Source: Bacteroidaceae bacterium (GTDB taxonomy: Bacteria; Bacteroidota; Bacteroidia; Bacteroidales; Bacteroidaceae). Taken from it: 37,665 nt of DNA. The notes beneath the pieces were generated by a model. The model made no database searches. It worked only from the letters and a program-made list of their open reading frames with translations, and had not been told where the DNA came from. The first letter of the stretch is position 1; every line of letters starts with the position of its first letter. Shown here piece by piece: positions 1 through 37,665 of this stretch. The position numbers were made by a program, and so were the translations under genes. The stretch covers positions 1-37,665 of the forward strand of contig JAGCJL010000042.1 in the NCBI GenBank assembly GCA_017647975.1. The letters run 5' to 3'.

Positions 1-223
1 GCTTGTCTTTGTAGAGGTCAAGAGCCGCCGCAATGAATCCTACGGTAACGCTTATGAGGCTGTGACGCCGCAAAAAATAAGGCTTCTTATATCTGCTGCC
101 GAGGCCTATGTAAGGCGGTACGCTCTTGATTTGCCTGTGCGTTTTGATATAGTGACGGTTATTGGTATATGTGAACCGTATAAGATTGAGCATATACGCG
201 ATGCATTCCGTCCTGAATGGTGA
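1..223 (+). CDS. YraN/UPF0102-family endonuclease-like protein, 3' part only
   Basis: The gene is cut by the window start; the reading frame begins with the codon at position 2 and ends with TGA at 221-223, giving 74 residues. The visible part opens with LVFVEVKSR, followed by YGNAYEAVTPQK, a run of A/R-rich helix and FDIVTV. This matches the C-terminal two thirds of the YraN (UPF0102) family, small proteins with a restriction-endonuclease-like fold in which the E-V-K of FVEVK corresponds to the active-site PD-(D/E)xK half-motif. The biological role of YraN is not settled. The family is usually about 120 residues, so some 45 N-terminal residues lie outside the window. It is followed 20 nt later by the next gene on the same strand, so the two are probably co-transcribed. 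Confidence 0.85.
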   Translation, partial: LVFVEVKSRRNESYGNAYEAVTPQKIRLLISAAEAYVRRYALDLPVRFDIVTVIGICEPYKIEHIRDAFRPEW

Positions 224-243
224 GGTTTTAGAATAGTATTATT

Positions 244-591
244 ATGAATATTGAAGATGCACGCTTGTATTGCCTTTCCAAGCAGAATGCTACGGAGGAT
301 TTTCCTTTTGACGAGACAACTTTGGCTTTTAGGGTAGAGAACAAAATTTTTGCTATTGTTGACCTTGAAAACATAAAGTGGTTCTGTGTCAAATGTGATG
401 CCGACTATGCTATCTCTCTTCGTGATCAATATTGGCAGATAACACCGGCATGGCACATGAACAAGAAATATTGGAACCAGCTTGATATGGCTTCTATGGA
501 TGATGCTCTTTTTTGTTCACTTGTTGATCATTCCTATGACGAAGTGTTGAAGAAATTGCCAAAGAAAATAAGGATTAAATATGGCAAATGA
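244..591 (+). CDS. MmcQ/YjbR-family protein
   Basis: A 115-residue protein with the MmcQ/YjbR (CyaY-like fold) pattern: an N-terminal Y-CLS-PGATEDFPF type segment (here YCLSKQNATEDFPFDE), a central K-F-V-ENKIFA strand, the K-D stretch around WFCVKCDADYAISLRD, the W-MNKKYWN segment and a C-terminal DDAL-LVDHSYDEVLKKLPKK helix. Members are sometimes called DNA-binding from a distant structural likeness, but no biochemical function is established. The last codons overlap the birA start by 11 nt (581-591), so translation of the two is probably coupled. Confidence in the family is high, in any function low. Confidence 0.85.
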   Translation: MNIEDARLYCLSKQNATEDFPFDETTLAFRVENKIFAIVDLENIKWFCVKCDADYAISLRDQYWQITPAWHMNKKYWNQLDMASMDDALFCSLVDHSYDEVLKKLPKKIRIKYGK

Positions 592-1333
592 TTTCTATAT
601 AAAATACCTGCCTGTTGTGGATTCTACAAACAACTATCTCCGTTATGAACGTGAGGGGTTGTTGTCCGAAGCCGGAGATGCTAAAATAATAGCTGTTTAT
701 GCCGGAGAGCAGACTTCAGGGCGTGGGCAAAGGGGGAATGTCTGGTATTCTGCCGGCGATGAAAACTTATTGCTATCGTTGCTGGTGCGTCCGGGTGCTG
801 TTACTGTAAAGGAACAGTTCTACTTGTCGCAGGCAATAGCTCTTGCAGTAAACGATGCGATGCATGCTTGCGGTGTAAATTCTGTTATAAAGTGGCCTAA
901 TGATATTTATGTGGGAAATAGAAAACTTGCGGGTATTCTTGTGGAACTTGATTATGCCGGCGATATGATAGACTGTGCCATTGTTGGAGTTGGTATAAAT
1001 GTTAATCAGTCACAATTTCCTGCAATGGATAAAATACCTACATCGCTATTTTTGCTTACAGGCAAGGATTTTGACATAGAGATTGTGCTGAAATCTCTTC
1101 TCACTTCATTTCAGTACTATTACAATATGCTTGAAAATGGCGAAACCTTAAAGATTGCTGCAGAATATAAGAAGTATCTTGTGGGGTATGGTAAAATGTT
1201 GCGTTACAGAGATACCTTTTCAATCTTTAATGCAGTTGTAAAGGATGTGGAGGGAGATGGGGTGTTATGCCTTGAACGGGAAAGTGGCGAACTCTCCCGG
1301 TACTATTTTAAAGAGGTTGAATTATTACTTTGA
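581..1333 (+). CDS. birA: Biotin--[acetyl-CoA-carboxylase] ligase
   Basis: A 250-residue biotin protein ligase. It activates biotin with ATP to biotinyl-5'-AMP and transfers it to the lysine of carrier domains. Motifs visible: the biotin/ATP loop TSGRGQRG at residues 45-52, KWPND at 104-108 and the RKLAGILVE strand with the catalytic-type Lys115, then a short C-terminal SH3-like domain (about 200-250). The N-terminal winged helix of E. coli BirA is absent, so this is the non-repressor class usual in Bacteroidota. The only biotin acceptor in the window is the MmdC-type carrier at 26694-27119. It overlaps the YjbR-like gene and ends 3 nt from the convergent small membrane-protein gene, with no terminator hairpin between them. 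Confidence 0.95.
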   Translation: MANDFYIKYLPVVDSTNNYLRYEREGLLSEAGDAKIIAVYAGEQTSGRGQRGNVWYSAGDENLLLSLLVRPGAVTVKEQFYLSQAIALAVNDAMHACGVNSVIKWPNDIYVGNRKLAGILVELDYAGDMIDCAIVGVGINVNQSQFPAMDKIPTSLFLLTGKDFDIEIVLKSLLTSFQYYYNMLENGETLKIAAEYKKYLVGYGKMLRYRDTFSIFNAVVKDVEGDGVLCLERESGELSRYYFKEVELLL

Positions 1334-1336
1334 ACA

Positions 1337-1555
1337 TTATCTGTTCTTCATATTTTCTTCACGTTCTTGACGGAGCTTTTTCTTTCGGCGGAGCAGAAAC
1401 CACAACAGAGCGAGAATGCCTATGGATACTCCTACTGTAACCCATTTTTCACAGTTTGTCATTTCGGTATTTTTGGGGAATAAATAGATGTACATGCCTG
1501 CTGTGTAAACGGCAAGAATTGCAATGGTGACATTAGGGTTTTTGAGGAATCTCAT
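1337..1555 (-). CDS. Small two-helix membrane protein, function unknown
   Basis: A 72-residue protein I do not recognise at family level. It has a first hydrophobic segment at about residues 9-27 (VTIAILAVYTAGMYIYLF), a short polar loop NTEMTNCEKW, a second segment at about 38-55 (VTVGVSIGILALLWFLL) and a strongly basic tail RRKKKLRQEREENMKNR. The tail should stay in the cytoplasm, which predicts a hairpin with both ends inside. Small proteins of this form are common next to housekeeping genes in Bacteroidales. It is single in orientation, convergent with birA and divergent from pyrH, with its 5' region in the 1556-1712 gap. The coding call rests on length and the clear membrane pattern. Confidence 0.7.
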   Translation of the reverse strand: MRFLKNPNVTIAILAVYTAGMYIYLFPKNTEMTNCEKWVTVGVSIGILALLWFLLRRKKKLRQEREENMKNR

Positions 1556-1672
1556 ATATTATCTTTTAATATTTCTAACAAACTTTGTTTTGCGAAGTTA
1601 ATCAAAATTCCTTATTTGAAGAATTTGTTTAACCTTTTAAACATATTAGTAGTATTTTTTAAGAATTTGTTT

Positions 1673-1680
1673 TAATTTTG
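1673..1680 (+). promoter_or_regulatory. Probable pyrH promoter, -7 box
   Basis: TAATTTTG fits the Bacteroidota -7 consensus TAnnTTTG. It lies 32 nt before the pyrH start. No good TTTG box is present at the expected -33 distance, so the assignment rests on the -7 element only. Confidence 0.4.
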
Positions 1681-1712
1681 AAAAGATAAAGAAAACTATA
1701 ATTGATTATAAT

Positions 1713-2423
1713 ATGGCAAAATTTAAAAGAATTCTTCTAAAGCTCAGTGGCGAGAGTCTTATGGGCGAGCAAGGCTATGGCATTGATGTTAAGCGTCTTA
1801 ACGAGTATGCGGCACAAATTAAAGAGGTGTCGGAAATGGGCGTTCAGATAGGTATTGTAATAGGTGGCGGTAATATCTTCCGTGGTCTTACAGGTGCCGG
1901 CAAGGGGTTTGACCGTGTTAAAGGTGACCAGATGGGCATGATGGCAACAGTTATCAATAGCCTTGCTCTAAGTTCAGCTCTTGGTGCAGCAGGTGTTCCT
2001 AACAAGGTCTTGACAGCAATACGCATGGAGCCTGTTGGTGAGTATTATACAAAGTGGAAGGCTATTGAGGCAATGGAAGAGGGTAAGGTTGTCATCATGG
2101 CTGCCGGAACCGGAAGCCCTTATTTCACAACCGATACCGGTTCTTCATTGCGTGGTATTGAGATTGAAGCCGATGTTATGCTTAAGGGTACTCGTGTCGA
2201 TGGTATATATACAGCCGATCCTGAGAAAGATCCTACAGCTACAAAATTCCACGATATTTCATATGACGAGGTTATTTCACGTGGCTTGAAGGTTATGGAT
2301 ATTACAGCAACGGCAATGTGTCGCGAGAATAATCTTCCTATCTATGTATTTAATATGGATGTCGTAGGAAACTTGAAGAAGGTTATGGACGGTGAGGAGA
2401 TTGGAACTTTTGTTCATCCCTGA
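1713..2423 (+). CDS. pyrH: UMP kinase
   Basis: A 236-residue uridylate kinase of the amino-acid-kinase fold. It phosphorylates UMP to UDP in the pyrimidine pathway and acts in the cytoplasm as a hexamer. Motifs: LKLSGESLMG at residues 9-18 (phosphate-binding Lys10), VIGGGNIFRG at 49-58, GDQMGMMATVINSL in the UMP-binding helix, GTGSPYFTTDT (nucleotide loop), and KGTRVDGIYTADPEKDP near the C-terminal part. Length is normal for the family. The start is supported by the typical MAKFKRILLKLSGE opening. It stands alone here: in many Bacteroidetes it neighbours frr, which is not next to it in this window. Confidence 0.98.
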   Translation: MAKFKRILLKLSGESLMGEQGYGIDVKRLNEYAAQIKEVSEMGVQIGIVIGGGNIFRGLTGAGKGFDRVKGDQMGMMATVINSLALSSALGAAGVPNKVLTAIRMEPVGEYYTKWKAIEAMEEGKVVIMAAGTGSPYFTTDTGSSLRGIEIEADVMLKGTRVDGIYTADPEKDPTATKFHDISYDEVISRGLKVMDITATAMCRENNLPIYVFNMDVVGNLKKVMDGEEIGTFVHP

Positions 2424-2433
2424 TATTCTCCTT

Positions 2434-2483
2434 ACATATAAAGATTAAGCGAGGCACATGTGCCTCGCTTAATCTTTATATGT
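2434..2483. terminator. Bidirectional terminator, 25-bp perfect palindrome
   Basis: Two exact 25-nt arms (2434-2458 and 2459-2483) with no spacer, centred on CACATGTG. It lies between the converging pyrH and Cthe_2159-like genes. The T-rich 3' side of the stem (CTTAATCTTTATATGT) could serve both strands, because the structure is symmetrical. Confidence 0.75.
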
Positions 2484-2494
2484 ATGTTATATGC

Positions 2495-4132
2495 TTATTT
2501 CTCTTTTGTTACAATCCAGCCACCATTATGCTTGATATCGCAATCCAATGCTATGCCGTTGGTGCTGTATGCATTCAGAATACCAGCATTTACGGTTGTT
2601 TTCAAAGCCGATATTGTGTTGTCGTATGAGCTTAGAACGACTTTTCCTCCGTTTATAGTAAGGTCATTACTTTCAAGTGCCTGGCTATTAAGGTCATTTT
2701 TGCTTCTGCCGTTTGCTACAATGGTAATATTTCCATTGTTGATATTTAGGCTACCATTACAGTTTATACCTTTGCTTCCATTTTGTGTACATTCAATGGC
2801 GATATTACCTTCATTGATTACTATGTCTCCTTCACATTTGATGCCACCGGAGAGTGTGTCGTCGGCGTTGCTTGTTCCTTTTGCAAAACCTGTAATCTTT
2901 CCACTGTTGATTACAATGTTGCCGTCGCAGTTGACTATTTTTGAGCCGTCGCCGTTGACAGTGCCTTCAATGATACCGTCTGTAAGGATGAAGTCGTCAG
3001 CGGTCTTTATACCGGAACTCTTTTCGCCGTTTGTGGTGAAGCCGATGTAACCGCCTCTGATGGTGGCTTTGGCTTTGACGGTGGCATCTTGTTCTTCGTT
3101 TTCTACTTTTATGGCTTCGCCGCCCGAGGTTATTATTGTTTTTCCGGCTTCGATGATGACTTCGCCTTTACCGCAATCGATGCCGTCGGCGGTGGCGTTG
3201 ACGGTTATGCTTGGCGACGCAGCTTCGGTACGTGTTACAATGAACTTGTCGTTGGTGTGGAAGCCGTCTTTAGCAGCTTGTAGTATATTGATGTTGCCGC
3301 TATGAACTCTTATATAGTCATCGCTACATATACCATGACCGCCAAGGCTTTTCACGTTAAGTGTTCCGGTGCCGTCGAAAATGAGCTGTCCTTCGCTGAA
3401 GAGTGTGCCTTTCTGGTCCTCTTCCTTGTCATTTTCGTCAAGAGCAGGTTTGCCGTATGTCGCTCCGTCGCAAAGAGAGTTTGTTGTCTCTTTGTAAAGT
3501 GTAAAATATACAGTTTTTCCTGTCTGTATATTGATAGCGGGGCCAACAGGATTGGTAAGTTCAAGTCCATTGAGTATAATCTGGAACTTGTTCTCGCTGT
3601 ATATCTTTAGGCTACCGTTATTACACTTTCCCTGAACTGTGTACGCAACTTTCTTCTTTGTAGAGGTGATAGTCACGTTGTTGCCATCAATATTATAGGT
3701 GACTCCATCGACTGTCTTGACTGTCGGGCCATCGGCAGTGTAGTTTATGGAAACAGCTCTACTTGCAGAGAAATTTTCCACAAAGTCGCCGAACTCCTCA
3801 TCAGTCTCTAATTCTGGGACAATTGCTGTTACTTCTTTGTAACTATTTTTGTCGTTGGCGTTGAACGACACCGTCGGAGCGGTGTTGTATGTCAATTCGT
3901 TGGTCTTGTTTTTCTTTAAAGAAATCTCATCGGCATTTTCTGTGTTGAACATGCACTTTACACCATCGAGCATCTCGAACGTAACAACCCTCTTTTCTTC
4001 GTCAAAGGTTATTTCCTTTGTCTTTTTTGTCTCTATTTTTTGGTATGTGTTGTTTGTGTTGTTTACATACAAAACCTGTGCCTCTATTGCTGTTGTAGCT
4101 AATAGTGCTATTGTAAAAATGGTCTTTCTCAT
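2495..4132 (-). CDS. Secreted Cthe_2159/DUF4353-like carbohydrate-binding beta-helix protein
   Basis: A 545-residue exported protein with signal peptide MRKTIFTIALLATTAIEAQ. Residues about 20-75 form a beta-rich module (LYVNN..., KEITFDEEKRVVTFEM, ADEISL) similar in pattern to that in the preceding gene. From about 150 on, short repeating strands match the Cthe_2159 family: NGLELTNPVGPAINIQ, GTLNVKSLGGHGICSDD, SGNINILQAAKDGFHTND, ADGIDCGKGEVII, then recurring G-I-N-G/N-I-I rungs to residue 530. The family founder from Clostridium thermocellum is a parallel beta-helix that binds cellulose and acidic sugars. No T9SS sorting domain is visible at the C-terminus (NGGWIVTKEK). It is the last gene of the five-gene operon, overlapping the gene before it by 4 nt (ATGA). 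Surface location is inferred. Confidence 0.85.
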   Translation of the reverse strand: MRKTIFTIALLATTAIEAQVLYVNNTNNTYQKIETKKTKEITFDEEKRVVTFEMLDGVKCMFNTENADEISLKKNKTNELTYNTAPTVSFNANDKNSYKEVTAIVPELETDEEFGDFVENFSASRAVSINYTADGPTVKTVDGVTYNIDGNNVTITSTKKKVAYTVQGKCNNGSLKIYSENKFQIILNGLELTNPVGPAINIQTGKTVYFTLYKETTNSLCDGATYGKPALDENDKEEDQKGTLFSEGQLIFDGTGTLNVKSLGGHGICSDDYIRVHSGNINILQAAKDGFHTNDKFIVTRTEAASPSITVNATADGIDCGKGEVIIEAGKTIITSGGEAIKVENEEQDATVKAKATIRGGYIGFTTNGEKSSGIKTADDFILTDGIIEGTVNGDGSKIVNCDGNIVINSGKITGFAKGTSNADDTLSGGIKCEGDIVINEGNIAIECTQNGSKGINCNGSLNINNGNITIVANGRSKNDLNSQALESNDLTINGGKVVLSSYDNTISALKTTVNAGILNAYSTNGIALDCDIKHNGGWIVTKEK

Positions 4133-4581
4133 CTCTTCACAATTTTATAGGTTTCTTCCCCAACTCTTATTATATATATCCCTTTAGGATATTGATTAAG
4201 GCTTATAACACTACTGTTGCCTTTCATGCGGGTGCAGTATAGTTGTGTACCGGTGATATCATATAAATACACCATTGTACTGTAATTACTGTTGATTTCA
4301 ATCTCATCGTTTGAAATATGACGAATTGTTTCATCCTGTACATTATCTGAAATTCCCGACAAGTAGTAACCAAAATGGATACGGTCAATATCACTCATGC
4401 TGAAACTGTTGGAACTTCCGTTTGCTTGTGATATTGTTACTATTGTACCATTGAAGGTTATTTTCTCAAAATTATTGAAATCGACTGTTGTACTGTTTCC
4501 TTTGCTTTCAATGTACATGTTCTGTGCCAATGCCGGCAAGAGTAACAGAGCGAGTGAAAGTGTCATTAAAAAACGTTTCAT
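4129..4581 (-). CDS. Small secreted protein with T9SS type A-like sorting domain
   Basis: A 150-residue protein with signal peptide MKRFLMTLSLALLLLPALAQ. Residues 21-70 form a beta module (MYIESKGNSTTVDF, FEKITFNGTIVTISQ, MSDIDRIHF) of the kind seen at the start of many Bacteroidales surface proteins. Residues about 85-150 resemble the T9SS type A C-terminal domain: VYLYDITGTQLY, SVISLNQYPKGIYIIRVGEETYKIVKR, with the diagnostic L-x(3)-P-KGIYI-V and terminal K-I-V-K. There is almost nothing between module and sorting signal, so the mature protein would be very small. It lies 13 nt after the DUF2490 gene and overlaps the next gene by 4 nt. It may be a surface-anchored accessory for its operon partners; that role is inferred. 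Confidence 0.8.
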   Translation of the reverse strand: MKRFLMTLSLALLLLPALAQNMYIESKGNSTTVDFNNFEKITFNGTIVTISQANGSSNSFSMSDIDRIHFGYYLSGISDNVQDETIRHISNDEIEINSNYSTMVYLYDITGTQLYCTRMKGNSSVISLNQYPKGIYIIRVGEETYKIVKR

Positions 4582-4594
4582 AAATATGTCCTTT

Positions 4595-5464
4595 TTAAAG
4601 ATCTATAGAATATTCCAAACCTATAGCATGTCCGCCCGGTTCGTCTATGTCACTAATGTCCTGATATAAATAATATAACGATACGGAGTTCTTCTTGTTT
4701 ATCTTGTAACTGGCTCCGGCACGATAACGCATCTTGTCATATCCTTTCCATTCGTTGAGTTTTGTATATAGCTCAGCAGAAGCAAAAGGTGTTATCTTGC
4801 AGTTGGGAATATCGTACTTGATACTTAACCGTGAACGTAACGAGAGATTATGCTTTGCTTCTTTGAATTCACGTTCTGTTTCGGGGAGCAATTCACCTTC
4901 GCCTGTAATGACATCGGTGTATTCCCAACGATACTTTGTCTCGTCGGTTGTGGCAGAACCGGTGTGGGTGTATTGCAGACGTTCTCTTAAAGAAATCTCA
5001 AAACGTCCTACTTTGTATTCTCCGGTGAGCGTTGCATATACTCGGTTGCGTGTTGTCCAGTATGCCGCATCAATATTGTATTCGTATATGTCGTTTTCAA
5101 CGTCAATGGCATCTTTTATGCTTGTCTCGGAAAGTGATTGCGATACAATGAATGTGTATCCGGCGTTGGTCTTCAACTGAAACTTGCCCCAACTCTCGCC
5201 TTTCCATTCTCCAAGCTTATAATCGACCTTTGCACCAATGGCTACACGTTCTACATTGCTCACACCTTCAATGCTGCGTAGTTCGGCATCAAAAGCCAAC
5301 TTTGTGCGTTTGTTGGCTTTTTGGGCAATCTCAAAGGTTGTCCACACGCCAAATTCGTCCTTGTCATTGTCGCTTATGGCATACAATGAGCTAATTGAAG
5401 AGAAAGATATTATTGTAGCTAATAAAGCTCTCTTTATAAATTTATTCTTTGAGTTTGTATTCAT
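4595..5464 (-). CDS. DUF2490-family outer-membrane beta-barrel protein
   Basis: A 289-residue protein with an N-terminal signal segment (IKRALLATIISFSSISSLYAIS) followed by DEFGVWTTFEIAQK and alternating amphipathic strands, many ending in aromatic residues, to the C-terminal GLEYSIDL. This is the DUF2490 pattern: small outer-membrane barrels of unknown function. Typical features are W-x-T near the mature N-terminus, repeated R-R/L-R strands (ISLRERLQYTHT, LSLRSRLSIKYDI, MRYRAGASYKINKKNSVSLYYLYQ) and a short terminal strand. The start overlaps the end of the DUF4956 gene by 23 nt (5442-5464), which argues for coupled expression. It could supply the outer-membrane component of this operon. Confidence 0.85.
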   Translation of the reverse strand: MNTNSKNKFIKRALLATIISFSSISSLYAISDNDKDEFGVWTTFEIAQKANKRTKLAFDAELRSIEGVSNVERVAIGAKVDYKLGEWKGESWGKFQLKTNAGYTFIVSQSLSETSIKDAIDVENDIYEYNIDAAYWTTRNRVYATLTGEYKVGRFEISLRERLQYTHTGSATTDETKYRWEYTDVITGEGELLPETEREFKEAKHNLSLRSRLSIKYDIPNCKITPFASAELYTKLNEWKGYDKMRYRAGASYKINKKNSVSLYYLYQDISDIDEPGGHAIGLEYSIDL

Positions 5465-6296
5465 CTACAGGTGCTTTTAATGTTGTGTCCACTGAATTAT
5501 TGGCATCTTTGCTTCGGTAGTACATCTTTACTATTGCAGCATCTTTCAGGAAGTCAATGCTACCAACCTCAACTTTTTCAATCTTGAGACCTGTACGCTT
5601 CTCAAGGTCGGCAATAAGCTCTTCACGCTTATCGGTTGAAATAAGGTTAATGTTGTCGTACTTTATAACTTTGTAGGAATAGTGACTGATGAGGAGTTTG
5701 CTTTCACAAATCCATATTGAAGCAATAAACAGAAGGTTGATTATAAGAACTTCGCCATAACTCAACTCGCTGACAATAAGTCCGTTGATGGCACTCAATG
5801 CTATAATGATGAACAGATAGGTCATTTCGCGTATTGCAACCTGCTCGGTGCGGTAACGAATGATACTGAATATGGCAAAAAGACCAAGAGCAATACCTGC
5901 TTTAAGTTTTACGTCTCCAAGAACGTAAATGAGCATGAATGTACTTATAGCAATAAGTACATATGTGAAGAAGAACTCGCCACGTTTACATTTTGGATAG
6001 TACAGACAGCGAACTACAATCATTATCGAAAGCAGGTTGATAACGAATGCTATGAGCAGCATCTTTATGTGATGTGCGTCAAAGAATTTGTTGTCACTGA
6101 TACGTTTTTCTTTGATTCCGATAGACATCTTTACATCGTCATCATCAAAGTCTCCGTCAAAAACTTGTCCCTTTTCAATCATTTCGGCGGCGATAATCTC
6201 GCCAACTCCTACTGTTGCATGACACGCTGCAGGTATTGTCTGTGATTGCATTGTCAAACTCATGCATAGTAGCATAAATGTAGTTAGTAGTTTCAT
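5442..6296 (-). CDS. DUF4956-family integral membrane protein
   Basis: A 284-residue protein with an N-terminal signal-like segment (KLLTTFMLLCMSLTMQSQT), an acidic extracytoplasmic stretch (GDFDDDDVK at about 50), then four to five membrane segments between about residues 78 and 205. The signature AGIALGLFAIFSIIRYRTEQVAIREMTYLF, with its conserved Arg-Thr-Glu, is characteristic of DUF4956. A soluble cytoplasmic C-terminal domain (about 215-284; LIADLEKRTGLKIEKVEVGSIDF) has a ferredoxin-like strand pattern. DUF4956 proteins are often encoded beside VTC-domain proteins, as here, where the VTC gene lies 16 nt upstream. Function is unknown; a membrane partner for polyphosphate synthesis or handling is plausible, by comparison with the membrane subunits of yeast VTC. 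Confidence 0.85.
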   Translation of the reverse strand: MKLLTTFMLLCMSLTMQSQTIPAACHATVGVGEIIAAEMIEKGQVFDGDFDDDDVKMSIGIKEKRISDNKFFDAHHIKMLLIAFVINLLSIMIVVRCLYYPKCKRGEFFFTYVLIAISTFMLIYVLGDVKLKAGIALGLFAIFSIIRYRTEQVAIREMTYLFIIIALSAINGLIVSELSYGEVLIINLLFIASIWICESKLLISHYSYKVIKYDNINLISTDKREELIADLEKRTGLKIEKVEVGSIDFLKDAAIVKMYYRSKDANNSVDTTLKAPVDEYKLKE

Positions 6297-6312
6297 CTTT
6301 TTATGTGTTTTG

Positions 6313-7077
6313 TTATTTGTTTTCCATTTTGTTTATCATAATAAGTCTCTCCTTGAAGTTGTTACGCTTCAGATTCTTGTTTGTCAATGCACTGCCTATG
6401 CAGTATTTGCTGAAACCGGAACGCATTATGCGTAAATCCCTAAGTATGTCAACAGCCGGAGAGGGAACATTTCCATCGCGTTTGAGTTCTATGATAGCAA
6501 CTTTTTGTAATCTGTCGTGTCCGTCGCTTTTTAGATGGTGGAATCTTAGGTTAAAGTCAATAGTCAATCTCTCTGTTTTGCCGTAGTTGACCAATGTTAT
6601 ACGGTTGAACCAATTTTCTATGACGGGGTTTATCTCATCAATTTTATACCATGCAACTTTTTCCAAAAAAGGAATAATAGCTTCGTGCTCATTGTGTAGG
6701 GTGTCAAGGCTGCTTATTGGAATACGTTTCTTTTTTGTCCGGCAATGATTGTTCTTGTTTTTTACCTCAAGAAAAGTATCTCCGTTGTCAAGATATGTTC
6801 TTACTCTGATTTTTTCCCTGACTTTTCTACCTGCATGATGCATATGATACATTTGATAATCTTCGGTATCAAAGTATGTTGTATGGTAACTTGCTATTCT
6901 GTTACCATTTATTTCTTGAATGAAATATTTTCCTTGAACGGCAAGCAAGAACGCATGCAACTGTGCGGCAGTTGCTACAAATTTAGTGTCGGTGCGGTTC
7001 ATCAACTTTATACACGACATCTCCTCGAGTGTGATAGGAGGTAGTAGTTGGGCTTTTTCTGCTATGCCGGAGTTCAT
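6313..7077 (-). CDS. VTC-domain (polyphosphate polymerase-like) protein
   Basis: A 254-residue soluble protein of the VTC domain family, whose yeast member Vtc4 polymerises polyphosphate from ATP inside a tunnel lined by basic residues. Family hallmarks are present: NRTDTKF at residues 27-33, SYHTTYFDT at 63-71, REKIRVRTY at 87-95 with alternating basic residues, FLEVKNKNN at 102-110 (Glu104, Lys106), TERLTIDFNLRF at 168-179, AIIELKRDGN at 194-203 (Glu197, Lys199), and SGFSKYC at 220-226. The main catalytic-type basic and acidic positions look intact, so an active enzyme is likely. It lacks SPX and membrane domains, which DUF4956 may replace. First gene of the operon. Confidence 0.9.
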   Translation of the reverse strand: MNSGIAEKAQLLPPITLEEMSCIKLMNRTDTKFVATAAQLHAFLLAVQGKYFIQEINGNRIASYHTTYFDTEDYQMYHMHHAGRKVREKIRVRTYLDNGDTFLEVKNKNNHCRTKKKRIPISSLDTLHNEHEAIIPFLEKVAWYKIDEINPVIENWFNRITLVNYGKTERLTIDFNLRFHHLKSDGHDRLQKVAIIELKRDGNVPSPAVDILRDLRIMRSGFSKYCIGSALTNKNLKRNNFKERLIMINKMENK

Positions 7078-7100
7078 TTGTGTATTATCGTTTAAGTATT

Positions 7101-7120
7101 ATACTACATTATTGTAGTAT
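7101..7120 (-). promoter_or_regulatory. Leader hairpin upstream of the VTC operon
   Basis: ATACTACA-TTAT-TGTAGTAT, exact 8-nt arms with a 4-nt loop. It lies between the predicted -7 box (7136-7143) and the VTC start at 7077, so it would be in the 5' leader. It may instead be an operator; there is no U-tract. Confidence 0.35.
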
Positions 7121-7135
7121 GTGTCACAATTACTG

Positions 7136-7143
7136 CAAATATA
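7136..7143 (-). promoter_or_regulatory. Probable promoter of the VTC-DUF4956-DUF2490 operon, -7 box
   Basis: On the minus strand this reads TATATTTG, an exact TAnnTTTG. The start of transcription would be near 7129, about 50 nt before the VTC start codon. No convincing -33 box is visible. Confidence 0.4.
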
Positions 7144-7262
7144 GATAAAAGTTTATATATAAAATTTAATATTAACGTTTTTTATTGTTCATCCATTAAA
7201 ATATTATTACATCTTTTGCTTCTCTCTGCCTCTTGTATTAAATTCGCATAAATGTTGTTTTT

Positions 7263-7811
7263 ATGAATCAGATAGATGTTAATGCGATAATCAATAAGTT
7301 CTATCCTTGTGAAAATGAGTTGAAACGGATATTTCTTATTCATGCAAAAAAAGTTACCGATCTTGCCTTGAAGATGGCCGACTCTCATCCAGAACTATGT
7401 TTGGATAAGCAGTTTATAGAAGAAGCAGCTATGTTGCACGATTTGGGTATATTCCTCACTGATGCTCCAAGAATTTTCTGTAATGGTAGTGCGGAGTATC
7501 TCTGTCATGGGTTTTTGGGAGCGAAACTGTTACGTGAAATGGGATATGAACGCCATGCAAGAGTGTGTGAGAGGCATACAGGAACAGGCCTTCTTAAGGA
7601 GCAGATTATAAGCAACGGTTGGAATTTGCCGGCAAGGAATTTTCTACCTGAAACACTTGAGGAACAGTTAATCTGTTTTGCCGATAAGTTTTATTCAAAA
7701 ACAAAGTATCTTGAACAGGAGCGTACACTTGAACAAGTTATTGCGAGTATGGCTAAAATATCCGATGAATCGGTCGAAAAGGTGAAGAAATGGGCTGCGA
7801 TGTTCATGTAA
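7263..7811 (+). CDS. HD-domain (HDIG) hydrolase
   Basis: A 182-residue HD-superfamily protein. Metal-binding residues visible are His27 (FLIHAKKV), the His59-Asp60 pair in AAMLHDLGIF, a His in CHGFLGAKLLREMG, His in CERHTGTGL and the late Asp in CFADKFYSK. This is the arrangement of the small HDIG phosphohydrolases. The substrate cannot be told from sequence. It starts about 185 nt from the divergent VTC gene and ends 89 nt before lptD on the same strand, where lptD appears to have its own promoter. No hairpin separates the two genes, so read-through is possible. Confidence 0.85.
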   Translation: MNQIDVNAIINKFYPCENELKRIFLIHAKKVTDLALKMADSHPELCLDKQFIEEAAMLHDLGIFLTDAPRIFCNGSAEYLCHGFLGAKLLREMGYERHARVCERHTGTGLLKEQIISNGWNLPARNFLPETLEEQLICFADKFYSKTKYLEQERTLEQVIASMAKISDESVEKVKKWAAMFM

Positions 7812-7888
7812 AACTGTTATATATATTTAATTGTTCTTTAAATAGTGCTTTTTTATCTTAAAAAGAGGAAATAGTCATGTAAAATTGC

Positions 7889-7896
7889 TATTTTTG
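7889..7896 (+). promoter_or_regulatory. Probable lptD promoter, -7 box
   Basis: TATTTTTG matches TAnnTTTG. The predicted transcript would begin near 7903, which is after the TTG at 7901 and favours the ATG at 7919 as lptD start. No clear -33 element. Confidence 0.45.
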
Positions 7897-7918
7897 CAAA
7901 TTGATTTTTAAGATTTTG

Positions 7919-10645
7919 ATGGCTCGAATTGGTATTAAGAGTTTGTTTGTGGTAATAGTATTGGCAGTATTGGCTTTTGCAATACCTGTCAAGGCTGTTT
8001 CTTTGCCCGAATATTATCGTACAATACTTGCCGATTCAGATACTTTATCTACAAATAATACAACACCTAAAGATTCCATTGCCGAAGAAAAGAAAAAAGA
8101 TGCCATAGAAGCACCTGTCTTTTATGAATGTACCGATTCTTTGGTGTGGTCACGTGGTGGTAATGCCTATCTTTATGGTAGCGGAAAAGTCAATTATGAG
8201 AAGATTGAACTGACTGCTCATGTAATTTCCATGAACATGGACAGCAGTGTTGTTCATGCCACCGGTAGAATTGATACAGCCGGAGTCGTAACCGGCTTGC
8301 CTGTATTTATGGACGGTGGTACTCCTTATGAGTCCGATAGAATGTCATATAATTTCAAGAGTAAGAAAGGTTTTATCAATAATGTCTATACCCAGCAGGG
8401 CGATGGCTTTCTCATGGGTGGAAAAGCCAAAAAGGATTCATCTGATGTAATCTATTCCCAGGATGGTATGTACACGACATGCGATGCAGAACATCCCCAC
8501 TTTTATATAAGATTGACAAGAGCAAAGATACGCCCAAATAAGGATGTTGTTTCCGGTCCGTTATATCTTGTTGTCGAGGATGTCCCCTTGCCCGTTGCTT
8601 TGCCATTCGGATATTTCCCATTTACCGAAAATTATTCTTCAGGTTTTATAATGCCTACTTATGGTGACGAAACGGAACGTGGTTTCTACTTGCGTGACGG
8701 TGGATATTATTTTGCCATTAGTGACAAGGTCGATCTTAAGCTTACCGGTGAAATCTTTACCAAAGGCTCATGGGGCGTTGGTGCCGCTTCGACCTATGCA
8801 AAGCGATATAAGTTCTCGGGTAATGTAAATTTGAGCTATCTTGTTACAGTAAACGGCGAAAAGGGATTACCGGACTACACCAAGAGCAAGAACTTTCGTG
8901 TGCAGTGGAGTCATAGGCAGGATGCCAAGGCAAGGCCGAATACCAACTTCTCGGCAAGCGTGAACTTTGCAACAGCCAATTATGAACGTTCCAATCTGAG
9001 CAGCCTTTATAATCCGGCATTGAATTCACAGAGTGTGAGAACCTCAAGTGTCAGCTATTCGCACTCTTTTCCCGAAATAGGCCTCTCGCTCTCATCAACG
9101 GTGAACCTTTCTCAAAATGTACAGGATTCAACACTCTCTCTTACATTGCCAAACCTGAATATCTCTTTGGCAAAAAAATATCCTTTCAAGAGAAAAAAGC
9201 GTGCCGGTGATGAACGTTGGTATGAGAAGATATCTTTGTCATATACAGGACAGATAAGCAACAGCGTTACAGCAAAGGAGAATGAGATTCTTAAAACCAG
9301 TATCATTGATGACTGGAAGAACGGCGTAAAGCATAATATACCTATCAATGCAACATTCCAGCTCTTTAACTACATAAACATTACTCCAAGTTTCAATTAT
9401 ACCGAGAGATGGTATTTCAAAAAAATAAATCAGGATTGGGATGCCGAGGCAAACAAAGTTGTTAATGATACTGTTCATGGATTCCACCGCGTATATAATT
9501 TCAATGCGGCGGTGTCGGCTAATACAACCCTCTATGGTTTTTATAAACCGGCGGCCTTTTTGAAAAGCAGGATACATACAATACGCCATGTCTTCAAGCC
9601 CTCTGTATCATTTACATACGCTCCTGATTTTGGAAGTGAGTTCTTTGGCTATTATGATACTTATGTTTACACTGATGAGAATGGTGAGGCACGTACGGTA
9701 GAGTATTCTCCTTATCAGAATACACTTTATGGCGTTCCTTCAAAAGGAAAAACAGGAAGCATATCGTTGGGAGTGAGCAATAATGTTGAGATGAAATGGC
9801 GTACCAAGAACGACTCATTGAAGAAAATAAGTTTGATTGATGAATTGGGTGCATCACTTTCATATAATCTTGCAGCGAAAGTAAGGCCGTGGAGTAACCT
9901 TTCTACAAGGTTGAGGCTTAAGCTGACAAAGAATTACACCTTCAGTTTTAATGCAACTTGGGCAACATATGCTTATACTTTCAATGAACGTGGTCAGGTT
10001 GTTATAGGTGAGAGAACAGAGTGGTCATACGGTCGTTTCGGACGTTTCCAAGGTATGAGCCAGAACCTCTCTTATACATTCAATAATAGCTCATGGACTA
10101 AGTTGAAAGCATGGTTGCAAAAGTTAAAAGGAGAAAGTGAAGCAACTGAAAGCGAAGAGGGAGAAAAGAGCGAAGATGGTTTGTTGAATAAACAAGATGC
10201 CTCGTTTAAAAGTTCTAAAACGAATAAAACGAAAAAGGCCGATGTGGACGAAGATGGATATATGCCTTTTAAACTTCCTTGGAACTTTACGGTCTCTTAT
10301 GGTATCTCTATGGCCGAAAATACTGCCGGCAAGATAAATATCAAGAATATGAGGTATCCTTACAAATTTACTCAAAATCTCAACTTTTCTGGTAACTTGA
10401 GTATTTCGGATAATTGGCGTATCAGCTTTACATCGGGATATAATTTCGAGAACAAGAAACTTACCACGACCACAATGAATATATCTCGTGACTTGCATTG
10501 TTTTGAGATGTCGTGTGGAGTGGTGCTCAGTCCTTATGTATCTTATAACTTTACCTTTAGAGCCACATCGGCAATGCTGGCCGACTTCTTGAAGGTCGAG
10601 AAACGTAGTGATATAAGTTCCAACGTTCAATGGTATAATAATTGA
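7919..10645 (+). CDS. lptD: LPS-assembly outer-membrane protein LptD
   Basis: A 908-residue protein from the ATG at 7919. An in-frame TTG at 7901 would add six residues (MIFKIL) but lies on the predicted promoter. Order of parts: a hydrophobic signal segment (SLFVVIVLAVLAFAIPVKA), an OstA/LptA-like beta-taco domain at about residues 75-200 (YLYGSGKVNYEKIELTA, MNMDSSVVHATGRID, TCDAEHPHFYIR), and then a very long beta-barrel region with strands such as GNVNLSYLVTV, FSASVNFATANYERS and FTFRATSAML. Together with LptE it inserts LPS into the outer leaflet. An acidic, charged insertion (about 735-785; ESEATESEEGEKSEDG) sits in a predicted loop. Length is typical for Bacteroidales LptD-like proteins. 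Confidence 0.9.
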   Translation: MARIGIKSLFVVIVLAVLAFAIPVKAVSLPEYYRTILADSDTLSTNNTTPKDSIAEEKKKDAIEAPVFYECTDSLVWSRGGNAYLYGSGKVNYEKIELTAHVISMNMDSSVVHATGRIDTAGVVTGLPVFMDGGTPYESDRMSYNFKSKKGFINNVYTQQGDGFLMGGKAKKDSSDVIYSQDGMYTTCDAEHPHFYIRLTRAKIRPNKDVVSGPLYLVVEDVPLPVALPFGYFPFTENYSSGFIMPTYGDETERGFYLRDGGYYFAISDKVDLKLTGEIFTKGSWGVGAASTYAKRYKFSGNVNLSYLVTVNGEKGLPDYTKSKNFRVQWSHRQDAKARPNTNFSASVNFATANYERSNLSSLYNPALNSQSVRTSSVSYSHSFPEIGLSLSSTVNLSQNVQDSTLSLTLPNLNISLAKKYPFKRKKRAGDERWYEKISLSYTGQISNSVTAKENEILKTSIIDDWKNGVKHNIPINATFQLFNYINITPSFNYTERWYFKKINQDWDAEANKVVNDTVHGFHRVYNFNAAVSANTTLYGFYKPAAFLKSRIHTIRHVFKPSVSFTYAPDFGSEFFGYYDTYVYTDENGEARTVEYSPYQNTLYGVPSKGKTGSISLGVSNNVEMKWRTKNDSLKKISLIDELGASLSYNLAAKVRPWSNLSTRLRLKLTKNYTFSFNATWATYAYTFNERGQVVIGERTEWSYGRFGRFQGMSQNLSYTFNNSSWTKLKAWLQKLKGESEATESEEGEKSEDGLLNKQDASFKSSKTNKTKKADVDEDGYMPFKLPWNFTVSYGISMAENTAGKINIKNMRYPYKFTQNLNFSGNLSISDNWRISFTSGYNFENKKLTTTTMNISRDLHCFEMSCGVVLSPYVSYNFTFRATSAMLADFLKVEKRSDISSNVQWYNN

Positions 10646-10651
10646 TATACA

Positions 10652-10681
10652 AAAAAATCACCTGTTACCAGGTGATTTTTT
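10652..10681. terminator. Bidirectional terminator between lptD and ung
   Basis: Exact 13-nt arms (10652-10664 and 10669-10681) with loop TTAC. A7 on the left and T-run on the right give a U-tract in both directions. The ung stop codon (10665-10667) is in the loop. Confidence 0.9.
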
Positions 10682-11330
10682 CTTTTCCATGTTTTTCAAG
10701 ATAGTCGTTGGCCAATGTAAAATGATGATTGCCAAAGAATCCCTGATATGCCGACAGTGGCGATGGGTGGGGCGATGTGAGTACAAGATGTTTGTTCCTG
10801 TCTATAAAAGCTCCTTTCTTTTGTGCATAGCTTCCCCATAAAATAAAGACAATGTTCTCCCTACGCGAAGCCAATTCACGTATCGCCGCATCGGTAAATT
10901 CCTCCCATCCGCGTTTTTGATGTGAACCAGCTTGTGATGCACGCACTGTCAGTGTCGCATTCAGCAGCAATACTCCTTGATCGCTCCAACGTGTGAGGTC
11001 ACCATCTTTAGGTATAGGTGTGCCGGTATCGCTCTCAATCTCTTTGAAAATATTCAATAGCGATGGCGGGAATGTTACTCCTTTATTTACCGAAAAGCAT
11101 AAACCGTTAGCCTGTCCTTCGCCATGATAAGGGTCTTGTCCCAAAATTACAACTTTAACCTTGTCAAAAGGACAGTGCTCAAAAGCGTTGAAAAGAAGTT
11201 TAGCAGGAGGATATATGGGTATGGCACCTCGGTATTCATCCTTTACAAAATTGGTTAGTTTAATGAAATAATCTTTCTGGAACTCCTCTTTGAGAACCTC
11301 TTTCCAACCTTGTTCTATTCTTACGTCCAT
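10665..11330 (-). CDS. ung: Uracil-DNA glycosylase
   Basis: A 221-residue family 1 uracil-DNA glycosylase, which removes uracil from DNA at the start of base-excision repair. Visible motifs: the water-activating loop VILGQDPYHGEGQANGLCFS with Asp66, the uracil-pocket segment VLLLNATLTVRASQAGSHQ, and the C-terminal HPSPLSAYQGFFG with His188 and the minor-groove Leu. Size and motif spacing are normal. Its last two dozen bases form one arm and the loop of the terminator shared with lptD. It starts about 70 nt after the end of proS, with a proS terminator between them, so it probably has its own promoter there. Confidence 0.97.
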   Translation of the reverse strand: MDVRIEQGWKEVLKEEFQKDYFIKLTNFVKDEYRGAIPIYPPAKLLFNAFEHCPFDKVKVVILGQDPYHGEGQANGLCFSVNKGVTFPPSLLNIFKEIESDTGTPIPKDGDLTRWSDQGVLLLNATLTVRASQAGSHQKRGWEEFTDAAIRELASRRENIVFILWGSYAQKKGAFIDRNKHLVLTSPHPSPLSAYQGFFGNHHFTLANDYLEKHGKEKITW

Positions 11331-11348
11331 AATTCTGTTGCTTTATAA

Positions 11349-11383
11349 AAACAGGCAGGATAAGTGGTATATCCCGCCTGTTT
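11349..11383 (-). terminator. Rho-independent terminator of proS
   Basis: Arms AAACAGGC (11349-11356) and GCCTGTTT (11376-11383), extended by GGATA/TATCC pairs around one mismatch. On the minus strand the stem is followed by TTTTTATAAAG. Confidence 0.8.
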
Positions 11384-11402
11384 CTTATGTTTATGAGATA
11401 AA

Positions 11403-12881
11403 TCAATAAGCTCTTGCAAAGAGTACGCGGCGAGCCGAAGGCTTACCAGTTACCATACATGTTCCTGGTGTTTCATCCCATCCGAGAGGGATACAACGTA
11501 TTGTAGCCTTAGTCTCGTTCTTGATGAGTTCTTCGGTCTCGGGAGTACCATCCCAGTGTGCAAAAATAAAGCCGCCCTTTTCAATTTCAGTCTTGAATTC
11601 CTCGTATGTATCCACGCTACGTGTACATTCTTCACGCATAGCAAGTGCCTTGCGATGCAGGTTGCTCTGTATTTCATCAAGCAACTCCTTGACATATGTT
11701 GTAATGCCGTCGATAGAACGTGTCTCTTTTTCAAGAGTATCGCGACGCATAACCTCTATTGTTCCGTTTTCAATATCACGGGCACCGAGTACCAGACGTA
11801 CAGGTACACCCTTCAATTCGTATTCAGCGAACTTGAAGCCTGGACGCTTGTTGTCCGCATCATCGAATTTGACTGAAACACCCATCTTTTTCAATTCGGC
11901 AATCATTGGGTCAACCTTTGACTTGATGATGTCAAGCTGCTCTGCATTCTTGTAGATAGGTACTATAACAACTTGTATTGGTGCCAACGCCGGTGGCAAT
12001 ACAAGACCATTATCGTCGGAGTGAGTCATGATAAGAGCACCCATTAGACGTGTAGAAACACCCCATGATGTTGCCCAAACATATTCAAGGTTGTTGTTCT
12101 TGTCAACAAACTGTACGTTGAATGCCTTTGCAAAGTTCTGTCCAAGGAAGTGTGATGTACCGCACTGCAAAGCCTTGCCGTCTTGCATCATACCCTCGAT
12201 TGTGTATGTGTCAAGAGCACCGGCGAAACGCTCATTAGCCGATTTAACACCCATAACTACAGGTAGAGCCATGTAGTTGTTTGCAAAATCATTATAAACG
12301 TGCAACATTGTCTGTGCCTCCTTCTCGGCCTCTTCACGTGTTGCGTGTGCAGTGTGGCCCTCTTGCCACAAGAATTCAGCAGTACGCAAGAAAAGACGTG
12401 TACGCATCTCCCAACGCATAACGTTTGCCCACTGGTTTACCATGATAGGAAGGTCGCGGTATGATTGGATCCAGTTCTTGTATGTACTCCAAATAATTGT
12501 TTCCGATGTTGGACGAATAATCATTTCCTCTTCTAACTTGGCTGCAGGGTCAACTACAACGCCGCTACCGTCGCTTGCATTCTTTAAACGATAGTGTGTT
12601 ACAACAGCACACTCCTTTGCGAATCCTTCAACATGCTCAGCTTCGCGGCTAAGGAATGATTTTGGGATAAGTAGTGGGAAATAAGCATTTACGTGTCCTG
12701 TCTCTTTGAACATGTCATCGAGTACACGCTGCATCTTTTCCCAGATAGCATAACCGTAGGGTTTGATTACCATACAGCCTCTTACAGGTGATTGCTCAGC
12801 GAGGTCAGCCTTCAATACAAGGTCATTGTACCACTGAGAGTAGCTTTCGCTACGTTTGGTTAAATCTTTAAGTTCTGCCAT
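11403..12881 (-). CDS. proS: Proline--tRNA ligase, archaeal/eukaryote-like type
   Basis: A 492-residue class II synthetase. It begins [19 protein letters not shown] and ends in ARAY, the C-terminal Tyr being typical of the archaeal/eukaryotic-like (ProS type 3) form, which lacks the inserted editing domain of E. coli ProS. Class II features: [62 protein letters not shown] (motif 2) and [25 protein letters not shown] (motif 3). The anticodon-binding domain follows (about 285-400), then the C-terminal zinc-type domain. It lies 50 nt after asnA on the same strand, so the two amino-acid genes may share a transcript that ends at 11349-11383. Confidence 0.97.
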
Positions 12882-12931
12882 ATATTTATAAATTTAATTA
12901 TTTCGGAATATGTATTTGCAAATCAAATATT

Positions 12932-13969
12932 TTAAATCAGATGGATATTCATCTTATTGCACTGTTCTCGCATCTCTTCGGGCCATATACTTGATTGTAT
13001 TTCGCCAATATGTGCCTTTTTGAGTAGAAGCATACAAAGGCGTGACTGGCCTATACCTCCACCAATACACAATGGCAACTCATCGTTAAGCAGGCGACGG
13101 TGGAAATAAAGATTCTTTCGTTCTTCTTTGCCCGACTTTTTCAACTGGTGCAATAGTGCCTCCTTATCTACGCGAATACCCATAGATGAGAGTTCTACAG
13201 CCTTGCCAAGAACATCGCTCCAAATCATTAAGTCACCGTTCAGGCCAAAGAAAGAGTCTTCGTTGAGAGTGCTGTAATCATCATAGTCAGGAGCACGGTT
13301 GTCATGTGGCTTGCCATCCTCCAATTCATTTCCAATACCGATAATAAATACCGCACCATATTTCTTTGTTATAGCCTCCTCGCGTTCCTTTGGTGACAGT
13401 TCGGGATATAAGTGTCGTAACTCCTCGCTGTGTATGAATTCAACTTTTTCCGGTAGTGTAGCTTTTAGTTGTGGATAACATTCGCTCAAAGTGAACTCAG
13501 TGTGGAGTATCGCTGAATATATGTCATTGACAATAGTGCGTAGGAATTTTGCAGTACGTTCCTCTTTTGATATCACACGCTCCCAGTCCCATTGGTCAAC
13601 ATACAATGAGTGCAGGTTGTCAAGTTCCTCATGTGAACGTATTGCATTCATGTCGGTATATATACCAAAGCCTTGCGGAATGTTATACTCGGCAAGAGTA
13701 ACTCGTTTCCATTTGGCCAAAGAATGTACAACTTCGGCAATGGCACCGTTCATGTCGTGTATAGGAAAACTTACAGCATTTTCGTAACCGTTGAGGTCGT
13801 CATTGAGACCGGTTCCCTTTAATACAAACAGTGGTGCAGTTACGCGACGCAAACGTAGCGTAGATGAGAGGTTTAACTGAAAAGTCTCTTTTATTTGCTT
13901 GATAGCAAGTTCTGTTTGCTTTAGGTCAAGCAAAGGTCTATATTCTTGTGGTAAATCGTATAGTTTCAT
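12932..13969 (-). CDS. asnA: Aspartate--ammonia ligase
   Basis: A 345-residue ammonia-dependent asparagine synthetase of the class II synthetase fold; it makes Asn from Asp, NH3 and ATP. I chose the ATG at 13969, giving MKLYDLPQEYRPLLDLKQTE, because that fits the usual 340-345 length; an ATG at 14023 would add 18 residues that look like leader. Motifs: LSSTLRLRRVTAPLFVLKGTG, the INQWDWE-type stretch (VDQWDWERVI), FIIGIGNELEDGKPHDNRAPDYDD and the C-terminal CIGGGIGQSRLCMLLL. The 5' leader (about 78 nt by the predicted promoter) contains a hairpin, see the separate entry. Confidence 0.95.
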   Translation of the reverse strand: MKLYDLPQEYRPLLDLKQTELAIKQIKETFQLNLSSTLRLRRVTAPLFVLKGTGLNDDLNGYENAVSFPIHDMNGAIAEVVHSLAKWKRVTLAEYNIPQGFGIYTDMNAIRSHEELDNLHSLYVDQWDWERVISKEERTAKFLRTIVNDIYSAILHTEFTLSECYPQLKATLPEKVEFIHSEELRHLYPELSPKEREEAITKKYGAVFIIGIGNELEDGKPHDNRAPDYDDYSTLNEDSFFGLNGDLMIWSDVLGKAVELSSMGIRVDKEALLHQLKKSGKEERKNLYFHRRLLNDELPLCIGGGIGQSRLCMLLLKKAHIGEIQSSIWPEEMREQCNKMNIHLI

Positions 13970-14005
13970 TATTGTTAAATGGTTCCTTTTTATTGGAATA
14001 ACATT

Positions 14006-14029
14006 TGGTACGGTCTGTGACACGTACCA
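14006..14029 (-). promoter_or_regulatory. Stem-loop in the asnA leader
   Basis: Arms TGGTACG (14006-14012) and CGTACCA (14023-14029) around a 10-nt loop, between the predicted asnA promoter and start codon. It has no U-tract, so a terminator role is unlikely. It could act on RNA stability or as a protein-binding site; no known riboswitch class is recognised. Confidence 0.3.
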
Positions 14030-14053
14030 GTTTGTCTTTATGACATTATTTTA

Positions 14054-14061
14054 CAAAGATA
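14054..14061 (-). promoter_or_regulatory. Probable asnA promoter, -7 box
   Basis: Minus strand reads TATCTTTG, exact TAnnTTTG. Transcription would start near 14047, leaving a leader of roughly 78 nt. A second TATCTTTG on the same strand lies at 14140-14147. Confidence 0.5.
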
Positions 14062-14120
14062 CGAACAAACGAGCGAGAAATATCAAGCTTGCTTGAATAT
14101 TTTTCAAAGCGAGTGCAGAA

Positions 14121-14147
14121 AATCTTTGATGTTTAGCTTCAAAGATA
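14121..14147. repeat. Inverted repeat upstream of asnA
   Basis: ATCTTTGA (left arm) and TCAAAGAT (right arm) separated by TGTTTAGCT, in the gap between asnA and tRNA-Arg. The right arm merges with a -7-like TATCTTTG on the minus strand. Could be a dimeric-regulator site or a chance product of repeated promoter boxes. Confidence 0.3.
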
Positions 14148-14244
14148 GTGCAAAATGCTCTATTATATTATATGTAATCCTATTTTTATTGAGGAAAAAT
14201 ATTTTTTTTGGTAAAATGTAAATGGATTCTTACCAAATAAATAT

Positions 14245-14252
14245 TATCTTCG
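14245..14252 (+). promoter_or_regulatory. Probable tRNA-Arg promoter, -7 box
   Basis: TATCTTCG, a frequent variant of the Bacteroidota -7 box, 11 nt before the mature 5' end of the tRNA, so the transcript leader would be only a few bases. Confidence 0.5.
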
Positions 14253-14263
14253 TGCCCGCTTAT

Positions 14264-14337
14264 GGACTCGTAGCTTAGCTGAATAGAGCGTCAGATTCCG
14301 GTTCTGAAGGTCGTGGGTTTGAATCCCACCGAGTTCA
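14264..14337 (+). tRNA. tRNA-Arg (anticodon CCG)
   Basis: A 74-nt cloverleaf. Acceptor arm GGACTCG pairs with CGAGTTC (one G-U pair); anticodon stem TCAGA/TCTGA encloses the 7-nt loop TTCCGGT, placing anticodon CCG at 14298-14300 (reads CGG, Arg); T arm GTGGG-TTTGAAT-CCCAC; discriminator A at 14337. CCA is not encoded (CGA follows), as is common in Bacteroidota. A hairpin terminator follows 4 nt later. Confidence 0.95.
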
Positions 14338-14341
14338 CGAG

Positions 14342-14368
14342 AGGCGTGCTTTGTTTAAAAGCACGCCT
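14342..14368 (+). terminator. Terminator of tRNA-Arg
   Basis: Exact 11-nt arms AGGCGTGCTTT and AAAGCACGCCT with loop GTTTA, followed by TTGTTTAT. Confidence 0.8.
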
Positions 14369-14392
14369 TTGTTTATAAAAGCATGCCTGAGG

Positions 14393-14427
14393 GAACGGTG
14401 GGATTGGCTACGCCTATCCCACCGTTC
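14393..14427. terminator. Hairpin downstream of the DUF1460 gene
   Basis: Exact 12-nt arms GAACGGTGGGAT and ATCCCACCGTTC around an 11-nt loop, 15 nt past the DUF1460 stop codon and 25 nt past the tRNA terminator. It has no long U-tract on either side, so termination on the minus strand is likely but not certain. Confidence 0.5.
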
Positions 14428-14442
14428 AGTTGTGTTTTGTAA

Positions 14443-15297
14443 TTATTTTACCCTAAGTACTCTTATTCCCAAATGGCTTTTCTTGTTTTTTAGGTATTCG
14501 TGAAGGCTTGTTGTGTCATCAATTACTTTGCCTGCAGAACTTGAAGCATGTATCATGTGTAGGCTGTCACCATGCCAGGTGGCAAAACCTATATGTGATA
14601 TATCTAATCCTTCTATGCTTGTGACAATGGCAATGATATCGCCATTTCTTAACTCCTCTTTTTTTAACAGGGATACATTCTCTTTGGGAATATATCTTGT
14701 TTTATGGTTGCGGTATGGTTTTTCCAGATCAGCAATCAGCTCTGTTGCTTTAGGGTTCTTCTTTAATGCAGGATATTTGTCGGGGTGTGTACTCATGTAG
14801 CTCAGGTTCAGCGTTTGTTGTGCTGTGTGTTGCATGGTGGTAATCTCTTCAATAAGAGCTGTGTTGTCATCAATCCACCAACTTATGTAATGCAGACGGC
14901 TTGTATAGCCGTTGCGTATTCCTCCTCGGTAACGTATTTTTTCAAGGTTATGGCAACAGCTCTCAAATGTAGTCGTATTATTCTTGATTGTTTGGTAAAT
15001 TGATAAAACGGTCTCGACAAATGTTGTGCAATCAAGCTTGGAATGGCTAATGTACAGTTCTTCATTTCTGTTCTCTAAAGTGCCGGCAACATATTTTTCT
15101 CCAATGAACTCCATAGCAATGGCATTGACAGCTTCGCCGGTGTTGTCATATTTTGCTGTTGTTTGTTTCTTTATTATCTTCTCAAAGAAACTTTTGTCAT
15201 CCTCTGCGAAAACAGTCTCTTGTGCAAAGGATTGCATTAGGCAAGCAAATAATATGATTGATATTGAATAAACTCTTTTTATCATAATTGTTTTCAA
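14443..15297 (-). CDS. DUF1460 (N-acetylmuramoyl-L-alanine amidase-like) secreted protein
   Basis: A 284-residue exported protein with signal peptide ending near SFAQ (residue 26). It matches DUF1460, an NlpC/P60-like cysteine hydrolase family structurally described as amidase-like. The catalytic Cys is in HSKLDCTTFVETVL (Cys90), with candidate His235 in LDISHIGFATW and His250 in MIHASS. Between them, RYRGGIRNGYTSRLHYISWWID is a typical family stretch. It would act on peptidoglycan peptides in the periplasm; substrate is not shown. A second ATG four codons in (residue 5) is an equally good start. It is divergent from the T9SS plug gene with an 80-nt shared upstream region. Confidence 0.88.
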   Translation of the reverse strand: MKTIMIKRVYSISIILFACLMQSFAQETVFAEDDKSFFEKIIKKQTTAKYDNTGEAVNAIAMEFIGEKYVAGTLENRNEELYISHSKLDCTTFVETVLSIYQTIKNNTTTFESCCHNLEKIRYRGGIRNGYTSRLHYISWWIDDNTALIEEITTMQHTAQQTLNLSYMSTHPDKYPALKKNPKATELIADLEKPYRNHKTRYIPKENVSLLKKEELRNGDIIAIVTSIEGLDISHIGFATWHGDSLHMIHASSSAGKVIDDTTSLHEYLKNKKSHLGIRVLRVK

Positions 15298-15377
15298 TTA
15301 TTTATGGCATAATTTATGTAAATATAAGGTAATATTCTGTTTTAATAGTTATCTTAGCCAAAGTTTTTGATGTTCCT

Positions 15378-16619
15378 ATGAAGAGAATTTATACAGTACT
15401 TTTTTTGTTGCTTGCAGCGTGTGTGTGTAATGCACAATTTGCAGTTTCGCATATAACTTCAATCAGGTCACCTCAAATGATGCTGAATGATGTGTGGGAT
15501 GCCCCTGCGGTAATACGTATGGGAAGTGATGATGTCATTACTTTTTCTTTTGACGAGATGTCGCATGTCTATCATCGTTATGTTTGTAAGGTTACACACC
15601 GTAATGCCGATTGGGCTCAGTCGGAACTTGGTGAGATTGATTATTTGGATGGTTTCAATGCCTTTCCGGTGGAGTGGAGCGAGAACTCGGAGAATACAAC
15701 AACTCTTTATACGCATTATGAGTTCACTATACCTAATGAGAACCTTACGTTGAAATGCTCGGGTAACTATCGTGTGGAACTCTATGATGAGGAACTGTCA
15801 GATGATGTACCTGTTGCAACATTTGATTTCTCTGTTGTAGAGCCTTTGATGTCAATCAGTGCAGAAGTTAGTGGTGATACCGACCGCTCGTTCAATGAAG
15901 GCGAGCAGCAACTCTCATTTACTGTCGATTATTCACGTTGCAATGTGCAATCACCGGCGAGTGAGATTATTCCTGTGGTTTATCAAAACCGTCGTCGCGA
16001 CAATGTCGCTATTGGTCTTAAACCTACATATATAACCGGTGGCAAACTGGAATATGTGCATAATGAGAATTTAATCTTTCAGGCAGGAAACGAGTATCGT
16101 CGTTTTGAACTGACCGACCCAAACTCTCCCGGTATGGGTGTGGATAAGGTTATTTATACCGATACTCTATATAATGCTTTATTATATACCGATATGCCCC
16201 GACGCTCTTGCTCAAATGATCGTGATGAGAATGGACGTTATTTTATAAACACTCTTGAAGGATATGGCTCAACGCTTGAGGCTGATTATGTGAATGTTCA
16301 TTTTACTCTTGACGCTCCTTATCGTACCGGTGGTAATTACTATCTTTTGGGAGATTTGACAAACTCCTGTTTGTCTAATGAGAACAAACTCTTATATGAT
16401 TATGAAGAGTGTTGTTATTTTACTTCTCGCTTATTGAAGTTGGGAGTCTATAATTATATGTATGTGTGGGTTCCTGACGGTAGCAAGCAGGCTGTTTTTG
16501 ATGCTGTTGAGGGGAACTTCTATAATGCCGAGAATGAATACCTTATCTATATATATTATAGAGCTTTTGGTGCAAGGTATGATAGACTTTTGGGTGTCGG
16601 TGAAATGAAAAGGAAATAA
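15378..16619 (+). CDS. Type IX secretion system plug protein (DUF5103)
   Basis: A 413-residue exported protein with signal peptide MKRIYTVLFLLLAACVCNAQ. The sequence fits DUF5103, now known as the T9SS plug protein: IRSPQMMLNDVWDAPAVIRM, VCKVTHRNADWAQSELGEIDYLDGFN, TLYTHYEFTIPNENL and SGNYRVELYDEE in the first domain, and a second domain with TGGNYYLLGDLTN and AEGNFYNAENEYLIYIYYR. In the Flavobacterium T9SS the plug closes the SprA translocon pore from the periplasmic side when no cargo-loaded partner is bound. No other T9SS component is in the window, but one probable cargo is (4129-4581). The gene ends before a strong bidirectional terminator. Confidence 0.88.
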   Translation: MKRIYTVLFLLLAACVCNAQFAVSHITSIRSPQMMLNDVWDAPAVIRMGSDDVITFSFDEMSHVYHRYVCKVTHRNADWAQSELGEIDYLDGFNAFPVEWSENSENTTTLYTHYEFTIPNENLTLKCSGNYRVELYDEELSDDVPVATFDFSVVEPLMSISAEVSGDTDRSFNEGEQQLSFTVDYSRCNVQSPASEIIPVVYQNRRRDNVAIGLKPTYITGGKLEYVHNENLIFQAGNEYRRFELTDPNSPGMGVDKVIYTDTLYNALLYTDMPRRSCSNDRDENGRYFINTLEGYGSTLEADYVNVHFTLDAPYRTGGNYYLLGDLTNSCLSNENKLLYDYEECCYFTSRLLKLGVYNYMYVWVPDGSKQAVFDAVEGNFYNAENEYLIYIYYRAFGARYDRLLGVGEMKRK

Positions 16620-16681
16620 AAACGACTGCGTATCGGGTATTCTAACTTGGCAATACTCGTTGTTGAATATATTTTTTATAT

Positions 16682-16712
16682 AAAGAGGGGTGACATCACG
16701 TCACCCCTCTTT
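16682..16712. terminator. Bidirectional terminator between the T9SS plug and WecA-type genes
   Basis: Exact 13-nt arms AAAGAGGGGTGAC (16682-16694) and GTCACCCCTCTTT (16700-16712), loop ATCAC. A and T runs flank it, so it can act on both strands. Confidence 0.9.
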
Positions 16713-16726
16713 ATTGCTTTTTTGTG

Positions 16727-17893
16727 TTAGAGCTTATCTATCAAGTTCTGTACCTTTATCCAGATACCTTTTTTCTCAAAGTGCATTGCTTTTGCTATTC
16801 TTTGTAAACATTTCAATGTCTTTCCGTTCTTCTGTAACTTCTTGTTTGCATATCCATAGAAAAGGAATGTGGCTGTAATGCTTATCGCAAGTACTACATA
16901 TAATTGTATGTCTATTGATGCTCCAAGTTTATATGTAACAAACCATGCAATAACAACCAAGAAGTTCATTGAAAGTATGCTCACTGTTGTACCCAAATGA
17001 GAGAATCCTAAGTCTATAAACATGTGGTGTAAGTGAGTCTTGTCGGGATAAAAAGGTGATGTACCTCTTATTATACGTGATGTCATTACTCTCAATGTGT
17101 CAAAAATGGGAATAGCCAAAAAAGCTAATGTCATAGGAATCAAACCCATACCCTTTGCGGCAAATATTGCACATTCAGTATCGTCTTTCAAAATGTTTAT
17201 GACAAACATAGACATCATTGTTCCTATTACAAGTGTACCACCATCGCCAATGAACATCTTTGTCTTGTATCCAAAAACATTGTGCAAGAAGAATGGTACT
17301 ATAGCACCAGCTGCCGATACGGCAAGTGTTGTCATGACAATATTTCCTGAATTGTAGAATATTATTGCAAACAGAACCGATGCCATGAAGCAGAAGCCAG
17401 AGGATAGTCCGTTTACACCGTCAATCAGGTTTATGGCATTTATGATTCCTACGGCTGCAAAAATGGTCAATGGCCATGAAATCCATTCAGGAATGGCGTG
17501 AACACCCCATAACCCCCAGAAATTATTTATAGATGCGTCATTGACATACATTAGCCATGCAACAACTAAAATTTCTATTATGAATCTCATTTTGGGTGAA
17601 AGGTCTATAACGTCATCCATGGTTCCAATATATAGCATTATCAACATTGCTGTTGTAAGCATGAATGCATTAGGACAATTGAAAATGGCTTGTGAACTGC
17701 AAATTCCAATAACAATGCCAAAGAATACGGCCATACCGCCCATTACCGGTACCGGATTGCGTTGCAATTTACGGGCGTCAGGGTTATCGACAAGGTTTTT
17801 TAGTATTGCGATTTTAAGTATTTTGGGGTGTATCCATAATGTGCCTAAAAGTGAAAGAACTGCCGGCAACAGGAAATTATGTACCTCAATCAT
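16727..17893 (-). CDS. WecA/MraY-type undecaprenyl-phosphate sugar-1-phosphate transferase
   Basis: A 388-residue polytopic membrane protein with about ten hydrophobic segments. It belongs to the polyprenyl-phosphate N-acetylhexosamine-1-phosphate transferases (GT4-like, WecA/MraY/TagO). Motifs: NPDARKLQRNPVPVMGG (residues 37-53), the Mg-binding pair Asp93-Asp94 in GTMDDVIDL, NAINLIDGVNGLSSG (152-166), FIGDGG with Asp217, and the cytoplasmic HLHH motif at 287-290 (DKTHLHHMF), typical of WecA/TagO rather than MraY. It would load the first sugar onto the lipid carrier for O-antigen, capsule or a surface polymer such as that of the 29-35 kb cluster. It faces a shared upstream region with manC. 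Confidence 0.9.
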   Translation of the reverse strand: MIEVHNFLLPAVLSLLGTLWIHPKILKIAILKNLVDNPDARKLQRNPVPVMGGMAVFFGIVIGICSSQAIFNCPNAFMLTTAMLIMLYIGTMDDVIDLSPKMRFIIEILVVAWLMYVNDASINNFWGLWGVHAIPEWISWPLTIFAAVGIINAINLIDGVNGLSSGFCFMASVLFAIIFYNSGNIVMTTLAVSAAGAIVPFFLHNVFGYKTKMFIGDGGTLVIGTMMSMFVINILKDDTECAIFAAKGMGLIPMTLAFLAIPIFDTLRVMTSRIIRGTSPFYPDKTHLHHMFIDLGFSHLGTTVSILSMNFLVVIAWFVTYKLGASIDIQLYVVLAISITATFLFYGYANKKLQKNGKTLKCLQRIAKAMHFEKKGIWIKVQNLIDKL

Positions 17894-17981
17894 GGCTCTT
17901 TATTCAATGTAAAACTTTATAAATCGTATATATTTTTTCTCTAATTGTAGCCAAAACAATATTTTATTGTATGGCTTCGGG

Positions 17982-17989
17982 CAAATATA
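17982..17989 (-). promoter_or_regulatory. Possible promoter of the WecA-type gene, -7 box
   Basis: Minus strand reads TATATTTG, exact TAnnTTTG, about 90 nt before the start codon at 17893. No -33 box is obvious. Confidence 0.35.
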
Positions 17990-18067
17990 TAACTTTTGTT
18001 TGTGAAAAAAAAATAATAACAATAAAACTTTATGCGGTTTAAATATTGTACTTAATTTTTATTACAC

Positions 18068-18075
18068 TACTTTTG
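18068..18075 (+). promoter_or_regulatory. Probable manC promoter, -7 box with -33-like ATTG
   Basis: TACTTTTG fits TAnnTTTG, and ATTG at 18044-18047 sits 20 nt upstream, near the expected -33 TTTG. The leader to the manC ATG would be about 72 nt. Confidence 0.45.
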
Positions 18076-18153
18076 TATTTGATTGGTTTGAATATGGAAA
18101 TATTCTTTAACCTCTTATTCTCCTTTGTTTGATAATTAAATATAATGTAAATT

Positions 18154-19209
18154 ATGGCTTCAAATCATGTTGTAATAATGGCTGGAGGTGTAGGTAGCCG
18201 TTTTTGGCCTATGAGTACATCTGATATGCCCAAACAATTTGTAGATGTGTTGGGCTGTGGAAAGTCTATGTTGCAGTTGACATTTGAACGCTTTAAGGAT
18301 ATTTGTCCCGAAAATAATTTCTGGGTTTTAACCTCGGAGAAATATGTTCCATTGGTTAAAGAGCAGTTACCGATGTTGGCCGATGATCATATTCTTAGAG
18401 AACCTTGTCGCCGAAGTACCGCACCATGCATTGCTTATGCCGCATGGAAAATCAAGAAAATTGATCCTAATGCCAATATGGTGGTTGCTCCAAGTGACCA
18501 CTTTGTTGCCGATGTCGATGAATTCCGTCGTGTCATTAAGTCTTCACTTGAGTTTGTTGCCGACTCCGATGCAATAATGACCATAGGTATAAGACCGACA
18601 CGCCCCGATACCGGATATGGCTATATTGAGGCTGTACTTGGCAGTGCATCACTCTCTAATAAGGAGGTATTCCGTGTTGATTCATTTAAGGAAAAACCAT
18701 CATTGGATGTCGCGAGTGTTTATATTACAAAGAAGAATTTCTATTGGAATTCCGGTATATTCATTTGGAATGTCTCTACTATAGTTAATGCGTTCAGGGT
18801 TTATCAATCTCCTATAGCATCTGTTTTTGAATCTTTGATGCCCTATTACGGAACACCTGAGGAACAGGAATATGTAAATGAGAGATTCCCCGAATGTAGA
18901 AATATTTCTGTTGATTATGCCATTATGGAGCGTGCCGACGAGATATTTGTATTTCCTGCAGAGTTTGGCTGGAGTGATATCGGTACTTGGCATTCATTGG
19001 CAAATAATCTTCAAAAGGATATAAATAGTAATGCAGCATTGGGCTCGGATGTGCGTTTTGCTGAATCACATAATTGCTTGGTTGATACCCGCGGTATTAA
19101 AAAGGTGGTTGTGATAGGAATGGATAATTGCGTGATTGCCGAAAATAACGGTTCCTTGCTCGTGTGTAAAATAAGTGAAGAAAACCGAATTCAGGATTTC
19201 TTGGATTGA
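18154..19209 (+). CDS. manC: Mannose-1-phosphate guanylyltransferase
   Basis: A 351-residue nucleotidyltransferase that makes GDP-mannose from GTP and mannose-1-phosphate, precursor of mannose and fucose units of surface glycans. Motifs: VVIMAGGVGSRFWPMS with GGVGSRFWP at residues 11-19, then DMPKQFVDVLG, EPCRRSTAPCIAYAA, VVAPSDHFVAD, IGIRPTRPDTGYGYIE, VDSFKEKPS, YWNSGIFIWN and FGWSDIGTWHSL. The C-terminal cupin isomerase domain of bifunctional ManC/AlgA is absent; the length is that of the monofunctional enzyme. It is a single-gene unit closed by a strong hairpin. Confidence 0.95.
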   Translation: MASNHVVIMAGGVGSRFWPMSTSDMPKQFVDVLGCGKSMLQLTFERFKDICPENNFWVLTSEKYVPLVKEQLPMLADDHILREPCRRSTAPCIAYAAWKIKKIDPNANMVVAPSDHFVADVDEFRRVIKSSLEFVADSDAIMTIGIRPTRPDTGYGYIEAVLGSASLSNKEVFRVDSFKEKPSLDVASVYITKKNFYWNSGIFIWNVSTIVNAFRVYQSPIASVFESLMPYYGTPEEQEYVNERFPECRNISVDYAIMERADEIFVFPAEFGWSDIGTWHSLANNLQKDINSNAALGSDVRFAESHNCLVDTRGIKKVVVIGMDNCVIAENNGSLLVCKISEENRIQDFLD

Positions 19210-19225
19210 TAGAATATAATGAATA

Positions 19226-19264
19226 AAACAAAAAGGATGAAACACAGTTTCATCCTTTTTGTTT
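19226..19264. terminator. Bidirectional terminator between manC and the TPR gene
   Basis: Exact 18-nt arms (19226-19243 and 19247-19264) with loop ACA; A5 and T5 runs lie within the stem. The TPR-gene stop codon (from 19250) is inside the right arm. Confidence 0.9.
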
Positions 19265-20662
19265 GACTTGTTCTATAAATTCTTCAACAGCGATGTTTGC
19301 ATTGTATGGTAAATCAAAAAGCTCAAAAACAAGATATGATTTACCCGCTAATGCATTTGTTATAGCAGTTTGGGCTTCAGTTTGTTCATCTGTTTTCCAT
19401 AGGATATAGGCCAAATAAGCATCAACATCTGTCGGGTCGGTAAAGAGTTCCTTTACATAGTTGAAAACACGTTTGGCAAGAATGAGATGCCCATATTTTA
19501 CTAAATGTATTCCTAACTGATAAATTTCTTCAGCTTCGTTCCAGCCGGCCAATTCATACTTGTTAAGTTCTTCAAATGTTGACCAATCCTTATTCTTCAA
19601 TTCATAAAGGTGACTGTCGTGGAATATGAATTGTCTATAATCCTTGTTGGATTTCATCAGTAAGGCCATTGACAGGGCATCTTCGGCCAAAGTCGTTTCG
19701 CCCATCTCGTCCAAGAGCATAGCTTTGTTTACTCTTGCAACCATAGTTTCGCCACTTCCTTCTTGCGACAATTTTATTATGTTGACAAAGATTTTCAATG
19801 CACCCTCTTTGTCTCCTTCTTTGTATAGTGCTAGGGCATAATAAAAGAGTGCATCCAAGGGGCTGTTCTGCTTTTGGGCTTGTTCTTTAAAGATTGACTT
19901 GGCACGCTTATAGTCACGCATGCGGTAGTAACATAGTGCTTGCATGAACATTGCGTAGTCAATATCAGGGTTTATGTCCGTTTCGTATTCAAAACATTCC
20001 AATGCTTTGCCATATTTGTTCGTCATGTAGTAAATGTGGCCTAACTGTTCCCAATAAGAGATGTTGTAAGGCTCGTCATCGAGTAACTTGTTGTAAATTT
20101 CGACAGCACTCTGTATCTCCTGTAATTCAACAAGGCTTTCGGCTCTTACCTCAATAATGCTCTTGATGTGTGGTGCTTTTTTTAGAATCTTATCGCAAAG
20201 CATCAGTACTTCCTGTGCTAATCCGCAGTCAAGCAGTATTTCAAGGGCATAATAGGTGTATTCGTCGTCGGCATTTAGGTTTTTAAGTAATCCGGTTATG
20301 ATTTCTTGTGCCTTCTGTGTCTCTTTTAGCATTACATGGGTTTCAGCTTTGAGCAGAGCCAGTTCTTCATCAAATATATCTATGTTGTCAAATAATTTGA
20401 TTGCTTTCGTAGCTTCTCCTTTGAACAGCAGGATCCTGATTTCCATTCTTGTACACTCGTCGGTGTTTGGATAGAGTCTCTTTGCAAAGGTAAAGGCATT
20501 TAATGCTATTTCAAACTTGTTGTTTGCTAATCCGTATGATAACAGGTCGGCAAGTTCCTCGACGTTGAAATATGGTATGGTGTTAAGCTTTACAGCCTGT
20601 TCATACTTCTTTAGTGTATCGAGGAACTCTTTTGAATTATAATATTCTCTATCGAAATTCAT
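19250..20662 (-). CDS. Tetratricopeptide-repeat protein
   Basis: A 470-residue protein without a signal peptide and built almost entirely of helical pairs. TPR consensus repeats are clearest in the middle, for example KSIIEVRAESLVELQEIQSA, ISYWEQLGHIYYMTNKYGKA, AMFMQALCYYRMRDYKRAK and ALFYYALALYKEGDKEGA, with W/L-G/A-Y and P-positions at 34-residue spacing. It would be a cytoplasmic scaffold; no partner can be named. It starts 23 nt after glnS on the same strand and so is probably co-transcribed with it. The final codons lie in the terminator shared with manC. Confidence 0.9.
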   Translation of the reverse strand: MNFDREYYNSKEFLDTLKKYEQAVKLNTIPYFNVEELADLLSYGLANNKFEIALNAFTFAKRLYPNTDECTRMEIRILLFKGEATKAIKLFDNIDIFDEELALLKAETHVMLKETQKAQEIITGLLKNLNADDEYTYYALEILLDCGLAQEVLMLCDKILKKAPHIKSIIEVRAESLVELQEIQSAVEIYNKLLDDEPYNISYWEQLGHIYYMTNKYGKALECFEYETDINPDIDYAMFMQALCYYRMRDYKRAKSIFKEQAQKQNSPLDALFYYALALYKEGDKEGALKIFVNIIKLSQEGSGETMVARVNKAMLLDEMGETTLAEDALSMALLMKSNKDYRQFIFHDSHLYELKNKDWSTFEELNKYELAGWNEAEEIYQLGIHLVKYGHLILAKRVFNYVKELFTDPTDVDAYLAYILWKTDEQTEAQTAITNALAGKSYLVFELFDLPYNANIAVEEFIEQVKQKG

Positions 20663-20685
20663 TGCCTGTCTGTAGTAGTGTTGGA

Positions 20686-22428
20686 TTATTTGCCTTTTAT
20701 CTTATTCCAAGTGTCTTTGAGTGATACGGTGCGGTTGAAAATAAGATTATCCGGTGTTGAGTCGGGGTCAACATTGAAATATCCTATTCTCTGGAACTGC
20801 AGGTAATCAAGCGGCTTGCATGAGGTGAGGTATTTCTCTACGTAGCAGTTCTTCAAAACTTTAAGTGAATCGGGATTTATCATCTCCTTCATTGCTGTGA
20901 GTGCATCACAGTTCTTGGCTTCGCGTATTGCAGCCATTTCGTCGCGTGGGTTCTCGGCACTCCACAAGCGGTCGTAGAGGCGTACTTCTGCTTTTTGGCA
21001 ATGGTCGCAACTAACCCAATGGATTGTGCTCTTGACCTTGCGGTTTGCTTCAGCTTCTCCTGTTTTGGTTTCAGGGATGTACTCACATAGAACCTCGGTG
21101 ACATTGCCATTCTCGTCCTTGTTGCAGCCTGTGCAAAGAACAATATATGCATTCTTCAGGCGTACTTCGCGTCCTGGAGTCAGGCGGAAATAGTTCTTGG
21201 GGGCATCTTCCATGAAGTCGTCACGCTCAATCCATAGTTCGCGGCTGAACTCTATGGTGTGTGTGCCATCCTCTGATCTTTCGGGGTTGTTTATGGCTGT
21301 CAGCTCCTCAACTTTATCTTCGGGGTAATTTGTAATTACAAGTTTTACTGGGTTGATAACTGCAGAAACACGTGTAGCACGGCTGTTAAGATCCTCTCGT
21401 ACTGCACTTTCAAGCAATGCGAAATCATTGAGAGCATCGTATGTGGTATAACCGATTTTATCAACGAAGTTTCTGATAGATTCGGGTGAGTAGCCACGAC
21501 GACGGAAACCGCATAGTGTTGGCATACGTGGGTCGTCCCATCCGTTTACCAATCCCTCTTTTACAAGTATCAGCAGGTTGCGTTTGCTCATCAATGTGTA
21601 GTTGAGGTTGAGCTTGTTGAACTCATACTGGCGTGGGCGGTTATCGTCAAGGTCCTTTTCGTTTTTAACCCAATCAACGAAAAGGTCATAAAGCGGACGG
21701 TGAGGAACAAACTCCAGTGTACATAATGAGTGTGTTACTCCCTCGAAATAGTCGCTCTGTCCATGTGCGAAGTCGTACATTGGATATGCTTTCCACTTTT
21801 CGCCGGTACGGTGGTGTGCCGCCTTTACAACGCGGTAGATGATTGGGTCGCGGAAGTGCATGTTGGGGCTTGCCATGTCAATTTTTGCACGCAGAACCAT
21901 ACGGCCTTCCTCAATCTCTCCGGTGTTCATCTTTTGAAACAGTTCAAGGCTCTCTTCAATGGGACGGTCACGATAAGGACTGTTTACACCGGGCTGTGTT
22001 GGTGTTCCTTTCTGCTCAGCAATCTGTTCTGCAGTTTGCTCGTCTATGTATGCTTTGCCTTCTTTTATGAGGTTTATGGCAAAATCCCAAAGCTGGTCAA
22101 AATAATCCGAAGCATAATATACATTGGCCCAATCGAATCCTAACCATTTGATATCTTCCATAATGGCATCTACATACTCAACATCTTCCTTAGTTGGGTT
22201 TGTGTCGTCAAAACGCAAATTGCAGATACCGTTGTATTTCTGTGCCATACCAAAATCCAGACAGATAGCCTTGGCGTGACCTATGTGAAGATAACCGTTG
22301 GGTTCGGGTGGGAAACGTGTCTGTACTTTACCTCCGTTCTTACCCAGCTCAAGGTCATTTACAATAATTTGCTCAATGAAACTGATGCTCTTTTTTTCGC
22401 TCTTTTCGGTTTCGTTATTTACACTCAT
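20686..22428 (-). CDS. glnS: Glutamine--tRNA ligase
   Basis: A 580-residue class I synthetase. The class I HIGH signature is in PPEPNGYLHIGHAKAICLDFG near residue 45, and the KMSKS-type signature appears as LMSKRN in the NYTLMSKRNLLILV stretch. Other family features are FDDTNPTKEDVEYVDAI, YRDRPIEESLELFQKM, AYPMYDFAHGQSDYFEGVTHSLCTLEF and GWDDPRMPTLCGFRRRGY. Two beta-barrel anticodon-binding domains follow (about 340-580), as in E. coli GlnS. A Cys-rich stretch (VLCTGCNK, WVSCDHCQK) in the C-terminal barrels is a feature of the Bacteroidetes enzyme that could bind metal. First gene of a pair with the TPR gene. Confidence 0.97.
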   Translation of the reverse strand: MSVNNETEKSEKKSISFIEQIIVNDLELGKNGGKVQTRFPPEPNGYLHIGHAKAICLDFGMAQKYNGICNLRFDDTNPTKEDVEYVDAIMEDIKWLGFDWANVYYASDYFDQLWDFAINLIKEGKAYIDEQTAEQIAEQKGTPTQPGVNSPYRDRPIEESLELFQKMNTGEIEEGRMVLRAKIDMASPNMHFRDPIIYRVVKAAHHRTGEKWKAYPMYDFAHGQSDYFEGVTHSLCTLEFVPHRPLYDLFVDWVKNEKDLDDNRPRQYEFNKLNLNYTLMSKRNLLILVKEGLVNGWDDPRMPTLCGFRRRGYSPESIRNFVDKIGYTTYDALNDFALLESAVREDLNSRATRVSAVINPVKLVITNYPEDKVEELTAINNPERSEDGTHTIEFSRELWIERDDFMEDAPKNYFRLTPGREVRLKNAYIVLCTGCNKDENGNVTEVLCEYIPETKTGEAEANRKVKSTIHWVSCDHCQKAEVRLYDRLWSAENPRDEMAAIREAKNCDALTAMKEMINPDSLKVLKNCYVEKYLTSCKPLDYLQFQRIGYFNVDPDSTPDNLIFNRTVSLKDTWNKIKGK

Positions 22429-22499
22429 TGTGATATATGTTTTTTAGTTATTCGTATGCATTGGAATGTCTGTACGGCAAATAAGTCTCGTACAACCTA

Positions 22500-22507
22500 C
22501 AAAATTA
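22500..22507 (-). promoter_or_regulatory. Probable glnS promoter, -7 box
   Basis: Minus strand reads TAATTTTG (TAnnTTTG). Transcription would start near 22493, about 65 nt before the glnS start. A weak -33-like TTG lies about 23 nt further up. Confidence 0.4.
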
Positions 22508-22579
22508 AGTCATTTTTTTCAAAAATGAAACAATAATAGTGTTTAGCTTTCTGTTGGAATGGAATATAGTGTGGAGAAA

Positions 22580-23464
22580 TTACCCTCTTTGCTTTCTGTT
22601 GAGCAGAAAATATCCGAGTTTGTAAAGGTTTAGTATTGTCAGTGATGGCGTTTTGCTTGTAAGGTTTTTTACCATAGTGCTACGGAATTGTCTCCAAACA
22701 AAAAGATACACTCTTGTCATGTGCCAACGACTAAGCTTGCTTACTGCGGAAAGTAAAGGTGTGGTGCCTATTTCTTTCTCAATTTCACTTAATGTCATAA
22801 GTGATTGCTCTACTTTGGAAAGGAATATGGCATTTTTCTCTAATCCGTTGTGTAATAATTTGTTGTTGATGTGTAGTATCTCAATGCCGCGTTTTTCCAA
22901 TTCTTTGCCAAAGAGTGTGTCCTCGTAGCCATAACGTGTTATTTCCGGCTTAAAGAATATAGAGGTGAACAACTCTTTTTTTATAGCAAAATTAAATGTT
23001 GAGAATTCGTTGTATGGCCTTTGATTACGTAGGTCTGCATCTCTGCGTTTGTCAGCATTTTTCTCATATCTGTAACGCAGGGAACACTCTTTGTTGGTTA
23101 ATGTGTCGGCATGGTATAGTCCTCCGCATACAACATCATAATCTTTCAGTGCTTTTATGTAACATTCAAGAAAATCATCTTTCTCAACAATTGCATCACT
23201 GTCAATGAAAAGTATGTACGGAAACTTGGCTTCAACGGCGAGCAGGTTACGTATGTTGGCACGGCCGATATTGTCGGTTCTTATGATTCTGCGACAATTT
23301 GTCAATATGTCTGCATTGATGTTCTTTTCGAGAAAATCATGGCGTGTACCATCTTCGCCTACGATAATTTCGTAGTCGTATTCCATCTTTTCTCCTTGCT
23401 CATGCAATTGTTCAATGAGTTGATGGCAGTCGTAATCTTTTGTCGGAATCAGGATAGATAACAT
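22580..23464 (-). CDS. Glycosyltransferase family 2
   Basis: A 294-residue GT-A fold glycosyltransferase. The N-terminal LSILIPTKDYDCHQLIEQL and EIIVGEDGTRHDF form the nucleotide-binding half; the metal-binding D-x-D is FIDSDAIV (Asp88, Asp90); FNFAIKKELF and RYGYEDTLFGKELEKRG form the acceptor half with an E-D catalytic-type pair. Donor and acceptor are not predictable. No membrane segment is evident apart from a C-terminal amphipathic, basic tail (LYKLGYFLLNRKQRG). A TATTTTTG box at 23472-23479 on the minus strand lies only about 8 nt before the start codon, so any transcript from it would be nearly leaderless. It is separated from glnS by 151 nt. Confidence 0.88.
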   Translation of the reverse strand: MLSILIPTKDYDCHQLIEQLHEQGEKMEYDYEIIVGEDGTRHDFLEKNINADILTNCRRIIRTDNIGRANIRNLLAVEAKFPYILFIDSDAIVEKDDFLECYIKALKDYDVVCGGLYHADTLTNKECSLRYRYEKNADKRRDADLRNQRPYNEFSTFNFAIKKELFTSIFFKPEITRYGYEDTLFGKELEKRGIEILHINNKLLHNGLEKNAIFLSKVEQSLMTLSEIEKEIGTTPLLSAVSKLSRWHMTRVYLFVWRQFRSTMVKNLTSKTPSLTILNLYKLGYFLLNRKQRG

Positions 23465-23571
23465 AACATTGCAAAAATATCAAAAAAGTTGTAATGTGTG
23501 TATATAATCGTTGTTTTTGTTTTCAAAAATAGAAATGATTCATGTTATTTCGATTTCTGAATATATTTTCG

Positions 23572-23579
23572 TATCTTCG
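23572..23579 (+). promoter_or_regulatory. Probable fhs promoter
   Basis: TATCTTCG, a common -7 variant, with TTTC at 23548-23551 about 20 nt upstream as a -33-like box. The leader to the fhs ATG is about 38 nt. Confidence 0.5.
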
Positions 23580-23623
23580 CACTCTATAATACAGAATAAT
23601 AGTTTTAATTAAATATAATTTTT

Positions 23624-25285
23624 ATGAAAAGTGACATTCAGATTGCTCATGAGACTAAACTTGAGCGAATAGAGAACGTAGCTGCACAGATTGGTATTGA
23701 TGCAAACGATCTTGAACATTATGGCAAGTATATTGCAAAACTTCCTTTGAATCTTATCGGAAAACAGAAAGGTAAACTAATTCTTGTTACTGCAATTACT
23801 GCAACAAAGGCGGGAATTGGTAAGACAACTGTTTCTATCGGTTTGGCTCTTGGCTTGAACAAGATTGGCAAGAAAGCTGTTGTGGCTTTGCGTGAACCAT
23901 CTCTCGGTCCTTGTTTCGGTATGAAAGGTGGTGCTGCTGGTGGTGGCTATGCTCAGGTGTTGCCAATGGAGAAAATCAATCTTCACTTTACCGGTGACTT
24001 CCACGCAATTACTTCGGCTCACAATATGATTTCAGCTTTGCTTGACAACTATTTGTATCAGCATGCTAAGGATGGCTTTGGTTTGAAAGAGATTCTGTGG
24101 CGTCGTGTACTTGATGTCAATGACCGTTCTTTGCGTTCAATCATTACCGGTGTTGGTCCTGCAACAAATGGTATAGTAGAGCAGGCCGGTTTTGATATCA
24201 CTCCGGCATCGGAACTTATGGCAATCCTTTGTCTTGCAAGCGATGAAGAGGATTTGCGTCGTCGCATTGAGAATATCATGCTTGGTTACACCTATTCTGG
24301 TGAGCCTTTCACAGTGAAAGATCTTGGTGTTGCAGGTGCTATTATGGTGTTGCTTAAAGATGCAATACAGCCTAACCTTGTACAGACAACAGAGAATACT
24401 CCTGCAATTATTCATGGTGGTCCTTTTGCAAACATTGCTCATGGCTGTAATTCACAGTTGGCTACAAAAATGGCTCTAGCACACAGTGAATATACTATAA
24501 CAGAGGCCGGCTTCGGTGCCGATCTTGGTGCTGAGAAATTCTATAATATCCTCTGTCGTAAGAGTGGCCTGCAGCCTGATGCTACAGTTATTGTGGCTAC
24601 AGCTCAGGGCTTGAAGATGCATGGTGGTGTTGAGCTCGATAAAATTAAAGAACCCGATATGGAAGGTTTGCGTAATGGTCTTGCTAACCTTGACCGTCAC
24701 ATTGCAAACTTGCAGTCTTTCGGTCAGTCGGTTGTTGTTGTATTCAACCGTTTTGCTACCGATACAGATGAGGAAATGGCTCTTTTGCGTGCACACTGCG
24801 AGGAGGAACTTGGCTTGCCATTCGTAATAAACAATGCCTTTGCTCAGGGTGGTGAAGGTGCTGTTGAAATGGCTCAGATTGTTGTTGATACAATTGAGAA
24901 TAATCCTTCAAAGAAATTGCAGTTTACATATGAGGACGGTGATAGCATTAAGGAGAAAATTGAGAAGGTTGCAAAGAAAATCTACGGTGCAGCGTCTGTT
25001 ACATTTGCGAAGCCTGCTCTTGACCGTATTAAACTTGCCGAAAAATATGGTCTTGCATCATTCCCTGTATGTATTGCAAAGACTCAGTTCTCTTTCAGTG
25101 CCGATGCAACAAAGTATGGCGTAGCAAAGGATTTCAACTTGCAGATACGCGATGTAGTGCTTAATGCCGGTGCTGAGATGATTGTTGCCATTGCAGGTGA
25201 TATCATTCGTATGCCGGGATTGCCAAAAGATCCTCAGGCAAATCACATTGATTTTGTTGATGGCGAAATCGTTGGCTTGAGCTAA
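23624..25285 (+). CDS. fhs: Formate--tetrahydrofolate ligase
   Basis: A 553-residue formyltetrahydrofolate synthetase that makes 10-formyl-THF from formate, THF and ATP in one-carbon metabolism. Clear family stretches: [93 protein letters not shown] and [16 protein letters not shown]. The ATP loop reads TKAGIGKT at residues 61-68, whereas TPAGEGKT is the usual form; Lys and Thr of the loop are kept. Length is near the normal 555-560. It has its own promoter and is followed after 66 nt by rarA with a hairpin between them. Confidence 0.96.
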
Positions 25286-25305
25286 AAAAACAATATTTTA
25301 TACAG

Positions 25306-25330
25306 CGAGGGTGTGCATTTCGCACCCTCG
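25306..25330 (+). terminator. Hairpin after fhs
   Basis: CGAGGGTGTG (25306-25315) pairs with CGCACCCTCG (25321-25330) with one G-U pair and a 5-nt loop. Downstream TATGATTTCTATTT is only moderately T-rich, so it may be a partial terminator before rarA. Confidence 0.5.
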
Positions 25331-25350
25331 TATGATTTCTATTTGGTACT

Positions 25351-26631
25351 ATGGCACAACCTTTGGCAGAACGTCTGCGTCCAACATCTTTTGACGGCTA
25401 TGTGGGACAGAAGCACCTCGTTGGCGAGGGGGCTGTACTGCGTCGTATGATAGATTCCGGGCGTATCTTGTCTTTTATAATGTGGGGCCCTCCCGGAACG
25501 GGAAAAACAACGATAGCACGCATTATAGCTCATCAGTTGAACCGCCCGTTCTACACATTGAACGCGGTATCTTCGGGTGTGAAAGAGGTTCGTGAGGTTA
25601 TTGAAAAGGCCAAAAACTCTCCGCTCTTCTCGCGTGGAGGTGCAATACTTTTCATTGATGAGATACACCGCTTCAACAAATCACAGCAGGATTCTTTGCT
25701 TAGTGCTGTGGAGACCGGTACGGTGACGCTGATTGGTGCAACAACCGAGAATCCATCGTTTGAAGTAATAAGGCCGTTGCTCTCACGTTGTCAGCTTTAT
25801 GTTCTAAAATCGCTTGAAAAAGAGGACTTGTTGTCTCTTCTTAATCACGCAATAACAACTGATGAGGCCTTGAAAAGCAGGGGCGTGCAGCTGCTTGAAA
25901 CTGATGCAATGTTGCGTTATAGTGGTGGTGATGCCCGCAAACTGCTTAATATTCTTGAACTCGTTGTTGAAAGTGATACAGAAACTCCGGTTGTCATTAC
26001 TGATGAAAAAGTAATAAATTCATTGCAGCAGAATCCTGCTGCGTATGACAAGGATGGTGAGATGCATTATGATATTGTTTCGGCCTTTATAAAATCTATA
26101 CGCGGTAGTGATCCCGATGCAGCTCTCTATTGGCTTGCCCGTATGATAGAGGGAGGTGAGGACCCGGCGTTTATTGCGAGACGTCTTATTATTTCAGCAA
26201 CAGAAGATGTGGGCCTTGCAAATCCAAATGCACTTTTGCTTGCTAATGCGGCGTTTGATGCAGTGACGAAAATAGGCTGGCCCGAAGGCCGTATTCCGCT
26301 TGCACAGGCAACCGTGTATCTTGCTACATCACCAAAGAGCAATTCTGCCTATATGGGTATAAATAAAGCATTGCAGACAGTGCGTGAAACGGGTAATTTA
26401 CCAGTTCCATTGCATCTGCGTAATGCTCCCACAAAACTTATGGCCGATTTGGGCTACTCCGACGGGTATAAATATTCCCACGACTTTCCAGGACATTTCG
26501 TCAAGCAACAGTTCTTGCCCGATGAGGGATGCGACTTCTCTTTCTGGATACCGCAAGACAACCCAGTTGAGGCTAAGAGCAAGAGTTGGATGCAACAGTG
26601 TTGGGGCGATGATAAACCATATACAAAATAA
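25351..26631 (+). CDS. rarA: Replication-associated recombination protein A (RarA/MgsA AAA+ ATPase)
   Basis: A 426-residue clamp-loader-like AAA+ protein that acts at stalled replication forks. Walker A WGPPGTGKTT (residues 45-54), Walker B ILFIDEIHRFNKSQQD with Asp103-Glu104, sensor 1 LIGATTENPSFEV, and the arginine-finger/SRC-type PLLSRCQLY. The C-terminal MgsA domain follows with ESVDVGLANP-like SATEDVGLANPNALLL and YLATSPKSNSAYMGINKAL, and the GYKYSHDFPGHFVKQQFLPD end. The last four codons including the stop lie within the long terminator palindrome. Confidence 0.96.
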   Translation: MAQPLAERLRPTSFDGYVGQKHLVGEGAVLRRMIDSGRILSFIMWGPPGTGKTTIARIIAHQLNRPFYTLNAVSSGVKEVREVIEKAKNSPLFSRGGAILFIDEIHRFNKSQQDSLLSAVETGTVTLIGATTENPSFEVIRPLLSRCQLYVLKSLEKEDLLSLLNHAITTDEALKSRGVQLLETDAMLRYSGGDARKLLNILELVVESDTETPVVITDEKVINSLQQNPAAYDKDGEMHYDIVSAFIKSIRGSDPDAALYWLARMIEGGEDPAFIARRLIISATEDVGLANPNALLLANAAFDAVTKIGWPEGRIPLAQATVYLATSPKSNSAYMGINKALQTVRETGNLPVPLHLRNAPTKLMADLGYSDGYKYSHDFPGHFVKQQFLPDEGCDFSFWIPQDNPVEAKSKSWMQQCWGDDKPYTK

Positions 26632-26664
26632 GAGAACTGAATTTCAGTTCTCTTATTTTGTATA
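26620..26664. terminator. Bidirectional terminator overlapping the rarA end
   Basis: Exact 22-nt arms (26620-26641 and 26643-26664) around a single central T, effectively a stem capped by the AATTT centre. It includes the rarA stop codon at 26629-26631 and gives T-rich 3' sides on both strands. Confidence 0.85.
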
Positions 26665-26693
26665 ATCTCTTTGTCAAGAATGACAAGTCTTGA

Positions 26694-27119
26694 TTATTCC
26701 AATACTATCAATGCTGCACCGTCGGCTACGGTGTCGCCCTTAGCTACCTGAATTGCTACAACTTTTCCGTCGCGGTCGGCATTGATGTTGTTTTCCATCT
26801 TCATGGCCTCAAGTACAACTACTGTATCGCCTTTCTTTACAATGTCACCGACATTTACCTTTACATCAATGATAACACCGGGTAGTGGAGTCTTGATGGC
26901 ATTGCCTTTGACAGCTGCGGGTGCAACTGAAGGTGCAGAAGGTGCAGAGGCTGGTGTTGCTGCAGGTTTGGCTGTGACGGGTTGAATTTTTACAACAGGC
27001 TTTTCCCATTCTACTTTATATTCTTCGCCATTTACAGTCACATTTGCTGTAGTGTCGTTTACTTCATTTATGCATACGGCATATTCATTGCCGTTGATTT
27101 TATATTTGTACTCTTTCAT
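26694..27119 (-). CDS. mmdC: Biotin carrier subunit of methylmalonyl-CoA decarboxylase
   Basis: A 141-residue biotin/lipoyl carrier. An N-terminal strand-rich part (KEYKYKINGNEYAVCINEV, VTVNGEEYKVEW) is joined by an Ala/Pro linker (about residues 45-72) to a biotinyl domain with PLPGVIIDVKVNVGDIVKKGD and the biotinylation site EAMKMEN, Lys107 being the acceptor. It would carry CO2 between the carboxyltransferase MmdA and the membrane decarboxylase. It starts 4 nt after the MmdE-like gene. In the window the operon ends here at the convergent rarA terminator, so a membrane MmdB/OadB gene does not follow. An acetyl-CoA or propionyl-CoA carboxylase role is a less likely alternative. Confidence 0.88.
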   Translation of the reverse strand: MKEYKYKINGNEYAVCINEVNDTTANVTVNGEEYKVEWEKPVVKIQPVTAKPAATPASAPSAPSVAPAAVKGNAIKTPLPGVIIDVKVNVGDIVKKGDTVVVLEAMKMENNINADRDGKVVAIQVAKGDTVADGAALIVLE

Positions 27120-27123
27120 GGTA

Positions 27124-27270
27124 TTATCTGTTTAGGTTATTCCAATTCTTGTTTACATAACTTATTGTCAACACGCCACTCTCGTTGTCGTGGACATTAT
27201 TGCCAAAGTGGCTCTCCAAGGCCATTGATATTGCCGCAACAACGGCACCGTCAATCTTTTTCTCTTCCAT
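27124..27270 (-). CDS. Small MmdE/OadG-like subunit (48 aa)
   Basis: A 48-codon gene found by translating the gap between mmdA and the biotin carrier; ATG at 27268-27270, TAA at 27124-27126. The protein starts MEEKKIDGAVVAAISMALES and continues with HDNESGVLTISYVN and a WNNLNR end. The AAIS-AL helix plus H-D-x-E-S-G-V-L-T-I is the pattern of the C-terminal region of decarboxylase gamma/delta subunits. In the Veillonella methylmalonyl-CoA decarboxylase, a small epsilon subunit (MmdE) resembles that same region of the delta subunit and stabilises the complex. It sits 12 nt after mmdA and 4 nt before mmdC with no room for other genes, which supports a real gene. No membrane segment is present. 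Confidence 0.75.
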   Translation of the reverse strand: MEEKKIDGAVVAAISMALESHFGNNVHDNESGVLTISYVNKNWNNLNR

Positions 27271-27282
27271 AATATAATATGT

Positions 27283-28836
27283 TTATAGTGGAATGTTACC
27301 ATGTTTTTTCTTGGGCAGTTCCTGACGCTTGCTCTCAAGTTGTGCAAGGGCACGTATTACGCGGAAACGTGTGTTGCGCGGTTCGATAACATCGTCGATG
27401 TAACCATACTTCGCAGCCTGATAAGGGTTGGCAAAGAGACGGTTGTATTCGGCCTCTTTCTCGGCAATGAAGGCTTTGGGATCCTCGGCCTCTTTTGCCT
27501 CTTTTGCATAGAGGACTTCTGCGGCTCCGGCCGCACCCATAACTGCAATCTCAGCACTTGGCCATGCGTAGTTGAGGTCGGCACGTAACTGCTTGCACGC
27601 CATTACAATGTGTGAACCACCGTAAGACTTGCGTAGTGTAACGGTTACCTTAGGCACTGTTGCTTCACCAAATGCATAGAGCAACTTGGCTCCATGAAGA
27701 ATTACCGCATTGTATTCCTGGGCTGTTCCGGGAAGGAAACCGGGGACATCAACAAGTGTTACAAGTGGTATGTTGAACGCGTCACAGAATCGTACAAAGC
27801 GTGCTCCCTTGCGTGAAGAGTTACAGTCAAGAACACCGGCGTATTTGCATGGCTGGTTTGCAACGATGCCGACAGATTTTCCGTTCATACGAGCAAAACC
27901 AACAATTAAGTTCTGTGCATAGTCACGGTGTACCTCAAGGAATTCTCCATTATCGACAATCTCAGCAATGACTCTGTACATGTCGTATGCTTGGTTGGGA
28001 TTGTCGGGGATTATGGTATTCAGAATGTCGCTTGTACGGTTTATTGGGTCGGTACAAGGTATAGCCGGAACGCTTTCCATATTGTTCTGTGGAATGTAGC
28101 TCATCAGTTTGCGTATGAGCATAAGTCCATCTTCTTCGGTTTTTGCAGTAAAGTGTGTCACACCTGATTTGTTTGCATGTATGCTTGCACCCCCGAGTTC
28201 TTCCTGTGTTACAACTTCGCCAAGAACGGTTTTTACCACCTTAGGTCCGGTAAGGAACATGTATGCTGTACCCTCCATCATTATGGTAAAGTCTGTCAAA
28301 GCTGGTGAATATACAGCACCGCCGGCACATGGGCCAAAGATACCTGATATCTGCGGTATCACACCCGATGCCATGATGTTGCGTTGGAATATTTCGGCAT
28401 AACCGGCAAGGGCATTGATACCCTCTTGTATGCGTGCACCGCCACTGTCGTTGATGCCTATTACAGGTGCACCAACTTTCATAGCCATATCCATGACCTT
28501 GCATATCTTTTGTGCCATGGTCTCGGACAAAGAACCTCCGGTAACGGTAAAGTCTTGTGCAAAGATATAAACCAAACGGCCTTCTATTGTTCCACAGCCA
28601 ACTACAACGCCGTCACCAAGGTATTGCTTTTTCTCTTGACCAAAGTTTGTGCAACGGTGTGTCACAAACATATCCATCTCTTCAAAACTGCCTTTGTCGA
28701 GCAACATCTCAATTCGCTCGCGTGCGGTATATTTGCCACGTTCGTGCTGTTTCTCTATGGCCTTTTCTCCACCGCCCAAACGTGCTTTTGCACGCAAGGC
28801 AACCAGCTCTTTGATCTTTTCAAATTGCTTGCTCAT
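27283..28836 (-). CDS. mmdA: Methylmalonyl-CoA decarboxylase/carboxyltransferase alpha subunit
   Basis: A 517-residue acyl-CoA carboxyltransferase with two crotonase-like halves. N-terminal features: [84 protein letters not shown] and [16 protein letters not shown] (oxyanion hole). C-terminal: [76 protein letters not shown]. It moves the carboxyl group of (S)-methylmalonyl-CoA to biotin, giving propionyl-CoA, the last steps of succinate-pathway propionate formation. It follows mce by about 35 nt. A propionyl-CoA carboxylase beta role cannot be excluded from sequence, but the operon fits the decarboxylase. Confidence 0.93.
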
Positions 28837-28870
28837 AATATCTGTTTTTTATGATTCTCTTTTTAACGAA

Positions 28871-29275
28871 TTACTCCTCGCAAAGTTCTGTAAGAACTCC
28901 TTTTGTTGATTTAGGGTGCAGGAATGCTATCTGCAAACTCTCGGCACCGGCACGTGGAGCCTTGTCAATGGTGCGTATATCTTTGCTTTCGCACTCGGCA
29001 AGAGCTTTGGCTACACCGTCCTCAACCTTGTAGGCAATGTGATGTATTCCCTCGCCTCTGTTCTCAATGAATTTGGCAATGGTGCTTTCGGGTGAAGTGG
29101 CTTCAAGCAGTTCAATCTTTGTTTCTCCCACTTTGAGGAACGCAGTGCGTACCTTTTGGTCTTCTACCGTTTCAATGTTGTAACACTCAAAGCCTAAAAC
29201 CTGTTCGTAATAGGGTAGTGACTCTTCGATGCTCTTTACAGCAATACCCAAGTGCTCTATTTTTGAAATCTTCAT
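28871..29275 (-). CDS. mce: Methylmalonyl-CoA epimerase
   Basis: A 134-residue protein of the vicinal-oxygen-chelate (glyoxalase-like) fold with two beta-alpha-beta-beta-beta halves. It interconverts (R)- and (S)-methylmalonyl-CoA so that the product of the B12-dependent mutase can be decarboxylated. Metal-type residues visible are His8 (KIEHLGIAV), the His pair in EGIHHIAYKVED, and an acidic residue in the last strand. Length and the opening KISKIEHLGIAVKSIEESL match the family. It is the first gene of the mce-mmdA-mmdE-like-mmdC operon, which has a predicted promoter at 29314-29321. Confidence 0.95.
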   Translation of the reverse strand: MKISKIEHLGIAVKSIEESLPYYEQVLGFECYNIETVEDQKVRTAFLKVGETKIELLEATSPESTIAKFIENRGEGIHHIAYKVEDGVAKALAECESKDIRTIDKAPRAGAESLQIAFLHPKSTKGVLTELCEE

Positions 29276-29313
29276 AATACAAATTTTATATAAAAATTCA
29301 ATTACTCCAAATG

Positions 29314-29321
29314 CGAAGATA
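29314..29321 (-). promoter_or_regulatory. Probable promoter of the mce-mmdA operon
   Basis: Minus strand reads TATCTTCG, with TTTG on the minus strand at 29347-29344, about 22 nt upstream, as the -33 box. Leader to the mce ATG is roughly 30-35 nt. Confidence 0.5.
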
Positions 29322-29378
29322 GCGATTTAAAATTTAAACGCAACAAATTATGCTTGTTTTTTAATTGTTGTATGGATA

Positions 29379-30575
29379 TTACTTTAGTGAATGTTCTTTT
29401 ATCCATTCTGTAATAGCTGCCGAAGCATCTCCTTTTTCAAAAAGACCAATATTCTCGTCAAGGAATTTTTGTAGTTTGGCTTTGTATTCTTCGTTGTCGA
29501 AAGTGGCTATGATTTCAATGAGTTCCTCTTGTGTACGTGCTACAGGATAGGGTAGTTCATCGAATTTAAAATAATATCCTCTGTCATATTTTTCTATATC
29601 TGTCGCATACAGGATACATGGTCGTCCTTGCATCGTAAAATCAAACATAGAACTTGAATAGTCAGTAATGAGCATGTCGCTTATACATAACAGTTCCTGC
29701 ATGTCGTGATACATTGTAGCATCAATAATATTGTTATTGTTTATTAGCGGCGATGTATCAACTTTATTTATAAGATTGGGGTGCAGTCTTATAAAAACAG
29801 TGATATTCTCATTCTTGAACAAATTTCTTATATGGGGCAAAACTTTATTCCAATCGATATTGTAGGGTTTGATGCTGCGGTTGCGACGGAATGTCGGTGC
29901 ATAAAGGACAATACGATTGTCGGCCGGAATCCGGTATTGTTTACATATCTCTTCTCTTAATTGTTTATGCAATTCGGTGTTGAAGAAGATATCATTTCTT
30001 GGGATTCCTCGTTCAAGGATATTGCCTGAATACCAGAATTTTTCTTGTAAGAGCGTTGTCTGGTTCTTGCATCCCGAAATCATCAAGTCGCAGATTTTGG
30101 AATCTATTTTTGCTTTTACGACATATCCGTATCCAAGTTTTTTTTCGGCATCCTTTTCTATTTTTTTAAGTGCAACGCCACCATGCCATAACATCAGGTA
30201 TTTTTGTTCAGGGCGTTTATGCCAATATATCCTATAGGGATCAGTTCTTAAGTTTGTGATTAGAAATTCGGCACTGTTTATAAGTTTGAAATATTTCCAA
30301 GAACGAAATTTTACATATTCTATTCGTTTATCTAATCTTTTGGCATACTTGTTTGAACGAAAGACCCAGTATATTTTATAGTCATTCTCGTTGTCAAGTA
30401 TGTATTCACTTAAATATTTAGGATTACAACTGTATTGTTTGAAGTTGTAGGCCCAACATATTATCACGCCTTTTTGTACAGGTACAAAACAACGTATTAG
30501 AAAGGAAAGAATATTTCCTGGAATTTTAACAATGCGGTTTAAGAGCCATATTATGGCTTGGATAGTTCTTCTCAT
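29379..30575 (-). CDS. CDP-glycerol glycerophosphotransferase-family (TagF-like) protein
   Basis: A 398-residue GT-B-like transferase. Family motifs: YLMLWHGGVALKKIEKD with His131 in LWHGG, ILYAPTFRRNRS, FIRLHPN and ITDYSSSMFDFTMQGRPCILYATD (nucleotide end), followed by GYYFKFDELPYPVARTQEELIEII. In teichoic-acid synthesis such enzymes transfer glycerol-phosphate or ribitol-phosphate from CDP-polyols to a growing polymer. In Gram-negatives they usually serve capsule, O-unit or other surface-polymer assembly. No CDP-glycerol synthesis gene is in the window, so the donor is unknown. An N-terminal hydrophobic stretch (IIWLLNRIVKIPGNILSFLIRCF) suggests membrane association. It faces the GT2 at 30665 across divergent promoters. 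Confidence 0.88.
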   Translation of the reverse strand: MRRTIQAIIWLLNRIVKIPGNILSFLIRCFVPVQKGVIICWAYNFKQYSCNPKYLSEYILDNENDYKIYWVFRSNKYAKRLDKRIEYVKFRSWKYFKLINSAEFLITNLRTDPYRIYWHKRPEQKYLMLWHGGVALKKIEKDAEKKLGYGYVVKAKIDSKICDLMISGCKNQTTLLQEKFWYSGNILERGIPRNDIFFNTELHKQLREEICKQYRIPADNRIVLYAPTFRRNRSIKPYNIDWNKVLPHIRNLFKNENITVFIRLHPNLINKVDTSPLINNNNIIDATMYHDMQELLCISDMLITDYSSSMFDFTMQGRPCILYATDIEKYDRGYYFKFDELPYPVARTQEELIEIIATFDNEEYKAKLQKFLDENIGLFEKGDASAAITEWIKEHSLK

Positions 30576-30597
30576 TTTGGTCGTTCTGTTGTTTTTA

Positions 30598-30605
30598 CAA
30601 ATGTA
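30598..30605 (-). promoter_or_regulatory. Probable promoter of the TagF-like gene, -7 box
   Basis: Minus strand reads TACATTTG (TAnnTTTG), 23 nt before the start codon at 30575. Confidence 0.4.
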
Positions 30606-30631
30606 AGAAAAACTTTTTATAAGAAAAATAT

Positions 30632-30639
30632 TATCTTTG
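30632..30639 (+). promoter_or_regulatory. Probable promoter of the GT2 gene at 30665, -7 box
   Basis: TATCTTTG, exact -7 consensus, 26 nt before the start codon. Together with the box at 30598-30605 it makes a back-to-back divergent promoter pair about 40 nt wide. Confidence 0.45.
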
Positions 30640-30664
30640 TAACAGTTATCTCAGTTTCGATAAT

Positions 30665-31603
30665 ATGAAAAACACAGTGTTGATTTCATTGATTATACCG
30701 GTGTATGGTGTTGAGCCATATATTGGTGGATTTGCACGTTCTGCTTTTGGACAGTCTTATTCTCATATTCAATATATATTTGTCAATGACGGAACCAAAG
30801 ACCGTTCTATGGAAATTGTAAAGGATATTCTTGAAAAAGAGTATCCCAATCGTAAGGAACAGGTGGTTTTTGTAGATAAAGAGAATGCCGGGCTTCCCGC
30901 TGCCCGTCGTACCGGTCTTGATTATGTGAAAGGCGATTATGTCTATAATGTCGATTCTGACGATTGGCTCTCGTCCGATACTGTTGCGAAAATTGTTGCA
31001 GCAATTAAGGAGACCGAAAGTGAAATAGTCTATTTTAATTATGTCAAGGAGTATGCAAATCGTTCAAAGATAAAACGTGAATATGCATACAGTACGGCAG
31101 AGAAAAAGAAATATATACGTGACATGTTTAATCATAAAGCCTATGGCACTTTATGTAATAAATGTATAAAATATTCTTTGTATGCCGGGAATGAACTCTT
31201 TTACCCACGTTATGGATATGCCGAAGATTGTTGCATGTCGGTACAGTTGGTAGGGATAGCAAAAAGCATTGCTTATATCAATGAAGATATATATCATTAT
31301 CGCAAGAGTAATCCTAACGCAATGACGCGGCAAGGTGCGAAGAAACGTAAGAGGGAGTATGCCATGAATTTTCTTGCCCTTTATGAGAAATATCGAGAGG
31401 TTCCTGCAGATGAAAATCCGGTAGTAACTATTCTTGACGATATATTGATTCGGGCAGGGTGGTATTCGGTGTGTTATAATTTGGGATTGTTTAAAGAATA
31501 TTCCTATCTTGCCAAAGCAGTGCGTAAAACAAAATTAAAGATGAATTCTGAAGTTCCTGTATTGTTTCAGTTGCTTCTCAAATTTATTACACTGTTTAAA
31601 TAA
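30665..31603 (+). CDS. Glycosyltransferase family 2
   Basis: A 312-residue GT-A transferase. N-terminal LISLIIPVYGVEPYI, FVNDGTKDRSMEIV (residues 39-52), ENAGLPAARRTGLDYVKGDYVYNVDSDDWLSSD with the D-x-D around Asp97-Asp99-Asp100, and a later RYGYAEDCCMSVQLVG with an acidic pair at about 190 that resembles the catalytic E-D of the family. A short hydrophobic C-terminus (PVLFQLLLKFITLF) could attach it to the membrane. Its gene is opposite in strand to its neighbours and ends 19 nt from the convergent Stealth gene without a recognisable hairpin. Sugar specificity is not predictable. Confidence 0.9.
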   Translation: MKNTVLISLIIPVYGVEPYIGGFARSAFGQSYSHIQYIFVNDGTKDRSMEIVKDILEKEYPNRKEQVVFVDKENAGLPAARRTGLDYVKGDYVYNVDSDDWLSSDTVAKIVAAIKETESEIVYFNYVKEYANRSKIKREYAYSTAEKKKYIRDMFNHKAYGTLCNKCIKYSLYAGNELFYPRYGYAEDCCMSVQLVGIAKSIAYINEDIYHYRKSNPNAMTRQGAKKRKREYAMNFLALYEKYREVPADENPVVTILDDILIRAGWYSVCYNLGLFKEYSYLAKAVRKTKLKMNSEVPVLFQLLLKFITLFK

Positions 31604-31622
31604 CCGTTCCCTCAATTATATA

Positions 31623-32501
31623 TTATAATTCAAATTTTGATTTTTGAGGTAATATGCATTCAAAAGTCTCTATTAAGGCTTTTTGTGTGCTGCAAAACTT
31701 TTCCTCACTCATTTGTACGTCGTTTATGCAAATTAGTTGATGGGTTGGCTGTTCAAGAAATTTTTGAAGTTTCTTTGCCGAAACAATGCCTAACGAGAAG
31801 TGCTTTTTTGATAAACGGTGGTTTTTAAGTATTCCTTTTAAATACATGTAGTCAAGAAAGAGATATTGATTAAGGTTATTGCTCTCTCTTGTTGTTGTCA
31901 ATGAGGCGAGAATCTCTTTTTTCACTTTTTTATAAACTTCTTCACAAACGCTTTTAAGCATAGGGGTACATACGTGTTGAGGACGTAGGAAACATAACGA
32001 CGGTTTCAGGTTTAATGCTTTACGTGCAACGCTGTTTGAGTTACGGCAAATATGTTTATACATGTCAAATGCAAACAGGTGTTTGCTCATGCCAAGAAGT
32101 GCGTATCCTTCCTTGAAGAAATCGGTTGGTTTGCAAGGCAGCAACGGGAATATATCATCATTGAAATAGAGATACTCCTCGTCAAGTCCCTTTATGCGAT
32201 GCAGGTGCATTTCTATGGGGTTGCAGTTGAATGTGGGCAAAAATTCGGAAGGGATAATATCGTTATGTAAGACAATGTTTACATTCTTGCGGTTTACCCA
32301 CTCTGGAACTTGGCTCTCTTGTGCCACGACAAGATGTACCTTGCGTATAAATGGCATGTTGGTCTCGATGCCACGCATCAGGTATTTTAGTGTACCCCAA
32401 TCGCGGAAACGTTTTTCTAGTATAGGTGTGTTTGTGGTTTTTTCGTAACTCTTTTGCCATTCGGGATCAAGCCCGTTTACGTATGTTATAACAATGTCCA
32501 T
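31623..32501 (-). CDS. Stealth-family capsular polysaccharide phosphotransferase (copy A)
   Basis: A 292-residue Stealth protein. Conserved regions in order: CR1 DIVITYVNGLDPEWQ (2-16); CR2 from RFRDWGTLKYLMRGIET (31-47) through VHLVVAQESQVPEW and FLPTFNCNPIE to YFNDDIFPL (FNDD at 113-116); CR3 RPQHVCTPMLKS (173-184, His176); CR4 CINDVQMSEEKF from Cys258. Stealth enzymes are related to animal GlcNAc-1-phosphotransferase and transfer sugar-1-phosphate, giving phosphodiester-linked polymers such as meningococcal capsules. About 80% of the first 120 residues are identical, by eye, to the copy at 34557-35435. It is the last gene of the minus-strand operon that starts at 35435 and lies 23 nt after the LpxL-like gene. 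Confidence 0.92.
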   Translation of the reverse strand: MDIVITYVNGLDPEWQKSYEKTTNTPILEKRFRDWGTLKYLMRGIETNMPFIRKVHLVVAQESQVPEWVNRKNVNIVLHNDIIPSEFLPTFNCNPIEMHLHRIKGLDEEYLYFNDDIFPLLPCKPTDFFKEGYALLGMSKHLFAFDMYKHICRNSNSVARKALNLKPSLCFLRPQHVCTPMLKSVCEEVYKKVKKEILASLTTTRESNNLNQYLFLDYMYLKGILKNHRLSKKHFSLGIVSAKKLQKFLEQPTHQLICINDVQMSEEKFCSTQKALIETFECILPQKSKFEL

Positions 32502-32524
32502 GTTTGTTCCCCTTGTTTTTGTGT

Positions 32525-33460
32525 TTAACCGGCAAGTGTGCTTTTGCCAAAACGTTTAGCTTGTCTTTCAGGTGTATGTGCCCAACGGCGATGTGACCAA
32601 AGCCATAATTCAGGGCACTCTTTAATCATGCTTTCCAATTTGTCAATGTAGCGTTGGGTTATTACGTGTGGTGCAACCTCTTCCTTGCCGTCATAAATTT
32701 CATCAAAGCGTATTGTATAACGTCCTGGAGCAAGGCGTTTTGAATAGGCAAAATATACAGGTAAATGGAATTTCAAGGCAAGTGCTTCGCCACCATCATG
32801 GAATATGGTGTTCTGGTTCAAGAATTTAAACCAATGGCTGTCGGGACGTAAATTAGGACTTTGGTCAGCAACCAATCCAATAACAGTTCCATATCCGTTT
32901 TTACGGTTACGCAGAAAATGCAATATTGTCTGCTTCATGGGGACTTGTAATAACTTGTCCGACACATTACGCAAACGTTGATAGAATATTTCAAAAATCT
33001 CGCTACTCATAGGATGATATACTCCCATAAGTTTGGAGCCTTCTAACTGACGGCTCCATAAAAGCATATATTCCCAACAACCGTAATGTGCACCCATTGC
33101 AATCCAGTCCTGGCCTCCAAGTTTTTCATTCATCTCTTTGCTGTTGCACCAATCGGCAACATAGTCTTTACGTTTTTCGTTGGCTCCAACGAGGTTGAAT
33201 GTATCTACCACCACTTCGGCAAGAAAAAGATAATAACGTCGTATTATACGGTTAATCTCTTTTGTTGATTTTTCGGGAAATGATTTACTTAGATTCTCTA
33301 CAATAACCTTTCTTCTGTATCTTGACAAAATCAGTATTGAGGCTATAAAAGGCTTTAGTACATAGTACTTGAAAAATCGTGGAGTGTAACTCAATACAAA
33401 TGATGCACCCCATATTATTTCCAATAAAATCCTTTTATGCCATTTGAGTTTTGTGTTCAT
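32525..33460 (-). CDS. LpxL/HtrB-type lipid A acyltransferase family protein
   Basis: A 311-residue membrane-associated acyltransferase. After a hydrophobic N-terminus (LEIIWGASFVLSYTPRFF) come VENLSKSFPEKSTKEINRIIRRYY, the catalytic H-x4-E in AMGAHYGCWEYMLLW (His125, Glu130), MGVYHPMSS, NGYGTVIGLVADQSPN, and the C-terminal ECPELWLWSHRRWAHTPER. This is the lipid A secondary acyltransferase family, which adds acyl chains to lipid A or related lipids. In Bacteroidales several paralogs serve LPS and other acylated products. Here it lies between two Stealth genes in one orientation, which hints at a lipid anchor for the polymer, an inference. A -7-like box sits just upstream in the 92-nt gap. Confidence 0.9.
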   Translation of the reverse strand: MNTKLKWHKRILLEIIWGASFVLSYTPRFFKYYVLKPFIASILILSRYRRKVIVENLSKSFPEKSTKEINRIIRRYYLFLAEVVVDTFNLVGANEKRKDYVADWCNSKEMNEKLGGQDWIAMGAHYGCWEYMLLWSRQLEGSKLMGVYHPMSSEIFEIFYQRLRNVSDKLLQVPMKQTILHFLRNRKNGYGTVIGLVADQSPNLRPDSHWFKFLNQNTIFHDGGEALALKFHLPVYFAYSKRLAPGRYTIRFDEIYDGKEEVAPHVITQRYIDKLESMIKECPELWLWSHRRWAHTPERQAKRFGKSTLAG

Positions 33461-33491
33461 TGAGAAAAGTTCTTTTGCGATATTATAGATG

Positions 33492-33499
33492 CGAAGTTA
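33492..33499 (-). promoter_or_regulatory. Possible internal promoter before the LpxL-like gene
   Basis: Minus strand reads TAACTTCG, close to TAnnTTTG, in the only gap over 25 nt within this operon, 32 nt before the start codon. Confidence 0.3.
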
Positions 33500-33552
33500 A
33501 TGTTTTTTTATTTAATAAGAGTGAAAAAAAGAATAATTAACCAATATTATTC

Positions 33553-34548
33553 TCAATTCTTTATATTGCTGTTTTTTAGTTTTATCCGTTTTCGCATCCA
33601 TGCAATGATTCTTGCTTGTGTCTTTTCGTCTGCTTGATCAAGAGAGTTTATGCATCCAAACTTGAATGTTGGTCGGCTGTCAAAGAGACGCAACTTCTTT
33701 TCGGCATATTTGCCGCTTTTCTTGGGTTTAAGATAGAGTAGATTATCGTACGCCTTCCTTAGTATGCAGTAGCCGTTGTCGTATAATTGCAGATATTGTA
33801 TTTCTTGTGTGTTGAATTGTTTGTGATTCCTGAAGCGATATGAAATGTTTATATTGAGTAGTTCGGGATATGTCGCGAAGAACCTCTCGTAAACGCTTTT
33901 TAGCAAAGCTCTTGGTGTGTGGTATATTTTTATGAAGAACCACCTCTTACCCAATAATGATGCCGCATTGATCATGGTTTCTTTGAAGGTTACTTTTTTC
34001 TCGCCGTTCCGTCGGCGTTTAATTATTCTTGTTATTTTTACAAGCAGTGTGCTGTATCTTTTACCATAACATACCACCTTGCCGTCTCCGGTGAAAAAAT
34101 CCTCGGGGAAAGTCGGGGCTGTAAGTATAAAATCATCATTGAACTCAATGTAATGTTCGCTGAGCCCGGGAATACGCCAAGTCATGCTTTCTATTGATAT
34201 AGAGTTGAATGTTGGCAGGTATTCTTCATACCCTCTGAAAATGACTTTGTGGTCAATAATCTCCATGGGGATATAACCGTTGGGGAAATTCTCCTTCATA
34301 AAACTCTCAAGATTGGGATTCTGGTTGTCTGTAACAATGAATATCCTATGTATCCATGGAGCGAATCTGTTGAGTGAAGCAACGCAATAGAATATTTCTC
34401 CCACGCTGGCGTATCTTGTGCCGGCAGCCACGTCTTCGGCTTTTAGTATGGTCTCGTTGCCATATTTCATTCGTTTGGCTTTGTGCTCTTTATCATCGCC
34501 GTTAACCCATGTAATTACAGCATCGACAGGTTGCTTTATGTTGTTCAT
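33553..34548 (-). CDS. Stealth-family phosphotransferase (divergent form)
   Basis: A 331-residue Stealth protein clearly different from its two neighbours. CR1 is VDAVITWVNGDDKEH (8-22), with W-V-N-G-D-D. CR2 runs from ASVGEIFYCVASLNRFAPWIHRIFIVTDNQNP, through FRGYEEYLPTFNSISIESMTWRIPGL, to HYIEFNDDFILTAPTFP (FNDD at 136-139). Downstream KIYHTPRALLKSVYE corresponds to CR3 and the FGCINSLDQAD near residue 300 to CR4, with CINS where the other two copies have CIND. A basic insert (IIKRRRNGEKKVTFKE) lies at about 185. It starts 8 nt after the copy at 34557-35435. Activity is inferred from family membership. Confidence 0.92.
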   Translation of the reverse strand: MNNIKQPVDAVITWVNGDDKEHKAKRMKYGNETILKAEDVAAGTRYASVGEIFYCVASLNRFAPWIHRIFIVTDNQNPNLESFMKENFPNGYIPMEIIDHKVIFRGYEEYLPTFNSISIESMTWRIPGLSEHYIEFNDDFILTAPTFPEDFFTGDGKVVCYGKRYSTLLVKITRIIKRRRNGEKKVTFKETMINAASLLGKRWFFIKIYHTPRALLKSVYERFFATYPELLNINISYRFRNHKQFNTQEIQYLQLYDNGYCILRKAYDNLLYLKPKKSGKYAEKKLRLFDSRPTFKFGCINSLDQADEKTQARIIAWMRKRIKLKNSNIKN

Positions 34549-34556
34549 TTGGTGAT

Positions 34557-35435
34557 TTAAAGTTCGTAGATTGATTTGTTGGGGAAACGTGTCTCAAATG
34601 CATTTATAATAGCTGAATGTAGTTTCTTGTAACGTTTTTCGCTCAAATGCACATCGTTTATGCAAACCATTTTGCGTGTGGGGCGTGTAATGAAGCGAAC
34701 GATTTTCTCTACCGGTGTAATAGCTAACGAAAAATGTTTTTTCTCAATCTTTTCGTTTATGATTCTGTCATTAAGAAACATGTAGTCAAGGAACAGATAC
34801 TGTGTGTAGTTTTCGCCGGTACGTGTTCGCGATATTGAACGGAATATGTCGTTTTTGACTTTGTCGTATATCTCTTTACATGAACTCCGTAACATTGGCG
34901 AGCATATATGTTGTGGACGTATGAAAGGTGTTGTCTCTTTCTTTCCCAAAGCCTTGCATGCAAGATTGTGGGAGTTGCGACATATTTTTTTGAACATGTT
35001 AAAGGCGAACCAATGTTTGGTAAACTTTATAACAGCTTTTCCATCTCTAAAGAAATCTTCGGCTTTGCCAAGTGTTACAGGAAACATGTCGTCGTTGAAA
35101 TAGAGAAACTCTTCGTCAAGCCCTTTTATACGATGTAAGTGCAGTTCGATTGTGTTGCTGTTAAATGTTGGCAGGAATGCGTGCGGTACAATATCTCGGT
35201 GCAATACAATGTTGACTTTTTTCCGGTTTATCCATTTGGGAATTTGGCTCTCTTGTGATACCACAAGGTGTACTTTACGTACGAACGGTAAATTTGTTTC
35301 AATTCCACGCATCAAGAATTTAAGTGTACCCCAATCGCGGAAACGTTTTTCAATGATTGGTGTTTTTGTGTGCGTTTCGTAACTCTTCTGCCATTCGGGG
35401 TCAAACCCGTTGACAAATGTAATGACTATATCCAT
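34557..35435 (-). CDS. Stealth-family capsular polysaccharide phosphotransferase (copy B)
   Basis: A 292-residue Stealth protein with the same length and layout as the copy at 31623-32501. CR1 DIVITFVNGFDPEWQ, CR2 RFRDWGTLKFLMRGIET to YFNDDMFPV (FNDD at 113-116), CR3 RPQHICSPMLRSS, CR4 CINDVHLSEKRY. Differences to the other copy increase in the C-terminal half, which may set acceptor specificity. It is the first gene of the Stealth-Stealth-LpxL-Stealth operon. No clean TAnnTTTG box was found upstream on the minus strand, so the promoter is undefined. The 212-nt gap to the divergent GH20 gene holds a G7 tract. Confidence 0.92.
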   Translation of the reverse strand: MDIVITFVNGFDPEWQKSYETHTKTPIIEKRFRDWGTLKFLMRGIETNLPFVRKVHLVVSQESQIPKWINRKKVNIVLHRDIVPHAFLPTFNSNTIELHLHRIKGLDEEFLYFNDDMFPVTLGKAEDFFRDGKAVIKFTKHWFAFNMFKKICRNSHNLACKALGKKETTPFIRPQHICSPMLRSSCKEIYDKVKNDIFRSISRTRTGENYTQYLFLDYMFLNDRIINEKIEKKHFSLAITPVEKIVRFITRPTRKMVCINDVHLSEKRYKKLHSAIINAFETRFPNKSIYEL

Positions 35436-35541
35436 TCTTATATGTTTTCTACTTTACAGACATGTGCTTATGTAGCGTAACAATCTGATTTGTCATAATG
35501 TTTCGGCATTTGTTTTTCGTTTAACAAATATTAACAAAAAT

Positions 35542-35548
35542 GGGGGGG
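35542..35548. repeat. G7 homopolymer tract in the divergent intergenic region
   Basis: Seven G in an otherwise AT-rich stretch, followed by AAAAATGGGG with a G4. It follows a short direct repeat TTAACAAA at 35521-35528 and 35531-35538 (the second with one shift). It lies about 110 nt upstream of the Stealth operon and 100 nt upstream of the GH20 gene. Confidence 0.6.
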
Positions 35549-35601
35549 TAAAAATGGGGTTATTTAGATGCAAAATATTTTAATATTAGTAATATTAGCA
35601 T

Positions 35602-35609
35602 TATTTTTG
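35602..35609 (+). promoter_or_regulatory. Probable GH20 promoter
   Basis: TATTTTTG fits TAnnTTTG; TTTA at 35578-35581, 20 nt upstream, is one base off the -33 TTTG. The leader to the ATG at 35647 would be about 31 nt. Confidence 0.5.
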
Positions 35610-35646
35610 CAATCAGTGATATTGTATTTACTTTAAACTACTTGAT

Positions 35647-37665
35647 ATGATAAGAAAAATCTTTTCGGCAACTATTGTTGCATTGATGGTGCTTTTGCCA
35701 TCTGTGTTGCAGGCTAAAGTGGAACATCTTCTGCCACGTCCTCAACAGGTAACGGTAAATAGCGGTGAGGCTTTTGCTCTTGATCGTGATGTTACAATCA
35801 ACTATTCCAATGGTGCTGCTAAGTGTGAGCTTCTTGAGGATTTCTTTACTTCTAATGGCTGTGAAATCACAACCGGTGGTGCAGCAGTGAATGTCTCTTT
35901 GGTGGCAAGCATTGAGGGTGCATACGACTATAAACTTTATGGTTATGAGAACGAGGCTTATACCTTAGAAATTACCGCCAAAGAGATTAACATCACTGCG
36001 GTAACCGCAACAGGTATCATCCGTGCGGCACAGACATTGACACAGCTTGCCGAGGGCTATGAAGGTACGGCAGCCCTTGAGGCTTTGACCATGAAGGACT
36101 GGCCCGCGTTCAAGCTGCGTGGTTACATGCACGATGTAGGCCGTTCGTTCATCAGCATTGACGAACTGGTGAAGCAGGTAGAACTCTTCTCACGTTTCAA
36201 GGTAAATACATTCCACTGGCACATGACCGAGAACCAGGCATGGCGTTTTGAGGTAGAGGCCTATTCCAAACTTACTTCTGCTGAATCAATGACACGTTTC
36301 CCTGGTCAGTACTATACTCAGGAGGATTGCAAGCGTCTTATGGCAGTTGCAAAGAAGCATGGTGTAATCGTCATTCCCGAGATTGACATGCCGGGCCATA
36401 GCGAGGCGTTTGAGCGTGCAATGGGCTTCAATATGCAGAGCGAAGAGGGTAAGGCGGTTCTCAAAAAAGTGCTTGACGAGGTTGTAGAAGTATTTGCCGA
36501 CGCTCCTTACATCCACATCGGAGGTGACGAGGTCTCTACTACGGCTGCTTATCTCAATGAGATGATTGCCTATGTGGAGAGCAAGGGAAAGAAGGCTGAA
36601 CTCTGGAACCCTATCAACGGCATCGGTCAGGATGCTTTGAACCATACTCTTGCACAGATGTGGGGTACACGCGGTTACCTTGCTCCGGGCAAGGCCAATA
36701 TTGACTGCCGTTACAACTATACCAACCACTTTGATGTCTTTGCCGACCTGGTGGGCATCTACAAGAGCAACATCTATTACGAGCAGAAGGGCAGTGCCAC
36801 TGTGGCAGGTGCCATTTCGGGCTGCTGGAACGACCGCAAGATGGCCACTGTAGAGGACATCATGGCACAGAACAATGTGTATGCCAATGTGATAGCCACT
36901 GCCGAGCGTGCCTGGAAGGGTGGCGGCAAGCGCTATATCGACAACTGCACCAATGGCGGCACCAATGGCCATGGAGGTGTGATGCTGCCAAATTCGGGCG
37001 AGGAATATGAGGAGTTCAAGAGCTGGGAGACACGTTTCCTGTTCCACAAGGCAAACTCGCTGAAGGGCGAGCCCATTCCCTATGTGAAGCAGACCAACGT
37101 GCGCTGGCGCATTACCGATGCCTTCCCCAACGGAGGAAGCGAGACTGCAGCTTTCGGTCCCGAGGCTGAAGGCAAGACAGCTTCCCTGGAGGTGCTGCCA
37201 GAGACATATACACACGAGGGCAAGACCTACTATACAGGCATGGCAACCGGTGCAGGCATTTACCTGAGCCACACCTGGGGCAAGAGCATCATCGATGCAT
37301 ACTACGAAGCTCCGGCATTCAACACCACTGCCTATGCATGGACATATGTGTACTCTCCCGAGGCACAGGAGGTGGGCGCACAGATCGAGTTCCAGAACTA
37401 CAGCCGTTCGGAGCAGGATGCTGCCGCACCTGCTGGCAAGTGGGACCACTACGGTTCCAAGATATGGGTCAATGGCAAGGAGATTGCCGCTCCCAAGTGG
37501 GACAACACTGGAGTGAGCATCAGCAACAAGGAGGTGACACTGAAGAACGAGAACTTCGCTGCACGCAAGCCCATCAAGGTGAGCCTGAAGAAGGGTTGGA
37601 ACAAGGTGTTCCTGAAGCTGCCCTATTTCAACAAGGGCTACCGCCTGAAGAAGTGGATGTTTACC
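35647..37665 (+). CDS. GH20 beta-N-acetylhexosaminidase, 3' end outside window
   Basis: An open frame of 673 codons from the ATG at 35647 to the window edge, with no stop. Signal peptide MIRKIFSATIVALMVLLPSVLQA is followed by the N-terminal hexosaminidase domain (VEHLLPRPQQVTV, TAVTATGIIRAAQTL) and the GH20 barrel: LRGYMHDVGRSFISIDEL, FHWHMTENQAWRFE (His190-Trp191-His192), VIVIPEIDMPGHSEAF, and the catalytic IHIGGDE with Asp294-Glu295 for substrate-assisted cleavage of terminal GlcNAc/GalNAc. Then comes WGTRGYLA and a C-terminal beta-sandwich region. It would act in periplasm or on the surface. Synonymous usage changes along the gene, from AT-ending to GC-ending codons (see findings). Confidence 0.93.
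   Translation, partial: MIRKIFSATIVALMVLLPSVLQAKVEHLLPRPQQVTVNSGEAFALDRDVTINYSNGAAKCELLEDFFTSNGCEITTGGAAVNVSLVASIEGAYDYKLYGYENEAYTLEITAKEINITAVTATGIIRAAQTLTQLAEGYEGTAALEALTMKDWPAFKLRGYMHDVGRSFISIDELVKQVELFSRFKVNTFHWHMTENQAWRFEVEAYSKLTSAESMTRFPGQYYTQEDCKRLMAVAKKHGVIVIPEIDMPGHSEAFERAMGFNMQSEEGKAVLKKVLDEVVEVFADAPYIHIGGDEVSTTAAYLNEMIAYVESKGKKAELWNPINGIGQDALNHTLAQMWGTRGYLAPGKANIDCRYNYTNHFDVFADLVGIYKSNIYYEQKGSATVAGAISGCWNDRKMATVEDIMAQNNVYANVIATAERAWKGGGKRYIDNCTNGGTNGHGGVMLPNSGEEYEEFKSWETRFLFHKANSLKGEPIPYVKQTNVRWRITDAFPNGGSETAAFGPEAEGKTASLEVLPETYTHEGKTYYTGMATGAGIYLSHTWGKSIIDAYYEAPAFNTTAYAWTYVYSPEAQEVGAQIEFQNYSRSEQDAAAPAGKWDHYGSKIWVNGKEIAAPKWDNTGVSISNKEVTLKNENFAARKPIKVSLKKGWNKVFLKLPYFNKGYRLKKWMFT

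What the first reader, a model, noticed from the sequence alone, without database searches (positions are those of the whole stretch)
2495..7077. Five-gene VTC / DUF4956 / DUF2490 / T9SS cargo / Cthe_2159 operon: a candidate envelope-spanning polyphosphate-linked system
Five genes on one strand with overlaps or gaps of at most 16 nt join a cytoplasmic VTC-type polyphosphate polymerase-like protein, a polytopic inner-membrane DUF4956, an outer-membrane DUF2490 barrel, a T9SS-sorted small protein and a beta-helix carbohydrate-binding protein of the Cthe_2159 type. Together they cover cytoplasm, both membranes and surface. VTC is known to make polyphosphate in yeast, where membrane subunits pass it on; DUF4956 and DUF2490 have no assigned function. 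My inference is that the operon makes and exports polyphosphate or a related anionic polymer, or senses it for surface attachment. From memory, related sets in Gram-positives pair VTC and DUF4956 with CotH kinases, which are absent here, so this would be a Gram-negative version.
Basis: partly seen in the sequence, partly recalled or inferred. Interest (0 to 1): 0.78.

Follow-up and report, generated by a model that had tools for sequence, protein, structure and literature searches.

The report
Bacterial VTC operon, likely polyphosphate exporter
A set of neighbouring genes in a gut Bacteroidota genome pairs a relative of yeast's polyphosphate-making enzyme with a membrane protein, an outer-membrane barrel and surface proteins; the set recurs in many relatives and looks like a little-studied way for bacteria to make and export a phosphate polymer, though no activity has been shown.

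Summary
In detail: five tightly spaced minus-strand genes at 2495-7077 encode VTC, DUF4956, DUF2490, a small T9SS-type protein and a Cthe_2159 beta-helix. The reading as polyphosphate synthesis and export gains indirect support, no direct proof. In 149 sampled genomes of the order, 73 have VTC and DUF4956, 1 VTC alone, 6 DUF4956 alone; 77 of 80 VTC loci are adjacent to DUF4956. All seven same-genus loci read carry the same five genes. The VTC protein keeps the Vtc4 tunnel residues in an alignment of 56. The core travels with three unrelated envelope-crossing parts (DUF2490, a HlyD-type adaptor, once a phosphate-selective porin), and in some plasmids with phosphate genes. Where an exported partner is recognised it is Cthe_2159 (as here) or a CotH-type kinase, rarely both; about half of order-level loci show neither. 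The Gram-positive CotH-PPP-DUF4956 set is in print (PMC7112168); I found no functional account of this Bacteroidota form in the papers searched. Best reading: a split analogue of the yeast VTC complex with an outer-membrane exit.

The parts
6313..7077 (-). VTC-domain protein (254 aa, pI 9.6), predicted cytosolic Vtc4-like polyphosphate polymerase
   Evidence: Pfam PF09359 8.8e-31; profile of 56 relatives matches yeast Vtc4 structures, best 5e-12; tunnel residues conserved; pI
5442..6296 (-). DUF4956 membrane protein (284 aa): about five hydrophobic segments, a C-terminal soluble region, and an N-terminal signal-like extension with an acidic patch
   Evidence: Pfam PF16316 6.7e-54; hydropathy; positions 147, 149 and 234 are K/R in all sequences with a residue there (60, 60 and 56)
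4595..5464 (-). DUF2490 protein (289 aa), predicted outer-membrane beta-barrel
   Evidence: Pfam PF10677 2.5e-28; weak OMP_b-brl match 6.8e-4, below its cut-off
4129..4581 (-). Small exported protein (150 aa) with a C-terminal T9SS type A-like sorting tail
   Evidence: TIGR04183 29.5 bits, cut-off 23; Por_Secre_tail 26.4 bits, cut-off 27; a gene of 100-199 aa lies between DUF2490 and Cthe_2159 in 36 loci, window included; phmmer with the window's protein finds 29 of the other 35 at E 0.001 or better
2495..4132 (-). Cthe_2159-type beta-helix protein (545 aa) with signal-like N-terminus, pI 4.9
   Evidence: Pfam PF14262 9.4e-55; matches PDB 4peu/4phb at 1.5e-5; pI
2433..2484 (.). 52-base perfect palindrome between Cthe_2159 and the convergent AA_kinase (pyrH-like) gene, probable two-way terminator
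   Evidence: computed, sequence
7078..7262 (-). 185-base divergent intergenic region upstream of VTC; AT-rich, with a TATATTTG that fits the recalled Bacteroidota -7 motif TAnnTTTG
   Evidence: read by eye; the motif is recalled and its occurrence was not tested against chance

Best explanation
The operon encodes a trans-envelope polyphosphate (or closely related phosphate polymer) synthesis and export system that works like the yeast VTC complex but is split over separate chains. The VTC protein polymerises phosphate from ATP at the inner face of the inner membrane (inferred from conserved catalytic residues). DUF4956 is its membrane partner and probable translocation channel, holding the enzyme through its basic cytosolic loops and C-terminal region (inferred from near-obligate pairing and topology). 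DUF2490 is the outer-membrane exit (inferred from its barrel family and from other envelope-crossing proteins found in its place elsewhere). The acidic beta-helix Cthe_2159 and the small T9SS protein act outside, where other loci have a CotH-type kinase instead: they receive, display or use the polymer at the surface. Shown here: gene order, conservation, co-occurrence and residue conservation. Inferred: substrate, direction and the role of each part.
For: (1) VTC and DUF4956: 73 of 149 order genomes have both, 1 VTC only, 6 DUF4956 only; 77 of 80 VTC loci have DUF4956 within 600 bases on the same strand; 89 of 151 family genomes have both, 1 VTC only. In the control set both ring in the same 3 of 14 genomes: B. 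ihuae, C. glutamicum, M. acetivorans. In 72,556 plasmid records each occurs in 17, with 16 shared (9 of them Aminobacter). (2) Window residues aligned with Vtc4 K200, R264, R266, K281, K294, R361, R373, E426 and K458 are conserved in 55-56 of 56 sequences; R264A/R266A/E426N impairs Vtc4 (PMC9911596, passages). (3) Envelope-crossing parts: DUF2490 in 20 of 20 family loci read; a HlyD-type adaptor before VTC in 12 of 12 VTC-first loci read of the weakly scoring DUF4956 group (4 of these built the profile, so 8 of 8 independent); Porin_O_P, named 'phosphate-selective', 2.4e-47, after DUF4956 in one Pseudoalteromonas plasmid. (4) Phosphate neighbours: PiT transporter (1.7e-106) and phytase-like protein after DUF4956-VTC in Nitratireductor; a gene annotated phytase-like after the pair in Aminobacter and Shinella; acid phosphatase and phnDCE near the pair in Deinococcus QL22. 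(5) No PPK1 or PPK2 detected in the window's genome, 80% complete.
Against: No activity is shown. The tunnel fold also makes hydrolases (PMC4641920), and one position (window D30; D or E in 56 of 56) is acidic at the second position of the ExExK-type strand, where Vtc4 has T198 and hydrolytic TTMs have Glu. Vtc4 K455 is not conserved (G221). DUF4956 has no convincing PDB match (two chance-level hits, best E 0.19). VTC presence is unrelated to PPK1 presence (44 both, 30 VTC only, 49 PPK1 only, 26 neither), so it is no simple replacement. Several phosphate neighbours fit uptake as well as export, and of the eight plasmid regions opened Deinococcus taeanensis showed none; in the two unannotated regions (Streptomyces, Nonomuraea) no phosphate gene was among the three neighbours scanned in each. 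DUF2490 lies within 1600 bases of only 32 of 80 order VTC loci. Co-occurrence tests are not corrected for shared ancestry.
Confidence: 0.5

Rival explanations
1. Phosphate-acquisition system working inward: barrel or porin and DUF4956 take up short polyphosphate or another phosphorylated ligand, and the VTC protein hydrolyses or senses it in the cytosol.
For: Phosphate-selective porin, PiT transporter, phytase-like protein, acid phosphatase and phn genes beside the pair in plasmids are uptake-type genes; other tunnel enzymes are polyphosphatases (PMC4641920, passages); conserved acidic D/E30.
Against: Residues that distinguish the polymerase are kept: R28 (aligned with Vtc4 R196) in 55 of 56, and K116, R118, K199 and K224 (Vtc4 K458) in 55-56 of 56. 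HlyD-type adaptors are known from export (general knowledge; found here). CotH kinases and T9SS-type proteins suggest something is needed outside.
Confidence: 0.2
2. Surface-matrix system: the VTC-DUF4956 pair supports modification or attachment of an exopolysaccharide or surface protein (phosphorylation through CotH-type kinases, binding through Cthe_2159), with polyphosphate or another nucleotide product as a minor or regulatory part.
For: The pair lies with CotH beside Pel polysaccharide genes in streptococci, clostridia and bifidobacteria (PMC7112168, passages); Cthe_2159 proteins are reported to bind cellulose and polygalacturonic acid (PMC6712302, passages); some CotH proteins of the relatives carry T9SS tails.
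Against: None of the five genes matches a polysaccharide synthase, and 31 of 60 order loci have no CotH, CotH-like or Cthe_2159 gene recognised within 6 kb.
Confidence: 0.18
3. The five genes are a loose group of unrelated envelope genes that happen to be neighbours.
For: The outer parts vary: DUF2490 lies near 32 of 80 order VTC loci, and 23 of 30 Cthe_2159 places that I entered (one per ORF, further stretches of the same ORF dropped) have no VTC within 6 kb.
Confidence: 0.04

Closest known systems
Yeast VTC complex (Vtc4 with Vtc1/Vtc3)
   Same: Homologous tunnel domain with the catalytic residues conserved; a membrane part paired with it
   Different: No SPX domain and no membrane segment recognised on the VTC chain; the membrane part is DUF4956, with no convincing sequence relation to solved structures; extra outer-membrane and surface parts
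CotH-PPP-DUF4956(-DUF4832) accessory genes of Gram-positive Pel loci (PMC7112168)
   Same: VTC ('poly-phosphate polymerase') and DUF4956 genes side by side with further accessory genes
   Different: Here DUF2490, a T9SS-type protein and Cthe_2159 take the places of CotH and DUF4832; no CotH in the window by the local profile
Clostridium perfringens NELoc-2 VTC-'tubulin'-CotH genes (PMC2879425)
   Same: Two VTC genes, each followed by a 'tubulin' gene, next to a CotH gene (table passage)
   Different: The 'tubulin/FtsZ GTPase' there is probably DUF4956, which is my inference and untested; Gram-positive, no outer membrane
BT3498-BT3499 of Bacteroides thetaiotaomicron (PMC10434189)
   Same: DUF4956 and DUF2490 listed together in an iron-response table
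   Different: No function proposed in the passage seen; the row carries 0.175 in what I take to be the p-value column
Polyphosphate kinases PPK1/PPK2
   Same: Presumed product
   Different: Unrelated families (general knowledge); neither detected in the window's own genome

Membership tests
VTC/Vtc4-type polyphosphate polymerase domain | VTC domain over the curated cut-off | tested here: met
   107.7 bits against 23; Vtc4 structures at 5e-12 by profile, though none by the single sequence
VTC/Vtc4-type polyphosphate polymerase domain | Catalytic tunnel residues of Vtc4 (K200, R264, R266, K281, K294, R361, R373, E426, K458) | tested here: met
   all present in the window, 55-56 of 56 in the family; role of R264/R266/E426 from PMC9911596 and of K458 from PMC4641920, the other roles recalled; K455 is not kept
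VTC/Vtc4-type polyphosphate polymerase domain | No acidic second-metal patch of hydrolytic tunnel enzymes | tested here: inconclusive
   R28 and K199 are basic as in Vtc4, D30 is acidic; position matching to AtTTM3 is by motif and not by structure
VTC/Vtc4-type polyphosphate polymerase domain | ATP-dependent polyphosphate synthesis | not testable with these tools
   needs a biochemical assay
Eukaryotic VTC complex | SPX domain and membrane segments with the tunnel domain on the same chain | tested here: not met
   254-aa protein with only the VTC domain in Pfam; the membrane part is a separate gene
CotH-PPP-DUF4956 set of Pel loci | VTC and DUF4956 genes adjacent | tested here: met
   16-nt gap
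CotH-PPP-DUF4956 set of Pel loci | CotH gene in the cluster | tested here: not met
   no window ORF among the hits of the local CotH profiles (hits listed); the own genome has 2 CotH matches whose place was not printed
CotH-PPP-DUF4956 set of Pel loci | pelDEADAFG genes next door | not tested
   the flanking genes scanned are AA_kinase, HD-domain and biotin/lipoate ligase genes; the rest of the window was not scanned
T9SS cargo (4129-4581) | Type A sorting domain | tested here: met
   TIGR04183 over cut-off; the Pfam model is just under its own
Cthe_2159 carbohydrate-binding family | PF14262 domain | tested here: met
   186.2 bits against 25.8; PDB 4peu/4phb
Cthe_2159 carbohydrate-binding family | Binding of cellulose or acidic polysaccharide | not testable with these tools
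   needs a binding assay
MgtC-like membrane family (considered for DUF4956) | Profile similarity to MgtC | tested here: not met
   hhalign probability 0.86%, equal to the best of six column-shuffled controls (only 9 MgtC sequences, so a weak test)

The most novel reading that the evidence does not exclude
The VTC-DUF4956 core is a general bacterial and archaeal machine that sends a high-energy phosphate polymer across the cell envelope to power phosphoryl transfer where there is no ATP. Exported CotH-type kinases, which alternate with Cthe_2159 as outer partner, would use the exported polymer as phosphate donor. In the Cthe_2159 form the acidic beta-helix would instead hold the polymer, perhaps with calcium, as part of the cell surface.
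Probability: 0.13. Interest if true: 0.92.

Novelty: new variant of a known kind. Interest (0 to 1): 0.66.

Why it matters
A 2026 paper still lists VTC4-type synthesis under Eukarya and PPKs under bacteria (PMC13318637, passages). If bacteria run a VTC-type polymerase coupled to a membrane channel and an outer-membrane exit, polyphosphate becomes a secreted product made by a dedicated machine in common gut bacteria, and four families whose role in this setting is unassigned (bacterial VTC, DUF4956, DUF2490, Cthe_2159) get one testable function. It also offers an answer to the open question of where exported CotH kinases get their phosphate: a Bacillus spore-coat paper calls the ATP source unanswered (PMC7821199, passage).

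Tried and rejected
DUF4956 as an MgtC relative (motif resemblance by eye): hhalign gave probability 0.86%, no better than controls. A VTC-DUF4956 fusion in Bacteroides cellulosilyticus (L107): an artefact, since the two genes are bridged by a run of N in the record. VTC as a stand-in for missing PPK1: no association. Structure prediction of VTC and DUF4956: not available, so topology rests on hydropathy and charge only. A scan of viral contigs with the VTC alignment could not be built; no DUF4956 match in 50,697 phage records. The single VTC sequence found no PDB relative; the profile did.

Rows dropped: VTC alignment A1 holds 56 of 57 profile hits and DUF4956 alignment A2 60 of 61; the L062 sequence was left out of both by me. 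In one search four of 80 named loci (L107, L116, L134, L178) lost their anchor to my ORF overlap filter. Of the 34 weakly scoring DUF4956 places I read 24.

Papers: PMC7112168, PMC10434189, PMC2879425, PMC10657179, PMC6848847, PMC6514570, PMC9911596, PMC4641920, PMC6712302, PMC7821199, PMC13318637, PMC7063780, PMC10503014 and PMC5817204 were seen as passages only. PMC6514570 uses VTC for another domain and has no bearing. 'No functional account found' rests on the searches in the held open-access library only.
Full report
What is there. One search confirms five minus-strand ORFs at the stated coordinates with spacings of 16, -23, 13 and -4 nt. Pfam and NCBIfam confirm each label; only the T9SS tail is borderline, over the NCBIfam cut-off and 0.6 bits under the Pfam one. 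The unit is bounded by a divergent HD-domain gene and a convergent AA_kinase (pyrH-like) gene, with a 52-base perfect palindrome after it. GC content is close to that of the window (0.402 and 0.407).

Conservation of the core. In an even sample of 149 genomes of the order, VTC occurs in 74 and DUF4956 in 79. Both occur in 73, VTC alone in 1, DUF4956 alone in 6 and neither in 69; Fisher 4.5e-34, not corrected for ancestry. Of 80 VTC loci, 77 have DUF4956 within 600 bases on the same strand, 65 with VTC first and 12 with DUF4956 first. In the family sample of 151 genomes, 89 have both, 1 VTC only and 61 neither, and 88 of 90 VTC loci have DUF4956 within 700 bases. The 14 control genomes agree: both families in the same three, B. 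ihuae, C. glutamicum and M. acetivorans. Of these, C. glutamicum and M. acetivorans also have CotH and B. ihuae has none but has DUF2490 and Cthe_2159; B. subtilis has CotH without VTC. In 72,556 plasmid records each family is in 17 and 16 are shared, though 9 of these are Aminobacter.

The wider operon. I read neighbourhoods of 60 order-level, 20 family-level and 80 named loci. The named set is the best 80 of 566 by similarity to the query, and some of its records look like duplicates of the others (L115 and L040 share contig length and gene sizes), so the sets are not independent. All 7 same-genus loci read (L214-L220) have the five genes in the window's order; all 20 family loci read have VTC-DUF4956-DUF2490 in one same-strand run and 16 also Cthe_2159. 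Of 76 named loci kept (4 dropped by my ORF overlap filter), 74 have VTC, 68 DUF2490 and 43 Cthe_2159 in the run. In the order set of 60, within 6 kb of DUF4956: VTC 56, DUF2490 34, CotH 16, the CotH-like c9 family 7, Cthe_2159 6, none of the last three 31 (local profiles, which may undercount). A gene of 100-199 aa sits between DUF2490 and Cthe_2159 in 36 loci including the window, and 29 of the other 35 match the window's small protein. Of the four of these small proteins examined, two carry dockerin domains and two resemble T9SS tails, one over and one under the Pfam cut-off.

CotH and Cthe_2159 alternate. Among 149 VTC runs, 13 have CotH only, 63 Cthe_2159 only, 1 both and 72 neither (Fisher 0.004; duplicates included). 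Within the family sample Cthe_2159 tracks VTC: 84 both, 6 VTC only, 6 Cthe only, 55 neither of 151. In the order the genome-level link is weaker: 20 both, 54 VTC only, 5 Cthe only, 70 neither; for CotH, 63 both, 11 VTC only, 30 CotH only, 45 neither. At genome level CotH and Cthe_2159 do not exclude each other (21 of 25 Cthe genomes also have CotH), so the alternation is a matter of the operon. Four DUF4956 loci of the order set without VTC (L067, L075, L086, L087) have an exported-looking 'c9' protein beside them; by profile comparison c9 is CotH-like (hhalign 94%, E 9.5e-8; unrelated controls 0.2% or less). So the CotH link does not require VTC.

Is the VTC protein a polymerase? A profile of 56 relatives matches yeast Vtc4 structures (best 5e-12). 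Window K32, R91, R93, E104, K106, K116, R118, R159, R170, D174, E197, K199, S223 and K224 align with Vtc4 K200, R264, R266, E279, K281, K294, R296, R361, R373, D377, E426, K428, S457 and K458, each 55-56 of 56; K455 is not kept. R264A/R266A/E426N impairs the yeast enzyme (PMC9911596). Hydrolytic tunnel enzymes carry four glutamates where Vtc4 has basic residues, and the catalytic Vtc4 K458 corresponds to a plant residue whose loss has little effect on hydrolysis (PMC4641920). The bacterial family has R28 and K199, polymerase-like, but also D/E at position 30 in 56 of 56, which is hydrolase-like or a third state. I count this as favouring a polymerase without proving it.

DUF4956. Hydropathy gives about five hydrophobic segments between residues 71 and 204. 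With the signal-like N-terminus outside, the basic loops (residues 98-106, 147-156) and the conserved C-terminal region fall inside; this is a hand reading. K/R is fixed at 147, 149 and 234, and common at 156 (93%) and 130 (77%). This suits a partner for an anionic polymer, as yeast channel helices carry basic residues (PMC9911596), but it is an analogy. It has no convincing PDB match and is not MgtC-like by profile.

Crossing the outer membrane. The core keeps company with three unrelated devices. DUF2490 is the usual one in this order. Among 24 of 34 weakly scoring DUF4956 places read, 12 of 12 with VTC first have a protein before it that resembles HlyD/RND periplasmic adaptors (NCBIfam best 1.8e-12, HlyD match in 4 of 4 scanned, the match printed in full far under its curated cut-off; PDB AcrA at 0.004); four of the 12 built the profile. 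None of the 10 DUF4956-first loci has it, nor do the 2 others, one without VTC and one with a gene between. In one Pseudoalteromonas plasmid the gene after DUF4956 is a Porin_O_P, 'phosphate-selective' (2.4e-47); a short ORF before DUF4956 looks by eye like the end of a VTC gene. By eye on the tables, DUF2490 also lies near CotH in five genomes and near Cthe_2159 in two, away from VTC.

Phosphate. Of the 18 plasmid records with either gene I opened 8 regions, 2 of them unannotated. Nitratireductor has DUF4956, VTC, PiT phosphate transporter, phytase-like; Aminobacter and Shinella have DUF4956, VTC, phytase-like; Deinococcus QL22 has VTC, DUF4956, then an acid phosphatase on the other strand and phnDCE. 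Deinococcus taeanensis has CotH, VTC, DUF4956 and no phosphate gene in view. In the unannotated Streptomyces and Nonomuraea regions the six neighbours scanned gave no phosphate family. This is evidence independent of the VTC name that the system concerns phosphate in some lineages. It does not give the direction, and 'phytase-like' is a family name.

Own genome. PPK1 and PPK2 were not detected, but the genome is 80% complete, and across the order VTC and PPK1 are unrelated.

Known and new. The CotH-PPP-DUF4956 gene group beside Pel loci is published for Gram-positives (PMC7112168), and DUF4956 plus DUF2490 appear together in a Bacteroides iron table (PMC10434189). I found no paper in the held library that gives the Bacteroidota VTC-DUF4956-DUF2490-Cthe_2159 operon a function. 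The operon works, on this evidence, like a split VTC complex with an outer-membrane exit. It is not a member of the eukaryotic complex (no SPX, separate membrane chain) nor of the Pel accessory set as defined (no CotH).

Noticed in passing
L121:9640-10068, L129:2420-2827, L170:10647-11999: In some Bacteroidota relatives the small partner protein, or Cthe_2159 itself, carries a dockerin type I domain (8.4e-11, 1.1e-8, 2.1e-8) instead of a T9SS-like tail.
   Followed up: partly
L088-L091, L242, L244, L247, L252, L257-L259, L261: A HlyD-like periplasmic adaptor with no Pfam family over cut-off in the three scanned precedes VTC-DUF4956 in 12 of 12 VTC-first loci read of the weakly scoring group.
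   Followed up: yes
L067, L075: DUF4956 without VTC sits with a CotH-like exported protein (c9) and an ankyrin-repeat metallophosphatase (Pfam on the L067 copy), a possible kinase/phosphatase pair.
   Followed up: partly
L055, L062, L072, L076, L080, L084, L221, L226: A histidine kinase and LytTR regulator pair follows the operon in several loci, perhaps a dedicated regulator; Pfam was run on one LytTR (L072) and one kinase (L226), the rest are by cluster or by eye.
   Followed up: partly
L235:7652-7966: Pseudoalteromonas plasmid: a 104-aa ORF that looks by eye like the C-terminal end of a VTC gene, before DUF4956 and a phosphate-selective porin; no full VTC ORF was seen there.
   Followed up: no
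window 5442-6296 (N-terminal part): DUF4956 of the window carries an N-terminal signal-like stretch with an acidic run (DGDFDDDD) ahead of the first hydrophobic segment; many other members are 50-80 residues shorter.
   Followed up: no
L032:7737-11026, L033: Straight after DUF2490 L032 has a DUF6057 membrane protein (9.1e-102) and a PD40 protein; L033 has genes of like size in the same places.
   Followed up: no
L107:7836-7977: A run of N in Bacteroides cellulosilyticus makes VTC and DUF4956 look fused; not evidence of a fusion.
   Followed up: yes
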